DNA of 64,000 nucleotides, taken from contig JAMFSE010000071.1 of NCBI GenBank assembly GCA_026225115.1, positions 1 to 64,000 on the forward strand, given 5' to 3'. Position 1 is the stretch's first letter. Each line of letters starts with the position of its first letter. The translations under genes were made by a program, and so were the position numbers. This document shows, in pieces, positions 1 through 64,000 of the stretch. Origin of the DNA: Rhodovastum atsumiense (GTDB lineage Bacteria > Pseudomonadota > Alphaproteobacteria > Acetobacterales > Acetobacteraceae). The notes under the pieces are model-generated. The model was not told the DNA's origin. It saw only the letters and a list, made by a program, of their open reading frames with translations, and did not search any database.

Positions 1-59
1 GATTGCCGCTCCCGGCTTTGCCCCCACATCTAGCTGGGATCAAATGAAAGCAGGAAGAG

Positions 60-2180
60 ATGGCAACTCGGCGTTTACGGGAAGGTTTACCGCATCCAAT
101 AGGTGCCAGCTGGGATGGCAAAGGCGTCAATTTCGCTCTGTTCTCCGCCAACGCGACCAAGGTGGAGCTCTGCCTGTTCGACGCATCGGGCGCCACCGAA
201 ACCGACCAGATCACGCTGCCCGAATATACCGACCAGATTTTTCACGGCTGGGTCGAAGGGGTTACTCCCGGCACGCCCTATGGCTACCGCGTGCACGGGC
301 CCTACGCGCCCAAGGAGGGCCATCGCTTCAACCCCAACAAACTCCTGCTGGACCCCTACGCCCGCGCCCATACCGGCGAGCTGGTCTGGGACCCCGCCTG
401 CTACGGCTACACCATCGGCCATGCGGATGAGGACCTCAGTTTCGATGAACGCGACAGCGCCAAATTCATGCCGAAATGCGTCGTCGTCGACCCGGATTTC
501 GATTGGCAGGGCGAGCCGAACCGGCATCCGGTCCCCTGGGACCGCACCGTTTTCTACGAGACCCATGTGAAGGGTTTTACCCAGCTGCATCCGGCGGTGC
601 CGGAGGCGCTGCGCGGTACCTATGCTGGCCTTGGTCAGGCGGAGGTGATTAAACACATCAAAGACCTCGGCGTGACCTCGGTCGAGCTTCTGCCGATCCA
701 TAGTTTCATCAATGATGCGCATCTGCTCGAAAACAAGTTGACCAATTATTGGGGCTACAACACCATCGGCTTTTTTGCGCCAGACCCGCGCTATGCGGCC
801 GATCGCGCGAACAGCCTACGCGAGTTCAAGGAAATGGTGCATCGCTTCCACGATGCCGGGCTCGAGGTCATTTTGGACGTGGTCTACAACCACACCGCCG
901 AAGGCAATGAGCGCGGCGCCACATTATCGTTCAAAGGCATCGACAACGCCTCCTACTACCGGCTGATGCCCGACGAGCCGCGTTATTATATCAATGATAC
1001 CGGCACCGGAAACACGGTGAACCTCAGCCATCCCCGCGTCATTCAGATGGTGACCGACAGCCTGCGCTATTGGGTGTCCGAAACCCATGTCGACGGATTC
1101 CGGTTCGATCTCGGAACGATTTTGGCGCGCGAGCCCAACGGCTTCGACAATCAGAGCGGCTTCCTGAAGGCCTGTTCCCAGGATCCGCTGCTCAGCAGCG
1201 TCAAGCTGGTGGCCGAGCCCTGGGATTGCGGACCCGGCGGCTATCAGGTCGGCGGTTTCCCGCCGGGCTGGGCCGAGTGGAATGACAAATATCGTGACGA
1301 GACCAGGGAGTTCTGGAAGGCCGGCGTCGGTGCCGCAACCATGGCCTCGCGCATGTCCGCATCGGCGGATCTGTTCAACCGTCAGGGGCGGCGCCCCTGG
1401 GCCTGCGTGAATTTCGTCACGGCGCATGATGGTTTCACCTTGAATGACTGGGCAAGCTACGACGGCAAGCATAACGAGGCGAATAACGAAGACAATAAAG
1501 ACGGCAGCTCGGACAACCATTCCTGGAATTGCGGTGTCGAAGGCGACACCGACGATCCTGAAATCAACGAGCTTCGCGCCCGTCAGATCCGAAACATGCT
1601 GGCGACCCTGCTGCTGAGCCAGGGCACGCCGATGCTGCTGGCCGGCGACGAATTCGGCCGCACCCAGGGCGGCAACAACAATGCCTAGTGCCAGGACAGC
1701 CCGATCAGCTGGGTGAACTGGGACATCAAGGAAAAGGGCGACGAGCTGATCCGGTTCGTTACCAAACTGACCAAGCTCCGGCGTGACTTTCCGATCCTGC
1801 GCCGCAATCGCTTCCTCACCGGCACGGAGGATACGGAACTCAACATTCGTGACGTCACCTGGATCAATGCCAACGGCAATCAGATGAACGACGAGGAATG
1901 GGCGGATGAGGGCATGCATTGTTTCGGCATGATGATCGACGGCCGCGCCCAGGCAACCGGCATCAAACAGCGCGGTTCAGATGTGACCGTGCTGTTGATC
2001 CTGAACGCGCATTACGATTTGGTGCAATGTACGCTACCGGACGCCGCCGACGCAAGCGGCTGGAAACTGCTGTTTGACACCAATATCCCGGATGCCGAAA
2101 AACCGGAACAGTTTTCGGTCGGCGCCACCTATGATGTTACCTGCCGGTCGTTCGTTGCGTTCGAACTAAAGACGGCTTAG
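60..2180 (+). pseudogene. glgX: Glycogen debranching enzyme GlgX, interrupted by an in-frame TAG
   Basis: GlgX is a GH13 isoamylase-type enzyme that hydrolyses alpha-1,6 branches of limit-dextrinised glycogen in the cytoplasm. The reading frame shows an N-terminal CBM48-like region followed by the GH13 motifs: DVVYNH near residue 271, GFRFDL with the nucleophile Asp near 349, AEPWD with the acid/base Glu near 386, and TAHDG near 457. At 1686-1688 the frame reads NNNA-TAG-CQD where the family has Tyr (NNNAYCQDN). The same frame continues without a gap through ISWVNW to a normal end at 2180, giving 706 sense positions, the usual GlgX length. The start follows AGGAAGAG. A 542-residue product would lose the end of the barrel and the C-terminal domain, so it is probably inactive unless the TAG is a base error. 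Confidence 0.9.
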
Positions 2181-2187
2181 TCCCTTC

Positions 2188-2266
2188 GTCATTGCGAGCG
2201 AAGCGAAGCAATCCATCTTTTTCTATCAGTAAAAGATGGATTGCTTCGGCGTCGCCTCGCAATGAC
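2188..2266. terminator. Long imperfect palindrome between convergent glgX and katG
   Basis: The left arm begins GTCATTGCGAGCGAAGCG and runs to ATCTTTT near 2222; the right arm begins AAAAGATGGATTGCTTCG at 2231 and ends CGCAATGAC. The arms pair over roughly 30 bp with a few mismatches around a short loop. It lies between the stop codons of two convergent genes and would fold on either transcript, so a bidirectional terminator is a fair guess. CATTGCGAGCG and GCGAAGCAA recur at 58530-58600, so this belongs to a dispersed palindromic family. Confidence 0.75.
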
Positions 2267-2275
2267 CGAGGCTGT

Positions 2276-4586
<2,311 letters not shown>

Positions 4587-4595
4587 TATAACAGG

Positions 4596-5519
4596 ATGAT
4601 GCAAAAATCCCTGGCCGGCCTCTCCCTGCGGGATCTGGAATATGTCGAGGCCGTGGCCGAGTTGGGCCATTTCGGGCGGGCGGCGGAGCGCTGCGGGGTC
4701 AGCCAGCCCGCACTCTCCGAACAGATCCGGAAACTGGAAGCCCATCTCGGCGTGCCGTTTTTCGAGCGCACGCGAAGGCAGGTGGCAGTAACGCCCGAAG
4801 GTGCGGTGCTGCTCATCCAGGTAGAGCGCGTTCTAACCGAAGCCAGGCATTTCATGGCCATGAGCGGCCAGGGTGGCCGCGGCCTTGCAGGCCCCTTGCA
4901 CCTCGGCGCCATCGAGACCCTCGGGCCTTATTACCTGCCCCAGCTGTTACTTCTGATGCGCGATAAAATGCCGGATATTTCGCTGCGCCTGACGGAAGGC
5001 CGCACCGCGGTGCTGGTCGAACGGCTGCGCCACGGCATGCTGGACGTCGTGCTCATGGTGCCGACACCGGAAATGCCGGGCCTGGCGTCCGCGGATTTGT
5101 TTTTCGAGCCCTTCATCCTGGCGACGCCCAAGGACCACCCGCTGGCGGTACTATCCCTGATCGCACTGGAAAACCTGCCGATCGAGGACCTGCTCCTGCT
5201 GGAGGAAGGCCACTGCCTGCGCGACCACGCCCTTGCCCTGTGCACCAAAGCGCCATCGGCCACCCGCCATGCCACCAGCCTGGAGACCCTGTGGCATATG
5301 ATCGCCGCCGGCGAAGGCTACTCCTTGCTGCCAGGCCTCGCCATCGCCGCGCGGCCGGAAATCAACGCGCTCGTGCAATGCCGGAAAATGCTGGAATCCA
5401 ATGCCGGCCGCCAGATCGCATTGGTATGGCGCACCAGCGACCCGCGGGAGAAGCAATTCCGCCAGCTGGCCGAGCTGCTCCGCGCCAACGCCCCGGCAGC
5501 GGTCGTTACTCGGCGATAG
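4596..5519 (+). CDS. oxyR: Peroxide-sensing LysR-family regulator OxyR
   Basis: A LysR-type activator of the peroxide response. The N-terminal winged helix-turn-helix reads LRDLEYVEAVAELGHFGRAA with SQPALSEQI, followed by the effector domain. The two redox cysteines of OxyR are recognisable in GHCLRDHALALC, at residues 207 and 216 counted from 4596; the nine-residue spacing matches the E. coli pair that forms the sensing disulfide. An ATG at 4545 would add 17 residues lying over the OxyR-like box, so 4596 (or 4599) is preferred. It is divergent from katG. Its 3' end overlaps the convergent NCS2 permease gene by 14 bases. It ends with TAG. Confidence 0.93.
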   Translation: MMQKSLAGLSLRDLEYVEAVAELGHFGRAAERCGVSQPALSEQIRKLEAHLGVPFFERTRRQVAVTPEGAVLLIQVERVLTEARHFMAMSGQGGRGLAGPLHLGAIETLGPYYLPQLLLLMRDKMPDISLRLTEGRTAVLVERLRHGMLDVVLMVPTPEMPGLASADLFFEPFILATPKDHPLAVLSLIALENLPIEDLLLLEEGHCLRDHALALCTKAPSATRHATSLETLWHMIAAGEGYSLLPGLAIAARPEINALVQCRKMLESNAGRQIALVWRTSDPREKQFRQLAELLRANAPAAVVTRR

Positions 5520-7092
5520 CCTCGGTCGGGGTTATGTCGGCGGCTTCGATGGGCGGGCTGGCGCTGTATTTCAGCGGTCCCTTGGCAAAGGCCAGGCAGG
5601 TAACCGCCAGCACCGCATAGCCGAGCGCCACGGGCGCCGAATTGGCAAATGCCAGCTGCGTGCCGTTGATGAAACCGAAGAAGGCCAGCACCGCGCCGAT
5701 GGCCGCATAGATGGCGGCTTTCGGAAAATCGCGGTCGATGATGAACACCGCGATCGCGCCCAAGATCATTCCCGCCAGCGTGGCGCCGCCGCCGAACAAT
5801 TCCATGCCGCGATAGATCACGCCCTCGCCGGCAAGCTTGTCGAACCCGACCGCCTGCGCATTGGTGCCCGCCGCGGCCAGAGCCGCATCCACCTGCCCCT
5901 GAGCCCAATTGGCAATATTCGGCAGCAGCGCGAGAATAACCGCCGGGGCATGGCGCATCGGCGTCGCCTCAAAAGCCTGAGCGCCGATGACGAGACCGAT
6001 ATAGAGCAGGATCGGCAGGATCGCGACCAGCGGCACCACCGCCAGCAGCAGCGCCGTGACGCCGAAGAAACAGACGGCCGAGATGACGACGCCGGTTAAC
6101 AGCGAATAGCCGATGCGTCCGCCAACCGCCTTCCAGCCGGGATGCCCGATATATACGGCCGGCGGAAACGGGCTGCCGAGGACAGAGCCCAGCATCGCGC
6201 CGATGCCGTCGGCCAGCAGGATCTTGCGCAGATCATAGCTGTCACCGGCGGCCGACGCGCTCTCCACATTGTTCATACCCTCGGTGAAATTATAAATGCC
6301 GAGCGGGATCGCGGTCACCAGCAGCGGTCCGATATGCTGCAGCCCGACCAGGAAATGGCCGGAGGGCATCGGGATATGCAGGCCGAAAGCAGAAAAAGCG
6401 GCGCTGACGGCGGCCGGATCCATAATCGGCGCCAGGCCGGAGAACTCCCCGATCCAGGCCAGAATGGTGCCGAGCACGACCGCGGCAAGGCCGCCCGGAA
6501 TGCCGAACGGCAGCCGCACCTGGCTCAGCCAGCTGATCATGATGATGCCGAATGAGAAAAACCCTAGCCAGGGCACCTGGAAAAACTGAAACGCAGGCCG
6601 CAAGGAAATGAAGGCGATCGAAATACCGGCAAGCGCGCCCAGCATGGCGGCGCGCGGCGTGTATTTGCGCACCGTCGGCCCGACGAACGCGCCCAGCGTG
6701 ACGATGATGCCGATGATAAAAGCCCAGGCGAGGCCGGCATCCCAGGCGGCGATGGGATCATGAGTTTTCAGATAGGTCGGCAGCATGATGACGAAGACGA
6801 CCAGAAACATATGCGGAACGCTGGGCCCGTAGGGCATCGCGGTCACATCCGTGCGGCCGGATTTTTTGGCAAGCTGGTAGGCGAGATAAGCGTAGAACAA
6901 ATTGCCGAGCGGCAGCGCCACGCCAAGCGCCGGCAAAATCCGCCCGAACACCACGCTGCCGGGAATATGCACGACGCCGAGACAAAGCCCGGTGAGGACA
7001 ATGACGTTCAGCAGCACATTGGTGAAGAGCCCAAAAAATCCGTTCCAATCGCCCGCCACCCAGAAAGACGGCTTGCTCAGACTTGCGCTCAT
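5506..7092 (-). CDS. NCS2-family nucleobase (xanthine/uracil-type) permease
   Basis: A 528-residue integral membrane protein with about 12-14 hydrophobic segments and NCS2 features (TDVTAMPYGPSVPHM in the N-terminal half, IPLGIYNFTEGMNN in the middle). The family imports purines or pyrimidines by cation symport. The ATG at 7092 overlaps the stop of the upstream amidase gene as ATGA and has AGGGG before it, so the two are translationally coupled. It is the last gene of an operon containing a BMP-type ABC importer and lies near an 8-oxoguanine deaminase, so an oxidised purine, xanthine or urate is a likely substrate. The exact substrate cannot be read from the sequence. Confidence 0.85.
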   Translation of the reverse strand: MSASLSKPSFWVAGDWNGFFGLFTNVLLNVIVLTGLCLGVVHIPGSVVFGRILPALGVALPLGNLFYAYLAYQLAKKSGRTDVTAMPYGPSVPHMFLVVFVIMLPTYLKTHDPIAAWDAGLAWAFIIGIIVTLGAFVGPTVRKYTPRAAMLGALAGISIAFISLRPAFQFFQVPWLGFFSFGIIMISWLSQVRLPFGIPGGLAAVVLGTILAWIGEFSGLAPIMDPAAVSAAFSAFGLHIPMPSGHFLVGLQHIGPLLVTAIPLGIYNFTEGMNNVESASAAGDSYDLRKILLADGIGAMLGSVLGSPFPPAVYIGHPGWKAVGGRIGYSLLTGVVISAVCFFGVTALLLAVVPLVAILPILLYIGLVIGAQAFEATPMRHAPAVILALLPNIANWAQGQVDAALAAAGTNAQAVGFDKLAGEGVIYRGMELFGGGATLAGMILGAIAVFIIDRDFPKAAIYAAIGAVLAFFGFINGTQLAFANSAPVALGYAVLAVTCLAFAKGPLKYSASPPIEAADITPTEAIAE

Positions 7093-7775
7093 GAATTTAT
7101 TCCCCTGTAGGTCGAAATCGCCGTCACCACATCCCGGCTGGGCGCCACCCAGCCGAAAATACCGTCCTGCGCACAGGCCATCTCGAGCGCCATGCGATGG
7201 AATTCCGGAAAATACGACGCCGTGCCGTCCGACAGCAGCAGGCATTCGAAGCCGCGGTCATTGGCTTCGCGCATCGTCGTGTGCACGCAGACTTCGGTGG
7301 TGACACCGGCCAGGATCAGCTGCGTGATGCCGCGCTGCCGCAGGATCGTCTCCAGATCGGTTGCGTAGAACGCGCCCTTGCCCGGCTTGTCGATCACCGG
7401 CTCGCCAGCGACCGGCGCCAGCTCCGGGATAATGTCATGGCCGGCCTCGCCGCGCACCAGAATGCGGCCCATCGGCCCATCATCGCCGATACGCGTATCG
7501 CCGCGCCCGCGCCGGTGCTTCGCACCCGGCAGATCGCTCAGGTCCGGCCGATGGCCTTCACGGGTATGAATGACCAGCATGCCGGCGGCGCGGCAGGAAT
7601 CCAGCACCGCGCTGATCGGCGCAATGGCGCTCGCCAGCAATGAGACGTCATTTCCCAAAGCGGCGCCAAAACCGCCGGGTTCCATAAAATCACGCTGCAT
7701 GTCGATGATCACGAACGCTGCATTCGCGGGATCGAACGGAAAATCATAGGGGCGGGCTGGAACTGGAACGACCAT
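7089..7775 (-). CDS. Isochorismatase-fold amidohydrolase, biuret/triuret hydrolase-like
   Basis: A 228-residue cysteine hydrolase. The catalytic triad is visible: Asp25 (VIIDMQRDF), Lys133 (DKPGKGAF) and Cys163 (VTTEVCVHTTMREANDRG). The stretch HTREGHRPDLSDLP, the IIPEL segment and the IDKPGKG context are those I remember from biuret hydrolase (BiuH) of Rhizobium, and fit much better than nicotinamidase or true isochorismatase. Biuret hydrolase gives urea-1-carboxylate and ammonia; related enzymes act on triuret, a product of oxidative urate breakdown. The gene is coupled by ATGA to the NCS2 permease and follows the binding-protein gene. The specificity is inference. Confidence 0.75.
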   Translation of the reverse strand: MVVPVPARPYDFPFDPANAAFVIIDMQRDFMEPGGFGAALGNDVSLLASAIAPISAVLDSCRAAGMLVIHTREGHRPDLSDLPGAKHRRGRGDTRIGDDGPMGRILVRGEAGHDIIPELAPVAGEPVIDKPGKGAFYATDLETILRQRGITQLILAGVTTEVCVHTTMREANDRGFECLLLSDGTASYFPEFHRMALEMACAQDGIFGWVAPSRDVVTAISTYRGINS

Positions 7776-7813
7776 GCAATGCTTCCCTGGCGATTCGTTT
7801 CAAAAGCATAACC

Positions 7814-7842
7814 CGGCATCCCGGCAAAAAGCCAGGATGCCG
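7814..7842. terminator. Stem-loop between the binding-protein and amidase genes
   Basis: CGGCATCC (7814-7821) pairs with GGATGCCG (7835-7842), and an inner GGC/GCC closes on a loop of five A. It lies just after the binding-protein gene inside the operon. It could reduce downstream transcription or protect the upstream mRNA 3' end, which would raise the binding protein over the permeases. There is no immediate U tract. Confidence 0.6.
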
Positions 7843-7861
7843 AGCCGTTAAAGTTGATTTT

Positions 7862-8947
7862 TTAGCTGAGCTTGCCTTCAATTCCCGCAACCAGCGTCTG
7901 GATGCCAGCGAGCGTGCCGTCATCCATGGTCTGCCCGGCGGGCAGGAACACCTTGCCGGTCTGGTCGGTCAACGGTCCGACAAAAATCTTATTCTTGCCG
8001 GAAGAGATATCCGCAACGGTGCTGGTGGCAAGTGCTGCCACATCCGGCGGCATGTTCAAAAACGGCGCCATTTTCAGCATACCGACTTCAAAGCCGCCCC
8101 AGGTATCGATGCTGGTCCAGTTTTTCGCCAGCACCGCCTTCATCCGCTGGGTATAATACCCGCCCCATTCATTGACGTCGGCGGTCAGCTGCGTATGCGG
8201 CGCGAAGCTGATCATATCCGTCGATTCGCCAAATGCCTTGATGCCGCGGGACGCCGCCACCTGCAGCGGCGCCGGACTATCGGTGTGCTGGGTCAGAATA
8301 TCGCATCCCTGGTCGAGCAGCACTTTCGCCGCATCGCCTTCCTTGCCGGGATCGTACCAGCTATCGATCATCACGAATTTTAGTTTTGCTTTCGGGTTGA
8401 TGCTCTGCATGCCGAGCAGAAACGCATCCATCCCCTGCACCACTTCCGGCACTGGCACCGAACCGACGTAACCCGCGAGCCCGGCCTTGGATAATTTGCC
8501 GGCGATCACCCCCTGCACGTAGCGGCCCTGATAGAAACGGATGTCGTAGGTCGCGAGGTTGGGCGCGCGCTTATAGCCGGTGCAATGCTCGAACTTGACG
8601 GCCGGGTATTTCCCAGCAACCCGCACCATATAATCCATATAGCCGAAGGACGTGCCGAAAATCAGATCATGGCCGGAAGACGCCAGGCTCTCGAACACGG
8701 CCTGGCATTCCGGCGCCTCCGGCACGTTCTCGACATAGCTGGTCACGACCTCGCTGCCCAACGCCGTCTGCGCCAGCTTGCGGCCGACGTCGTGCTGGTA
8801 GGTCCAGCCGAAATCGCCGACCGGGCCGAGATAGACGAAACCGACCTTCAGCGGCGCATCCGCGCGCGTGGCCCGCATGATGCCGGGAGCCGCCAGCGCG
8901 GACGCACCCAGCAATGCGGTAAAGCCGCGACGTTTGATGGTTGTCAT
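7862..8947 (-). CDS. BMP-family ABC transporter substrate-binding protein
   Basis: A 361-residue periplasmic binding protein of the basic-membrane-protein (BmpA/Med) family, which serves nucleoside and purine-type ABC importers. It starts with a Tat-like signal (KRRGFTALLGASALAAPGIM), then VGFVYLGPVGDFGWTYQHDVGR, FGTSFGYMDYM and GKLSKAGLAGYVGSVPVPEVVQGMDAF, which are typical of the family. AGGAG lies before the ATG. It is downstream of the two permease genes and the ATPase gene in the same direction. The ligand is unknown; purines or oxidised purines are suggested by the neighbours. Confidence 0.9.
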   Translation of the reverse strand: MTTIKRRGFTALLGASALAAPGIMRATRADAPLKVGFVYLGPVGDFGWTYQHDVGRKLAQTALGSEVVTSYVENVPEAPECQAVFESLASSGHDLIFGTSFGYMDYMVRVAGKYPAVKFEHCTGYKRAPNLATYDIRFYQGRYVQGVIAGKLSKAGLAGYVGSVPVPEVVQGMDAFLLGMQSINPKAKLKFVMIDSWYDPGKEGDAAKVLLDQGCDILTQHTDSPAPLQVAASRGIKAFGESTDMISFAPHTQLTADVNEWGGYYTQRMKAVLAKNWTSIDTWGGFEVGMLKMAPFLNMPPDVAALATSTVADISSGKNKIFVGPLTDQTGKVFLPAGQTMDDGTLAGIQTLVAGIEGKLS

Positions 8948-8992
8948 GCAAAACTCCTGCTTCGTTGTTGTTTAAAATTAATTTCCAAAGTT

Positions 8993-9919
8993 TCAGGCCA
9001 CGGCGTGAAAATACTTGCCGAGGCAGGCCGGCTGATTGAGCCGGATCCGCCGGCTGTCGCGCGAGATCAGCACCAGCACCACCACCGTGCCGACATAGGG
9101 CAGCGCCGAGATCAGCGGTGATGGGATCGGCACGCCAAGCCCCTGCAAAAACAGCGACAGATAGGTGATGCCGCCGAAAAGATAGGCGCCGGCCAGCAGC
9201 CAGAGCGGCCGCCACGCTGCGAACACCACCAAGGCGAGTGCGATCCAGCCGCGCCCGGCCGCCAGATCCTGCGACCAGAGCGGCGAGTAAAAAAGCGAGA
9301 GATAAGCCCCCGCAATACCGGCCATGGCGCCACCGAACGCGACCGCGCCGTAGCGGATCGGAATCACCGGATAGCCCATGGCATGCGCCGCATCATGGCT
9401 GTCGCCGACCGCGCGCAGGATCAGCCCGGCATGGGTTTTGCGCAGAAACCACGCAATCCCCCCGAGCATGATGAAGGAGAAATAAATCAGGATATTCTGA
9501 TCGAATAATATCGGCCCAAGAAACGGTATTTCTGCCAGGCCCGGAATCGCGATCTTGCCCAGCACCGGTGCGGCGATGCCGACGTAATTCGCCCCCAGCA
9601 GGGCCGCGAACCCATGTCCGAAAATCGTCAGCGCCAGGCCGGTTGCAATCTGATTGGCGAAGAAACTCAGCGTCAGCACGGCAAACACCATGGAAATCAG
9701 CATGCCTGCCCCCGCTGCCACCAGCACGCCGACATAGGCATTGCCGGTGGCATGCGCGGTCGCAAATCCGGCAATGGCGCCAATCAGCATCATGCCCTCA
9801 ACCCCAAGGTTCAACACGCCGGAACGCTCGGTGACCAGTTCGCCGGACGCCGCCAGCAACAGCGGCGTGGAGGCGGCGATGATGCTGATAATAAAGTTTG
9901 AGACCTCGACCATACTCAT
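8993..9919 (-). CDS. ABC transporter permease, BMP/nucleoside-type (second permease)
   Basis: A 308-residue inner-membrane permease with about eight to ten hydrophobic helices. GELVTERSGVLNLGVEGMML and the GRGWIALALVVFAAW segment are typical of the branched-chain/BMP permease family. The ATG at 9919 overlaps the stop of the previous permease as ATGA. A longer open frame reaching 10504 is only read-through antisense to coding logic of the neighbouring permease and is not used. It pairs with the permease at 9916-11007 to form the membrane channel. Confidence 0.9.
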   Translation of the reverse strand: MSMVEVSNFIISIIAASTPLLLAASGELVTERSGVLNLGVEGMMLIGAIAGFATAHATGNAYVGVLVAAGAGMLISMVFAVLTLSFFANQIATGLALTIFGHGFAALLGANYVGIAAPVLGKIAIPGLAEIPFLGPILFDQNILIYFSFIMLGGIAWFLRKTHAGLILRAVGDSHDAAHAMGYPVIPIRYGAVAFGGAMAGIAGAYLSLFYSPLWSQDLAAGRGWIALALVVFAAWRPLWLLAGAYLFGGITYLSLFLQGLGVPIPSPLISALPYVGTVVVLVLISRDSRRIRLNQPACLGKYFHAVA

Positions 9920-11007
9920 TTGACGGACTCCGCGAGGACCATGGGCGCGGGTGCTCTCACCCGCTTGAACCGATGCAAAATCAAAACATCCGCACCCAGC
10001 AGGTAGAACAGCAGCACGCCCTGAAATATCCCGGTGATCGCGTTCGGCAGATGCAGGTTGATCTGCGCCGCATCGCCGCCGAGATAGGAGAGCGCCAGCA
10101 GCAGCCCCGCGAAAATCACCCCGATCGGATGCAGCCGGCCGAGAAAGGCGACAATGACGGCGGTGAACCCGTAGCCCGGGGTGATTTCCGTCGTCAGCTG
10201 GCCGATCGGCCCGGTGACCTCGATAATGCCGGCCAGGCCCGAAAGCCCCCCGCTCACCAGCAGCGCGATCCAGGTCAGCTTGGCATTGCTGAACCCGGCG
10301 AAGCGGGCGGCGCGCGGCGCCTGCCCAACCACCCGCAGCTGAAACCCCAGCACCGAGCGTTCCATGACCTGCCAGAGAATAATCGCGATGACCGGCGCCA
10401 GAACGCAGCCGAGATGGATCGATGTCGTGCCGAAATCCGGCGTCGTGGCGCCGGCGCTGAACATCGCCGATTGCGGAAAGCCATACCCCATCGGGTCGCG
10501 CCAAGGCCCCGTCACCAGCCAGGTCAGGACCAGCTGCGCGATATAGACCAGCATCAGGCTGGTCAGAATTTCATTGGCGTTGAATTTCAGTTTGAGAAAC
10601 GCGACGATGCCGGCCCAGAACATGCCGCCCAGCACGCCGGCAACCAGCACAATCGGGTAGAACCACCAGAACGCCGCATTCGGAAAAAACAGCGCGAGCC
10701 CGCCGCCCGCAATCGCGCCCAAGGTAAACTGCCCATCGCCGCCGATGTTCCAGACATTGGCCCGGTAGCAGAACGAAAGCCCGACCGCGATCATGATCAG
10801 CGGCGCCGCCCGCACCGCCAGCGAGGCAAGGCCGGAGACGGTCAACAAAGGCGAGATCAGAAAAGTCTCAATGGCGGTCAGCGGCGGCGTGCCCAATATC
10901 GCAAACAGCACGCCCATGGTGACGATGGTGAGAACAACTGCCAGTACCGGCGAGGCATAGCTCCATAGCTGCGAGCGCTCGCCGCGGGGCTCAAGCCGGT
11001 AGGGCAT
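9916..11007 (-). CDS. ABC transporter permease, BMP/nucleoside-type (first permease)
   Basis: A 363-residue polytopic permease of the same family (NVWNIGGDGQFTLGAIAGGG and FNANEILTSLMLVYIAQ are typical). The ATG at 11007 is chosen because GGAGG lies six bases upstream; a start at 11025 would add six residues. Its start lies inside the end of the ATPase gene and its end overlaps the next permease by four bases, so ATPase, both permeases and probably the binding protein are expressed together. Confidence 0.9.
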   Translation of the reverse strand: MPYRLEPRGERSQLWSYASPVLAVVLTIVTMGVLFAILGTPPLTAIETFLISPLLTVSGLASLAVRAAPLIMIAVGLSFCYRANVWNIGGDGQFTLGAIAGGGLALFFPNAAFWWFYPIVLVAGVLGGMFWAGIVAFLKLKFNANEILTSLMLVYIAQLVLTWLVTGPWRDPMGYGFPQSAMFSAGATTPDFGTTSIHLGCVLAPVIAIILWQVMERSVLGFQLRVVGQAPRAARFAGFSNAKLTWIALLVSGGLSGLAGIIEVTGPIGQLTTEITPGYGFTAVIVAFLGRLHPIGVIFAGLLLALSYLGGDAAQINLHLPNAITGIFQGVLLFYLLGADVLILHRFKRVRAPAPMVLAESVK

Positions 11008-12556
11008 CGACCGCCTCCGCTTCACTGCCGCCCATCAACAGGCCAATCCGTTCGATCGTCGCTTCCTTCACCGCCATCGGCTCGGAGACCCTGCCTGCCG
11101 CAATCACCGCAATCCGGTCGCAAAGGAGCAGAATTTCATCGAGATCCTGGCTGATCAGCACCACTGCCGTGCCGGCCTGCGCCAACGCCACCAGCGCCTC
11201 GTAAATCGCCGCGGCGGCCCCTGCATCGACGCCCCAGGTTGGCTGACTGATCACCAGCAGGCTAGGCTGCTGCACCACCTCCCGCCCGACCAGGAATTTC
11301 TGCAAATTGCCGCCCGAGAGCGAGCGCGCCTCGGCCTGCGGCCCGGTGGTGCGCACATCGAAGCGCTTGATCACGCCGGCCGCAAAATCGAACGTCCGCC
11401 GCCGGTTGATTACGCCCAGCCGGTGTAAAGCCCCGCGCACATAGGCGGACAAAAACCCGTTCTCCGATAGCGACATCGGCCCGACCGCGCCGTGGCCGTT
11501 GCGTTCCTCCGGCAGGAACCCGCAGCTTTGCCGCCGCCGCTTCGCCGGTCCGTCATGGCCGATGGGCTTGCCGTCAAGCAGGATATTCTTCGGCGATCCG
11601 GCCGGAATTTCGCCGGACAGCGCATCCATGAACTCGCTCTGCCCATTGCCCGCAATACCGGCGATGCCGAGGATTTCGCCCGGCGCCACGCTGAACGAGA
11701 TGTCCTTCAAATCCGTCCCGAATGGCTGATTGGAGCGGATGGTCAACCGGTCCAGCACCAGCCGCGGCGCCGCCGTGCTGGCGATCTTATGCCCGAAATC
11801 CTGCTCTTTCAGCTTGGCGCTGATCATCAGCTCGGCGAGCTCGCGCGCGGTCTTTTCCTTCGGCACGCAATGCGCCACCACCTTGCCCAGCCGCATAATC
11901 GTTGCCTGCTCGCAAAGTGCCCGGATCTCTTCCAGCTTATGGCTGATGTAGAGGATCGAGCAGCCCTCGGCCGCCAGCCGGCGCAAGGTCTCGAACAGCT
12001 TGAAGACTTCCTGCGGCGTCAGCACCGAGGTCGGTTCATCCATGATCAGCAGTTTCGGATTTTGCAGCAGGCAGCGCACAATCTCGATGCGCTGGCGCTC
12101 GCCCACCGAGAGGTCATGCACCGCGCGCGCCGGGTCCAGCGGCAGGCCGTAGCGGGTCGAGATATCGACGATCCGGTCCTGCAAGCCCACCCGGTCCGCC
12201 GGATTGTTCAGCCCCAGCGCGATATTTTCGGCCACCGTCAGCGCCTCGAACAGGGAGAAATGCTGGAACACCATGCCGATGCCAAGGCTGCGCGCCTGCG
12301 CCGGGCTGCCGATGCGCACCGCCTTGCCGAGCCATTCGATGCGCCCCGCATCCGGCTTCATCACGCCGTAGATTATTTTGACGAGCGTGCTCTTTCCCGC
12401 GCCATTCTCGCCCAGCAATGCATGGATTTCGTTCTGCCCGACCGTCAGATCCACCGCATCATTGGCAAGGCACCCAGGAAACTGCTTGGTAATCCCGCAC
12501 AGGCTAAGCAACGGCGGCGGCATTTGGGTGGCGGGCCCGATGGTTTCAGAATCCAT
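10991..12556 (-). CDS. Two-domain ABC transporter ATPase, BMP/nucleoside-type
   Basis: A 521-residue protein with two fused ABC domains, as in sugar and nucleoside importers (RbsA/NupO type). Domain 1 has Walker A GENGAGKST near residue 54, signature LSVGERQRIEIV and Walker B LLIMDEPTSVLT. Domain 2 has a degenerate Walker A (GIAGNGQSE) and signature LSGGNLQKF, so only the first site may hydrolyse ATP fully, which is usual in this family. It is the first gene of the minus-strand operon and its start faces the 8-oxoguanine deaminase across 42 bases. Confidence 0.93.
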   Translation of the reverse strand: MDSETIGPATQMPPPLLSLCGITKQFPGCLANDAVDLTVGQNEIHALLGENGAGKSTLVKIIYGVMKPDAGRIEWLGKAVRIGSPAQARSLGIGMVFQHFSLFEALTVAENIALGLNNPADRVGLQDRIVDISTRYGLPLDPARAVHDLSVGERQRIEIVRCLLQNPKLLIMDEPTSVLTPQEVFKLFETLRRLAAEGCSILYISHKLEEIRALCEQATIMRLGKVVAHCVPKEKTARELAELMISAKLKEQDFGHKIASTAAPRLVLDRLTIRSNQPFGTDLKDISFSVAPGEILGIAGIAGNGQSEFMDALSGEIPAGSPKNILLDGKPIGHDGPAKRRRQSCGFLPEERNGHGAVGPMSLSENGFLSAYVRGALHRLGVINRRRTFDFAAGVIKRFDVRTTGPQAEARSLSGGNLQKFLVGREVVQQPSLLVISQPTWGVDAGAAAAIYEALVALAQAGTAVVLISQDLDEILLLCDRIAVIAAGRVSEPMAVKEATIERIGLLMGGSEAEAVDALPA

Positions 12557-12598
12557 GCAAAAAATTAAGCAAGAATTAGACCAGCTCGCGCGATCCCC

Positions 12599-13954
12599 AT
12601 GAATACGTTAGACGTCAAAGCCATGCGGCTATGGATCAAACAGCCGCTCGCCGGCATGCCGGCGGGCGCGGAAGGCGGGATCGTCCTCGACGGCCAGATC
12701 ATTGCCGCCTATGTCGCCGCCGGCGAGCAGCCGGTGGCAGACGAGGTGTTCGACGCCGGCGAACATGTCGTCCTGCCCGGGCTCATCAACACGCATCATC
12801 ATTTCTACCAGACGCTCACCCGCGCCTACGCGCCGGCAGTCGATAAAAAACTCTTCGACTGGCTGGTCGCTCTGTACCCGGTCTGGGCCCGGATGACGAA
12901 GCCCGAATTCCGCCTCGCCTGCCGGCTGGCATTGGCCGAACTCCTGCTCTCCGGCTGCACCACGGCAGCCGATCACCATTACGTGTTTCCCGAAGGCCTG
13001 CCGGACGCCATCGATATCGAGCTGCAGGAAGCAGCAGCACTCGGCATCCGCGCCGTGCTCTGCCGCGGCTCGATGGATCTCTCGACCGAAGACGGCGGCC
13101 TGCCCCCGCCGTCCGTTACCCAAAGCATCGACACGATCCTGGCCGACGGCGAACGCCTCGCCAGAACCTGGCACCAGCGCGGCCCGGGCACGATGAGCCA
13201 GATCGCGCTGGCCCCCTGCTCGCCTTTTTCCGTCACCGGCGCGCTGATGCGGGAAACCGCGCTGCAGGCCGAAAATCTCGACCTGCGCCTGCACACCCAT
13301 CTCGCCGAAACCGATGACGAGAACGAATTCTGCCTCCAAAAATATGGCAAGCGGCCGCTGGATTACCTGGAAGATCTAGGCTGGGTCAGTAACCGCGCCT
13401 GGTTCGCCCACGGCATCCATTTCACCGGAGAAGAGATCCATCGCATGGGCATGGCCGGCTGCTGCGTGGCGCATTGCCCCAGCTCCAACATGCTGCTCGG
13501 CTCAGGCATCTGTCCGGTCAGCGCGCTGGAGCAGGCGGGCGTCGCGGTCGGGCTTGGGGTCGACGGCTCCGCCTCCAACGATGGCTCCAACATGATCCAG
13601 GAATTGCGGCAGGCGCTGCTGCTGGCCCGCGCCGGCCGCGGCATCGGCGCTGCCAAATTCAGCGACCCGATCCGCTGGGCAACCCAAGGCTCCGCCCGCT
13701 GCCTCGGCCGCGACGATATCGGCGCGATCACCCCCGGCCTGCAAGCCGACCTCGCCTTCTTCAAGCTGGACGAACCACGCTTCTCCGGCGCCGGCGATCC
13801 CCTCGCGGCACTGATCACCTGCGGCGCCCACCGGGCCGACCGCGTGATGGTCGGCGGCATCTGGCGCGTCATCGACGGCGCCATCCCGGGGCTCGACATG
13901 CCGGCACTGCTGGCCGCCCATAATGCCGCCAGCCGCCGGTTGCGTGCCGGATAG
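12599..13954 (+). CDS. 8-oxoguanine deaminase (amidohydrolase superfamily)
   Basis: A 451-residue metal-dependent amidohydrolase. It has the beta-strand-1 HxH metal motif (NTHHHF, His66 and His68), a metal His in LHTHLAE, a His in WFAHGIHF, and Asp322 in GVDGSASNDGSNMIQE. That last stretch is characteristic of the 8-oxoguanine deaminase branch, which converts 8-oxoguanine to urate and ammonia. It is divergent from the operon of purine-type transporters, which supports a purine substrate. Other hydroxy- or chloro-ring deaminases of the superfamily remain possible. The intergenic space is only 42 bases, and no strong ribosome-binding site precedes the ATG. Confidence 0.85.
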   Translation: MNTLDVKAMRLWIKQPLAGMPAGAEGGIVLDGQIIAAYVAAGEQPVADEVFDAGEHVVLPGLINTHHHFYQTLTRAYAPAVDKKLFDWLVALYPVWARMTKPEFRLACRLALAELLLSGCTTAADHHYVFPEGLPDAIDIELQEAAALGIRAVLCRGSMDLSTEDGGLPPPSVTQSIDTILADGERLARTWHQRGPGTMSQIALAPCSPFSVTGALMRETALQAENLDLRLHTHLAETDDENEFCLQKYGKRPLDYLEDLGWVSNRAWFAHGIHFTGEEIHRMGMAGCCVAHCPSSNMLLGSGICPVSALEQAGVAVGLGVDGSASNDGSNMIQELRQALLLARAGRGIGAAKFSDPIRWATQGSARCLGRDDIGAITPGLQADLAFFKLDEPRFSGAGDPLAALITCGAHRADRVMVGGIWRVIDGAIPGLDMPALLAAHNAASRRLRAG

Positions 13955-14028
13955 CCCCCCGGCGGAGCCGGATAGCTTCCCCTCGGCGAACGTGTTAGCG
14001 ACCCGGCAGCAATGACGGGGAGAATGCC

Positions 14029-15009
14029 GTGCTGACGGCTTACGGATGCAATCACACCCGGTTTTTCGAAACGCCGCGCGGCGCCCCCAACGCCGTCTGG
14101 TACGATCTGCTCAGCCCGTCGGATGAGGAGATCGCGGCGACCGAAAAGGAAACCGGGTTATCACTGCCGACCCAGGCCGATATAACGGAAATCGAGAACT
14201 CCTCCAGGCTTTCATCCGACGGACCGGTGCTGACCATGAGCATGCCGGTCGTCGCCCGAACCGATGAAGGCCTGGAGGGCAGCGCCTGCGGTTTCGTGCT
14301 ATCCCCCGACCGGCTGGTGACGATCCGCTTCGCCCCCAGCATGCCGATCGATCATTTCAAGCAGACCCCGCACGAAACCGGCGAGCCCGGAGGCGCGGCC
14401 TCGGCCTTTATCTTCACCGGCCTGCTGGAAGCCTTCGTCGACAAGCAGGCGGATGCGCTGGAGAAACTGCGCAACGAGCTCGACGCCATGTCGCACCAGG
14501 TGTTTCACCACCGCTTTGCCGCGGCCAGCAAACAGGCGGACAAGCGACGCAACCAGGAATACGAGCTGCAGGCAATTCTTGTGACGCTCGGCCGCGCCTA
14601 CGACACCATCTCCTTCCTGCGTGACAGCCAGCTGGGCATTGCGCGGATCGCTCCCTTCACCCAGACCACGGCCGACTGGCTGCCGAAATCGGTGAATGCG
14701 CGGCTGAAATCCCTGAACAAGGATATCGCCTCGCTGAACGAATTCAGCACGCATCTGACCGACAAGGTGCAGTTCCTGCTGGACGCAACTCTGGGGCTGA
14801 TCAGCATCGCGCAGAACGGCCTCATCAAAGTGCTGACGATCGTCTCCATCGTCGGGATTCCACCGACGCTAATTGCCGGCATCTACGGCATGAATTTCCA
14901 CGACATGCCCGAATTAAGCTGGTCCTACGGCTACCCCTACGCCTGGGCGTTCATGATTCTCTCGGCGGTGCTGCCGCTGATTTTGTTCCGGGTCAAAGGA
15001 TGGCTGTAG
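14029..15009 (+). CDS. corA: CorA-family magnesium transporter
   Basis: A 326-residue protein with a long cytoplasmic, helix-rich N-terminal domain and two C-terminal membrane helices. The signature YGMN sits between them at about residues 286-289, followed by FHDMPE, where family members often have MNFxxMPE. CorA forms pentameric Mg2+ (and Co2+/Ni2+) channels. The start is GTG with GGGGAGA seven bases upstream; a nearby ATG is out of frame. It overlaps the sufE start by 10 bases. It ends with TAG. Confidence 0.92.
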   Translation: MLTAYGCNHTRFFETPRGAPNAVWYDLLSPSDEEIAATEKETGLSLPTQADITEIENSSRLSSDGPVLTMSMPVVARTDEGLEGSACGFVLSPDRLVTIRFAPSMPIDHFKQTPHETGEPGGAASAFIFTGLLEAFVDKQADALEKLRNELDAMSHQVFHHRFAAASKQADKRRNQEYELQAILVTLGRAYDTISFLRDSQLGIARIAPFTQTTADWLPKSVNARLKSLNKDIASLNEFSTHLTDKVQFLLDATLGLISIAQNGLIKVLTIVSIVGIPPTLIAGIYGMNFHDMPELSWSYGYPYAWAFMILSAVLPLILFRVKGWL

Positions 15010-15452
15010 CCGACAACACCTCGCCCTTTCTGGCGCCGGAGGATGACAGCGCCACCGCCGCCATCGCGGCGATCGGCGACGAGCTGGCGTTTTTCGACGA
15101 CTGGATGGACCGCTACCAGTTCATCATCGAACTCGGCCGCAAACTCCCCGATTACCCGCAGGACTGGCAGGACGAAGCCCACCGCGTGCAAGGCTGCCAA
15201 AGTCAGGTCTGGCTGGCCGCCGAGGAACGGAGCGAAAAACTGTTTTTCGCCGGCGCCTCGGACGCCGCCATCGTCTCCGGCCTGGTGGCGCTGGTGCTGC
15301 GCGTCTATTCCGGCCGCAGCCGCGCGGAAATCCTTGCAACGGACCCGGTTTTTCTGAAAGATCTCGGACTGATCGCGGCATTGTCCAGCAATCGCGGCAA
15401 CGGCGTCGCGGCAATGGCGGAGCGGATTCAAACGATCGCAAAAACGGCATAA
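15000..15452 (+). CDS. sufE: SufE-type cysteine-desulfurase activator
   Basis: A 150-residue SufE-family protein that accepts persulfide sulfur from a SufS-type cysteine desulfurase and passes it to Fe-S cluster assembly. The persulfide-carrying Cys66 lies in RVQGCQSQVW, the family signature, and KLPDYPQDW precedes it. It starts inside the last codons of corA. No sufS or sufBCD gene is nearby, so this is a stand-alone copy. Confidence 0.92.
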   Translation: MAVADNTSPFLAPEDDSATAAIAAIGDELAFFDDWMDRYQFIIELGRKLPDYPQDWQDEAHRVQGCQSQVWLAAEERSEKLFFAGASDAAIVSGLVALVLRVYSGRSRAEILATDPVFLKDLGLIAALSSNRGNGVAAMAERIQTIAKTA

Positions 15453-15486
15453 ACGCCCGGACAAACGGGAGACAAAGGAGGGGTAA

Positions 15487-16347
15487 ATGAACGCCACCAA
15501 CGCTGGAACATTCCTCATCGGCGGCGACCTGCCGGTGCACCGCATGGGCTTTGGCGCCATGCGCCTGATCGGCCCGCAGGTCTATGGCGAGCCGCTGGAT
15601 CGCGGCAACTCGCTGGCGGTACTGCGCCGCGCCGTCGACCTCGGCATCGATTTCATCGACACGGCAGAGGCCTACGGCCCCGGCATCGACGAAGAACTTA
15701 TCGCCGAGGCACTCTTCCCCTATGCGCCGAAACTGGTGATCGCCACCAAATGCGGGATCGACCGCCGCGCCCTGGATTTCAACGAGACCCGCATGAAAGG
15801 CTCACCCGAACAGATCCGCGCCTCCTGCGAGGGCAGCCTGTCCCGCCTGAAACTGGAACGGATCGATCTCTACCAGCTGCACCGGATCGACCCCGCCGTA
15901 CCGCTGGAGGATTCCATCGGCGAACTGGGCCGGCTGCAGGCGGAGGGCAAAATCCGCCATATCGGCGTCTCCGAATTCGACGTCGAACAACTCAAACGCG
16001 CCTGCGCGGTGGCGCCGATCACCACGGTGCAGAATCGCTACAATATCATCGACCGCAACCACGAACCCGTGCTCGAATATTGCGAAGAAAACGCCATCGG
16101 CTTCATCCCCTGGTACCCGCTCGGCGCCGGCCCGCTCTCGGCCGCGGACGGCCCGCTCGCGCCCACCGCCACCCGCCTCGGCGCCACACCGGCGCAAATC
16201 GCACTCGCCTGGCTGCTCGCGCGCTCGCCCGTCATGCTGCTGATCCCCGGCACCGCCTCCGTCGCGCATCTGGAACAAAACACCGCAGCCGTGGATGTGC
16301 AGCTGAGCGATGAAGATATGACGGAACTAGGCAAGCTTAAGCGTTAA
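15487..16347 (+). CDS. Aldo/keto reductase
   Basis: A 286-residue AKR-family (beta/alpha)8 oxidoreductase that uses NADPH to reduce aldehydes or ketones. The catalytic tetrad is present: Asp58 and Tyr63 (FIDTAEAYG), Lys88 (IATKCG) and His132 (LYQLHRID). The C-terminal half has GVSEFD and an IPGT cofactor-binding segment. A strong GGAGGGG lies before the ATG. The substrate is unknown. It is followed by copy 1 of the AT-rich hairpin repeat, convergent with the SDR gene. Confidence 0.92.
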   Translation: MNATNAGTFLIGGDLPVHRMGFGAMRLIGPQVYGEPLDRGNSLAVLRRAVDLGIDFIDTAEAYGPGIDEELIAEALFPYAPKLVIATKCGIDRRALDFNETRMKGSPEQIRASCEGSLSRLKLERIDLYQLHRIDPAVPLEDSIGELGRLQAEGKIRHIGVSEFDVEQLKRACAVAPITTVQNRYNIIDRNHEPVLEYCEENAIGFIPWYPLGAGPLSAADGPLAPTATRLGATPAQIALAWLLARSPVMLLIPGTASVAHLEQNTAAVDVQLSDEDMTELGKLKR

Positions 16348-16480
16348 GCGAAGCAGCCGCTTTTTTGAAAAAAAGCGGCGCAAAAAACTTTTGCTATACT
16401 GGAGCCGGGAGCTACCAGCCCCCATGGCCCAGATGACAAAAGTCTTTTTGCTTCTTTTTCTTCAGAAAAAGAAGCGCTTC
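16348..16480. repeat. AT-rich multi-hairpin repeat, copy 1
   Basis: The left hairpin (16356-16379) is GCCGCTTTTTT/AAAAAAAGCGGC, followed by the shared core GCAAAAAACTTTTGCTA, a middle section with a weaker stem, and a right hairpin (16450-16475) with an 11-bp stem GCTTCTTTTTC/GAAAAAGAAGC. It fills the space between the convergent stops of the aldo/keto reductase and the SDR. Each outer hairpin is placed just after a stop codon, as expected of a terminator for each direction. Confidence 0.85.
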
Positions 16481-16482
16481 AT

Positions 16483-17217
16483 CTAGGCGGTATTTCCAGC
16501 GTCGACCGTCACGACAGTGCCGGTGATATTGCGCGCGCCGTCGCTGAACAAAAATGCCACGGCGCTGCCGACGTCTTCTACTTCTGCCATGCGCCGCAAT
16601 GCGCTGCGGCGGACTATTTTATCGTAACCCGCTTCACCGAGTCCGCTAGTCAATTCCGTATCGACAAATCCGGGTGCAACGGCATTGACGGTGATCTCAA
16701 GCGGACCCAATTCGCGCGCCAGCGATTTGGTAAATCCGACCAGCGCGGCTTTGGTCGCGCTATAGACCGACAAGGCATTGAAGCCGTTGGACGCGACGAT
16801 CGATGAGATGTTGACGATCCGGCCGCCTTTTTGCGTCATCATCGTGCGCGTCACATATTTCGTCAGGGCGATGGGCGAGTGGATATTAAGACGCAGCAAT
16901 TGCGCCATCGCCGCATCGTTCATGCCGGATAGCAGTCCGCCGGTGCCAAGCCCGGCATTATTCACCAAGCCATAAAGCGCGCCGAATTCTTTGCGAATGG
17001 CTTTCACCAAAGCGGGAATTGCCTCGATATCTGCAAGATCCGCCGCGTGGAACTGCAACGCTCCCCGCCCCGCTGCCTTTACGCGCTGCGCCGCTGCATC
17101 AAAAACTTCGGTCTGGCTGCGGGCTATGGCGATGACCTGAAAACCGTCGGTCGCCAGTCTTTCAGCAATGCCGAGCCCAAGCCCGCGGCTGCCGCCGGTC
17201 ACGATGATGTTACGCAT
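16483..17217 (-). CDS. Short-chain dehydrogenase/reductase, FabG-like
   Basis: A 244-residue classical SDR. It shows the NAD(P) motif TGGSRGLG at residues 7-14, NNAG at 86-89, catalytic Ser139, and Tyr152-SAT-Lys156. VAPGFVDTEL and the C-terminal GTVVTVDAG are FabG-like features, so reduction of a beta-keto group on a carrier protein is plausible. Its start overlaps the end of the ligase gene by eight bases; with the ligase, the carrier protein and the exporter it forms one cassette. Confidence 0.88.
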   Translation of the reverse strand: MRNIIVTGGSRGLGLGIAERLATDGFQVIAIARSQTEVFDAAAQRVKAAGRGALQFHAADLADIEAIPALVKAIRKEFGALYGLVNNAGLGTGGLLSGMNDAAMAQLLRLNIHSPIALTKYVTRTMMTQKGGRIVNISSIVASNGFNALSVYSATKAALVGFTKSLARELGPLEITVNAVAPGFVDTELTSGLGEAGYDKIVRRSALRRMAEVEDVGSAVAFLFSDGARNITGTVVTVDAGNTA

Positions 17218-18601
17218 TGCGCAACAATTTGCCGGCGGCGTTGATTTCTAGCGACGGCACCTGCGTCACGAATGCCGGAATTTTATGCGCGGGCAGGCGT
17301 TCGCGGCAGGAGATCAGAATCTCTTCCCTGGTTTGTGCGAAGGAATCACCTTCGTGTTCAAGCACGATATCGGCCACGACGATAGCGCCAGTTATCGGAC
17401 TCCTCCTGCCCCGGACCCGCGACATCCGCACATTCGGATGCTGGTTGAGCACCGCTTCCACCTCTTCCGGATGCACCTTCAGGCCGCCGACATTGATCAC
17501 GCCTTCGCGCCTACCGGTGAAGTAATAGCGGCCGTCGCGCAAAGCCACGGTATCGCCGGTATCGACAAAGCCGTCTTCATCGGCGAGTACGCGCGCCGCA
17601 TCACCGGCATAGCCGCCGGCCAGCCGCGTGGAACGGATCCGCAAGGTTGCGTCGATGACCCGCATCTCCACTGGCGCCCCGGGACGTCCAACCCATTCCG
17701 CCGGAAAGCCCGCCAGGCCATCGGTCACGTCGAACGCCACACCCGCCTCGGTCGAGGCAAAGGCATGCGCAATTTTGGCTGCCGGGAAAACGCTTTGCAG
17801 TTGATTGAGGACCGCCTGGTCCGCGATCTCTCCCGAAAGCCGAACATAGCCGGGCGATATTTTTTTAATCTCCGGGCTCATCAGCGCGCGGCGCCAATGC
17901 GACGGCGTGCCGGAAATATGCGTCACGCCAAAGCTGCCGAGCCGGGCAAGAAAATCGCCGACCGGCTCGCTTGCTTCGGACAGCGCCATCGGCGCACCCT
18001 CGGTGAGTGCACGCAGCAGAATCTGCAGCCCGCCATACCGGCGAATATCGTAGAAGCTGCTCCATTTGGCCGCGCTCGGCCGGGGCGCGGCCCGGCCGGC
18101 ATCGCCTAAGGGACCGGTCAGGCTTTGCAGCGTATGCACGACCATTTTTGGATTGCCGGTAGTGCCCGAGGTGAAGAGCAGCCATTCGGTGACCCGATCG
18201 GCGCCCCGCGGACCGCAACCGGTCAGCGTCAACCCGCAGGCAGCGACGGAAACGCCGCTGACATGTTCAACCAGACGATCCGGTTCCTCCGACAAAACGG
18301 TATCGGCTTCGGCGTTGCTGATGACGGAAGGCAGGTTCGCCACTGCGAGATCGGGCGGACAGAGGATGATCCGGCGCGCGATGCCATCAAGCTCGATCGC
18401 CGCCAATGCGGACGCCAGCTGCCGCTCGGCATAAATAACAACCGACTTGCCGCGCGCCTGCTCCAGATCAATCCCGAGGGAAGTGGCGCTGGCAAGGGCG
18501 CCTAGTGCGACGGACTGACTTCTATCGGAGAGGAAAAACCCCGGCGTCAGACCCGTTTTTGTAACCAGTTCCCATAGCGTGGGATGGCTAAGCGGCTGCA
18601 T
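17210..18601 (-). CDS. Class I adenylate-forming acyl/aryl ligase
   Basis: A 463-residue ANL-family enzyme that would activate a carboxylic acid as its AMP ester. Motif A3 is LLFTSGTTGNPKMV at 141-154; A5-like AFASTEAGVAFD, A7/A8-like DTGDTVALRDGRYYFTGRREGVINVGG, and an A10 lysine (AAGKLLRNA, Lys459) are all present, so the enzyme looks intact although short. Its start overlaps the end of the acyl carrier protein gene by 14 bases, which suggests that the carrier protein is the acceptor. Closest general family types are AMP-ligases that load free-standing ACPs. The acid is unknown. Confidence 0.82.
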   Translation of the reverse strand: MQPLSHPTLWELVTKTGLTPGFFLSDRSQSVALGALASATSLGIDLEQARGKSVVIYAERQLASALAAIELDGIARRIILCPPDLAVANLPSVISNAEADTVLSEEPDRLVEHVSGVSVAACGLTLTGCGPRGADRVTEWLLFTSGTTGNPKMVVHTLQSLTGPLGDAGRAAPRPSAAKWSSFYDIRRYGGLQILLRALTEGAPMALSEASEPVGDFLARLGSFGVTHISGTPSHWRRALMSPEIKKISPGYVRLSGEIADQAVLNQLQSVFPAAKIAHAFASTEAGVAFDVTDGLAGFPAEWVGRPGAPVEMRVIDATLRIRSTRLAGGYAGDAARVLADEDGFVDTGDTVALRDGRYYFTGRREGVINVGGLKVHPEEVEAVLNQHPNVRMSRVRGRRSPITGAIVVADIVLEHEGDSFAQTREEILISCRERLPAHKIPAFVTQVPSLEINAAGKLLRNA

Positions 18602-18863
18602 TTTCGTAAAGCTGGATGAAATCGCCCAAGGTCACCGGAAATGCGAGATTTTCATCTTCGGCGAACGGGTCCAGTTCCAGCGCATCGTCGAGGCTCGCGA
18701 CGAGCACGGCGACGCAAAGCGAATCCAGGCCGGATTCCATCAGCGGCAACGCATCCGTCAGTGGCGCCAACTGCTTGTTATGCAGCGCGGCGATGCGGTG
18801 GATTTCATCCAGGATCGTCGACCTGACCGAGGGTTCAGTGTTGTCTGCCATGCGGGATGTCAT
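18588..18863 (-). CDS. Stand-alone acyl carrier protein
   Basis: A 91-residue carrier protein. The phosphopantetheine attachment site is Ser48 in MESGLDSLCVAV, which matches the DSL motif. The ATG at 18863 is chosen with AGGAG 11 bases upstream; a TTG at 18887 would add eight residues. It is not the housekeeping AcpP, whose surroundings (fabG/fabF) are absent. Coupling to the adenylating ligase suggests that it holds the activated acid for reduction by the SDR. Confidence 0.82.
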   Translation of the reverse strand: MTSRMADNTEPSVRSTILDEIHRIAALHNKQLAPLTDALPLMESGLDSLCVAVLVASLDDALELDPFAEDENLAFPVTLGDFIQLYENAAA

Positions 18864-18937
18864 CGAATATCGGGCTCCTGAAGTCAACCTAATACAACCG
18901 GAATCAGCGCCATTTTTCTAAAAAAATAACTATTTTC

Positions 18938-20689
18938 TCAAAATAGCACTTCTTCAGATACAACAGGCGCGGTTAGATTCGGCAACTCGGCTTCCTCATG
19001 CACGAAGTGACGGCCACGGGTCCAGGATGCGGCTGCCGCGATCAGACACATCAACGCGGCGAAGATAAATGCATCGGCAAGACCGGCATGAAACGGCGGG
19101 GAAATCAGATTCGGGAAAAACCGGTTGCCGGTCACCGTTGCTAGATCACCGGGCGAGAGTCGATGCAGCACATCGCTTCCGACCAGCGTCTGGATCGGAT
19201 TGAAACCCAGAAACGCGGCGAACAGGATCGAGACCGGCGGTAATCTGCCGACCAAGGTCGCGGTAGCGACCGGTACGCCATGCTGCAGCAGGCCCTGCGT
19301 CAGTGTCACCGACAATGTCGTCGAGAAACCACTCAGAATCAGGGTGAAAAAGATCCCGATCGAAAATACCTGGGCGGCATTCTGGAAGGTGGCATTCATG
19401 CCGCCGCCGGCGCCGCGATCGTCCGTCGGCAGGCTGTTCATGATCGCCGCGCGGTTGGGCGCGCTGAAGGCGCCCATCGCCAGGCCGTTGATGAGCAAAA
19501 TGGCGGCAAATTCCGGGTAGCTGAAATTAATGGGCAAAAATATCAACAACATGAAGCTGCCGCCGGCCGCCAGCATGCCACCCGTGGTGAACAGCCGAGC
19601 GCCGAAATGATCGGACAGAATCCCGGAGACGGGACCGGCGATCAGGAACCCTACCGTCAAAGGCAGCATCAGAATGCCGGCCCAGAACGGGGTTTGCTCA
19701 AAACTATAACCATGTAGTGGCAGCCAGATGCCCTGCAGCCAGACAATCAGCATGAACATCAGCCCGCCGCGGCCCAATGCCGATAGAAAGGTTGAGAGCG
19801 TGCCGAAGGTAAATGCGCGGATCTTGAACAGATCCAGGCGAAACATTGGATTTTTCACGAAGCTTTCGATGACGAGAAAAGCCAGCAGCAAAGCGCCGCC
19901 CGCGCCCAGCAATGCCAGAACCGGCAGGCTGGACCAACCCATCGCCTGGCCGTTGGCGGGCTCGATGCCGAAGGTAATGCCGATCATCGACAGCATCATG
20001 CCGCCCGCAAAGGTGGCGTTACCTGCCCAGTCGATCTTTGCAGTCTGGCGCGTTCCCAACTCCTTCAATCCGAAATAGGACCAGAGCGTGCCCGCCAACC
20101 CCAAAGGCACGGACACCAGAAAGATCAGCCGCCAGTCGATCGCCGCCAGAACCCCGCCCAGAACCAAGCCGATGAACGACCCGCTGATACCCGCGACATT
20201 GCCGATGCCCAAAGCCAGGCCGCGCTGATTCTGCGGAAAAGCGTCGGTTATGATCGCCCCGGAGTTGCCGGCGAGAAATGCCGCCCCCACCGCCTGGAAA
20301 ACCCGGCCGATGATCAGCCACATCGCCGCCGCCGCACCCGACAACGGCTCAACCGCCAGCACCAGCGAGAACAGCGTGTAAACGACGAAGCCAAAATTAT
20401 ACATTCTGACGCGCCCGAACATATCGCCCAGCCGGCCGAAACTCACCACCAGAACCGAACTGACCATCGGGTAACCAAGGATCATCCACAGCAGATAGAA
20501 GCTGTTGCCCGGCTGCAGCGGATCGAGATGGATGCCGTGGAAAATCGCCGGCAAGGCGATCAGCATGATCGAGGAATCGATGGTGGCGAGCAGCGTGCCG
20601 ACCGTGGTGTTGACGAGCACCATCCATTTGTAATGTGGCGAGACAACCCGCGCCTTCATGACTTCCTGGGACGCGGACTTTGAACGCAT
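18938..20689 (-). CDS. MFS transporter, DHA2-type 14-helix exporter
   Basis: A protein of up to 583 residues with about 14 hydrophobic helices. TLLATIDSSIMLIALPAIF and the loop GRLGDMFGRVRMYN match motif A of drug:H+ antiporter family 2. An alternative start at 20659 has AGGA four bases upstream and would give 573 residues. It lies upstream of the ACP, ligase and SDR genes in the same direction, so export of the cassette's product is a reasonable guess. A multidrug role is the alternative. Confidence 0.88.
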   Translation of the reverse strand: MRSKSASQEVMKARVVSPHYKWMVLVNTTVGTLLATIDSSIMLIALPAIFHGIHLDPLQPGNSFYLLWMILGYPMVSSVLVVSFGRLGDMFGRVRMYNFGFVVYTLFSLVLAVEPLSGAAAAMWLIIGRVFQAVGAAFLAGNSGAIITDAFPQNQRGLALGIGNVAGISGSFIGLVLGGVLAAIDWRLIFLVSVPLGLAGTLWSYFGLKELGTRQTAKIDWAGNATFAGGMMLSMIGITFGIEPANGQAMGWSSLPVLALLGAGGALLLAFLVIESFVKNPMFRLDLFKIRAFTFGTLSTFLSALGRGGLMFMLIVWLQGIWLPLHGYSFEQTPFWAGILMLPLTVGFLIAGPVSGILSDHFGARLFTTGGMLAAGGSFMLLIFLPINFSYPEFAAILLINGLAMGAFSAPNRAAIMNSLPTDDRGAGGGMNATFQNAAQVFSIGIFFTLILSGFSTTLSVTLTQGLLQHGVPVATATLVGRLPPVSILFAAFLGFNPIQTLVGSDVLHRLSPGDLATVTGNRFFPNLISPPFHAGLADAFIFAALMCLIAAAASWTRGRHFVHEEAELPNLTAPVVSEEVLF

Positions 20690-20889
20690 TAGGCGGCTTA
20701 TCTCCGAACCTGCCGATTTTAGCAGAGCCCCTGGAAAACTACAAAGGTGGACTTCTTAAATCAACCTGTGCCGGCATCGGCGCCCGGCGCGCCGGCTTGT
20801 CAGGCGCCGGGGGGCAGGCGTAAAGGCGGCGGAACGCGTATTTCCGCAGCTGGAGAATTCAACGGAGTGAAAACGGTCCACCCAACGCG

Positions 20890-21741
20890 ATGACTGGCGT
20901 CGCCGTTATTCTGGTGAACTGGCGCGGTGCTGAGGACACCATTTCCTGCCTGGCGTCGATCGGCCGTCTAAATGGCCCACGCCCATATGTCATCGTCGTC
21001 GAAAACGGTTCGGGGGACCAGTCATTAACCCGGCTGCGCTCGGTTCCGGGAATCGATGCGCTGATCGAAAGCCCAGAGAATCTTGGTTTCGGCGGAGGCT
21101 GCAATCTCGGCATCGCGCATGCGCGCAATTCCGGCTGCAACTATGTGTGGCTGCTCAATAACGACACCAACCCTATGCCGGACGCGCTCATGGCGCTGCA
21201 TCAACGCATATCCATGGACCCGAGAATCGGCGCCGTCGGGTCCTTGATCTTCCGCGACATGGCCTGCACGGATCTGATCTGCTGGGGCGGCGGCAATGTC
21301 AGTTTTCTGAGCGGCCAGCCAAGGCAGCGGCGAACGCCGGGACCGGTCAATTTCATCACCGGAACCTCAATGCTGCTGCGGCTGGACGCGCTGGCGCAGA
21401 TCGGCGATTTCGATGAGCGCTTCTTCCTCTACTGGGAAGATACCGATCTATGTTTCCGTCTGCGCGCCGCCGGCTGGCGGCTGGAAGTCGCCGATGCCAG
21501 CCGCGTCCGCCACGCCATATCCGCCAGCACGCGCAAGCTGGGGCCGGATCTGACGCGTTATTTCAACGACAGCGCATTCATGTTTTTCTCCCGGCACGCG
21601 GCGCTGCCCTTCGTTCCTATCCTCGCCAATTTCATCTTTCGCAGCGCCGGCCAGGCGAAGGCCGGAAATTACGCCGAGATTCTGAGACTGCTGCGGATCT
21701 TATTGCGCATCGACAAAGGCAGGCCCGCAATCAACGGCTAA
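20890..21741 (+). CDS. Family 2 glycosyltransferase (rhamnosyltransferase-like)
   Basis: A 283-residue GT-A glycosyltransferase. The N-terminal VAVILVNWRGAEDTISCLASI, then NLGFGGGCNLGI, LLNNDT as the metal-binding DxD equivalent, and FDERFFLYWEDTDLCFRLRAAGW are typical of WbbL-type transferases that act on surface polysaccharide. No membrane anchor is clear. The gene is convergent with, and overlaps by four bases, the minus-strand glycosyltransferase at 21738. Sugar donor and acceptor are unknown. Confidence 0.88.
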   Translation: MTGVAVILVNWRGAEDTISCLASIGRLNGPRPYVIVVENGSGDQSLTRLRSVPGIDALIESPENLGFGGGCNLGIAHARNSGCNYVWLLNNDTNPMPDALMALHQRISMDPRIGAVGSLIFRDMACTDLICWGGGNVSFLSGQPRQRRTPGPVNFITGTSMLLRLDALAQIGDFDERFFLYWEDTDLCFRLRAAGWRLEVADASRVRHAISASTRKLGPDLTRYFNDSAFMFFSRHAALPFVPILANFIFRSAGQAKAGNYAEILRLLRILLRIDKGRPAING

Positions 21742-22679
21742 AGCCCGTAGCGGTGCAGGGCATACATGCCGCCCAGGAACAGGCCAACCCTATGCCCCGC
21801 ATCGCGCGGCACCGGCAGTAAGCCATCCCGTAGCCGTTCTTCATACGCCGCCAAAGCGCGGCTGCTAACCGGGTCGCCACGCGCGAGAAACTCGCCCCGG
21901 ATTTTCTCGACGATTTCCGGCCGCGACCATTTATGGTCGAGCAGCAGCGCCGCCTCGGCCGAGTAATAGCGCTCGGCGCTGCTGGGCTGCCATTTACCCT
22001 CGTCGGACAACCGCTTGTCGTGAAACGCCACCGCGCCCGGCTGAAAAATCACCTTGTAACCGGCCAGGCGAACCGACCAGGAAAAATCCACGTCATCGCA
22101 ATAGAGAAAAAAACTATCCGCATCGAAACCGCCGAGCGCGCGGAACAGACGCAGCGGGATCATCGCGCAGGCGGTGGTGGCCCAGGCGGTCTCGCCGGTC
22201 TGCGTGTCATAATCTTTCGGATGCTCGATCGGCAATTGTTTCGCCTCCGCCATGCCGGCGCCGGCCACGGCAAAAACCTGCAGCAGATTGATGAGCAACC
22301 GGGGCGAGACCACGACATCTGGATTTTGCACCAGGATGAAATCCGCTTCCGCCATTTTCGCCAGCCGGTTATGGCCGCGTGCGGAGCCCAGATTCGCGTC
22401 GAAGAAATCGTAATGAATGTCGAGCGCATGCGGATACAGCGCGCGCAATCGATCGAGATCATCCGCCGACAGGCACGGCCGCTCAGAACTATCCCCGTAG
22501 CGAAGCGCAACCTGACCCGCGATGCCATAGCCGATCGCAAGCTCGGCGGCGCGGCCAAGGCTCAGCACCGCCCGTTCCACGCTCGCGAACGCATTGCCAT
22601 ACAGCACCGATTGCACCTGGATGCCGGCGCCGGGTTGCAGAAACCGCTGCAGCGGCGAATGAAAATCGGGTTCACTCAA
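21738..22679 (-). CDS. Family 2-like glycosyltransferase
   Basis: A 313-residue glycosyltransferase of the WbbL/RfbF kind: LGSARGHNRLAKMAEADFILVQNPDVVVSPRLL supplies the sugar-nucleotide region and an NPD metal motif, and GFDADSFFLYCDDVDFSWSVRLAGYK is the usual acceptor-side signature. It overlaps the epimerase gene by eight bases and is in the same operon as it and a third glycosyltransferase, so it probably works on a cell-surface glycan. It ends with TAG. Confidence 0.85.
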   Translation of the reverse strand: MSEPDFHSPLQRFLQPGAGIQVQSVLYGNAFASVERAVLSLGRAAELAIGYGIAGQVALRYGDSSERPCLSADDLDRLRALYPHALDIHYDFFDANLGSARGHNRLAKMAEADFILVQNPDVVVSPRLLINLLQVFAVAGAGMAEAKQLPIEHPKDYDTQTGETAWATTACAMIPLRLFRALGGFDADSFFLYCDDVDFSWSVRLAGYKVIFQPGAVAFHDKRLSDEGKWQPSSAERYYSAEAALLLDHKWSRPEIVEKIRGEFLARGDPVSSRALAAYEERLRDGLLPVPRDAGHRVGLFLGGMYALHRYGL

Positions 22680-23757
22680 GGGTCAGCATGTCCTCTGCTT
22701 GTCCGAACTGCGTCTCGATCCATTGCTGCAGCCGGACAAGCCCCGCCTCCACCGGAAATCTCGGGCGCCATTTCAGACCGGCGATCGCCGCATTGCTGCA
22801 GGAGGCGTGCCGCACATCGCCGAACCGGTACCGGCCGCTGACATGCGGCGCGGGCGCGTCATATAATTCGGCAATCCGCTGGCCGATATCCATGACGCGC
22901 GTGGCGCTGTCGGTGCCGATATCATAGGCATGCGGCGCGATCTCCGGCGCATCCAGCATCGCCATCAGCCCGGATACGACATCGTCGATCAGGACGAAAT
23001 CGCGCAGCATTTTTCCATCCTCATAAAGCGGAATGGATTTTTTGGCGCGCGCGATCCGGCAGAAAAATGCGACGATGCCAGTATACGGATTGCTCAAGGA
23101 TTGCCCCGGGCCGTAGACATTCTGCAGCCGAGCAATGGCCGGCGCGGTTCCAAAACCTGCGCACCAGGCCTGGATTATCTGCTCCTGCGCCAGCTTCGTG
23201 GCGCCGTAAACGCTGGCCGGGCGGGCGATGGTGACAGCGGCTTTGGACGGCAGCGGACGAAGCGCGCCATAATCCCACTCGGCGCGGGCCAGCTGCGCGC
23301 GGCTGCGGGTTCCCGGATGAATGATCTCGCCCGAACCCGGATCTTCCCAGGCGCCATCGCCGTACACCGCGCGGCTACCGGCCAGCAGAATGCGGGACGG
23401 GATGCGCCGGTGCCGCGCCAAAGCCTCCAGCATCACCGCGGTGCCCGTCACGTTGACATGCGCGTGCCGCGCCGCCTCGGTCATCGACTGGCCGGTGCCC
23501 GTCTCGGCCGCGAGGTGAATGACGACATCCGGAAAAATATCCGGCAACAGCCAATCCCAGCCGGCGGCCTCGGTGATATCAAACCGCTGCAATTCGACAT
23601 CGCGGTGCAAAGCCGCTGGGCGCACCGGCGTTTTGTGAACCTGCGGATGCAGGATGTCGATTGCGATAATCCTCTCAAAGCGGCTGCGCAATTCAGCAGA
23701 AATCGCACAGCCGATGAAACCCGCCCCGCCGGTCACAAGGCAGGTCCTGGCTCTCAC
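22672..23757 (-). CDS. NAD-dependent epimerase/dehydratase (extended SDR)
   Basis: A 361-residue extended SDR with GGAGFIG at residues 10-16, a conserved Asp (AIDIL) near 34, HLAAETGTGQSM, the catalytic pair Tyr184 and Lys188 (YGATKLAQEQ), and LQNVYGPGQSLSNPYTG for the substrate side. Such enzymes make activated sugars, for example UDP-glucose or dTDP-hexose epimers. It is coupled to glycosyltransferase genes on both sides (overlaps of eight and four bases), so it probably supplies a sugar nucleotide for them. The precise substrate is unknown. Confidence 0.87.
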   Translation of the reverse strand: MRARTCLVTGGAGFIGCAISAELRSRFERIIAIDILHPQVHKTPVRPAALHRDVELQRFDITEAAGWDWLLPDIFPDVVIHLAAETGTGQSMTEAARHAHVNVTGTAVMLEALARHRRIPSRILLAGSRAVYGDGAWEDPGSGEIIHPGTRSRAQLARAEWDYGALRPLPSKAAVTIARPASVYGATKLAQEQIIQAWCAGFGTAPAIARLQNVYGPGQSLSNPYTGIVAFFCRIARAKKSIPLYEDGKMLRDFVLIDDVVSGLMAMLDAPEIAPHAYDIGTDSATRVMDIGQRIAELYDAPAPHVSGRYRFGDVRHASCSNAAIAGLKWRPRFPVEAGLVRLQQWIETQFGQAEDMLTLE

Positions 23758-24977
23758 CGCCGCACGGCCAGCTGGCGCGGCCAGGTGAACAGCCGCTTTA
23801 AAATACGGACCGGAGCGGCAATGCGCCAGGAGCGCGAGTGATAAAGGGCGAAGACGAGATCTTCCACCTGCTCCAGCGTCGCGTCACGCAAACTCGCGGC
23901 GAGAATTTCCTGCCCGCCGGAGAACAGACGACCGAATGCGCGCAAGGGGCGTGTCAGCCGCCAGGAGGTTGATTCTAAAATCCAGCATAGGCGGAGATTT
24001 GCGGATTTTAGCCGCTGTTCGGCGCTGAGTCTGAAGCAGGCGAGGTCGAGTTCCAGTATGGCGCCCTGCTGCTGCTGGCGCAGCAACTCGGTTTTGAACG
24101 CCGCATGTTCCTGCAACAGGGTCACCAGTTCCCGCGTGCTTCCCGGCGGCAGTCGGAAATAATCGGAATCCCAGTTTTTCCAGATGCGCAGATGGTTTTC
24201 CCGCCATTCGTCGGTCAGATGCAGCGTGCGGGAGGATTCTCCTCTATTCCACCACCGGTAGATCGAGGTGATCCCGCTGGCATCCGCCACCCCGATCATT
24301 GAGGCGCAGCGCATGAAAAAATCCCAATCCTCCGTTGTGGTCAGCGTCTCGTCGAAGCTGATCCCGGCATGGGTGATCAATTGCCGCGGAAAGGCGAGCG
24401 TCATCGGCGGACTGCGATTCTCCAGTACATGCTCGAAAAAATTGAAGGTTTTCGGGAACTGCATTTCCGGCGATGCCTCGGCGCGCAAACCGGGCAGGCT
24501 GTTCACCGAAACCGTATCGACAATCTGCACGACGGTGTTGCTGCGCAGAACCCGGCCAGGCATCGCCAACGACGCGTCCCGAAAGCGCTCCACCCAATGC
24601 GCGAAGATTATGTCATCGTCATCCAGCACGGCGACATAGGCGCCGCGCGCCGCCTTCAGCCCGATCTGCAGCGGCCGCGTGCGGGTGCCGTCTTCAACGG
24701 CAATATAGCGGATGCGATTGCGCAGCCAGAATGGGCAATCATCCACCAGGCCCGCCATCAGATGTTCAGTCTCGGCATCCAGCCGGTGGCCGAGCAGCAG
24801 AAGCTCGAAATCGGTGTCGCTCTGGGCCGCCAGACAGGTGAGCACTTCCACCAGCGTATGCGGCCGGCGCCCCTGCGTGCGCGTGATGATGGTAAGAAAG
24901 GGTGGGTTGACGCCGGCGCACCAAGCCTCGGAGAGATCGGGCTCAGGTTGAAATGCTATGCCGGAAAAATTGTTCAT
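23754..24977 (-). CDS. Family 2 glycosyltransferase with C-terminal helical tail
   Basis: A 407-residue protein whose N-terminal two thirds are a GT-A domain: PFLTIITRTQGRRPHTLVEVL, VLDDDDIIFAHWVERF with a DDDD metal site, and LTTTEDWDFFMRCA. The last 100 residues carry ESTSWRLTRPLRAFGR and YHSRSWRIAAPVRILKRLF, a tail motif repeated in many surface-glycan transferases. It is first in a three-gene minus-strand unit. The intergenic stretch upstream (24978-25120) shows nothing beyond presumed promoter sequence. Confidence 0.85.
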   Translation of the reverse strand: MNNFSGIAFQPEPDLSEAWCAGVNPPFLTIITRTQGRRPHTLVEVLTCLAAQSDTDFELLLLGHRLDAETEHLMAGLVDDCPFWLRNRIRYIAVEDGTRTRPLQIGLKAARGAYVAVLDDDDIIFAHWVERFRDASLAMPGRVLRSNTVVQIVDTVSVNSLPGLRAEASPEMQFPKTFNFFEHVLENRSPPMTLAFPRQLITHAGISFDETLTTTEDWDFFMRCASMIGVADASGITSIYRWWNRGESSRTLHLTDEWRENHLRIWKNWDSDYFRLPPGSTRELVTLLQEHAAFKTELLRQQQQGAILELDLACFRLSAEQRLKSANLRLCWILESTSWRLTRPLRAFGRLFSGGQEILAASLRDATLEQVEDLVFALYHSRSWRIAAPVRILKRLFTWPRQLAVRR

Positions 24978-25120
24978 TTTTCTCCACCAGCGTCACGACT
25001 GCGATGTTACCGGGTCACCTCGGCTCGGGTTAACAACTTAAGATAGACTTAATACCCGTTTTCCGGGAATTTGCAACATCTTGATACAACCTTACACTGC
25101 ATGGCGTTAGCGCGGCCTGT

Positions 25121-27751
25121 TTACTGGCTCAAGCCATCCAAAAAGGCCGGCAGCCGGGATTGGTCGGATTTATAATCTCCGGTCAGCGCATAGATCACCA
25201 GATTGGCGCCGAACCGGTCCGCAACCACGCGCTGGTCTTCGCCGCCGGGCAGTGGGGTTTGTTCCGCATCGCCGTTGGCATCCCGCGCCCAGGCGCCGGC
25301 CCAGTCATTCTGGCCGATGATCACCGGCGTCACCCCATCGACATCGCGGGCGGCGGCGCTGGCGATGAGCACCGGGTCGCCGACGAATTTCCCCGCGAAT
25401 GACGGCACGATATAAAAACTATGCGCAATCGCATTGGCCGTCGTCAGCGGCTCGAGCGGCGGCAGATTCAGGCAGGAAGTCGCCCGGCTGAGCGCCGTCT
25501 GCGCCCCCGGCGCAAAACCCGCGCCGCTGCCGGGGGCGCCGGCATCCGCACCCTGGCTGTCGATCAGCAGCAGACCGCCATGCTGCATGTAATCGCTCAG
25601 TGCGCTGCAGGTTTTGCCGGAAGGCGCCGCCGCATCGGACAGAACCGGCCAATAGATCAGCGGATACAAATCGATGTTATCCCGGGCGGGGTCCACCCCG
25701 GCCGGTGGCCCCAGCTGCGCGGAGCTACGGGCGGATACCAGCGCCGAGAGATAGCCTAACCCGTCGGCCGACGTCTGATCGGTCTGAGGATCACCGGTGC
25801 GGACATAAGCCAGCTGCGTCTGCAATGCCGCCGGCGGCACGTTGCCCGGCGGTACTTGAGCTTGCGCCGGGCTTTGCAGCACCAAGGCAATGCCAAGCGC
25901 GGCCACGGCGCCGCGCCATCGCAGCAATCCACGCAGCCATAGCGAGATCAGCAGATCCAGCGCCAGCAGCCACATCCCCGCCAGCAGCAGTGCCGCTCCA
26001 AAATCCTCCGGCCCGCGCGGCGTCCCAAGCGGCTCCGCCGCCGGCAGCACTGCCGCCACCGGCAGCGCGACATGGCCGCCGAGATTTAGCGCCAGCCCAG
26101 CCGCCCCGATGCCGTAAAACCCCGGCGGCTGCGAGGGCGAGACGGCAATCTGATCAGCGTCACGCGCGCTGACGCCGGCAACACCCGGTTGCGGCGGCTG
26201 CAATTTGCCGAAACCATCCAGCGCCTGCAGCATCGGCAACACCCGGTTGCGATGCACCGGCACCCTCGCGCCCAACCCGATCAGCCGCTCGAGCAGGGCC
26301 GGGTAAATCCCGGCCAACGCCAGATTCGACCAATCGGCATTGGCCGTGGTCAGCACCGAAACCAGCACTCCCTTCCCAACCGGTTTTCCCAGCACCAGCG
26401 GCGTGCCATCGGCCAAAGCCGCCCATACCGTGCCCACATCCAGCCGGGTCGGATCCGCCAGGATTTGCCGCGTCACGGTCGTGCCGCCGTCAACCTGCAA
26501 CCCGGCAAAGGGCGAGCCAGCGGGAAACGGTGCCAGGCTCTGCGGCCGGGTCCAGGTCAGCGCCCCTCCCAGCCGCCGGTCGCCGGCAAGCTCCGGGTCG
26601 GGCGTGAGACCATCGGGCATATTGGCGGTCAGCGGACCGGCAAACCGGATCAGCTCGCCGCCGGCCGCGATCCAATCGGAGAGCATCTGCTGCTGGGCCT
26701 GGCTCAGCACGACATCCGCCAGGATGATAACATCGGCCTTCTCCGCAATCAGGCTGGCGAGATCGCCGGTGATGACCTGGCTGGAAGCCGGCAGCCCGCG
26801 GCTGGCAAAAAACAGCGCGCCGAGATACGGCGTATCGGCGGCGCCGCTGGCGGCAAGCCCGACCAGGCTGCCATGCGTGCCGCTATCCAGCAGGAAAACA
26901 CTGCCCGCGGAGGCCGGCCCCTCCAGCACTAATCTGCCGACGCGATTGGCCAGCGGCAGCGGCAGGTTGATCCCCGCATCGCCGGATTTGGAAAAAGCCG
27001 CGCGCGCCAGCACCGCACCCGTTGCAGTTTCCGCCAGCACCGACAGACCGGCGGCGCCGGCAGCATGCGCGACAAGCTGCCCATGTTCATTGAAGCTTGG
27101 CGGCAAAAGCAGATTCTTGTCACGACCCGCCGCGATGATGCGTGCCGGGTTCAGCGCCTTCATGAATTCCGAAAAACTGGCCCCGTCGGTAATGCCGTCG
27201 GCAAGATAAATCCGCGTACCCTCTCCGGCATTCCGCAAGGCTGCCGTAGCAGCCGGCCGATCCACCGGCCAGGGGAGAGGTTGCAGCGCGTCGATGGCCT
27301 GCGCTGCCTGGTCAGCGGTCATGACCCCTTGAATGACCGGCGCGCCGCCGCCGGCATCGCGCGCCGTGGTCAATATGGCGACGCCCCGGCCGGCATGCCG
27401 CGCCGAGCCCACCACCTGCCGCGCTGCGTCCATCAAGGGCTGCCAATCCGCCGCCGCCGCCCAGCCGTTATCGATCACCAGCAGCACCGGGCCGCTACCT
27501 GGTAAGGCGGCGGGCGGATGCAACGCCGGTCCGGCCAGACCCAGAATGACCAGGCCGGCAGCGCATAGCCGCAGCAGTAGAAGCCACAGTGGCATGCGCT
27601 GCGCGGCTCGCTCAGCCTGCGGCAGGCCACTGAGCAGCCGCATCGGCGGAAACACGATACGCCTGGCCGCGGGCGGGGTCAGCCGCAGCAGAAAATACAG
27701 ACCCGGCAGTGCCGCCAGACCCAGCAGGACCCAGGGCGCCAGGAAGATCAT
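25121..27751 (-). CDS. BatA-like N-terminal / DUF4159 membrane protein
   Basis: An 876-residue protein. It begins with the aerotolerance (BatA) N-terminal pattern, LAPWVLLGLAALPGLYFLLRLTPPAARRIVFP, and a second helix near 60-75. A long periplasmic-type middle follows, then a helix pair near residue 600, and a C-terminal DUF4159 region (QLAYVRTGD, YPLIYWPVL, LSDYMQHGGLLLIDSQG, FVGDPVLIA). It is coupled by ATGA to the DUF58 gene and lies after moxR, the usual alphaproteobacterial moxR order. A role in assembling or remodelling envelope protein complexes is inferred from the moxR context; no reaction is known. Confidence 0.82.
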   Translation of the reverse strand: MIFLAPWVLLGLAALPGLYFLLRLTPPAARRIVFPPMRLLSGLPQAERAAQRMPLWLLLLRLCAAGLVILGLAGPALHPPAALPGSGPVLLVIDNGWAAAADWQPLMDAARQVVGSARHAGRGVAILTTARDAGGGAPVIQGVMTADQAAQAIDALQPLPWPVDRPAATAALRNAGEGTRIYLADGITDGASFSEFMKALNPARIIAAGRDKNLLLPPSFNEHGQLVAHAAGAAGLSVLAETATGAVLARAAFSKSGDAGINLPLPLANRVGRLVLEGPASAGSVFLLDSGTHGSLVGLAASGAADTPYLGALFFASRGLPASSQVITGDLASLIAEKADVIILADVVLSQAQQQMLSDWIAAGGELIRFAGPLTANMPDGLTPDPELAGDRRLGGALTWTRPQSLAPFPAGSPFAGLQVDGGTTVTRQILADPTRLDVGTVWAALADGTPLVLGKPVGKGVLVSVLTTANADWSNLALAGIYPALLERLIGLGARVPVHRNRVLPMLQALDGFGKLQPPQPGVAGVSARDADQIAVSPSQPPGFYGIGAAGLALNLGGHVALPVAAVLPAAEPLGTPRGPEDFGAALLLAGMWLLALDLLISLWLRGLLRWRGAVAALGIALVLQSPAQAQVPPGNVPPAALQTQLAYVRTGDPQTDQTSADGLGYLSALVSARSSAQLGPPAGVDPARDNIDLYPLIYWPVLSDAAAPSGKTCSALSDYMQHGGLLLIDSQGADAGAPGSGAGFAPGAQTALSRATSCLNLPPLEPLTTANAIAHSFYIVPSFAGKFVGDPVLIASAAARDVDGVTPVIIGQNDWAGAWARDANGDAEQTPLPGGEDQRVVADRFGANLVIYALTGDYKSDQSRLPAFLDGLSQ

Positions 27752-28557
27752 GCCGCGCTCAAGGCCTGATACAGCGCCGCCAGCGCGCCGGCCGGCGGCG
27801 CATCGGTGCGGTGGAACAAGGCCGTCTGCCCGGCCCGCTGCGCCGCCTGCACCACCGCCTCACGCTGCGCGGCGATACGGGCACGGTAAGCCGCCGCCCA
27901 ATCCTCCGCCCGCGCCGCCTCAATCTCCGGCTCATGCGCAAAGCCGTCAAAAATACAGCGGCCGGAGAACGGAAAATCGCATTCGGCAGGATCCAGTACC
28001 TGCACCACGGCGCCCCCCGGCGGCGCATAGAACACCGGCGCCGCTTCAAGAAAATCGCCAAAGGCGATCACCCTGGATTTCGGATCGATGCGCGCCATGC
28101 CGCCATTGATGAACGCCGCTGCCAGCGTGCGCAGCGCCGCATTGCCGGTCAGCGGCGGCGTTTTGCCCGCCAGCGCCACCCGCTCCCCGGCGCGCAGCAG
28201 CAGACTGGCCAGCGCCAGCAGCAACAGGATCGCCCGCTCGCGCTTGGACGGCAGTGCCGCGGCGGAGCGGTAATCCATCCCCGCATGATCGTGCAGCACC
28301 AATGAAATGCTGGCCTGCGCCTCCCATTCGCGCTCCCGCAGGAACAGCCGGTCGGCGCCGGCGCTGCGCCGCCAATCGACCCTTCGCACATCGTCGCCAT
28401 CGCGAAAATCCCGGTATTGCCAAAAATTCTCTCCGGGCCCCGGCCGGCGCCTGCCATGCGCGCCGGGGGCCGCCACATGCGCCAGCCGTTCCGCCGCCAT
28501 GAGCAGTTTCGGCAGGCCGGCGGCAAGCGATTCGGCGGCGGCAATCCGTGCGGTCAA
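27748..28557 (-). CDS. DUF58-domain protein of the moxR cluster
   Basis: A 269-residue DUF58 protein with the core GRRRPGPGENFWQYRDFRDGDDVRRVDWRRSAGADRLFLREREWE, followed by a von Willebrand A-like fold. A TTG start at 28557 is chosen because it overlaps the moxR stop as TTGA and fits the family's N-terminus; the longer frame to 28788 is low-complexity out-of-frame sequence from moxR. DUF58 proteins work with MoxR ATPases, probably as adaptors. The downstream DUF4159 gene is coupled by ATGA. Confidence 0.82.
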   Translation of the reverse strand: MTARIAAAESLAAGLPKLLMAAERLAHVAAPGAHGRRRPGPGENFWQYRDFRDGDDVRRVDWRRSAGADRLFLREREWEAQASISLVLHDHAGMDYRSAAALPSKRERAILLLLALASLLLRAGERVALAGKTPPLTGNAALRTLAAAFINGGMARIDPKSRVIAFGDFLEAAPVFYAPPGGAVVQVLDPAECDFPFSGRCIFDGFAHEPEIEAARAEDWAAAYRARIAAQREAVVQAAQRAGQTALFHRTDAPPAGALAALYQALSAA

Positions 28558-29534
28558 AGCGAGCTGGTCAGCCTGGCAATAATGGCGTCGAGTTCGACCC
28601 CTTCCGCACGCGCCGAAAAATTCAGCGCCATCCGGTGCCGAAGTGCCGGCGCCGCCAGCGCCGCCACATCCTCCAGGCTGGGAGACAGCCTGCCATCCAG
28701 CAATGCCCGCGCCCGGCTGGCCAGCATCAGCGCCTGTGCCGCGCGCGGCCCCGGCCCCCAGGCCAGCTGCGCCGCCAGCTCCCGCCACGCCGGCGTCTCC
28801 GGCCGGGCGCCGCGCACCAGCTGCAGAATCCCGTCGACCACCGAGGTCGCCACCGGCATCGCCCGCACCAAAGTCTGCGCTTCGATCAATTCGGCGACAT
28901 CCAGCACCGGCTGCGCCGCCGCCTGTGCTGTGCCCGTCGTCATAATCAGCATGGTTCGCTCATTGGCAGCGTCCGGGTAATCGATGCGGATATCCAGCAA
29001 AAATCGGTCCAGCTGGGCCTCCGGCAAGGGGTAGGTGCCCTCCTGCTCGATCGGGTTTTGGGTCGCCAGCACATGAAACGGCTTCGGCACCGGCCGATTT
29101 TCACCCGCCACAGCAACATGGCCTTCGGCCATCGCCTGCAAGAGCGCCGACTGGGTGCGCGGGCTGGCGCGATTGATCTCATCGGCCATCAGCAATTCGG
29201 TGAAAATCGGCCCGGGGAGGAACCTGAAACGCCGGCCGGCCGGCGTCTCATCCAGCACCTCGCTGCCAAGAATATCGGAAGGCATCAAATCCGGCGTGAA
29301 CTGCACCCGCCGCGAGGCAAGCCCTAGAACTATGGACAAAGTCTCCACCAGCTTGGTCTTGCCCAGCCCCGGCACGCCGGTCAGCAACGCATGCCCGCCC
29401 GCCAAAATCGCCGCCAGCGACTGCTCAACCACCTCGCTCTGGCCGATGATGATATCGCCCACCGCGGCCTTGGCACTGGTCAACCGGTCTACCACCGCGC
29501 TCAGCCTCGCTTCGATCGCGGTCACGTCCATCAT
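28554..29534 (-). CDS. moxR: MoxR-family AAA+ ATPase
   Basis: A 326-residue AAA+ ATPase with Walker A GVPGLGKT at 53-60, Walker B-like LLMADEINRASP, and sensor-1 LATQNPIEQEGTYPLPEAQLDRF. MoxR ATPases act as chaperones in maturation of protein complexes or envelope stress responses together with DUF58/VWA partners. The gene begins a three-gene coupled unit with DUF58 and DUF4159. AAGG lies nine bases before the ATG. It is divergent from the DUF1285 gene. Confidence 0.92.
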   Translation of the reverse strand: MMDVTAIEARLSAVVDRLTSAKAAVGDIIIGQSEVVEQSLAAILAGGHALLTGVPGLGKTKLVETLSIVLGLASRRVQFTPDLMPSDILGSEVLDETPAGRRFRFLPGPIFTELLMADEINRASPRTQSALLQAMAEGHVAVAGENRPVPKPFHVLATQNPIEQEGTYPLPEAQLDRFLLDIRIDYPDAANERTMLIMTTGTAQAAAQPVLDVAELIEAQTLVRAMPVATSVVDGILQLVRGARPETPAWRELAAQLAWGPGPRAAQALMLASRARALLDGRLSPSLEDVAALAAPALRHRMALNFSARAEGVELDAIIARLTSSL

Positions 29535-29587
29535 GCCAATTTACCTTGATCCATTTGATTGCCTATAGATGGTACCTATATCGAGGC

Positions 29588-30250
29588 ATGATGAGAACAT
29601 CGGCGGTAAGGAAAAGCGAAATTGTGACTGAAGGCTCCGGCAATAGCAAAAAACCGCAGGCCGCGGGGGCAAAATCCAATTTCCCCAAGCCAATGGTAAT
29701 GCCGGCGCCCTGCGATGTGCCACCCCGCGTGGCAGTTGATCACGGATATCTGCCCTTTATCATCAAACGGGACGGCACTTGGCTTTACAAAGGCAGCCCG
29801 ATCAACCGCAAGCCGATGGTTTGCCTGTTCTCAACCGTATTGAAACGCGAGGAAGACGGGTCCTTTTTCCTCGAAACCCCGGCGGAACGCGGCCTGATCG
29901 ATGTGGAGGACGCGCCGTTCGTTGCCGTTGAGCTCGATTGGACCGGCCACGGTGCCCAGCAATGCCTGAGCTTTCGCACGAACACCGATCAATGCATCAC
30001 CGCCGGGCGCGAACATCCGATCCGGATCGCCCATGATTTGCTCACATGCGAGCCGACGCCCTATCTTCATGTCCGTGATGGCAAGGGCAAATACCCAATC
30101 GAGGCGCGGATCAACCGCGCCACCTATTATGAGCTGGTGGCCCTGGCCGAACCGGGCATCTTCCATGGCCGCAAGGTGCTGGGCGTGTGGAGCGACGGCG
30201 TTTTCTTCTCCCTCGGTGATCTGCCGCCGGGCTGTGAGGAAAAGGTCTGA
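29588..30250 (+). CDS. DUF1285-domain protein
   Basis: A protein of about 220 residues. From near residue 55 it carries the DUF1285 pattern: LPFIIKRDGTWLYKGSPINRKPMVCLFSTVLKREEDGSFFLETPAE, later VDWTGHG-like ELDWTGHGAQQ, and YPIEARINRATYYELVALA. The first 45 residues are low-complexity and the start is uncertain (29546, 29588 or 29591). The family is widespread in alphaproteobacteria next to moxR and pcnB genes, as here, and its function is unknown. The Nudix gene follows 30 bases later in the same direction. Confidence 0.8.
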   Translation: MMRTSAVRKSEIVTEGSGNSKKPQAAGAKSNFPKPMVMPAPCDVPPRVAVDHGYLPFIIKRDGTWLYKGSPINRKPMVCLFSTVLKREEDGSFFLETPAERGLIDVEDAPFVAVELDWTGHGAQQCLSFRTNTDQCITAGREHPIRIAHDLLTCEPTPYLHVRDGKGKYPIEARINRATYYELVALAEPGIFHGRKVLGVWSDGVFFSLGDLPPGCEEKV

Positions 30251-30280
30251 GGCCACACGCCTGCCATTTCCGAGGCTCAC

Positions 30281-30832
30281 ATGAACGAAAACGACATCAG
30301 GGCGCGGCTGCTGGGGCTTGTGCACGCGCCGCTGGCGCTCGACGATTACTGGCCATCCGCGGTCCTGGTGCCAATTGAGGTCGGCCGGGGCGTCTGGCTG
30401 ACCCTGCGCGCCAGCCATTTGAGCCGGCATGCCGGACAGGTGGCGTTCCCCGGCGGCCGGATCGAGACCTCCGATGCATCGCCGGAAGCTGCCGCATTGC
30501 GTGAGGCTTCAGAAGAAATTGGACTTCGGACCGAAGATGCAACAATTATCGGCCGCATGGACGATGTTCTGACCGCTACCGGCTTTCACATGATCCCGGT
30601 GCTGGCGCTGGTCAGGCCCGGCACGCAATTCGTTGCCGCCGCGGAAGAAGTTGCCAGCGTGTTTTGCCTGCCGTTCGCCGATCTTCTGGACCCGGCCGGC
30701 CCGCAGCAACGCACCGGAAGCTTCCGCGGAGAGGACCGGCAGTTCTGGGTCTGGCCGAAAGCCGAGCATCTGATCTGGGGCGCCACGGCGGCAATCCTCG
30801 TCAAGCTGGCGCAAAGGCTGCGCGGTGATTGA
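30281..30832 (+). CDS. Nudix hydrolase, CoA pyrophosphatase-like
   Basis: A 183-residue Nudix hydrolase. The Nudix box GGRIETSDASPEAAALREASEEIGL begins near residue 58, and the preceding LSRHAGQVAFPGG is the signature of the CoA-diphosphatase subgroup (NudL/PCD1), which splits CoA into 4'-phosphopantetheine and 3',5'-ADP. It overlaps the CCA-adding enzyme gene by eight bases. The DUF1285-Nudix-pcnB order is a conserved alphaproteobacterial string as I recall it. Confidence 0.87.
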   Translation: MNENDIRARLLGLVHAPLALDDYWPSAVLVPIEVGRGVWLTLRASHLSRHAGQVAFPGGRIETSDASPEAAALREASEEIGLRTEDATIIGRMDDVLTATGFHMIPVLALVRPGTQFVAAAEEVASVFCLPFADLLDPAGPQQRTGSFRGEDRQFWVWPKAEHLIWGATAAILVKLAQRLRGD

Positions 30833-31994
30833 GGAAAGAATCGGCGTGCCCGGGATCGGCCGCATCTGGGCGGCATTGCCGGAGGCACGGATTGCCGGCG
30901 GCGCTGTGCGCGACACGCTGCGGGGCCTACCTGTCGCGGATGTGGATTTTGCAACGCCGCTGAGCCCTGAGACCACGATGCGGCGCCTGGCGGACGCAAA
31001 AATCAAAACCGTGCCCACCGGTCTTGCCCACGGCACCATCTCGGCCATCATCGGCCGCCGCGCGTTCGAGATCACCACTTTGCGCCGTGATATCGAAACA
31101 GATGGCCGCCACGCCGTCGTCGCCTTCACCGATAACTGGCGGGAAGACGCGGCCCGCCGCGATTTCACCATCAACGCAATGTCGATGACCCGGGACGGCA
31201 CGGTATTCGATTATTTCGGCGGCCAGGAAGATCTGCGCGTCGGCCGGCTGCGATTCGTCGGCGACGCCGCCACCCGCATTGCCGAAGATTATTTGCGAAT
31301 ATTACGATTTTTTCGCTTCTTCACGCGCTACGGCAAGGGCAACCCCGACGCCGAGGCCATCGCCGCCATCACCAAATGCCGCGACGGCATCCGCAAACTC
31401 TCCGCCGAACGCATTTGGAGCGAGTTGAAACTGATCCTCTCGGCAGCCGATCCGGGTGCCGCGATCGCGCTGATGCAATCAACCGGCGTGCTGCCGCTTA
31501 TCTTGCCCGAAGGCACCGATGTTCAGGCGCTGAATCGGTTGCTCGCCTACGGCGCTCCGGCCGATCCACTGATGCGCATCTCCGCGTTGAGCACGGAAAA
31601 TCCCAAAAACCTGGGCGCGCGCCTAAAACTCAGCGTCAACGAACTTGTCAAATTGTTCGTCTACCGCCTGCCCAACCGGCTCACCCCGGCGGCCACGGAC
31701 GTCCAACTGCGGCGCGCACTCGCAGAAGATGCCGCGGAATTTCTGATCACCAAAACCTGGCTCGCGCAAACCGGTGAACCAGGCTGGCCCGAACTGCGCG
31801 ACCGCATCGCCAACACCCCGCGCCCGATTTTCCCCCTGCAGGGCCGCGATATCGTCAAAACTGGAATCCCCGCCGGCCCGCTTGTCGGCGACATCCTGAA
31901 CTTGACGCGCAGATGGTGGAAATTTCAGGGATGCTCTGCGGATTTTGATATGTGCCTGGAGAAGGCAAAGCTATTCGCGGAAAGGAAAGCGTGA
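30825..31994 (+). CDS. CCA tRNA nucleotidyltransferase / poly(A) polymerase family
   Basis: A 389-residue class II nucleotidyltransferase. IAGGAVRDTLRGLPVADVDFAT holds the GG and the catalytic Asp39 and Asp41; the ERhxxExxx-like region is present, with RRDFTINAMS and AEDYLRILRFFRFFTRYG. Alphaproteobacterial members add or repair the tRNA 3' CCA end. The start is a GTG overlapping the Nudix gene. It ends 10 bases before copy 2 of the AT-rich repeat and converges with the FAN1-like gene. Confidence 0.9.
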   Translation: MIEERIGVPGIGRIWAALPEARIAGGAVRDTLRGLPVADVDFATPLSPETTMRRLADAKIKTVPTGLAHGTISAIIGRRAFEITTLRRDIETDGRHAVVAFTDNWREDAARRDFTINAMSMTRDGTVFDYFGGQEDLRVGRLRFVGDAATRIAEDYLRILRFFRFFTRYGKGNPDAEAIAAITKCRDGIRKLSAERIWSELKLILSAADPGAAIALMQSTGVLPLILPEGTDVQALNRLLAYGAPADPLMRISALSTENPKNLGARLKLSVNELVKLFVYRLPNRLTPAATDVQLRRALAEDAAEFLITKTWLAQTGEPGWPELRDRIANTPRPIFPLQGRDIVKTGIPAGPLVGDILNLTRRWWKFQGCSADFDMCLEKAKLFAERKA

Positions 31995-31998
31995 GACT

Positions 31999-32118
31999 GA
32001 AGAGGTCGCTTTTAAAAAAAGCGACGCAAAAACTTTTACTAATTTGGAGCCGGGATTTTGCACGCCCCGTGACCCAGATTCAAAAAAGTTTTTTGCTTCT
32101 TTTTATCAAAAAGAAGTG
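31999..32118. repeat. AT-rich multi-hairpin repeat, copy 2
   Basis: The left hairpin is GTCGCTTTT/AAAAGCGAC (32005-32025), followed by the core GCAAAAACTTTTACTAATTT, a middle CGGG...CCCG stem, and the right hairpin CTTCTTTTT/AAAAAGAAG (32096-32116). It lies between convergent stops, and its right hairpin contains the stop codon and last residues of the FAN1-like gene. Confidence 0.85.
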
Positions 32119-33797
32119 CTTAATTTTCTTTTCACTTTCTCAAGCGAAACCTTAATGCCTGCCTCTTCCAGCAGGCGCAGCCATTCGAATTGATGACCGG
32201 AGAGATGGTCGTTCTCCGCCTTGATTTCCACGAAGCGGTAATCGTTTTCGTTCCAGAGAAACAAATCCGGCAGGCCGCTTGAATGCCGTGCGATGTTCCG
32301 GGCCAGGTACCGCAACGCCGCGGCGTGGCCGGCGCCAGGCAGGCGCTGGACCATGACGCTGAGCACGTCCAGCAGGTCATCATGCCAGGCCACGAAAGGA
32401 TTGGCGATGCCGGTTTTGGTTCGGGAATGTTCACGCATGATGGCGAAGGCGGAGGCCGGTTCCGCCAGCATTGCCAGCCTTGCCTCGATCCGCGGCTGCC
32501 GCCGCGCATAGAAATGCGGCTGATGCAAATCCGACGGCGCGAACTGGAATGGCGAGTGGAACACGCCGAGCGACGGATCGTAAATGACATCCCACAGCAG
32601 CAGGCCGAAGCTTGCATTCCACAGCCAGTTTTCCGAATGCACGCCTTGCCAGCCCTGTTGCCGGTAATGCGCGAGCACGGCCTGCTCGACGCCGGACTGC
32701 GGATAGTCAAGCAGCAGCGTGGCGCCGCCGCGTTCCAGTTCCCTCGCCTCCGTTCGGCGTGAACGCCGCTCCAGCCGGGCAAGCAGTTGCCGCGCCGCAT
32801 AGGCCTCCTGCGCATGGCAAGGTGAGTTCAGGATTTCGCGCAGGAGATCGGTGGCGCCGGCCGCATCACCGGACTTGATCAGCAGGCGCGCGCGCCGTTC
32901 CCGCGCCGGCGCTACGGGGCTGGTGACATACAGCGCCGCGGCGGCATCTGTTTCATTTGCACGTTCCAGCAATTGTCCCAGGCGATTGACCAGCCGGTCA
33001 AACCAATCCTGCCCGGCATTCAAATCCTCGCGGTGGATTTTCTCACCCTTCCACCATTCCAGAATCACGGTCGCGGACTGGCTTTCGCGGATATTCCGGA
33101 ACTCCTGGTACAGCGCAGCCATCCGATAAGCGTCGTCCATTTCCTCGCGGGTGCTGAAAAGCGGCCGCAGCGCCGCTGCTTCCACCGTTTCGGTTACAAT
33201 ATGCCCGAGCGCACGGGTGACGAAATCCGACAGGTTCTGGCGCAGCTCGCCAAAAAATAGGAAACGCAGAAAGGCAAACGGGTCGGACGGCGGCAGGCAG
33301 ATAACGGAATGACGCGTGAGCAACGCCGCGACCCAGGCCCCATACCCCTCCCATTCCGCGATCCACGCGAGCAGTTCCGGCCGCCGGCAAGTCCGCACCG
33401 GCTTATGCTCCCGCAACGCGGCTTTAAGCTCCGGATAGGTGAAACATGCCAGCAGAAATTCACGCGCATGCTGGTCGGCGCAGCGCTGCAGCAGCGCGGC
33501 ATCGGCAAGTTCCTGCACCGCGGCTTCAACATTTCCGATCTCCTGATAATCCAACCCAGCCACGCGAAAATATGGACCACGGCGATTGACCAGCCGCGCG
33601 TACAGCATCCGTGCCGCCGGCGTCAGCGCCGCCAATTTTGCCAGATGCTGACGCTCCTCCGCATTCAGCAAATCGGCGTATCGGGCACATACGCCATCAA
33701 TAACCGTCATGAAGTCCACGAGGTAATACGGCATAGCGCCAGCCGCCGTTGGCGCTGCGCGTTCTGTGGATTCAAGCAGGATTACGGTCTCGGACAT
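32106..33797 (-). CDS. FAN1-like VRR-NUC structure-specific nuclease
   Basis: A 563-residue protein. The C-terminal VRR-NUC domain keeps the catalytic set: Asp511 (GLPDLFLWN), Glu524-Ile-Lys526 (RFVEIKAEND) and the GHQFEWL helix. The preceding segment has helical repeats and a SAP/TPR-like region, as in bacterial FAN1 proteins, which cut branched or flapped DNA during interstrand-crosslink repair. The ATG at 33797 is preferred over a TTG at 33815. Its last residues (LSTSF) and TGA are encoded by the repeat at 31999-32118. It is divergent from the P450 gene. Confidence 0.85.
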   Translation of the reverse strand: MSETVILLESTERAAPTAAGAMPYYLVDFMTVIDGVCARYADLLNAEERQHLAKLAALTPAARMLYARLVNRRGPYFRVAGLDYQEIGNVEAAVQELADAALLQRCADQHAREFLLACFTYPELKAALREHKPVRTCRRPELLAWIAEWEGYGAWVAALLTRHSVICLPPSDPFAFLRFLFFGELRQNLSDFVTRALGHIVTETVEAAALRPLFSTREEMDDAYRMAALYQEFRNIRESQSATVILEWWKGEKIHREDLNAGQDWFDRLVNRLGQLLERANETDAAAALYVTSPVAPARERRARLLIKSGDAAGATDLLREILNSPCHAQEAYAARQLLARLERRSRRTEARELERGGATLLLDYPQSGVEQAVLAHYRQQGWQGVHSENWLWNASFGLLLWDVIYDPSLGVFHSPFQFAPSDLHQPHFYARRQPRIEARLAMLAEPASAFAIMREHSRTKTGIANPFVAWHDDLLDVLSVMVQRLPGAGHAAALRYLARNIARHSSGLPDLFLWNENDYRFVEIKAENDHLSGHQFEWLRLLEEAGIKVSLEKVKRKLSTSF

Positions 33798-33908
33798 GGC
33801 GCCCGCAGTTTCCAATTTTCATGTTTTGTTCGCAAGCCAAAAACTATCTAGCGTTGACTTGCTATCCGCCCGCTGCACATGATGGCGCAAAAGACGGAGG
33901 ACGTCAGC

Positions 33909-35159
33909 ATGACGGCAATAAATCAGATCGAGAAAACCGATCCCTGCTCGATCCCGATCGAGCAGATCGATCCCAGCGATGGATCCCTGTACCCCACCGG
34001 GCTGGCGCATGAATATTTCAGGCGGTTGCGCCGCGAGGATCCTGTGCATTGGTCGCCAACCGGCCCGGCCGGGCCTTACTGGTGCATCACCGGATTCGAC
34101 GACATCGTCGCCGTGGACAGTAACCACAAGGTTTTCTCATCCGAGCCCAGCATCACGCTTGGCGAACAGCCCGAGGAATACCGGGACATCAGCTTCATCT
34201 CGCTGGACCCGCCGCGCCACGACATCCAACGCAAGGCAGTGCAGCCCGGCGTATCGCCGAAACGCCTGCGCGAACTGGAATCGCTTATCCGCCGGCGCAC
34301 CGGCGAGACGCTGGACGCGCTACCCTTTGGCGAGACCTTCGATTTCGTCGAGCATGTGGCGGTCGATCTGACGACCAAAATGCTGGCGTCATTTTTTGAC
34401 TTCCCCTGGGAGGACCGGAATCTGCTGCCCTATTGGTCGGACGTCATCTCCGCGAGCGAAGCCACCGCCAGCGCCTTGCTCGAGCCGGGGGAGCGGCGGC
34501 GCATCATGGGGGAATGCCTGGCGTATTTCGAACGGCTCTGGCGTGAACGTGCGGCCGCACCGCCGGCGGATGATTTCCTCTCGCTGTTCGCGCATAATCC
34601 GGCGACGAGCGACATGCCGGCAAACCCGCGAGAATTGCTTGGCAATCTTTCAACACTTGTGGTCGGCGGCAATGACACGACGCGGCATTCCATGACCGGC
34701 GGCGCGTTGTTTTTCGATCGCAATCCAACCGAATGGGAAAAGCTGCGCGCCAACCCGGCATTGGTGGAGAGCGCGGTGTCGGAAATCATCCGCTATCAGA
34801 GTCCAATTGCCCATATGCGGCGCACCGCGCGCAGCGATTACGAATTGGGCGGCAAACTGATCCGCAAGGGCGACCGCGTTGTGATGTGGTATTTATCCGG
34901 CAATCGCGACGAGACGAAATTTGAAAACCCGGATGAATTCATCATCGACCGGCCAAAGCGCCAGGAGCATATTTCGTTTGGATTTGGCATCCATCGCTGC
35001 ATGGGCAACCGGGTTGCCGAGTTACAGCTGCGCATTCTTCTGGAAGAATTGCTGACGCGAGTCTCCCGCATCGAGGTCATGGGAGAGGCTGTGCGCAACT
35101 CCGGCAACATGCTGCAGGGCTATCGCAGCATGCCGGTGCGGTTTCACCCAAGAACGTAA
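33909..35159 (+). CDS. Cytochrome P450, CYP153-like
   Basis: A 416-residue soluble bacterial P450. The I-helix oxygen-activation motif is GGNDTT (Asp256-Thr258), the K-helix ExxR is EIIR, and the haem-ligand loop is FGFGIHRCMGNRVAELQLRIL with Cys364. IAHMRRTA, KGDRVVMWYLSGNRDE and FENPDEFIIDRP are features I associate with CYP153, the terminal alkane and fatty-acid hydroxylases. The start at 33909 has GGAGG eight bases upstream; an ATG at 33879 adds ten residues. No ferredoxin or ferredoxin reductase gene lies next to it. Confidence 0.88.
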   Translation: MTAINQIEKTDPCSIPIEQIDPSDGSLYPTGLAHEYFRRLRREDPVHWSPTGPAGPYWCITGFDDIVAVDSNHKVFSSEPSITLGEQPEEYRDISFISLDPPRHDIQRKAVQPGVSPKRLRELESLIRRRTGETLDALPFGETFDFVEHVAVDLTTKMLASFFDFPWEDRNLLPYWSDVISASEATASALLEPGERRRIMGECLAYFERLWRERAAAPPADDFLSLFAHNPATSDMPANPRELLGNLSTLVVGGNDTTRHSMTGGALFFDRNPTEWEKLRANPALVESAVSEIIRYQSPIAHMRRTARSDYELGGKLIRKGDRVVMWYLSGNRDETKFENPDEFIIDRPKRQEHISFGFGIHRCMGNRVAELQLRILLEELLTRVSRIEVMGEAVRNSGNMLQGYRSMPVRFHPRT

Positions 35160-35163
35160 CCGC

Positions 35164-35403
35164 TCAATAATAATGGTAGCGGCCGTTCCCGTAGTACCGG
35201 TGATTGAAATACATTCCATGATAGCGATACGGATACCGGCGGCCGTGATAATAATAATACCCTGTCGGCACGACCGCGGTTGATGCGGAAGAATGGACAG
35301 TCGGAATGCTGATAGCCTGCGCGGCGATGGCCGGCGGCTGAACGCAAAGGAATCCCAGCATTGCTGCGGCTGATACGAAACTCAAATGCTTGAACAAACT
35401 CAT
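35164..35403 (-). CDS. Small exported tyrosine/histidine-rich protein
   Basis: A 79-residue predicted exported protein. The ATG at 35403 has GGAGAAA nine bases upstream and is followed by a signal peptide (LSFVSAAAMLGFLCVQPPAIAAQ). The mature C-terminal half is extremely rich in Tyr, His, Arg and Gly (YYYYHGRRYPYRYHGMYF and a similar end). Low-complexity envelope proteins like this are common in acidophilic and soil alphaproteobacteria, with no known function. It converges on the P450 gene with four bases between stops. Confidence 0.7.
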   Translation of the reverse strand: MSLFKHLSFVSAAAMLGFLCVQPPAIAAQAISIPTVHSSASTAVVPTGYYYYHGRRYPYRYHGMYFNHRYYGNGRYHYY

Positions 35404-35545
35404 GGCGGTTTCTCCACTAGCCTGGCCCACCCTAAGACAGGCCGTGTGCGTGAGCAATGTGCAGCGCCCTATTCGGGCGGCCGGCCCTTCGCCGCCGGCG
35501 AATTGAATGATATATGGCGACCGATAAAATGATCAGGAGCGGAAC

Positions 35546-35986
35546 GTGAAAAACAAATGGATGACCGGTGCGATCTTATTTGGCGCGCTCACCGCCGCGC
35601 AGCATGTAACGCCGGCGCAGGCGCAGTTTTCCAATATGATGCAGAACATGCCCGGAATGTCGAACATGACCGGCAGCGCCGCACTGCCTTCGGTAACCAG
35701 CGCCAGCCCCACCAACCTCGCGGGGATTCTACAGTATTGCGTGCAGAATAACGACCTCGGCGCCACTTCCGCATCCTCTGCCTCATCCGTGAAGGATTCG
35801 CTGCTCAACAAGTTCACCGGTTCGTCCAGTACGCCGACGTCGGATCCAGCGTACACTTCCGGCAGCGACGGCGAACTGCAAACCGGCAACGGGCAGACCA
35901 CCAGCCTGGGCGGCGCCGGCCTGAAGGCGGAGGCCACGCAGCAGGTTTGTTCAATGGTGCTAAGCCACGCCAAGTCTTTAATCTAA
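35546..35986 (+). CDS. Exported DUF2501-family protein
   Basis: A 146-residue protein with a signal peptide (MKNKWMTGAILFGALTAAQHVTPAQAQ). The mature part has ASPTNLAGILQYCVQNNDLGATSA, SVKDSLLNKF, LQTGNG and GLKAEATQQVCSMVLSHAKSL, matching the DUF2501 (YjjA-type) pattern, with two conserved cysteines that could form a disulfide. Function is unknown. It is divergent from the tyrosine-rich small protein and convergent with ntrX across copy 3 of the AT-rich repeat. Confidence 0.78.
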   Translation: MKNKWMTGAILFGALTAAQHVTPAQAQFSNMMQNMPGMSNMTGSAALPSVTSASPTNLAGILQYCVQNNDLGATSASSASSVKDSLLNKFTGSSSTPTSDPAYTSGSDGELQTGNGQTTSLGGAGLKAEATQQVCSMVLSHAKSLI

Positions 35987-35995
35987 AGGCAAACA

Positions 35996-36124
35996 AGAAG
36001 TCGCTTTTTGAAAAAAGCGGCGCAAAAACTTTTGTTACTCTGAGGCATGGGCGTTGGCCGCGCTTGCGCCCATGGCCCAGCATAAAAAGTCTTTTTGCTT
36101 CTTTTTCTTCAGAAAAAGAAGTGC
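35996..36124. repeat. AT-rich multi-hairpin repeat, copy 3
   Basis: The left hairpin is CGCTTTTT/AAAAAGCG (36002-36019), then the core GCAAAAACTTTTGTTA, then a middle stem CATGGGCG/CGCCCATG, and a right hairpin CTTCTTTTTC/GAAAAAGAAG (36098-36121). All three stems are clear in this copy. It separates the convergent DUF2501 and ntrX genes. Confidence 0.87.
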
Positions 36125-36128
36125 TTCC

Positions 36129-37532
36129 TTAAACCGCTGTCCGCTCGTCCGCGCCGATTCCTAATTGTTTCAGCTTCCGATGCAGGGCGCTCCGTTCCAT
36201 TCCGACGAAATTGGCTGTGCGGCTGATATTGCCGCCGTAGCGCAGTAACTGCGCCTGCAGATATTGCGTCTCGAACACGTCGCGCGCCTCCCGCAGCGGC
36301 AGCGCCATCAAATCGGCAGCGGGATCGATGGCCAAGGCGCGCGGCGCGTGCGCTGCCAGTTCCGTCGGCAGATGCTCGGCGCGGAAATAATCCGTGGTTT
36401 CGCCGGAGCGCATGATCATCAGCCAGTCCATCACATTGCGCAATTGCCGGATGTTACCTGGCCAATCATGCGCCTGCAGCGCCGCGATCGCATCTGATGC
36501 CAGTGCCCGCGCCGGCAGCCCGGATGTATCCTCCGCGCGCGCCAGAAAATACGCTGCCAGCGCCGGAATATCCTCGCGGCGTTCTTTCAGGGACGGCACG
36601 CGCAGCGGCACCACGGCCAGCCGGTAGAACAGATCTTCCCGGAACCGCCCGCCGGCAATCGCATCGGCCAGATCGCGCGCCGTCGTCGTAATTACGCGGA
36701 TATCGACCTTCACCTTCCCGGCAGCACCATTCTGTCCGACGCGTTCAAAGCTTTGTTCCTGCAGCACGCGGGCAATTTTGCTCTGCGTCTCCATCGGCAT
36801 TTCGGAAATCTCGTCGAGCAGCAGCGTGCCGCCATGGGCACGTTCCAGCACACCGACGCGGCGCGGCGAACCCTCGCCATCGGCGCCAGCTTCAACCCCG
36901 AACAGCTCGGCCTCAAAGCGCTCCGGCGCCAGGATCGCGCAGTTGAGCACCACGAACGGGCCCTCTGCCCGGCGCGAGCGCGAATGGATCATCCGCGCGA
37001 CAATTTCCTTGCCCGCCCCCGGGGCACCGGTGATCAGCACGCGCGAACCGGTCGGCGCCACACGCTCGATCGCCGATCGCAGCGACGCAACCGCATTGCC
37101 GTCGCCGGTAAGCTCGGTTTCCGGTCCCACGCGCAGCCTCAATTCGGCGTTCTCCGCGGTCAGCTTGGCGGCCTCCAGCGCGCGCCGCACCACCAGTAGC
37201 AGGCGGTCCGAATTGAACGGCTTTTCGATAAAATCATAGGCCCCGCGCTGAATCGCGGCGACCGCGGTCTCGATGGTGCCATGGCCGGAGATCATCACCA
37301 CCGGCACCCGCGGCTCTTCCTGATGCAGCACGTCGAGAATACCGATGCCGTCAAGTTTGGAGCCCTGGAGCCAGACATCCAGAATCACCAACGCCGGCCG
37401 GCGAGCGCGAAAGGCGGCGATCGCTTCGTCGGAGGTGCCAGCGCTGCGCGCCTCGAACCCTTCGTCCCGCAGGATCGCTTCCACCAACAGCCGGATATCC
37501 GGCTCGTCATCGACGATCAGGATTTCAGTCAT
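36129..37532 (-). CDS. ntrX: Nitrogen-assimilation response regulator NtrX
   Basis: A 467-residue response regulator with a receiver domain (Asp52 in VILDVWLQ), an AAA+ domain (Walker A GAPGAGKE near 168, Walker B LLLDEISEMP) and a Fis-type helix-turn-helix end (GGNISRTANFVGMERSALHRKLKQLG). The sigma54-contact GAFTGA loop is missing; the place reads FGVEAGADGEGSPRR. That is typical of NtrX and suggests that it does not act as a classical sigma54 activator. It overlaps the ntrY stop by four bases and is its partner. Confidence 0.93.
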   Translation of the reverse strand: MTEILIVDDEPDIRLLVEAILRDEGFEARSAGTSDEAIAAFRARRPALVILDVWLQGSKLDGIGILDVLHQEEPRVPVVMISGHGTIETAVAAIQRGAYDFIEKPFNSDRLLLVVRRALEAAKLTAENAELRLRVGPETELTGDGNAVASLRSAIERVAPTGSRVLITGAPGAGKEIVARMIHSRSRRAEGPFVVLNCAILAPERFEAELFGVEAGADGEGSPRRVGVLERAHGGTLLLDEISEMPMETQSKIARVLQEQSFERVGQNGAAGKVKVDIRVITTTARDLADAIAGGRFREDLFYRLAVVPLRVPSLKERREDIPALAAYFLARAEDTSGLPARALASDAIAALQAHDWPGNIRQLRNVMDWLMIMRSGETTDYFRAEHLPTELAAHAPRALAIDPAADLMALPLREARDVFETQYLQAQLLRYGGNISRTANFVGMERSALHRKLKQLGIGADERTAV

Positions 37533-39784
37533 TGTGCGGCAAATCCCCCAGGGTGGTAATGCTTCATATCGTCAGCTGCTGCCGTTTCCGCAAGCGGATC
37601 AAGCGCCGGTAAAATCAGGCTCACCACCGCACCCGTGCCATCCGGCGCCTGTTCAAGCTCCAAACGGCCGCCATGGTCCTCCATTATTTTCCGGACGATG
37701 GCAAGGCCAAGCCCGGTGCCTTTCGGCTTATGCGTCACATAGGGCTCGGTGAGCCGCGCACGATCCTGCTCGGGCAGGCCGACACCGTCATCGGTCACGC
37801 TCAGCACCGCATCGGTGCCGAGCATGGAGACATGCAAAGTCACATTTTTGGCGCCCGGCCGCATGGCGACGGAATCCGCTGCATTTTGCAGCAGATTTGT
37901 CAAAGCCTGGCCGATCAGCCGGCGGTCGCACACCGCGCGCAACGCCGGATCGTCGATCACGATCTGCCAATCGACTTTCGGCGCCGCCACCCGCTGCAGC
38001 ACCATCGCCTCGCGGGCGATACGCTCCAGCGTTTCCGGCCGCATGATCGGCGCCGGCATGCGCGCGAAGGTCGAGAATTCATCCACCATCCGGCCGATAT
38101 CGCCGACATGCCGCACGATCGTATCGGCGCATTGGTTGAAGCTTTCCGGATCGGAAGTGATTTCGCGGCTGAAGCGGCGTTTCAGCCGTTCCGCGGAAAG
38201 CTGAATGGGCGTCAACGGATTCTTGATCTCATGCGCGATGCGGCGCGCGACATCGGCCCAGGCCGCCTTGCGCTGTGCCGAGAGCAGCTCCGTCACATCG
38301 TCGAATGTCACAATAAACCCATCCGGCTTGCCGTTGATCATCTCGGCGCCAATCCGCACCAGCAGCACCCGCTTATGCATCGCCGGTCCGTGTTCCAGCT
38401 CGGCGGTGGCCGGCTTATCCGGTGCTGCCATCACCGCATCGATCAACGCGGCAAATTCCGGCGCAATTTCCGCGAGCGGCTGACCGATCTTGGTCTGCAG
38501 GTCGAGCCCCAGCAATTCGGCGGCGGCGCGGTTCGGCAGTTCGATCCGGCCGCTCGCATCCAGCCCGATGACGCCGGCGGAAACACCCGCGAGCACCGTC
38601 TCGGTAAACCGCCTGCGTTCATCCAACTGGCCATAGGCCACCATTAGTTCCGAGCGCTGCGCCGCCAGCTGCCCGGTCATCCGGTTGAAGGCGCGCGACA
38701 GCTCCGCCACCTCATCGCCGGTGGCTTTCTCCGGCACCCGGACTTCCAGATCGCCTTCGCGCACCCGCTCCGCCGCGCGCATTAAATGCCCGATGGGGCG
38801 GGCGATCTGGTTGGCGAGAATGAGGCCGATCAACACCGCCGCCGACAGCACCAGCAGCGCGACGGTCGCGAAAATCAGCGCAAAGGAAACCTCCAGCCCC
38901 GCCCGGTTGTGCGAAAGCCGCTGATATTCCGCCACCGCCGCCTCGGTCTTATTCACATGGTCCAGAATCGCCGGATCGATCGGCCGCTCGATCAGCAGCA
39001 CCGCCGGCGGCGTGAAATTATCAAGCGCGATCACCGCGCTCTCCAGCGTCTCATCCGGCGAGGCGGTCACCGCCACCTGCCCGGAATGGGCGTTGGCAAG
39101 TTCCGAAGGCGTGGGAACCGCTGCCACCAAATTGCCCAGCACGCCGCCGGATGACGCCACCTGGCCGGTCGAAGGCACGTAAATAACCGCCTGCGTCAAC
39201 CCGCGAAGCTCCGTCTGCGTCGCCAGATAGGAAGTGAAATCATCCGGGTTGCCGAGAAAAATCGGCCCCTGCTGCGCCAGATTATTGGCAATGCCCAACG
39301 CATCCAGCCGGATGTCATTGGTATGCTCATCCAGATATCCCTGCGCCACCTGGCTGCTTTCCGCGAGTGCGGTCTGTACCCGTTGATTGAACCAGGCCTG
39401 AATGCCGATATTGAAAAACACCGTCGCAAATACCGCCACCAAAATCGCCGGCACCGCCGCCACCACGCCGAACAGCACCACCAGCCGCACATGCAGCCGC
39501 GCCCCCGCGGTGCCGCGCCGGTGCTCCATGATCACGCGGATCACGCGCCACGCGAGAATGGTGATCAGCAATATCAGCACCGCAAAATCGGCGACGCTCA
39601 TGCCGACCGCGACGCCCGAATGCACGGTGAGCTTTACCCGCCCGGCCAATATTGCAAAGGTGGCAATGCCCAGCACCAGCGCCAGGCAAGGCAGCAGAAA
39701 AGTCGACAACCGGCCAAAAGCGAGATCGCGCGCAAATTTGGACCGTGAGCGCTTCTCCACCGGTGGCATCGACGTATCCGGCAT
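37529..39784 (-). CDS. ntrY: Nitrogen-regulation sensor kinase NtrY
   Basis: A 751-residue membrane histidine kinase. About three to four transmembrane helices in the first 320 residues bracket a periplasmic segment; a HAMP region (ANQIARPIGHLMRAAERVREGDLEVRV), a PAS domain, the phospho-acceptor His518 (IAHEIKNPLTPIQLSAERL) and an ATPase domain (NLLQNAADSV, GTGLGLAIV) follow. NtrY/NtrX control nitrogen and envelope-related genes in alphaproteobacteria. It is coupled to ntrX by four bases and starts nine bases after the ntrC frame. Confidence 0.94.
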   Translation of the reverse strand: MPDTSMPPVEKRSRSKFARDLAFGRLSTFLLPCLALVLGIATFAILAGRVKLTVHSGVAVGMSVADFAVLILLITILAWRVIRVIMEHRRGTAGARLHVRLVVLFGVVAAVPAILVAVFATVFFNIGIQAWFNQRVQTALAESSQVAQGYLDEHTNDIRLDALGIANNLAQQGPIFLGNPDDFTSYLATQTELRGLTQAVIYVPSTGQVASSGGVLGNLVAAVPTPSELANAHSGQVAVTASPDETLESAVIALDNFTPPAVLLIERPIDPAILDHVNKTEAAVAEYQRLSHNRAGLEVSFALIFATVALLVLSAAVLIGLILANQIARPIGHLMRAAERVREGDLEVRVPEKATGDEVAELSRAFNRMTGQLAAQRSELMVAYGQLDERRRFTETVLAGVSAGVIGLDASGRIELPNRAAAELLGLDLQTKIGQPLAEIAPEFAALIDAVMAAPDKPATAELEHGPAMHKRVLLVRIGAEMINGKPDGFIVTFDDVTELLSAQRKAAWADVARRIAHEIKNPLTPIQLSAERLKRRFSREITSDPESFNQCADTIVRHVGDIGRMVDEFSTFARMPAPIMRPETLERIAREAMVLQRVAAPKVDWQIVIDDPALRAVCDRRLIGQALTNLLQNAADSVAMRPGAKNVTLHVSMLGTDAVLSVTDDGVGLPEQDRARLTEPYVTHKPKGTGLGLAIVRKIMEDHGGRLELEQAPDGTGAVVSLILPALDPLAETAAADDMKHYHPGGFAAQ

Positions 39785-39793
39785 GTTCAGATG

Positions 39794-41245
39794 CTACCCG
39801 ACACGCCGCTGCACCCCAATGCCGTGCTCGCGGATTTTCTTGCGCAATGTGTTGCGGTTGAGTCCAAGCAATGCCGCCGCCCGGATCTGATTGCCCCTTG
39901 TCTCCGCCAAAGTCATGCGGATCAACGGCCGCTCGAGCTCTGCCAGGGCGCGTTCGTACAGCACCCCTTCCTCGCCGCTTTCGCGGATCGCCGCCAGTAA
40001 TCGGCTCACATGCCGTTCGACCACCTGCGCCATCGTATCGGGCTCATCTCCGCTCACCGGCGCCAGTTCCTGAACCGCGACATGGTCGCTGAGTTCAGGC
40101 GCCAGAATCTGTTCCGTAATCACCGATTGTGGCACCAAAGCGGCAAGCCGGCGGATCAGATTTTCAAGCTCGCGCACATTGCCCGGCCAGCGATAGGCAG
40201 ACAGCATCGCCATGGCGCCCGGGTTCAGCGATTTCGCAGGCAGCCCCTCGCTTTGCGCGCGCGCCAGAAAATGCTGCGCCAGTACGGGGATATCATCGGG
40301 GCGTTCGCGCAACGGCGGAAGTCGGATCGGCACCACGTTCAGCCGATAGAATAAATCCTCACGGAACTGCCCGCTGCGGATCAGCGCCCGCAAATCCCTA
40401 TGGGTCGCCGCGACGATGCGCGCATTGGCGCGGATCGGCTGCCTGCCGCCCACTGTGGTGAACTCGCCCTCCTGCAGCACCCGCAGCAGCCGGGTTTGCG
40501 CCTCCGGCGGCATATCGCCGATCTCGTCCAGGAAAAGCGTGCCGCCATTGGCCTACTCAAACCGCCCGACATGTCGGTTGGTGGCGCCGGTGAAGGCGCC
40601 GCGCTCATGGCCGAATAATTCACTCTCGATCAGCTCGCGCGGAATCGCCGCCATGTTGATTGCAACGAAAGGCCCCGCCCGGCGGCGGCCATAATCATGC
40701 AGCGCGCGCGCCACCAATTCCTTGCCGGCCCCGCTCTCGCCGTTGACCATAACGGTCAAATCCGTCGTCGTCAGCCTGGCGATGATCCGGTAGATTTCCT
40801 GCATCGCCGGGCTGCGGCCGATCAGCGGCAGCGCCTCATCGGATTGTTTCAGCCCTTCGGTATTCGCCGCCACATTCAGCGGCTGCTTCAGCGCCCGATC
40901 GACCACCGCCAGCAGATCGCCGAGATCGAACGGCTTCGGCAGATAATCGAAGGCCCCGCGCTGCGCCGCCTGCACCGCCGTCGTCAGCGTCGATTGCGCG
41001 CTCATCACAATCACCGGGAGTTCCGGCCGCAAGCGGCGGATTCGCGGCACCAGATCCAACCCGTTCTCATCGGGCATGATGACATCGGTGATCACCAGAT
41101 CCCCTTCGCCATCTTCCACCCAGCGCCACAGCGTCGCGGCCGATGAGGTGGCGCGTACCTGATACCCGGACCGTCCCAGAGCTTGCGTCAAGACAGTGCG
41201 TATCGAGCGGTCGTCATCGGCAATCAGGACAGTCGGGAGCGTCAT
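39794..41245 (-). pseudogene. ntrC: Nitrogen regulator NtrC, interrupted by an in-frame TAG
   Basis: A sigma54-dependent activator of nitrogen-assimilation genes. The frame has a receiver domain (Asp near 54 in [13 protein letters not shown]), an AAA+ domain with Walker A GESGAGKE and the sigma54-binding GAFTGAT, a Walker B ([11 protein letters not shown]) and a Fis-type DNA-binding end ([21 protein letters not shown]). At 40553-40555 (minus strand) TAG stands between GRFE and ANGG, where relatives have Gln ([16 protein letters not shown]); a C-to-T change of CAG explains it. The rest stays in frame to 39794, 483 sense codons in all. Truncation would remove Walker B and DNA binding. Its ATG overlaps the ntrB stop as TAATG. 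Confidence 0.9.
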
Positions 41246-42393
41246 TAATAGTTACTTTCCGGGGGTTCTTCGAAGACGGGCAGGTTGATGCGGAATTCGG
41301 TGCGTCCAGGCCGGCTATCGACATCGATAAGCCCACCATGATCGGCGACGATTTTAGCGACCAGCGCCAGGCCAAGCCCGCTGCCGGTGGCCTTGGTGCT
41401 GATGAACGGCTCGAACAGATGCCGGCGGATATCTTCGGGAATGCCTGGCCCGTTATCGCGCACGCAGACAAAGATCGGCAGGTTGGCGCGGGTCCGCCCG
41501 GATGCGGCGGAAAGCCGCACGCCATGCTGAAAACCGGTGGAGAGATGGATCTCGCCATCCTGGCGCTCCGTCCCCGCAATCGCCTCGGCGGCGTTCTTCA
41601 CCAGGTTCAGCAACACCTGAATCAGCTGGTCGCGATTGCCGTTCACATGCGGCAGCGATGGATCGTAGGATTCCACAAACCGCACCCGCGCCGCAAAACC
41701 CGAGCCGGCCAGCTTGCGCACCCGTTCCAGCACCCGGTGAATATTTACCGCATCGCGCTCCAGCTTCTTCTCGCCGAACGTCTCCATGCGTTCGACCATC
41801 GCACGGATCCGGTCGGCCTCGTCGCGGATCAGCACGGCAAGCTCCCGGTCCTGCGGCGGCACGCTGGTTTCCAGCAACTGGGCAGCGCCGCGAATGCCGG
41901 AAAGCGGGTTTTTCACCTCATGCGCCAGAATCGCCGCCATGCCGGTAATGCTGCGCGCGGCGTTGCGGGCCGACATCTGCTGGTCGAGCGCGCGCGCGGC
42001 CGACTCGTCATGCAGCGTCAGCACCACATGCCCCGGCACATCGCCCATGGGCGCCACCTGCACCGATGTGCCGCGCCGCGACAGCCGCGGTCCTTCCAAA
42101 ATCATGTCATGCTCGGCAACCGTAAGCCCATTTCGCCGCGCCCGTTCCAGCAGCAGAAAAATCGGATGGTCGGCCGGCAGAATATCGCTCAGCTGCTGGT
42201 TTTTCAGCAGTGTCGCCGAGGAGCCGAAAAACTCCTCCGCCGCATAATTCACGAAGCAGAATGTATCGTGCTCATCCAGCGTCACCACCGCCACCGGCAG
42301 CGCGCCCAGAATCTGCGCCGGGTCCGAACGAATACTGCTGGGTCCCGGCGCCGAACGCTTGACCATCCCGAACGCCCGCCGGAAGCCGCTCAT
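41245..42393 (-). CDS. ntrB: Nitrogen-regulation sensor kinase NtrB
   Basis: A 382-residue soluble histidine kinase/phosphatase for NtrC, controlled in relatives by PII. It has an N-terminal PAS domain, acceptor His158 ([21 protein letters not shown]), the N box [12 protein letters not shown] and the G boxes RDNGPGIP and GSGLGLALV. It overlaps the dusB stop by four bases and the ntrC start by one base, as in the conserved nifR3-ntrB-ntrC arrangement. The kinase looks intact although its partner gene carries a nonsense codon. Confidence 0.95.
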
Positions 42394-43469
42394 GCTGCAA
42401 TGGCCAATGGATCAGCCATATCGGCGGCTAGTTCGTCCTGCCGGACAAACCCCGCCTCGATCAAAGGATCATAAAAACTGTTGATCAGGCCGATCACCGC
42501 ATCGGCCTCATCCAGCCGGTTCATCTGCGCCCGGAACGCCGCCGAACCGCGCAGCCCATGGCTATACCAAGCGATATGCTTACGCGCCAACCGCACGCCG
42601 GCGCGCTCGCCAAAATGCGCCACCACATGCGCGTAATGACGCAGCAAAACCGCCTTCTGCCCGGCCAGTCCGGGTGGTGCGATCCGCTCGCCAGTCTGCA
42701 GATAATGCGCCACCTGCGCCAGAAACCACGGCCGGCCATAGGCGCCGCGCCCGATCATCACGCCATCGGCGCCCGAACGCGCCAGCGCCTCGGCGGCTTT
42801 GCCCTCACTGGTGATATCGCCGTTCACAATCACTGGTATCCGGACCGCCTGCTTCACCTCAGCGATAAAATCCCAATCCGCCACGCCCTGGTAGAACTGC
42901 TGCCGGGTCCGCCCATGCACCGTCACCATTGCAATCCCAGCGTCTTCCGCAATCCGCGCCAGCGCCGGCGCGTTCAGGCTCTCCCGGTCCCAGCCCATGC
43001 GCATTTTCAGCGTCACCGGCACCTCCACCGCCCGCACCGTCGCCGCAAGGATGCGCCCGGCCAATGCCTCGTCGCGCATCAGCGCCGAACCGGCGGTCTG
43101 CCCAATCGCCACTTTTTTAACCGGGCAGCCGAAATTAATGTCGATCAGGTCTGCGCCCTGCCCCACGGCAATCCGCGCCGCCGCCGCCATCGCCTCGGGC
43201 TCACAGCCGGCAAGCTGCACTGAAGACGGACCGCCCCCGGCCACAACCTCGGCCATGCGCATGGTATTGCGGTTTTCCCGCACCATTGCCCAGGAAGCGA
43301 TCATCTCAGAGACCACCAGCGGCGCCCCCATCGACTTCGCCAGAGCCCGGAACGGCAGGTCGGTAACGCCGGAAAGCGGCGCTAAAATCACCGGGGCATC
43401 CAGCTGAACCGCGCGGCTGCCGGTGCCAATCGTGACCGGTTTAATAAGTGGAAACGTCAGACTGCTCAT
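42390..43469 (-). CDS. dusB: tRNA-dihydrouridine synthase DusB (NifR3)
   Basis: A 359-residue FMN-dependent enzyme that reduces uridine in the tRNA D-loop. It has APLSGVTDLPFR at 30-41, the QLAGCEPEAM segment, INFGCPVKKV with Cys115 in the GCP motif, KMRMGWD and VHGRTRQQFYQG for the flavin and RNA faces. It heads the ntrBC-ntrYX block, and this linkage gave the old name nifR3. Upstream at 43470-43683 lies a short tandem repeat region. Confidence 0.95.
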   Translation of the reverse strand: MSSLTFPLIKPVTIGTGSRAVQLDAPVILAPLSGVTDLPFRALAKSMGAPLVVSEMIASWAMVRENRNTMRMAEVVAGGGPSSVQLAGCEPEAMAAAARIAVGQGADLIDINFGCPVKKVAIGQTAGSALMRDEALAGRILAATVRAVEVPVTLKMRMGWDRESLNAPALARIAEDAGIAMVTVHGRTRQQFYQGVADWDFIAEVKQAVRIPVIVNGDITSEGKAAEALARSGADGVMIGRGAYGRPWFLAQVAHYLQTGERIAPPGLAGQKAVLLRHYAHVVAHFGERAGVRLARKHIAWYSHGLRGSAAFRAQMNRLDEADAVIGLINSFYDPLIEAGFVRQDELAADMADPLAIAA

Positions 43470-43545
43470 GATTTGTGCAAACTACCGGGGACACGCTCAT
43501 CGCGCAATCACCCCCGCAGAAAGACAAACCTAAGAAAGCAGTTCG

Positions 43546-43609
43546 TTTTTGTAAAAAGCTGGCGGCTTTGCAAAAAGCTGGTTTGCAAAAAGCTGGTTTG
43601 CAAAAAGCT
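43546..43609. repeat. 15-bp tandem repeat upstream of dusB
   Basis: Three perfect units TTTGCAAAAAGCTGG stand in tandem at 43565-43609, with a diverged unit TTTGTAAAAAGCTGG at 43546-43560. The period of 15 keeps any reading frame open. The repeat sits between the dusB start and the 3' end of the large exported-type protein gene, so it could influence the dusB-ntr promoter by copy number. Copies may vary by slippage. Confidence 0.85.
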
Positions 43610-43683
43610 GGCCGCCCGCGAGCCAAGAAATTTCGATGCTTCAGGCCTTCGGCGTTATCGCTCTCGAACTTTTACGCCAGCAG

Positions 43684-45888
43684 CTAATTGACAAGGCTAA
43701 TATGGGAACTACCGGCCGCGCCGGTAAAGGAGAGCAGGCTGCTGCCATGAGTGTCCGGCAGATCAAACCATCGCATCACGCCACACGCCGGCGCTACGCC
43801 ATTCGCCAGGGATCCGGTCACAACGATCGGCTTCACCATATTCATAGGTAAACCTGCAAATGCACCGCTGGTGCCGGCTGGAACCTGAGCGCCTTGGCCA
43901 ACACTGGCCGAAATGAATTGCATCACGTCAGAATTGACGCTTGAAAACAGCATTGTTGCGGCCTTGGAAATCGCGATCACGTCGGCCGCCACGCCCACCG
44001 CGGACTTTGCTGCCACAGCAGCCGGTACGGTAACGTTAAAAACCTCGCTGCCGGACAAACCACTGCTATCGGTGGCTGAAACCTTCAAAGCCAGGTGCTC
44101 CGCCCCGGCAGGCACCGTACCGGAGAAGGTTCGGGTCGTGGCATTGAAGCTGAGCCAGGACGGCAGCGCGCTGCCGCTGGACAGTGTGGCGCTATAATTC
44201 AGTGTCTCGCCTTGCGGGTCGGTAAAGGTTTTCGCGGCCAGAGCCAGACTGATCGCCTTGCCCTGCAGCCAGCTCTGGTTCGGAGTCTGGCTGGTGAGAG
44301 CCGGCGCCGCCGCAGGTACCGTGACCGCAAAGCTCTCGCTGGCTGAGAGCCCGCTGGTATCGGTTGCGGTGACCTCCACACCCAGGCTCTGCATTCCAGC
44401 GGGAACCGTGCCGGCGAAGGTCCGGGTTGCGGCATTAAAGCTAAGCCAGGCGGGCAGCGCCTGGCCGTTGGATTGGCTGGCGGCATAGGTCAGCGGCTGG
44501 CTCTGCGGATCGGTGAACACACCGGCGGGGAGGGCCAGACTGATCCTGCGCCCCTGCAGCCAGGTCTGGTTCGCGGTCTGGCTGCTGAGCTGCGGGGCCG
44601 CGGGCGTCGCCACGCTCACCGCCAGGCTTTGCCAATCGCCCCAATAGGCGCCGTTGAACGCCCGAACATCGACGCTGTCAGAGCAAACGGTCGCGCCGGC
44701 CAGCAGTCCGACAGAAGAGAGCGAGGCGACGATTGCGCAGCTGGCAGCCGAATGGTCGCCGGACTGTGCAGCCCCGCCCAAAGTGATCGAGTCACCGCTA
44801 TTGCTGTTATAAACCTGCCACTCGGTAATCGCCTGCGAGGCCAGCGGATTGCTGGCGGAAAACAACGGAGCCAGCGGTGTGCTCGCCCGCTCGGTCATGG
44901 CCAAGCCCGTGACCAGGGCGCTGACCTTCGGCGTATCGAGTTCGTACACCACCACATCGGCGGGATTGACGCCGTTGAATTCCTGCGCTGCGGCATGCGG
45001 AGCTGCGATCAGAACATCGTTGGCCGAACCGTCTTTCGCTGCGTTTTCAATACTGCCATTGCCGTTCTCATAGGTGATATTATCGACCAGCAGCGCCGTG
45101 CTGCCGCTGCCGGCGACAACCGTCGTGATATGGCCGCCCCCGGCGGTAGTCACGAAGCCGACCATTTCTCCGGCGCCAAGTTTTTGCTCCCAATTGGCAC
45201 TGGCGCTGACCGGCCCGTTATAGGCGACAATCCATTCGCCATTGGCAACGCCCGGTACCCCCGTCAGCGTGCTGGAAGCCGGCAGTGAGGCGCCCGCCTC
45301 CGCGGAGATATTGGATGTCAGCACCCAACAGCCGTCCATGTTCCAGGCCTTGCCGACAAACGACTGCGCGGCGGCGCAAATGGAATCCGGCGTCGCCTGG
45401 ATCGGGCCCGGATGCGCCGCCGCCGGCTGCGTGACCACGCTGACGCTGCCCTCATAAGTAAAATTCTTGGGGTTCTCTTCAAGGACATAGGGACTTGCCG
45501 CATAGGCTGCCGCCTGGTTGGCATTGCTGGTGCCGTAAACCGACAGGCAGACATTGTCGTTCGTGTTCGTTGATGCGGTAAATGTCAGCTGGTTCAAATA
45601 GCCATAGCTGGCATTGTAATATTGTCCGGAGGCAGCCTGGTAGCTGTAAACGATCCCCACGGAATAGGCATCGCCGCCGGCATTGCTGAAGCCTTGTTCC
45701 GCGCCGTTTCCGGATAGCGCGCCCATATTCGACAGATTATACCCAGCGGTATATTCATCGCGGTCAAGCCCGGTGACGATCAGATAGGCCGGATTGGCGG
45801 CGGCCGGCGTCACCGCGAATAATGCGGAAATTCCGCAGTTTTGGCCTGCGGCCGCGACGACCGATCCAGTCATTGGCTTTATTCCCAT
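43684..45888 (-). CDS. Large protein with CHAP/NlpC-like region and two cadherin-like repeats
   Basis: A 734-residue protein. Residues 165-275 resemble a cysteine amidase of the CHAP/NlpC type: Cys187 (MDGCWVLTSNISAEAG), His253 (GGGHITTVV) and Asp269/Asn270 (LLVDNITY). Residues 431-525 and 529-622 are two dystroglycan-type cadherin-like (Ig-fold) repeats that share NQxWLQG, LPxWLSFNAxTRTFxGTVPAG and ATDxSGLS. There is no signal peptide, so a type I or similar secretion route would be needed. AGGAGG lies eight bases before the ATG. An adhesin or cell-wall-active surface protein is a fair guess. Confidence 0.75.
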   Translation of the reverse strand: MGIKPMTGSVVAAAGQNCGISALFAVTPAAANPAYLIVTGLDRDEYTAGYNLSNMGALSGNGAEQGFSNAGGDAYSVGIVYSYQAASGQYYNASYGYLNQLTFTASTNTNDNVCLSVYGTSNANQAAAYAASPYVLEENPKNFTYEGSVSVVTQPAAAHPGPIQATPDSICAAAQSFVGKAWNMDGCWVLTSNISAEAGASLPASSTLTGVPGVANGEWIVAYNGPVSASANWEQKLGAGEMVGFVTTAGGGHITTVVAGSGSTALLVDNITYENGNGSIENAAKDGSANDVLIAAPHAAAQEFNGVNPADVVVYELDTPKVSALVTGLAMTERASTPLAPLFSASNPLASQAITEWQVYNSNSGDSITLGGAAQSGDHSAASCAIVASLSSVGLLAGATVCSDSVDVRAFNGAYWGDWQSLAVSVATPAAPQLSSQTANQTWLQGRRISLALPAGVFTDPQSQPLTYAASQSNGQALPAWLSFNAATRTFAGTVPAGMQSLGVEVTATDTSGLSASESFAVTVPAAAPALTSQTPNQSWLQGKAISLALAAKTFTDPQGETLNYSATLSSGSALPSWLSFNATTRTFSGTVPAGAEHLALKVSATDSSGLSGSEVFNVTVPAAVAAKSAVGVAADVIAISKAATMLFSSVNSDVMQFISASVGQGAQVPAGTSGAFAGLPMNMVKPIVVTGSLANGVAPACGVMRWFDLPDTHGSSLLSFTGAAGSSHISLVN

Positions 45889-46055
45889 CGCGGCAACCTC
45901 CTGATATGATGGAGACTACCTAGGGTTGTATAATTTCCGGAAGGTTAACGCCGCTCAGAGATGCCGGATTTAGCTGGGTTGCCGGCACAACAACCGCTTG
46001 CGGCGGAATCGGCGGCAGCGCTAAATTCGATTCTGCACCAGAAATCGAGTCCGTT

Positions 46056-46508
46056 TTGCGCTTTCCCCTTCTCCGCTTCGGCCTGCTGGCGCTGCTTACG
46101 GGATGTGCCAGTCCCTACGCGCATTATGGGACGGCCACCCCGCTCACCTGCGTCCCCTATGCCCGCAAAACCTCCGGCATCGAACTGAGCGGCGACGCCT
46201 GGCAATGGTGGGATGAAGCCGACGGCCGCTACCCGCGCGCCCAATCCCCGGCGCCCGGCGCCATTCTGGTGTTCAAACCGCATGGCTCGATGACATCCGG
46301 GCATCTCGCCGTGGTCACGGCTTTGGCGACGCCACGGCAGATCGAGGTCACCCAGTCCAACTGGCTGCCGCATCGCATCGAGCATAACCAGCCCATCCTC
46401 GACGTCTCCACCAGGAACGACTGGACCGAGGTCCGGGTCTGGTTTGAGCCCGCGCATGCGATGGGCCGAACCATCTATCCCACCTACGGCTTCATTCTGC
46501 CGCAATAA
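46056..46508 (+). CDS. Small CHAP-domain lipoprotein (putative amidase)
   Basis: A 150-residue protein with a lipobox LLTGC (Cys17) after a short hydrophobic signal. The CHAP-type catalytic residues appear as Cys32 (TCVPYARKTSGI), His83 (SGHLAVVT) and Asn102 (VTQSNW), so it may cleave peptidoglycan peptides from the outer-membrane inner face. The start is a TTG; no ATG or GTG lies in frame nearby, and no good ribosome-binding site is visible, so the N-terminus is uncertain. The larger neighbour carries a similar Cys/His arrangement. Confidence 0.78.
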   Translation: MRFPLLRFGLLALLTGCASPYAHYGTATPLTCVPYARKTSGIELSGDAWQWWDEADGRYPRAQSPAPGAILVFKPHGSMTSGHLAVVTALATPRQIEVTQSNWLPHRIEHNQPILDVSTRNDWTEVRVWFEPAHAMGRTIYPTYGFILPQ

Positions 46509-46528
46509 CCGAACGATGGACGTCAGCC

Positions 46529-46960
46529 ATGCCCGAATATGAAATTTCCACCGACCCTGATCGCCTCGATCTCACGGTTATTTACAAATATCTGGCCGAA
46601 GAGAGCTATTGGTCACCGGGTATTCCACGCGCGGTCGTGGAGCGCGCAATCCGCAATTCGCTTTGCTTCGGTGTCTATAAGGGCGCTTGGCAAATCGGCT
46701 TCGCGCGCGTGGTCACGGACAAGGCGACATTCGCGCTGCTGGCGGATCTATTCATCCTGGCGCCGCATCGCGGCCGCGGCCTGTCCAAACTTCTCATGCG
46801 GAGCATTGTCGCGCATGAGGATCTGCAAGGTCTGAGGCGGATGCTGCTGCTGACCTCCGACGCCCACGGCCTGTACCGTCAATTCGGTTTTACCGAGCTT
46901 GGAAGTCCATCACGCTTCATGGAGATGCTGCGGCCGGATATCTACAAGGCGGCAACTTAA
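46529..46960 (+). CDS. GNAT-family N-acetyltransferase
   Basis: A 143-residue GNAT protein. The acetyl-CoA loop is ILAPHRGRGLSKLLMRSIV, preceded by a beta-4 strand (FALLADLFI), and the C-terminal HGLYRQFGFTELG is typical of the fold. The substrate is unknown; small proteins of this subgroup often acetylate amines or antibiotics, but nothing here points to one. It begins 20 bases after the CHAP lipoprotein gene and may be co-transcribed. Confidence 0.85.
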   Translation: MPEYEISTDPDRLDLTVIYKYLAEESYWSPGIPRAVVERAIRNSLCFGVYKGAWQIGFARVVTDKATFALLADLFILAPHRGRGLSKLLMRSIVAHEDLQGLRRMLLLTSDAHGLYRQFGFTELGSPSRFMEMLRPDIYKAAT

Positions 46961-47024
46961 TTCGTTGCCGGCGATTCCATTTGGGTCAGGATTACGCTAG
47001 CTCACCGCCCATGAGCTTTACCGC

Positions 47025-48578
47025 ATGTTAAAAGGCGCCTTCACGGTCGGCATGTGGACCATGGCAAGCCGCATCCTCGGCTTCGCCCGCGACATGCTGA
47101 TCGCCGCCATCCTCGGCACCGGCCCCATCGCCGACGCTTTCTTCGTCGCCCTGCGGCTCCCCAATTTGTTCCGCCGACTGTTCGGCGAAGGCGCCTTCAA
47201 CGCCGCCTTCGTCCCCTCCATCTCGCATATCCTGCATACCGAGGGGTTGGAGGCCGCGACCGGCTTTGCCGAGGAGGCCACCGCAGTGATGGTGTTCTGG
47301 CTCGGCTGCCTCACTGTCGTGGGCGAATTGTTCATGCCCTGGCTGCTCTACGTCCTGGCCCCGGGCTTTTCCGGCGACCATGCAAAATTCACCCTCGCGG
47401 TCGTCCTCACCCGGATCATGTTTCCCTATCTTTTCTTCGTCTGCCTGACCGCGCTATTTTCCGGCGTCTTGAACGCCATGGGCCGTTTCGCCGCCGCCGC
47501 CGCGGCGCCGCTGCTGTTCAATGTTTTCTCCATCGCGTTCATGCTGTGCCTCACGCCTTACGTAAAAAATGCCGGTTTCGCGCTGGCCTGGGGCGTCACG
47601 GTCTCCGGTGTAGCCCAGCTGCTGCTGCTCATTTTTGCGATGCGCCGCGCCGGCATGCGCATCAAACTGCCCAAACCCCGCCTGACGCCGCGCATGCTGA
47701 AATTGTTCCGCCGGATGGCGCCGGCTTTGGTCGGCGCCGGCGTTACCCAGCTCAACGTTTCTATCGACATCATTATCGGCACTTTGCTGCCGGCCGGTTC
47801 GGTGTCGATCCTGTATTACGCCGACCGCGTGAACCAGCTGCCGCTCGGCATCATCGGCACCGCCGCCGGCACCGCCTTGCTGCCGCTGATCTCCCGGCAG
47901 ATTTCGCTGGGTGAAAACGCCAACGCACTCGCCACCATGAACCGCGCGCTTGAATCCGTTCTGATCCTCACCTTGCCGGCCGCCATCGGCCTATCGGTTG
48001 CCGCCCGCCCCGTAATCGAGCTGATTTTCGTCCGCGGCGCCTTCACCTTGCACACCGCGGCGCTGACCGCCCATACGCTCGCGGCTTTCGCAATCGGCCT
48101 GCCGCTGTTTGCACTGGTCAAGATCCTGACACCGGGATTTTTCGGCCGTGGCGACACCGTCACCCCCTTGAAAATCGGCATCGCCGCCGTGGTTCTCAAC
48201 CTCGCGATGAACCTCGTTTTCATGCACCCGTTAAAGGCTGTAGGTCCGGCACTTGCGACCAGCCTGTCGGCTGCCTTCAACGCCGCGGTGCTAGGCTTCA
48301 TCCTGCACCGGCGGGGCTATTTCGCATTGGACGGCCATGCCAAACGCCGCCTGCCCCGCATTCTGCTCGCCGCCGCCGCCATGGCCGCCGCCCTCTACCT
48401 TACCGAACGGCTGCTGCCCCCCGGCAAAACCAATATCCTCGATTTCTCGGTCCTGACAATCGTCGGCGGCATCACCTATCTCGGCAGCGGCCTCCTGAGC
48501 CATGCCTTCGACCTAAGCGAGGTCCGCGCGCTCCTGTCGCGCCGCCGAGCTAAAAAACTGGCACCTGAGGAGAGTTGA
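47025..48578 (+). CDS. murJ: Lipid II flippase MurJ
   Basis: A 517-residue membrane protein of the MviN/MurJ family with about 14 helices, which flips lipid-linked peptidoglycan precursors to the periplasm. The N-terminus GAFTVGMWTMASRILGFARDMLIAAILGTGPIADAFFVALRLPNLFRRLFGEGAFNAAFVP is the highly conserved family start, with the charged Arg residues of the central cavity. It precedes trpS in the same direction by 33 bases. Confidence 0.95.
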   Translation: MLKGAFTVGMWTMASRILGFARDMLIAAILGTGPIADAFFVALRLPNLFRRLFGEGAFNAAFVPSISHILHTEGLEAATGFAEEATAVMVFWLGCLTVVGELFMPWLLYVLAPGFSGDHAKFTLAVVLTRIMFPYLFFVCLTALFSGVLNAMGRFAAAAAAPLLFNVFSIAFMLCLTPYVKNAGFALAWGVTVSGVAQLLLLIFAMRRAGMRIKLPKPRLTPRMLKLFRRMAPALVGAGVTQLNVSIDIIIGTLLPAGSVSILYYADRVNQLPLGIIGTAAGTALLPLISRQISLGENANALATMNRALESVLILTLPAAIGLSVAARPVIELIFVRGAFTLHTAALTAHTLAAFAIGLPLFALVKILTPGFFGRGDTVTPLKIGIAAVVLNLAMNLVFMHPLKAVGPALATSLSAAFNAAVLGFILHRRGYFALDGHAKRRLPRILLAAAAMAAALYLTERLLPPGKTNILDFSVLTIVGGITYLGSGLLSHAFDLSEVRALLSRRRAKKLAPEES

Positions 48579-48611
48579 CCGGTCGATAAGGCTGAGCGTA
48601 ACCAACCCGCC

Positions 48612-49628
48612 ATGTCCAAAACTCCGTCACCCCGCATCTTCTCCGGCATCGCCCCTTCCGGCGTGCCCACCCTTGGCAATTATCTCGGCGCGCTCCGCAA
48701 CTGGGTGCAGTTGCAGGCCGGCCACGACTGCCTCTATTGCATCGTCGACCAGCACGCGATCACCAATTTCCAGGACCCGGCGGAGCTGCGGGAGAAAACC
48801 CGGATCATGGCGGCGATCCTGATTGCCTGCGGCATCGACCCCGAAAAAAACATTCTGTTCCACCAATCTGCGGTGGCGGCGCACGCCCGCCTGGCCTGGA
48901 TCTTCAATTGCATCACCCGCGTCGGCTGGCTAAACCGGATGACGCAGTTCAAGGACAAGGCCGGCAAGGACCGCGAGGCCGTCTCCTCGGGGCTATATGT
49001 TTACCCCAACCTGATGGCCGCCGACGTTCACGCCTACCACGCGACACTGGTGCCGGTGGGTGACGACCAGCGCCAGCATATCGAACTTGCCAACGACATT
49101 GCCGAGAAATTCAACCATGATTACGGGGTGAAATTCTTCCCGCGGATCGAAACGCTGATCCCGCCAGAGGCGGCGCGCATCATGAGCCTGCGCGACGCCA
49201 CCAAGAAAATGTCGAAATCGGACCCGTCGGACCAGAGCCGGATCAATCTGAACGATAGTGCCGATACCATCGCGCTGAAAATTCGCCGCGCCAAAACCGA
49301 TTCCGAGCCGTTGCCGGAGACCATTGCCGAATTGAAAGACCGCCCGGAGGCGATCAACCTGCTCGGCATCTATGCCGCTGTCACGGGCACAACACCGGCA
49401 GCTTCACTGATGCAATTCGCCGGTTCCGGTTTCGGTCCGTTTAAGGAAAAACTTGCCGAAGCGCTGGTGGCGCATCTTTCCCCCATCACCGCGCAGGCGC
49501 AGCGGCTGCTGGCGGATCAATCCTACATTGATTCGACGCTGCAATCGGGCGCGCGCCGCGCCGCCGCGATTGCCGACCCGATCGTCGACGAGGCCGAGCG
49601 CATCATCGGCTTCTTGCCCCGTCAATAA
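48612..49628 (+). CDS. trpS: Tryptophan-tRNA ligase
   Basis: A 338-residue class I aminoacyl-tRNA synthetase that charges tRNA-Trp. The HIGH-like motif is PSGVPTLGNYLGAL near residue 16 and the KMSKS motif is at about residues 199-203; GDDQRQHIELANDIAEKFN and EAARIMSLRD are typical of TrpS. It has the usual length for the bacterial enzyme. It is convergent with the cold-shock gene, whose terminator lies immediately after its stop. Confidence 0.96.
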   Translation: MSKTPSPRIFSGIAPSGVPTLGNYLGALRNWVQLQAGHDCLYCIVDQHAITNFQDPAELREKTRIMAAILIACGIDPEKNILFHQSAVAAHARLAWIFNCITRVGWLNRMTQFKDKAGKDREAVSSGLYVYPNLMAADVHAYHATLVPVGDDQRQHIELANDIAEKFNHDYGVKFFPRIETLIPPEAARIMSLRDATKKMSKSDPSDQSRINLNDSADTIALKIRRAKTDSEPLPETIAELKDRPEAINLLGIYAAVTGTTPAASLMQFAGSGFGPFKEKLAEALVAHLSPITAQAQRLLADQSYIDSTLQSGARRAAAIADPIVDEAERIIGFLPRQ

Positions 49629-49632
49629 AAAA

Positions 49633-49672
49633 AGCGGCTGTCAGCCTCAGCATACCGGGGCTCACAGCCGCT
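49633..49672 (-). terminator. Rho-independent terminator of the cold-shock gene
   Basis: On the minus strand the stem AGCGGCTGT-G-AGCC pairs with GGCT-G-ACAGCCGCT around a 12-base loop and is followed at once by a run of seven T. The orientation fits termination of the cold-shock gene. Trp synthetase messages from the other side also meet this stem. Confidence 0.85.
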
Positions 49673-49702
49673 CAATGAAAAGTCATGTTTTTTATGGGTG
49701 TT

Positions 49703-49966
49703 TTAGTTAACCCGCTGCAGTTCCACGGCGGCGACGCGCCCCTCACGTTGCTGCAGCGCAAATTTAATGCGCTGGCCTTCGGTCAATTTTCGCAAACCCG
49801 CGCGCTGCACCGCGCTGATGTGAACGAAAATATCGTTGCCACCCTCTTCCGGCGCTATGAACCCATAGCCCTTCCCCGGGTTGAACCATTTAACGATACC
49901 GACATGCGCGGAAGAGTCAGATGGGTCGGTTCCAACATGCTCTGAACGTAATTGCGCCGTTTCCAT
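49703..49966 (-). CDS. Cold-shock domain protein (CspA-like)
   Basis: An 87-residue protein with one cold-shock domain. The RNA-binding motifs are KWFNPGKGYGFI (RNP1) and NDIFVHIS (RNP2), and a 20-residue hydrophilic N-terminal extension precedes them. Such proteins bind single-stranded RNA/DNA and melt secondary structure. The ATG at 49966 is chosen with AAGG eight bases upstream; a GTG at 49975 is the alternative. A long upstream AT-rich stretch may be a 5' UTR of the kind that controls csp genes. Confidence 0.9.
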   Translation of the reverse strand: METAQLRSEHVGTDPSDSSAHVGIVKWFNPGKGYGFIAPEEGGNDIFVHISAVQRAGLRKLTEGQRIKFALQQREGRVAAVELQRVN

Positions 49967-50328
49967 TTGCGCCACCTTCTTCTAAGCCCTTTTGGGCATG
50001 GATCGTTTCCTCGCCGGCTTATGCCGACACTGGACACTAATCCCGAAAATAAGGTTTCAGCAACGAAAAAAAACGAGCATTACAACAATGCCACAAAATA
50101 CCGCACTGCACAAAACCCAGCACCGCGCCTAAAAGATTTTAAAGCCATGCGCTGCACCGCAGCATCCGTTTAACGCGTCTTCCACCCATGGCGGGTAAAA
50201 CTGGCTAGGCTGAGTCAGCTGGGGCGTGTTTCGAGAACCGGACCGCAGCGGCCTGCAGGCCGCGAGGACGGCAGCGGCCGATCGCCGGAAGCGCAGAACC
50301 GCGCCTCAGATGACCATCGTAGCCAGTT
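49967..50328. other. Gene-free stretch upstream of the cold-shock gene
   Basis: About 360 bases without a convincing gene. The part nearest the cold-shock gene (50040-50170) is unusually A-rich, as expected of a promoter and long leader. The distal part is GC-rich with a CGGCCTGCAGGCCG palindrome near 50250 and lies inside a pair of inverted repeats described separately. Short open frames here lack codon bias and recognisable sequence. Confidence 0.6.
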
Positions 50329-50336
50329 TTACGCGG
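50191..50336. repeat. Inverted-repeat-bounded element at the gcrA 3' end
   Basis: GTAAAACTGGCTA (50195-50207) is the exact reverse complement of TAGCCAGTTTTAC (50320-50332); with two mismatches the arms extend to about 17 bases. They enclose 112 bases of GC-rich sequence. The right arm covers the stop codon of gcrA. It could be a miniature mobile element or a large hairpin terminator. No flanking target duplication could be confirmed. Confidence 0.65.
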
Positions 50337-50778
50337 CGTCCTCTCGGCGGTCTCGGACGCGGACGTACGCTATCGCCGCGTGATCCTCGCAATAAGGCTT
50401 CCCCGGCACCGACCCAGCACTGCAAAAATGGAAGCTCGGCTTGCCCGGCTCGCCACTCGGCCAGCAACACGGCGTTGCCCGCAACGTCTGCTTCGGCGCC
50501 GACATGATGGGCCGCAGCGTAGGCGCCGGTCCGCCCATAGAAGCAGCCAATGGCGGCAGGGTCGGCCCCTGCGCCCGGCGCGGCGCCTGTGGCCGCGGCG
50601 AGGCACTGCCCTCAACCCCGCGGCGGATCGGCGAAGGCCGCGGCGGCAGATTCAGGCGATGCGCCTTCCCCACCACGGCATTTTTCGAAACATTCAGCCG
50701 GCGGCCGATCTCAGCGGTTGAAAGACCTTCCACCCAAAGCACTCGGAGTCTTGCGATAACGTCGTCCGACCACTCCAT
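50329..50778 (-). CDS. gcrA: GcrA-family cell-cycle regulator
   Basis: A 149-residue GcrA protein. The N-terminal helix-turn-helix is MEWSDDVIARLRVLWVEGLSTAEIGRRL followed by NAVVGKAHRLNLP, which in relatives reads methylated promoters and contacts sigma70. The C-terminal zinc-like end has FHFC and PYCEDHAAIAYV. The linker is Pro/Arg-rich. The ATG at 50778 has GGGGAGG upstream; an ATG or other start at 50838 is rejected. GcrA occurs in alphaproteobacteria together with the methylase CcrM, so this gene supports the taxonomic call. Confidence 0.92.
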   Translation of the reverse strand: MEWSDDVIARLRVLWVEGLSTAEIGRRLNVSKNAVVGKAHRLNLPPRPSPIRRGVEGSASPRPQAPRRAQGPTLPPLAASMGGPAPTLRPIMSAPKQTLRATPCCWPSGEPGKPSFHFCSAGSVPGKPYCEDHAAIAYVRVRDRREDAA

Positions 50779-50888
50779 GTTGTAGGCCTCCCCTGCTGCA
50801 CTACAATATGCAGTAGAGTACAAAGCGAAAAATCTCAATATATTGTGGCCGCCCTACCGAGTCTTTTCTGTGGACAACTTTAAAGCCG

Positions 50889-51416
50889 CTATTGCGTGCC
50901 GATCATCTCTCCAGGAAACGCGCCCCAGAAATCCTCCCGTGCCAGATAGCCGGTCACATGCCCCGTACTCGCCTTGCACCAGTCGGAAGCCCCAGGACAG
51001 CGCAGCAGATTTCCCGAAACACCGAAATTCAGAAATGCCACCACCGTCGCCCCGCTATTTGGGCTGGCGCGCAAACTCGCCTGCTGGCTGGTCACGATAA
51101 AACTGCGGCGCGAACGAATGGTCGCCTCATGCACCCAGCCTGTGCCGCCGTCCGGCGCCAGCAGCTTCCGCCAGACGTCGAACTCGCCGATAACCTCCAC
51201 CGGCAAATCCTGCCGCTGATAAACCCAGACCACCGGATATTGAAATCCCGGTCCCGCCCGAAAATTCACCTCATTGGTGCGCAGCGAGACAAAGCGCGGC
51301 AGTGGATAACCGTCCGCTTTGCCCACCCCCGGCCCCGGCCCGGAACCTTCCGGTACCGAAGTCCAGCCGCCCAGCAGCACGCAGGCCAGCAGGCCGAAAG
51401 CCAACCGAAATTTCAT
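50889..51416 (-). CDS. Exported bacterial SH3-domain protein
   Basis: A 175-residue protein with a signal peptide (FRLAFGLLACVLLGG) and two SH3-like repeats: VNFRAGPGFQYPVVWVYQRQDLPVEVIGEFDVWRKL with WVHEATI, and ASLRASPNSGATVVAFLNFG ending GYLAREDFWG. Proteins of this kind (COG3807-like) are periplasmic and may bind peptidoglycan. It starts three bases after the moeB-like gene stop, so the two share a transcript, though no functional link is evident. Confidence 0.83.
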   Translation of the reverse strand: MKFRLAFGLLACVLLGGWTSVPEGSGPGPGVGKADGYPLPRFVSLRTNEVNFRAGPGFQYPVVWVYQRQDLPVEVIGEFDVWRKLLAPDGGTGWVHEATIRSRRSFIVTSQQASLRASPNSGATVVAFLNFGVSGNLLRCPGASDWCKASTGHVTGYLAREDFWGAFPGEMIGTQ

Positions 51417-51419
51417 CCC

Positions 51420-52208
51420 CTACCCCCCAGCAACCGGCAATGCGCGATCGCCGCAACCGCTGCATCCCGGATCCCGGCGCAGCCGCACCTTTCGAAATTC
51501 CGCCTGCAGCGCATCCCAGATCACCAGCCTTCCCGAAAGCGACTCGCCGATGCCCATAATCTCCTTCAAAACCTCGGTTGCCTGCAATGTCCCCATCACC
51601 CCGGTCACCGCGCCCAGCACCCCGGCTTCACTGCAACTCGGCACCATGCCGGGCGGCGGCGGCTCCGGATACAAACAGCGGTAACAGGGGCCATCCGCAT
51701 CCGCATGCGGCTTGAATGTGGACAACTGCCCCTCGAATCGCAGCACCGCGGCAGACACCAATGTCTTGCGCGCGAGCACGCAGGCATCCGCCAGCAAAAA
51801 TCGCGTTTCGAAATTATCCGTGCCGTCGCAGATGATATCGTAAGCCGCCAGCAGCCGCTGCACGTTCCCGGTCTCCAGCCGCTCGGCAAAAACCTCAACA
51901 TTCACCAGCGGATTAATCTCCCGCATCGCCGCCGCCGCAGACTCCACTTTCAACTGCCCGAGCCGCCCGGTGGTATGCGCCACCTGTCGCTGCAGATTGG
52001 AAAGTTCCAGCACATCGGCATCAACAATCCCGATCGACCCAACCCCCGCCGCCGCCAGATACAGCGCCAAAGGCGACCCCAACCCGCCGGCCCCCACAAT
52101 CAAAACCCGCGCGGCTTTCAGCTTGGCCTGCCCAACGCCGCCCACCTCCCGCAGCAAAATATGCCGCGCATAGCGTTGAATTTCAGCTTCCGAGAAATCT
52201 AAATCCAT
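51420..52208 (-). CDS. MoeB/ThiF-family sulfur-carrier adenylyltransferase
   Basis: A 262-residue E1-like enzyme that adenylates the C-terminal glycine of a small sulfur carrier (MoaD or ThiS). It has the nucleotide loop GAGGLGSP at 39-46, Asp64, the arginine-finger region NLQRQ, the DGTDNFETR motif and two CxxC zinc pairs (Cys175/178 and Cys249/252). The absence of a rhodanese domain points to MoeB or ThiF rather than MOCS3. No moaD, thiS or moa gene lies nearby, so the pathway cannot be fixed. Confidence 0.88.
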   Translation of the reverse strand: MDLDFSEAEIQRYARHILLREVGGVGQAKLKAARVLIVGAGGLGSPLALYLAAAGVGSIGIVDADVLELSNLQRQVAHTTGRLGQLKVESAAAAMREINPLVNVEVFAERLETGNVQRLLAAYDIICDGTDNFETRFLLADACVLARKTLVSAAVLRFEGQLSTFKPHADADGPCYRCLYPEPPPPGMVPSCSEAGVLGAVTGVMGTLQATEVLKEIMGIGESLSGRLVIWDALQAEFRKVRLRRDPGCSGCGDRALPVAGG

Positions 52209-52254
52209 ACCGGCAATCTAAGGCAAAAACAGAAAATAAAACAGCAGGCCGGGA

Positions 52255-52337
52255 AAGCGGTTCTTTTTTTGAAAAAAAGAACCAAAAAACTTTTGTTAAT
52301 TTGGGGCATGGGCTGTGGCAAAGACAGCGCCTATGCC
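52255..52337. repeat. AT-rich multi-hairpin repeat, copy 4 (partial)
   Basis: A long left hairpin GGTTCTTTTTTT/AAAAAAAGAACC (52259-52283) is followed by the core CAAAAAACTTTTGTTAATTT and a middle stem GGCATGGGCTGT/ACAGCGCCTATGCC with mismatches (52305-52337). The right third found in copies 1-3 is absent. It lies downstream of puuE, whose stop codon at 52331-52333 is inside the middle stem. Confidence 0.82.
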
Positions 52338-53230
52338 GGATGCTGCTCCAACCAATGCCGCGCGATATCAATCCGCCGCGCCAGCCAAACCTTTTCATGT
52401 CCCTGCACGTAATCCAAAAACCTTGCCAGCGCCGCAGCCCGCCCGGGCCTTCCCACAATCCGGCAATGCAGCCCCACCGACATCATCTTCGGCGCGACTT
52501 CGCCTTCGGCATACAGAACGTCGAAACAATCCTTCAAATAGGCGTAAAACTGCGCACCCGAATTAAACCCCTGCACTGCGCAAAACCGCATGTCATTGGT
52601 ATCCAGCGTATACGGCACCACAAGCTGCGCCCGCCCGTTCGACGCATCGTAATACGGCAGATCATCGGCATAAGAATCCGCATCGTAAACAAACCCGCCC
52701 TCATTAGCCACCAGCCTCGCGGTATTTGGACTGGTGCGCCCCGTGTACCAACCCAATGGCCGCGTCCCGGTCAGCGCCGTATGCAACTTGATAGCCTCTG
52801 CCATATGCTCGCGCTCGATCGCTTCGGGCACATGCTGATAGTTGATCCAGCGAAGACCATGGCAGGCAATCTCCCAGCCGCTTTCCAACATTGCCGACAC
52901 CACCTCAGGGTTTCGCGCCATCGCCATCGACACGCCGAACACCGTCACCGGCATACCGCGCTCGGCAAACAATTTCCGCACCCGCCAGAACCCGGCGCGC
53001 GCGCCGTATTCGTACAGGCTCTCCATGCTGATATGGCGCATGCCCTCAATCGGCTGCGCGTTCACAATCTCCGATAAAAACGCCTCCGACGCATTATCTC
53101 CATGCAATATGGAATTCTCTGCGCCCTCTTCGTAATTCACCACGAAATTAATCGCGACCCTGGCGCCGCCCGGCCACGCCGCCGCCGGCGGCCGCCCCCC
53201 ATAACCAATCAAATCCCGAGGATAATTCAA
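52331..53230 (-). CDS. puuE: Allantoinase PuuE (polysaccharide-deacetylase fold)
   Basis: A 299-residue PuuE, the cofactor-independent-fold allantoinase that opens allantoin to allantoate. The N-terminus YPRDLIGYGGRPPAAAWPGGARVAINFVVNYEEGAE, EYGARAGFWRVRKLF, WEIACHGLRWINYQ and TGRTSPNT are characteristic. The start is TTG, one base after the uraH stop (TGA-G-TTG) with GGGGCGGA upstream. It is last in the guaD-uraD-FAD enzyme-uraH-puuE operon. It ends with TAG inside repeat copy 4. Confidence 0.93.
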   Translation of the reverse strand: MNYPRDLIGYGGRPPAAAWPGGARVAINFVVNYEEGAENSILHGDNASEAFLSEIVNAQPIEGMRHISMESLYEYGARAGFWRVRKLFAERGMPVTVFGVSMAMARNPEVVSAMLESGWEIACHGLRWINYQHVPEAIEREHMAEAIKLHTALTGTRPLGWYTGRTSPNTARLVANEGGFVYDADSYADDLPYYDASNGRAQLVVPYTLDTNDMRFCAVQGFNSGAQFYAYLKDCFDVLYAEGEVAPKMMSVGLHCRIVGRPGRAAALARFLDYVQGHEKVWLARRIDIARHWLEQHPA

Positions 53231-53231
53231 C

Positions 53232-53528
53232 TCATCCGCCCCGATAGGTGGAATAGCCGAAAGGCGAGAGGATCAACGGCACATGATAATGCACTTCCGG
53301 CTCGGCCACATAAAACCGTATCGGTATAATATCGAAAAACCCGGCTCCCTGATAATCTCCTGCATGGAACAGCAACTCATAGCCGCCCGCTTCCAATGTC
53401 TCCAGCAATTCACCGCGCCCGCCCGCATCCAGCGTCACGCTCGCCAGAACCTCGCCGCCGCGCCGCAGATCCACCCGCATGCCGGCCGCACCGCAGCCCT
53501 GCGCAGTGTCCAGCACATGCGTCGTCAA
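53232..53528 (-). CDS. uraH: 5-hydroxyisourate hydrolase (transthyretin-like)
   Basis: A 98-residue transthyretin-related protein that hydrolyses 5-hydroxyisourate to OHCU. It has TTHVLDTA with His4, a central GGRGELL with Arg38, HYHVPLILSPFGYSTY with His82, and the C-terminal signature in the form YRGG instead of the common YRGS. The start is TTG at 53528. It is placed five bases after the FAD-oxidoreductase stop, in the ureide operon. Confidence 0.93.
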   Translation of the reverse strand: MTTHVLDTAQGCGAAGMRVDLRRGGEVLASVTLDAGGRGELLETLEAGGYELLFHAGDYQGAGFFDIIPIRFYVAEPEVHYHVPLILSPFGYSTYRGG

Positions 53529-53533
53529 CCCGC

Positions 53534-54967
53534 TCAGTGGGTGAACTCCACTTCCGAATAGGCCAGGAACTCACCGAGAATCTCCTTCGAATCATCGGTA
53601 AACAATTGCCGCGTGACGCCCGCCACAACTTTCGGCACCGCAAATTTCAGCCCTGAAAGGGCCGCCGCCGAAAGCCCCAGGCTTACCAGCGCCGAGTAGT
53701 TGAAAACGAACAGTCCATGCAGCCGGTCAGCCGCCTCCGGCGACTTCGGCATAAATTCAAAGGACGGCCCGAGATATGGATGATCCTCGATCAACCGATT
53801 CTGCCTGCCCTCCGGGGCTGAATAAACATCCCGCCAATGCGCGATATCCTTGGCAACCGCTGCCAGCTCCGGCCGTAGCGCCACATCGGTCAAAAGCCCT
53901 GTGCTGGCGATCACCATCGCGTAATCATGCGTGGTCTTCGGCGTCGTCACCCGCACCCCTTCGGCAATCTCCTCCACCTTCAGCCACGGCTCACCCAGAT
54001 GCAGATGAAAGCCGGAATAGGCGGAGGCGCGGGAGAACGTATCATTGGTCGGTGGCTGGCTGTGATTAAGGAAAAAATCCATCGCCTCGTATTTCGCCGC
54101 ATCACCCAGATCGGCGAAATGCCGCAAGAACCCGGCATTCTCCATATAGCGTATTGGATTGATCCGCGGCATCGCGCTGCGCCGCATGAACACATGCACC
54201 TCCGCGATCCCCATCCCCAGCGAATACTGCGCATTGTCAAAAGCCGAGGCGCCGCCGCCCAAAATCCCGATCTTCTTGCCGATCAACGGAGCGAAATCGA
54301 TCGGCCCGGAAGTATGCGCATATAAATGCTTCGGCAATGCCGAGGTGATGAAGTCCGGCAGATGCCATTCCCCACCACCCTGAATCCCAGTCGCCAGCAC
54401 CACCTTACGCGCCAGGATCGTATCCCCCGCCCCAGCACCCGATACGACCAGCCGGAACAAGCCGCGCTCGACTGGTTCAATCAGCTCAACCCTGGTCTCA
54501 TTCTGCATCGGTATTTCCAGCGTTGCCCGGAACCAGCGCAGATAGCGCATCCATTCCTCGCGCGGCACCTTGCCGACCTGCTCCCACGCATCCTCGCCAT
54601 ATTGCGCTTCCCAGAACGCCCGGAAGGTCAATGACGCAACACCCAGATCCGGACCGGTCAGATATTTCGGCGTCCGCAGCGTCACCATCCGCGCATAGGT
54701 AATCCACGGCCCCTCGAGCCCGGCCTTGTTCTCATCCAGCACCAGGATATTTTCTACCTTGTCGCGCTTAAGCCCAAACGCCACCGCCAGACCACTTTGG
54801 CCGCCGCCGATGATCACCGCATCGTAAACATGCTGACCGGCACTGGCTTTATGCGTACGTACCCATTGATGCGCCGGATAATCCAAACATTTCAAATCAT
54901 GCAGCACCCGCGCGGTGAGCGCCGCCAGCCCTGCCGCCTCAGCACCCTGTTTGGCCGCAGCACTCAT
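53534..54967 (-). CDS. FAD/NAD(P)-dependent oxidoreductase of the ureide operon
   Basis: A 477-residue flavoprotein with a first Rossmann motif IIGGGQSGLAVAFGL near residues 51-65 and a second nucleotide motif IGILGGGASAFDNA near 232-245. The two-Rossmann layout resembles class B flavin monooxygenases (FMO/BVMO-like) more than the class A HpxO urate hydroxylase. It is coupled to uraD by ATGA and is followed by uraH, so it lies exactly between genes for the steps after urate oxidation. No recognisable urate oxidase is present in the window, and this enzyme is a candidate for that step. This is inference. Confidence 0.8.
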   Translation of the reverse strand: MSAAAKQGAEAAGLAALTARVLHDLKCLDYPAHQWVRTHKASAGQHVYDAVIIGGGQSGLAVAFGLKRDKVENILVLDENKAGLEGPWITYARMVTLRTPKYLTGPDLGVASLTFRAFWEAQYGEDAWEQVGKVPREEWMRYLRWFRATLEIPMQNETRVELIEPVERGLFRLVVSGAGAGDTILARKVVLATGIQGGGEWHLPDFITSALPKHLYAHTSGPIDFAPLIGKKIGILGGGASAFDNAQYSLGMGIAEVHVFMRRSAMPRINPIRYMENAGFLRHFADLGDAAKYEAMDFFLNHSQPPTNDTFSRASAYSGFHLHLGEPWLKVEEIAEGVRVTTPKTTHDYAMVIASTGLLTDVALRPELAAVAKDIAHWRDVYSAPEGRQNRLIEDHPYLGPSFEFMPKSPEAADRLHGLFVFNYSALVSLGLSAAALSGLKFAVPKVVAGVTRQLFTDDSKEILGEFLAYSEVEFTH

Positions 54968-55461
54968 CGCCGTACCCCTTCCACCAAATCCTGCAGCCGC
55001 AATTTCGTAATCAGCCCAATCTGCGCAATCGCCTCTTCGCGCTCTGCCCCCGCATCATGCGCAAGCCGCGTCTCGAACGCGGCCAGTATCGAAGCCTTGG
55101 TCTGCAGCCTGACGCAAATGATAAACGGAAACCCGAATTTCTCCCGGTAGGCCGCATTCAACACGGAAAACCGCTCGAATTCCGCCGCCGACAACCGCTT
55201 CAACCCGGCCCCCATTTGCTCGGCCGCCGAGGCATCGGTGAGTTCCACCCGCGCCGCCAGCTCCGGATGCGCCCGGAGCAAATCAAGCTGCGCCGCTTCA
55301 CCGGCCTGCGCCACCTCCGCCAAGAGCGCGGCATGCAATGCCGGCACATCCGCAAACGGCCGCCGCACCCAGGCGCGTTCGACAACCCAGGGAGAGTGCT
55401 CAAAAATATGCCCAAATTTCTCTAAAAATACGGCTTTGCTGTCTATCCCAAACCCGTCCAT
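54964..55461 (-). CDS. uraD: OHCU decarboxylase
   Basis: A 165-residue enzyme that decarboxylates 2-oxo-4-hydroxy-4-carboxy-5-ureidoimidazoline to S-allantoin. Catalytic His65 is in LLRAHPELAARV, and FGFPFIICVRLQTK, the AEFERFSVLNAAYREKF helix and RLAHDAGAEREEAIAQI are the family marks. It overlaps the FAD enzyme by four bases and follows guaD by nine. With uraH and puuE it completes the 5-hydroxyisourate-to-allantoate route. Confidence 0.94.
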   Translation of the reverse strand: MDGFGIDSKAVFLEKFGHIFEHSPWVVERAWVRRPFADVPALHAALLAEVAQAGEAAQLDLLRAHPELAARVELTDASAAEQMGAGLKRLSAAEFERFSVLNAAYREKFGFPFIICVRLQTKASILAAFETRLAHDAGAEREEAIAQIGLITKLRLQDLVEGVRR

Positions 55462-55470
55462 GCCGCAGCC

Positions 55471-55965
55471 TTAGTAGGGGATGCGAGAAGGGTTATCGAT
55501 CCAGCTTTGCAAACAGGCCAGCGCCTCCGCGTCGCATTCACTCACCACCACGACCGGAATGTCGCGCTCCTCCAGCGGCTTCGCCAGTTGCTCATAAAAC
55601 GCCTTGTCGTCGAACCCGATCTTCTCGGCCGCCTCGACCGGCGCGCCATAATGCACCTTGCCGATCCGCGACCATAAAATGGCCGACATGCACATCGGGC
55701 ACGGCATGGCATTCACATATATTTCGCAATCGGAAAGATTAAACCGGGCGAGGTTCTTCGATGCGTCGCGGATCGCCGTCACCTCGGCATGCGCCGTCGG
55801 ATCGTTGCTGGACAGCACGCGGTTATGCCCCTGCCCCACAATCTCCCCGTCTTTGACGATGACTGCGCCAAAAGGCCCGCCATGCCCACCTGCCATGCCC
55901 TGGTAAGCGAGCGCGATTGCCTGCCGCATAAAACGGGTGGCGTCGCTGCTATCCTGCGTCATCAT
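55471..55965 (-). CDS. guaD: Guanine deaminase (CMP/dCMP-deaminase fold)
   Basis: A 164-residue zinc deaminase of the cytidine-deaminase superfamily with HAE at 59-61 (AHAEVTAIRD) and the zinc cysteines Cys89 and Cys92 (MPCPMCMSAIL). The sequence resembles B. subtilis-type guanine deaminase, which makes xanthine from guanine; its position at the head of a ureide operon supports this. Starts at 55962, 55965 or 55989 are possible. It is divergent from the allantoate-amidohydrolase-like gene. Confidence 0.85.
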   Translation of the reverse strand: MMTQDSSDATRFMRQAIALAYQGMAGGHGGPFGAVIVKDGEIVGQGHNRVLSSNDPTAHAEVTAIRDASKNLARFNLSDCEIYVNAMPCPMCMSAILWSRIGKVHYGAPVEAAEKIGFDDKAFYEQLAKPLEERDIPVVVVSECDAEALACLQSWIDNPSRIPY

Positions 55966-56036
55966 TGCCCCATTTCCATTCCACGCCATACTGTCTTAAC
56001 GTTCATCGCACTGCAACACGGAATTTCCCCCGGCCC

Positions 56037-57248
56037 ATGCAACACAGCCTGATGAACCGCCTGGCGGAACTCGCCGCCATCACCGACACGCCAGGCGCTC
56101 TCACCCGCCTGTTTTTGTCGCCGGCGCACAAACGGGCCATCGAACTGATCACCGGTTGGATGCAGGATGCGGGGCTGGAAACCGAAATCGACGCCATCGG
56201 TAATCTCGTCGGCCGCAGCCCGAATGCGGCCGGCAAGCCCCGGTTGCTGCTCGGCTCGCATATCGACACGGTTCGCGACGCCGGCGCCTATGACGGTAAT
56301 TTCGGCGTCCTCGCCGCCATCACCGCCGTGAAGTCAATGGAGGCACTGCCCTACGCGATCGAAATCATCGCTTTCGGTGATGAGGAAGGCTCACGCTTCC
56401 CGCAAACCCTCTCCGGCTCTCGCGCCGTCACAGGCAATTTCGACATGAACGCGCTATCCAGCGCCGACAGCACCGGCGCCACCATGGGCGACGCCCTGAG
56501 AGCCTTCGGCGGGGATCCAGATTCCATCCCGAAAATCGCCCGCAACCCGGCCGAAATCCTTGCCTATGTCGAACTGCATATCGAGCAAGGCCCGGTGCTG
56601 GAAGCCAAAAACCTGCCCGTCGGCATCGTCACCGCCATCAACGGCGCCTCGCGCCTCGCCGTCACCCTCACCGGCGCCGCCGGCCACGCCGGCACCGTGC
56701 CCATGGCAATGCGCCGTGATGCCCTGGCTGCCGCCGCCGAGCAGATCCTCTTCATTGAAACCTACGGCAAATCCATCCCCAACCTGGTCGCCACCGTCGG
56801 CTCCCTCGCCATCCATCCCGGCGCCCCCAACAGCATCCCCGGTCGCGCCACCTACAGCATCGATATCCGGGCGCCGGAGGATTCCGCTAGGCGGGAGGCC
56901 GTCGCGACCATCAGCGCCAGGCTTGAAGAAATCGCCGCCACCCGAAACATCGAAATCGCCATCACTCAAACCCACAACGCGCCGGCGACGACATGCGCCT
57001 CTTGGCTGCAAGACCAGCTCGCCGACGCAATTGCCGCTCAGAACCTGCCAGTGTGTCATTTGCCCAGCGGCGCCGGCCACGACGCCATGGCCATCGCCGC
57101 CCTCTGCCCGGTCGCCATGCTCTTCACCCGCTGCAAAGGCGGCATTAGCCACACCCCGGCGGAATCCATCACCGCGGAAGACGCGAACATCGCCGTCGCC
57201 GTCCTGACCCGATTCCTCCGCTCCTTTAAAATGCCGGAAACCCCATGA
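56037..57248 (+). CDS. M20 amidohydrolase, allantoate amidohydrolase/carbamoylase-like
   Basis: A 403-residue Zn-dependent M20 hydrolase. Metal and active-site motifs include LLLGSHIDTVRDAGAYDGNFGV, AFGDEEGSRFPQTLSGSRAVTG, ELHIEQGPVLE and a late GAGHDAMAIAA with HTPAES. These place it in the hydantoinase/carbamoylase group that includes allantoate amidohydrolase (AllC). Being divergent from an allantoinase operon makes allantoate the likely substrate, yielding ureidoglycine or ureidoglycolate, CO2 and ammonia. The start is set at ATG 56037; a TTG at 55965 would overlap guaD. It overlaps the next M20 gene by four bases. Confidence 0.85.
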   Translation: MQHSLMNRLAELAAITDTPGALTRLFLSPAHKRAIELITGWMQDAGLETEIDAIGNLVGRSPNAAGKPRLLLGSHIDTVRDAGAYDGNFGVLAAITAVKSMEALPYAIEIIAFGDEEGSRFPQTLSGSRAVTGNFDMNALSSADSTGATMGDALRAFGGDPDSIPKIARNPAEILAYVELHIEQGPVLEAKNLPVGIVTAINGASRLAVTLTGAAGHAGTVPMAMRRDALAAAAEQILFIETYGKSIPNLVATVGSLAIHPGAPNSIPGRATYSIDIRAPEDSARREAVATISARLEEIAATRNIEIAITQTHNAPATTCASWLQDQLADAIAAQNLPVCHLPSGAGHDAMAIAALCPVAMLFTRCKGGISHTPAESITAEDANIAVAVLTRFLRSFKMPETP

Positions 57249-58459
57249 CTACGATCCACGACTTCCTCGCCCAGCACCGGCAAGCCGAACAGGATTTTCT
57301 GGCGGCATTGGTACGCACCCCGTCCGACAACCCGCCGGGCGACTGCGCCGCCCATGCCGAACGAACCGCCGCCTTGCTGGAAGACCTGGGCTTCACCGTC
57401 GAACGCCATCCGGTCCCGCCGGGCCTCGTCAAATCCCACGGCATGATCAGCGCCACCAACCTCATCGTCCGCCAAAAATTCGGCCCCGGCCCCACCATCG
57501 CGCTCAACGCCCATGGCGACGTCGTGCCCCCCGGCGAGGGCTGGAGCACCGACCCCTACGGCGCCGCGATCATCGACGGCTGGATGTACGGCCGCGGCGT
57601 CGCCGTTTCAAAATCCGACATCGCCACCTACGCTTTCGCCCTTGCTGCCCTGCGCGACACGAATGCGAAACTCGTAGGCACCGTCGAACTCCACATCACC
57701 TATGACGAGGAAACCGGCGGTGAAATCGGCCCCGCTCTGCTGCTGCAACAAGGCCTTACAAAACCCGATCTCGCCATCGCCGCCGGGTTTTCCTACGCCG
57801 TCGTCACCGCCCATAACGGCTGCCTGCATCTTGAAGTGACGGTCAACGGAAAATCCGCCCACGCCGCCAAGCCTGATACCGGCATCGACGCCCTGCACGC
57901 CGCCAATACCATCCTCGCCGCCCTTTACGCCAGCCGCGAAACCCTCGCCAAAACCACCTCCGCCACCCCCGGCATCGGCTCCCCGCAGCTGACCATCGGC
58001 CTCATCGAAGGCGGCATCAACACCAATGTCGTGCCCGACCGCGTCACCTTCCGGCTCGACCGCCGCCTCATCCCCGACGAAAACCCCGCCACCGTCGAAG
58101 CAAATTTAAAAGCTGAAATCCAATCCGCCGCCGCAACCCATCCCGGCATCACGATGAACATCCGCCGCATCCTGCTGGCCGAACCTCTGACACCGACCCC
58201 CGCCGCCGCCCGCATGACCGAATTGCTCTGCGCCAATGCCAGCAAAATCTTCGGCGAACCCATAACCCCAGCCGGCGTGCCCCTCTATACCGACGCCCGC
58301 CACTACGCCGCCGCCGGCATCCCCATCATCCTCTACGGCGCCGGCCCGCGCAGCATCGAAGAAGCCAACGCCCACCGCGCCGACGAACGCCTGCCCCTGG
58401 CAGATCTTTTCCGGGCCACGGAGGTCATCGCGCTCACGCTGCAAGAACTACTCAGCTAA
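57245..58459 (+). CDS. M20-family amidohydrolase (ArgE/DapE-like), second copy
   Basis: A 404-residue M20 hydrolase: ALNAHGDVVPPGEGW is the metal motif, DEETGGEIGP carries the catalytic Glu pair, and AHADERLPL-like HRADERLPLADLF ends the catalytic part. It differs clearly from the gene before it and looks like an ArgE/DapE/acetylornithine-type deacylase or ureidoglycolate-related enzyme. It is translationally coupled (ATGA) to the allantoate-amidohydrolase-like gene, so a role late in ureide breakdown is suspected; the substrate is not known. Confidence 0.83.
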   Translation: MTTIHDFLAQHRQAEQDFLAALVRTPSDNPPGDCAAHAERTAALLEDLGFTVERHPVPPGLVKSHGMISATNLIVRQKFGPGPTIALNAHGDVVPPGEGWSTDPYGAAIIDGWMYGRGVAVSKSDIATYAFALAALRDTNAKLVGTVELHITYDEETGGEIGPALLLQQGLTKPDLAIAAGFSYAVVTAHNGCLHLEVTVNGKSAHAAKPDTGIDALHAANTILAALYASRETLAKTTSATPGIGSPQLTIGLIEGGINTNVVPDRVTFRLDRRLIPDENPATVEANLKAEIQSAAATHPGITMNIRRILLAEPLTPTPAAARMTELLCANASKIFGEPITPAGVPLYTDARHYAAAGIPIILYGAGPRSIEEANAHRADERLPLADLFRATEVIALTLQELLS

Positions 58460-58461
58460 CA

Positions 58462-58510
58462 GGTCGCTTTTTTGGGAAAAAGCTCCGCAAAAAACTTTGG
58501 TTAATTTAGG
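58462..58510. repeat. AT-rich multi-hairpin repeat, copy 5 (left part only)
   Basis: GCTTTTTT/AAAAAGC (58466-58483) is followed by the core GCAAAAAACTTTGGTTAATTT. The middle and right hairpins are missing, and the second repeat type follows at 58530. It lies between the M20 gene and the convergent glycosyltransferase gene. Confidence 0.75.
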
Positions 58511-58529
58511 TCTTCGCTTTCGTCACCGT

Positions 58530-58600
58530 CATTGCGAGCGTCACGCGAATGCGTGCCTTCGCACGACGCGAATGCGTGCCTTCGCACGACGCGAAGCAAA
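58530..58600. repeat. Palindromic repeat with a 23-bp tandem duplication
   Basis: CATTGCGAGCG (58530-58540) and GCGAAGCAA (58591-58599) recur from the palindrome at 2188-2266. Between them stand two perfect 23-base units (58545-58567 and 58568-58590), each holding a GCGAA...TTCGC hairpin. The arrangement reads as a palindromic element whose core was duplicated. Confidence 0.8.
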
Positions 58601-58615
58601 TAATCTTTTGCGCCA

Positions 58616-61117
58616 TCAAAGCACCCGCAAATCCCGGTATATTCCCCCATCCCTGGAAAAATGCCGGTTATAAAACGGGTCATCCTGCAGCACCTGCCGC
58701 CATCTCTCCGTCATCACCGCATGCTCGCGCATAAACCTGCCTAGTTGTTCTGGGTCCAAATCATCGCCCCGGCTCATGCTCTCATGGTGCTCAGCCACAG
58801 CATCCGGGCTGAAGATGATACGGTATCCCGCCGCGCGAAGTTTCAGGCATAAATCGATATCGTTGAAGGCAATCCCCAGCTCTGCTTCATCGAACCCGCC
58901 CACCGCCTCAAACGCCTCCCGCCGCACCAGCATGCAGGCCGCCGTAACCGCCGAGACCTCCCTGGCGCAGATTGCCTGCGCCATGTAACCGGGCGCATTG
59001 CCGTCCAACCCACGAAAAGCGTGGTCGGCAACGCCGCCAACCCCCAGCACCACGCCGGCATGCTGCACGCCGCCATTCGGGTATAAAAGCTTCGCACCCA
59101 CAGCAGCGGTTTTGGGATCAACCAAAGCCTCGTTCAGCAAAATCCGCAACCACTCATCACCTTGAACAAGCACATCATTATTCAGGAAAAGCAGAAACGG
59201 ATATGTCGCAGCGCCCACACCAATATTATTGATGCGCGAATAATTGAATGCCTCGGCAATGCGGATCACCTTGGTCTCCGCACAATTACCTTGCTCAACG
59301 CAAAAACGTTCAGCGGCTTCGCTTTCCGACCAGTTATCCATAAGGATGATCTCATAACGCGCATGCAGCGCCGAACGGCGAATCGCCTCCACGCATTTTC
59401 GCGTCATCTCAACATGATCCCGGAACGGAATAATAATTGACACGCCCGGGTCGTTCGGCATCTCGAAGCCGGTGCGATAACAGGTGACGCCGCGGCGGCT
59501 ATGCGTTTTCGCGGCTATGTTGCGGCGCCGCAGATGCGATGCCACGGCCCGCTCGCCCGCCAGGCTTGCGTAAGGCTTGGCTTGCGCGCCGCCGGCCGTG
59601 GAATCCGCGGAGATGCGCCAATGATATAGCAGTTCCGCCACATGATGAATTTCATCTGGCTGGAGATGCTCGCAGATTCGCAGCATGAAATCATGGTCCT
59701 GCGCACCGTCGAATTGCGACTCAAAGCCGCCGGCGGCGCGCGCCAGCGCCGTCTCAACCATCACCAAATGACAGATGTAATTCTGCTCCAGTAAAAGCCT
59801 ATAATTAAAATCTGGCTTGAAATTCGGCTCCAGAAAATGTCCGGCCGGATCGATCTTATCCTCATCCGAATACAGCAGCCGCGCCCTCGTGGCAGTCCGC
59901 GCCCGCAACATTACTTCGAGCGCGTTGACCTCAAGCACATCGTCATGATCGAGAAAAACTGAAACCTCGCCTTGTGCTGCGGCCAAGGCGAGATTGAGCG
60001 CCAAGCTGATGCCGGTATTTTTAGGCTGCGCCATCGCCCGAACACGCGGCTCGCGCCGCGCAAAGCTCGAGATTATCTCGGCGAGTCTTGCATCCTTGCT
60101 GCCGTCATCAACCAGAATCAGCTCCCAGTTCGCATAGCTTTGTGCAAACACGCTATCGATCGCCGCCAGAAACGCCAGCTTTTCGGGACGAAAGACGGGG
60201 CATAAAACCGAGACCAGCGGCGCGCCAGAAATCGTACCGTTGCAGGCGGCGGCGCGCGGTCCTATTTTCGGCTGATTCCGCCGCGCCCAGCTTGCATAAT
60301 CCGACAGGCCACAGCGCTCTGCCGGCAAGGCGGTGCGCAGTTCCCGCCGCAGATCATAAGCGAAACGGAACAATTCATCAGCGCGCGCGATCAAGGCTGA
60401 GACTTTCCCGCGCTCCGCCTCGGAGGGCAGAAAAATCTCCATCGGGCTGTTGCGCAAACCATGCCGGCCAGGCATCGCATGCACCTGCAGCCGCACCGCC
60501 CGGCCGCAGCGAAATTCCGGCGGCAGCGCATAGGCAAAACCGCAAGCCGCATCGGGAGAACCGGCGCTCGCAAGGTCGGCACGAAACTGGTCGGCCAAAA
60601 ATTCCGCCACCGGCTGGCCGTCGATGGAGAGCAACAGCCGGGCGCCGCCGCTCTTCTCGCCGCTGACCGGGTCAACCCGGAGCGCCCAGCCCTGGATCAG
60701 GCCATCGACCAGCCCGTCCAGCACGCCGTCGACCTTAGCCGCCTGGCTGAGGACAAAATGGATTTCGCTGTACAGCCGATTCTCGGAATCCGGAAGTTGG
60801 ATCGGCTCAGCCGCCAGGGTCGAGAAGGCAAGCACATGGCGCAGCCCATCGCGCAGGCGCGCCGGCACATGAAATTCGAAGCCGACGGCTTTGCCCGGAA
60901 GATGCAAATGATCCAGATCCCCGCGCGGCAAATCGCAATCGATCAGACCGGCCAGATTGCCGTCGATGGTCACGCGCATGACGAGCGGCCTGCGCGGATC
61001 CAGCCGGTCGAACGCCCAGCCCCGAATGATGCCGCCATCGATATGCTCGAGCGCACCGATAACAAGCTGGGCCTGCGCGGGAACTGGCTTGGGTAATGAC
61101 ATTTCTGACACAACCAT
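58616..61117 (-). CDS. Very large double family 2 glycosyltransferase
   Basis: An 833-residue protein. The first 240 residues contain two copies of a beta-rich module (IIRGWAFDRLDPRRPLVMRVTIDG and LIQGWALRVDPVSG...LLLSIDG). A first GT2 domain begins near 305 (VSVLCPVFRPEK, FLDHDD, LYSDEDKIDPAG) and a second near 553 (VSIIIPFRDHVEM, LLFLNNDVLV, GGFDEAELGIAFNDIDLC). It would build a surface polysaccharide, perhaps making two linkages. The start ATG at 61117 has a weak ribosome site; an ATG at 61102 is possible. It converges on the M20 gene. Confidence 0.87.
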   Translation of the reverse strand: MVVSEMSLPKPVPAQAQLVIGALEHIDGGIIRGWAFDRLDPRRPLVMRVTIDGNLAGLIDCDLPRGDLDHLHLPGKAVGFEFHVPARLRDGLRHVLAFSTLAAEPIQLPDSENRLYSEIHFVLSQAAKVDGVLDGLVDGLIQGWALRVDPVSGEKSGGARLLLSIDGQPVAEFLADQFRADLASAGSPDAACGFAYALPPEFRCGRAVRLQVHAMPGRHGLRNSPMEIFLPSEAERGKVSALIARADELFRFAYDLRRELRTALPAERCGLSDYASWARRNQPKIGPRAAACNGTISGAPLVSVLCPVFRPEKLAFLAAIDSVFAQSYANWELILVDDGSKDARLAEIISSFARREPRVRAMAQPKNTGISLALNLALAAAQGEVSVFLDHDDVLEVNALEVMLRARTATRARLLYSDEDKIDPAGHFLEPNFKPDFNYRLLLEQNYICHLVMVETALARAAGGFESQFDGAQDHDFMLRICEHLQPDEIHHVAELLYHWRISADSTAGGAQAKPYASLAGERAVASHLRRRNIAAKTHSRRGVTCYRTGFEMPNDPGVSIIIPFRDHVEMTRKCVEAIRRSALHARYEIILMDNWSESEAAERFCVEQGNCAETKVIRIAEAFNYSRINNIGVGAATYPFLLFLNNDVLVQGDEWLRILLNEALVDPKTAAVGAKLLYPNGGVQHAGVVLGVGGVADHAFRGLDGNAPGYMAQAICAREVSAVTAACMLVRREAFEAVGGFDEAELGIAFNDIDLCLKLRAAGYRIIFSPDAVAEHHESMSRGDDLDPEQLGRFMREHAVMTERWRQVLQDDPFYNRHFSRDGGIYRDLRVL

Positions 61118-61161
61118 AGGATGAATTTATAACAACGGTCTATCGCTTAAATAGTCCCCAC

Positions 61162-62055
61162 CTACAAGCTCAGCGCCGCCTTCAGCCGCGGCGTTGCAAA
61201 ATCCAGAAACGCCCGCAGCTTCAGCGGCATACGGCCGGCCGGATACACCAGTTGCACCGGGATCGATTGCGTCTCGAAATCCTGCAGTACCGGCACCAAC
61301 AGCCCTTCCGCCTGCGCCGCGGCGATATGGTAGGAAAAAACCCGGCTGATGCCGACACCCGCAATCGTCGCATCAATCGCGGCCTGGGCGGTGGTGACCA
61401 CGAAGCGGAAATGCATGGGAAAGGATTCCGTGGTTTTGCCGACCGGAAAATCCCAGGTCTCGGCCTGCGCGGCCGGGTGGAAACTGACGCAATCGTGCAA
61501 CGCCAGATCAGCCGGCTGGCGCGGCGTACCGCGCGCGGCCAGATAGGCCGGGCTCGCGCAGAGGATACGCCGCACCTCCCCGATGCGGATCGCCATCAAC
61601 GTGCTATCCGGAAGTTTACCGATGCGCGCTGCAAGATCCACATGTTCTTCCTGCAGATTGACGACGCGTTCGTGCAGCGTGAGCCGGATGTCGATATCCG
61701 GATAGGCTTTCAGAAAATCGACCACCACCGGCACCAGATGCGTGCGGCCGAAAACTACCGGCGCGGTCAGCACCAGTTCACCCTTGGGCGCGTTATACTC
61801 ACCGGTCGCCGTCCGCTCCGCCTCCTCCACATCCTCCAAAATCCGCCTGGTCGCGGCCAGATAGCGCTCGCCGGCATCGGTCAGCGTTAGCAGCCGCGTC
61901 GACCTGTTGAGCAGCCGGGTTTTGAGATGCGCCTCCAACTCCGAAATTTTACGGCTCAAGGTCGGCAGCGGCATGTTGAGACGGCGGGACGCGGCCGACA
62001 GGCTGCCCGCCTCCACCACGTCCACCAAAATCGACATCGACTCTAGCCGGTCCAT
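61162..62055 (-). CDS. LysR-family transcriptional regulator
   Basis: A 297-residue LysR-type regulator. The N-terminal helix-turn-helix is MSILVDVVEAGSLSAASRRLNMPLPTLSRKISELEAHL, followed by an effector domain (GELVLTAPVVFGRTHLVPVVVDFLKAYPDIDIRL), which resembles the CrgA/AaeR-like group. The ATG at 62055 with GGAAG upstream is chosen; the longer frame to 62331 runs over the divergent promoter. It is divergent from the AhpD-like, SDR and HlyD genes, which it probably controls. Confidence 0.9.
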   Translation of the reverse strand: MDRLESMSILVDVVEAGSLSAASRRLNMPLPTLSRKISELEAHLKTRLLNRSTRLLTLTDAGERYLAATRRILEDVEEAERTATGEYNAPKGELVLTAPVVFGRTHLVPVVVDFLKAYPDIDIRLTLHERVVNLQEEHVDLAARIGKLPDSTLMAIRIGEVRRILCASPAYLAARGTPRQPADLALHDCVSFHPAAQAETWDFPVGKTTESFPMHFRFVVTTAQAAIDATIAGVGISRVFSYHIAAAQAEGLLVPVLQDFETQSIPVQLVYPAGRMPLKLRAFLDFATPRLKAALSL

Positions 62056-62059
62056 ATAA

Positions 62060-62117
62060 CTTCCATTTTTCGGAAAGGTATTTACCAAAATTACCGGATA
62101 TTTATAAAAAATGGAAG
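62060..62117. promoter_or_regulatory. Divergent promoter region with inverted repeats
   Basis: CTTCCATTTTT (62060-62070) is the exact inverse complement of AAAAATGGAAG (62107-62117), and GGTATTTACC (62077-62086) is a small palindrome between them. The region separates the LysR gene from the AhpD-like operon, so these are candidate regulator-binding sites. Part of the left arm is also the LysR ribosome site. Confidence 0.45.
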
Positions 62118-62161
62118 GGTCTACGCAGCTTGACGAGCAGTTTGGCCAAAGGAGCGTTTGG

Positions 62162-62719
62162 ATGCCTCGTATTTCTGCCCCCTCCGCGATTGGCGACGCA
62201 CCGGCAGCGGCCCAGGCCTTATTGCAGGAGGCGCAAACCCGCCTTGGCCGTGTGCCGAATCTGTTAAAAATGCTCGCAAACAGCCCGCCGGCGCTAGAAG
62301 GGTATCTCGGCCTGCGCGCCGCATTGGACAAGGGCAGCCTAAGTGAAGCGACCCGCCGCCGGATAACCCTTGCAGTGACCGAAATGAACGGCTGCGATTA
62401 CTGCCTGTCCGCGAATATTTTTTTCGGTCGGCAAATCAAACTGGACGACGCCGAACTAACCGCCAACCGCAACGGCGCTTCGAACGACATGCAGGCCAAT
62501 GCAGCGGTTCGCCTTGCCAGCAAAATAGCCAGCGGCCGCGGCCATGTGAGCGACGCGGATGTGACCGCCTTCAAAGCCGCCGGATATTCCGATGCGCAAT
62601 TGGTCGAGCTGGTGCTGCAGGTGGCACTCGCCACGATGACCAATTACGTCAACGAGGTCACCGGCACCGAGATCGATTTTCCAATCGTCCACAAACGCAC
62701 CATTCAACGAACAATCTAG
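62162..62719 (+). CDS. AhpD-like carboxymuconolactone decarboxylase-family protein
   Basis: A 185-residue protein with the AhpD/CMD fold and the redox pair Cys78/Cys81 in MNGCDYCLSAN, followed by the helical ASGRGHVSDADVTAFKAAGYSDAQLVELVLQVALATMTNYVNEV typical of the peroxidase-related group. It probably acts as a thiol peroxidase or disulfide reductase. AGGAG lies seven bases before the ATG at 62162. It precedes an SDR gene by 21 bases and is divergent from a LysR gene. It ends with TAG. Confidence 0.87.
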   Translation: MPRISAPSAIGDAPAAAQALLQEAQTRLGRVPNLLKMLANSPPALEGYLGLRAALDKGSLSEATRRRITLAVTEMNGCDYCLSANIFFGRQIKLDDAELTANRNGASNDMQANAAVRLASKIASGRGHVSDADVTAFKAAGYSDAQLVELVLQVALATMTNYVNEVTGTEIDFPIVHKRTIQRTI

Positions 62720-62740
62720 ATTTAACCTGGAGATTCTGAA

Positions 62741-63553
62741 ATGCTTGAGAACACGAAAAAAGGCACCGCATTGATCACCGGCGCATCCGCCGGCATCGGC
62801 GCGGTCTACGCGGACCGCCTGGCGCGGCGCGGCTATAACCTCATTCTCGTCGCCCGCGATGAACAGAAGCTCAACGCCCTTGCAAACAGCCTGGGCGAGG
62901 CCGGGGCTGTGGCTGTTGAAGTCCTCAGAGCCGATTTGAGCACCCGCGAAGGCCGCGCCATCGTGGTTAAGAAGTTGGAGCAAGACGATACGATTTCGCT
63001 GCTCGTCAACAACGCCGGCATGGCGGTGGAAGGTCTGGTGATCGACGCCGATCCGGAAAAACTCGAGACGATGATCGAGCTGAACATCACCGCCGTCATG
63101 CGGCTGGCGGCAGCTGCGGCCCGCAGTTTCGCAGCAAAGCGCCAAGGCGTGATCATCAACATCGGCTCAGTGCTGGCGCTGGCGCCGGAGATTCTCGGCG
63201 GGGTTTACAGCGGCACAAAGGCCTTCGTGCTCAACCTCACCCAATCGATGCAGATTGAACTCGCGGCCAGCGGCGTGCGGGTCCAGGCGGTGCTGCCGGG
63301 CGCCACCCGCACGGAAATCTGGGACCGCTCCGGCGGCGACATCAACCAGCTGCCGCCGACAATGATCATGGGGGTGGATGAGCTGGTGGACGCCTCCCTC
63401 GCCGGGCTGGATGCCGGCGAGCAGGTGACGATCCCATCCCTGCCCGATTTTGCGGATTTCGAGGCTTTCACCGCCGCGCGGCAGGCGTTGGCCCCCAATC
63501 TTTCCCATAATCATGCGGCTGCCCGCTACAAAATTTCCGAAGCTGCACGGTGA
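62741..63553 (+). CDS. Short-chain dehydrogenase/reductase
   Basis: A 270-residue SDR of the DltE/YqjQ-like branch with TGASAGIGAVYADRLARRGYNLILVARD at 14-41, NNAGMA, Ser in INIGSVLALAP, and the catalytic YSGTK. LPGATRTEIW is typical of this subgroup. Substrate unknown. It lies between the AhpD-like gene and the exporter-subunit gene, whose GTG start overlaps its stop by four bases, so the three are one transcript. Confidence 0.88.
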   Translation: MLENTKKGTALITGASAGIGAVYADRLARRGYNLILVARDEQKLNALANSLGEAGAVAVEVLRADLSTREGRAIVVKKLEQDDTISLLVNNAGMAVEGLVIDADPEKLETMIELNITAVMRLAAAAARSFAAKRQGVIINIGSVLALAPEILGGVYSGTKAFVLNLTQSMQIELAASGVRVQAVLPGATRTEIWDRSGGDINQLPPTMIMGVDELVDASLAGLDAGEQVTIPSLPDFADFEAFTAARQALAPNLSHNHAAARYKISEAAR

Positions 63554-64000
63554 GCAATACGCTGGTGGCCGATGGCGGCGTAGCGCCAGGAAGTGCTGCG
63601 CCGCCGCTGCAAAAAACTCGATCCCGCAAAAAATTGCTGCTGGGCGGCGCAGCAGTTTTGGTGATCCTCGGCACGCTCTGGTACAGCGTGCAATATTGGA
63701 CAATCGGGCGCTTCATCGAAAGCACGGATGACGCCTATGTCGGCGGCGACATAACCGACCTGGCGCCGCGCGTGGATGGGTTGATTGTGCAAGTTGCGGT
63801 GCATGACAACCAATCGGTGCATGCCGGCGATCTGCTGGTCAAAATCGATGACCGGGATTATCGCACCGCACTCGCCAAGGCGCAGGCGGAAGTCGCCGGA
63901 GACCAGGCCCGGCTCGCCAATCTCGACGCCAACACCACCCTGCAACTGGCGCTGATCGACGAAGCAAAAGCGGATGTCCGCTCAGCGGCGGCGCAGACCG
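63550..64000 (+). CDS. HlyD/EmrA-family membrane fusion protein (cut by the window end)
   Basis: The frame starts with GTG overlapping the SDR stop and stays open to the last base, 150 codons. After a 30-residue cytoplasmic start, one membrane helix is seen (KKLLLGGAAVLVILGTLW), then STDDAYVGGDITDLAPRVDGLI and NQSVHAGDLLVKIDDRDYR, the EmrA/HlyD lipoyl-like half motif, and the beginning of a coiled coil. It would be the periplasmic adaptor of a tripartite drug exporter, whose inner-membrane pump presumably lies just beyond the window. Confidence 0.9.
   Translation, partial: MSNTLVADGGVAPGSAAPPLQKTRSRKKLLLGGAAVLVILGTLWYSVQYWTIGRFIESTDDAYVGGDITDLAPRVDGLIVQVAVHDNQSVHAGDLLVKIDDRDYRTALAKAQAEVAGDQARLANLDANTTLQLALIDEAKADVRSAAAQT

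Follow-up and report, generated by a model that had tools for sequence, protein, structure and literature searches.

A predicted HpyO-type urate hydroxylase in the purine-breakdown operon of an Acetobacteraceae-like alphaproteobacterium

How does a bacterium oxidise urate when its purine-breakdown operon carries none of the familiar genes for the task? The question is raised by a window of 64,000 nucleotides (the whole stretch of DNA analysed here) from Rhodovastum atsumiense, in which the minus-strand order guaD, uraD, hpyO, uraH, puuE sets a flavoprotein gene among recognisable purine genes (Table 1). The gene in question, named here for the enzyme to which we assign its product, is an open reading frame of 477 aa with an ATG start that encodes a two-Rossmann FAD protein.

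The purine operon and its missing step

From the four-base overlap between uraD and hpyO, and from near-zero gaps at the hpyO-uraH and uraH-puuE junctions, we infer that the operon genes would be co-transcribed, with uraD and hpyO translationally coupled. The UraH score falls slightly short of the TIGR02962 cut-off, and the start of uraH is ambiguous (53232-53536), being either the TTG at 53528 or a CTG that overlaps the hpyO stop and would extend the N-terminus to its usual length (LSGLTTHVLDTA). Divergent from guaD lies an allC-like gene, whose true start is probably an internal ATG near 56037, and beyond it an M20 hydrolase of the ArgE/DapE family. This hydrolase adjoins purine genes again in loci L044 (2698-3915), L045, L134 and L135; the genomes in which it lies beside purine-degradation genes are Acetobacteraceae-like, together with two other Pseudomonadota.

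Table 1. Positions of the purine-related genes and sequence motifs in the window
Feature	Position	Strand	Basis
8-oxoguanine deaminase	12599-13954	+	NF006055 625 bits vs cut-off 532
Bmp/PnrA-type ABC transporter: substrate-binding protein, permease, ATPase	7862-12556	-	divergent from 8-oxoguanine deaminase
puuE, allantoinase	52331..53230	-	TIGR03212 546 bits vs cut-off 424.6
uraH, 5-hydroxyisourate hydrolase	53232..53528	-	TIGR02962 84.8 bits vs cut-off 87.45, E 5e-24
hpyO, FAD/NAD(P)H-dependent urate hydroxylase (predicted)	53534..54967	-	Pfam, Xanthomonas identity, clade, AlphaFold fold
Second dinucleotide-binding motif GGGASA, residues 237-242	54242..54259	-	GAS[AG]F
FAD-binding motif GGGQSG, residues 54-59	54791..54808	-	GxGxxG at residue 54
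ATGA shared by uraD stop and hpyO start, 4 bases	54964..54967	-	read in sequence
uraD, OHCU decarboxylase	54964..55461	-	TIGR03164 189.9 bits vs cut-off 96.25
guaD, CDA-fold (guanine) deaminase	55471..55989	-	Pfam dCMP_cyt_deam_1 96.7 bits; under TadA cut-off
allC-like allantoate amidohydrolase, divergent from guaD	55965..57248	+	NF006775 532 bits vs cut-off 479
ArgE/DapE-family M20 hydrolase	57245..58459	+	TIGR01910 224.8 bits vs cut-off 217.6

Absence searches covered the whole draft assembly (3.67 Mb, 98.8% complete), which yielded neither the uricase domain PF01014 nor the PuuD domain PF06181 and, with HpxO as query, a best match of 22% identity (E 7e-6) and no orthologue. This match, on contig C94, was discarded as a generic aromatic monooxygenase, since it scores 67.9 bits where the HpxO model has a cut-off of 500. 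With no uricase, PuuD or HpxO in the assembly, the FAD protein is therefore the sole candidate seen for urate oxidation.

Much of the preliminary description of this locus is borne out by these results. Its operon of guaD, uraD, uraH and puuE is present in full, with family models backing UraD, UraH and PuuE; the unassigned flavoprotein that it pointed to, a gene for which it gave no strand, is a real open reading frame with two Rossmann domains, on which Pfam, motifs and structural model agree; and the coupling to uraD with uraH next is seen in the shared ATGA and in a uraH that follows closely. The genome-wide search for uricase, puuD and hpxO that it had proposed has now been run, and the absence of all three, which it had reported for the window, extends to the assembly as searched.

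Relationship to HpyO of Xanthomonas

A passage in PMC4562309, citing Michiel et al. 2012 (Environ Microbiol Rep 4:642) as the source paper, describes HpyO of Xanthomonas as a urate oxidase that uses FAD as its cofactor and NAD(P)H as a cosubstrate and is not homologous to HpxO. A scan of named genomes had no Xanthomonas among its best 80, and the acetylcitrulline deacetylase sequence from PDB 2F7V served as a marker for the family and the genus. That enzyme is from X. campestris, and eight genomes of one genus (g330) were taken as Xanthomonas on the strength of a marker enzyme 95-98% identical to it. Within the family marked in this way, queries with the window protein returned full-length matches of 54-58% identity in two genera that resemble Xanthomonas as well as in some relatives, the eight Xanthomonas-assigned genomes matching at 54-55% over the full length (~470 residues) and a pairwise alignment with the Xanthomonas operon flavoprotein giving 254 identical positions out of 470. 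Each of the eight holds one family member (E <= 1e-10), and the gene order in all of them is allC, (gap), puuE, uraD, FAD protein, uraH. In the one cluster that was scanned, the remaining genes (a LysR regulator, allC and a class-V aminotransferase) include no recognisable second flavoprotein.

On this evidence the window gene is very probably an orthologue of hpyO, whose product would be a flavoprotein urate hydroxylase filling the missing operon step. The gene shares with the Xanthomonas operon gene its length, its FAD and NAD(P)H-type domains, its place between uraD and uraH and the identical missing step, whereas the host there is a gammaproteobacterium and here an Acetobacteraceae-like alphaproteobacterium; moreover, the window operon is headed by guaD, with allC divergent, and activity in the window is predicted from genes.

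The earlier suggestion of a class-B-like urate hydroxylase is accordingly divided in its fate. Role and build are strongly supported by operon, orthology and fold, but the accompanying view that such an enzyme type had not been described for urate does not hold, as Xanthomonas HpyO is known from the same passage (PMC4562309) and the window protein appears orthologous to the operon flavoprotein. A flavin urate hydroxylase of the HpyO type has been described from Xanthomonas already, and the window gene, whose product almost certainly takes the urate-oxidising step, adds a member.

Predicted fold, proposed reaction and possible source of urate

The AlphaFold model of the hpyO product, made with 30 orthologues (pLDDT 83, pTM 0.86), is closest among solved folds to ornithine and lysine N-hydroxylases (PvdA: Z 26.3, rmsd 3.3, 378 residues), with the Stenotrophomonas flavin monooxygenase (SmFMO) also among the nearest. 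In Pfam the protein matches Pyr_redox_3 (57.5 bits) and NAD_binding_9 (43.9 bits), the latter a domain that InterPro names HpyO/CreE and that served as a lead, not as a test. Among the 69 family members with uraD and uraH nearby, GxGxxG at residue 54 is present in every one and GAS[AG]F is conserved in 67; around GGGASA the model has a beta strand spanning 232-236, followed by a helix that begins at 240. Taken together, model and motifs support a class-B-like flavin monooxygenase of a single component, in which GGGQSG is the predicted site for FAD and GGGASA that for NAD(P)H. PvdA, KtzI, SidA and SmFMO resemble it in FAD site and inserted NADP domain (Z 22-26), but share 14-20% identity with the window protein and act on other substrates.

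Several other names were tried and set aside. The classical FMO/BVMO fingerprint FxGxxxHxxx[WYF] occurs in none of the 69, which removes a classical class B FMO/BVMO, although the fold is still of class B type. Structural matches to thioredoxin reductase and YpdA reflect a shared two-Rossmann architecture and were dropped as functional leads. NCBIfam profiles placed the protein in no named family; the best match, ArsO, reached 44.6 bits, far under its cut-off of 425. HpxO (Klebsiella, Acinetobacter; EC 1.14.13.113) has the same reaction and cofactors as are expected for the window protein, but it is a PHBH-type flavoprotein with one Rossmann domain and about 385 aa. That identity was rejected, since the HpxO model NF033623 is not among the NCBIfam matches of the hpyO product and BLASTP between the window protein and an Acinetobacter-type HpxO gave no meaningful alignment. 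In other operons the same step is filled by PuuD (COG3748), a membrane cytochrome c enzyme, or by uricase (Uox), a cofactor-free T-fold enzyme; neither is in the window genome, and the hpyO product, with neither PF06181 nor PF01014, is neither of them.

If substrate, cofactors and reaction are taken by analogy from published HpyO work, a single polypeptide would hold FAD in the Rossmann domain at its N-terminus and bind NAD(P)H in the second, inserted Rossmann domain, and reduced flavin with O2 would hydroxylate urate to 5-hydroxyisourate, with water as the other product. UraH would then hydrolyse 5-hydroxyisourate to OHCU, UraD would decarboxylate OHCU to S-allantoin, and PuuE would turn S-allantoin into allantoate.

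Where the urate might come from is a separate matter. The guaD product would yield xanthine, though the one model searched for the next enzyme, MoCoBD_2 of the xanthine dehydrogenase large subunit, matched nothing at E <= 1e-5 in the draft assembly, so that no molybdenum xanthine dehydrogenase was found there. Elsewhere in the window is a gene for 8-oxoguanine deaminase, the product of which is urate. Given the Bmp/PnrA-type nucleobase/nucleoside importer beside this deaminase and the lack of any match to a molybdenum xanthine dehydrogenase domain in the assembly, the HpyO operon might chiefly burn urate derived from 8-oxoguanine and not from xanthine, an idea that we offer tentatively and think rather unlikely.

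Breadth of the family and competing explanations

A quick tree of 95 relatives, judged by SH-aLRT support only, unites the window protein with proteins of Xanthomonas, Sphingomonas, Parvibaculum, Acidocella and Bacillota in a clade of 62 (SH-aLRT 100, branch 0.64), with some long branches outside it. Rhizobium-type and other paralogues without uraD or uraH nearby fall outside this clade; since the wider family thus includes paralogues away from these genes, as in Rhizobium etli, fold alone is no proof of substrate. A co-oriented uraD within 1 kb accompanies the gene in 49 of the 61 clade members that were sampled, and the count for uraH is likewise 49. The order on a plasmid of Priestia filamentosa (purine permease, uraD, uraH, FAD protein) is a different one, in a different phylum. 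With recurrences in Xanthomonas, Parvibaculum, Sphingomonas and Bacillota, the uraD-flavoprotein-uraH arrangement is far beyond chance. Many Paenibacillus and Bacillus genomes carry an hpyO-like gene apart from uraD and uraH, for example beside adenine deaminase (L062, 3557-7443). Where Bacillota genomes have a copy away from uraD, UraD was found elsewhere in 43 of 43; the figure for Pseudomonadota at large, a background not matched to the Bacillota one, is 141 of 398. The gammaproteobacterial urate clusters sampled, which were included as the source of the HpxO reference and for comparison only, use different genes.

Two other readings of the window gene deserve to be weighed against this background. 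Its product might be a flavin monooxygenase or reductase working elsewhere in purine breakdown (for example with xanthine, an 8-oxopurine or a methylated purine as its substrate), with urate oxidised by an enzyme that escaped recognition. The varied contexts of the wider-family paralogues would fit such a role, as would the lack of a xanthine dehydrogenase domain in the genome, which leaves an upstream purine-hydroxylating step unfilled as well. Yet the cluster of Parvibaculum sedimenti (L039) also has a deaminase and both xanthine dehydrogenase subunits, and there the gene therefore fills the sole gap between xanthine and 5-hydroxyisourate, namely urate oxidation. Uricase, moreover, is present in 3 and absent from 63 of the 66 tested genomes with the gene, and the Xanthomonas orthologues correspond to the reported HpyO; we hold a role in another purine step to be highly improbable.

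The remaining reading, a new family of urate hydroxylases resembling HpyO in general build only, draws on the fact that our link to HpyO runs via the sole family member in the Xanthomonas urate operon and not via the exact characterised X. campestris sequence, and that the window protein reaches no HpyO model in NCBIfam. Against it stand 54-58% identity over the full length to the Xanthomonadaceae genes, whose order is identical, a single supported clade and a single family member per Xanthomonas genome, and it strikes us as slightly more improbable still. Assignment as an hpyO orthologue is thus preferred, and it closes the one gap in the purine-breakdown operon of the window.

HpyO, which tends to be treated as an enzyme of Xanthomonas, would on this assignment be widespread, extending to Acidocella, Parvibaculum, Sphingomonas, Paenibacillus and Bacillus; what is new here is how broad the clade is and where the window member stands within it. 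Wherever annotation was seen, clade members are labelled merely as generic oxidoreductases, and the clade could underpin their correct annotation and supply urate-degrading enzymes that are free of peroxide. A second, more distant clade (support 96; mostly 40-49% identity to the window protein) may be a divergent HpyO group that extends HpyO further. Its loci include L033 (Niveispirillum), L010, L020, L026, L027 and L117, and some members, L033 for one, adjoin uraD, uraH or both. On a plasmid of Rhizobium sp. ACO-34A (L034, 7950-12791), genes for an 8-oxoguanine deaminase and a PuuE-like protein are located a few genes away from a distant paralogue of 46% identity.
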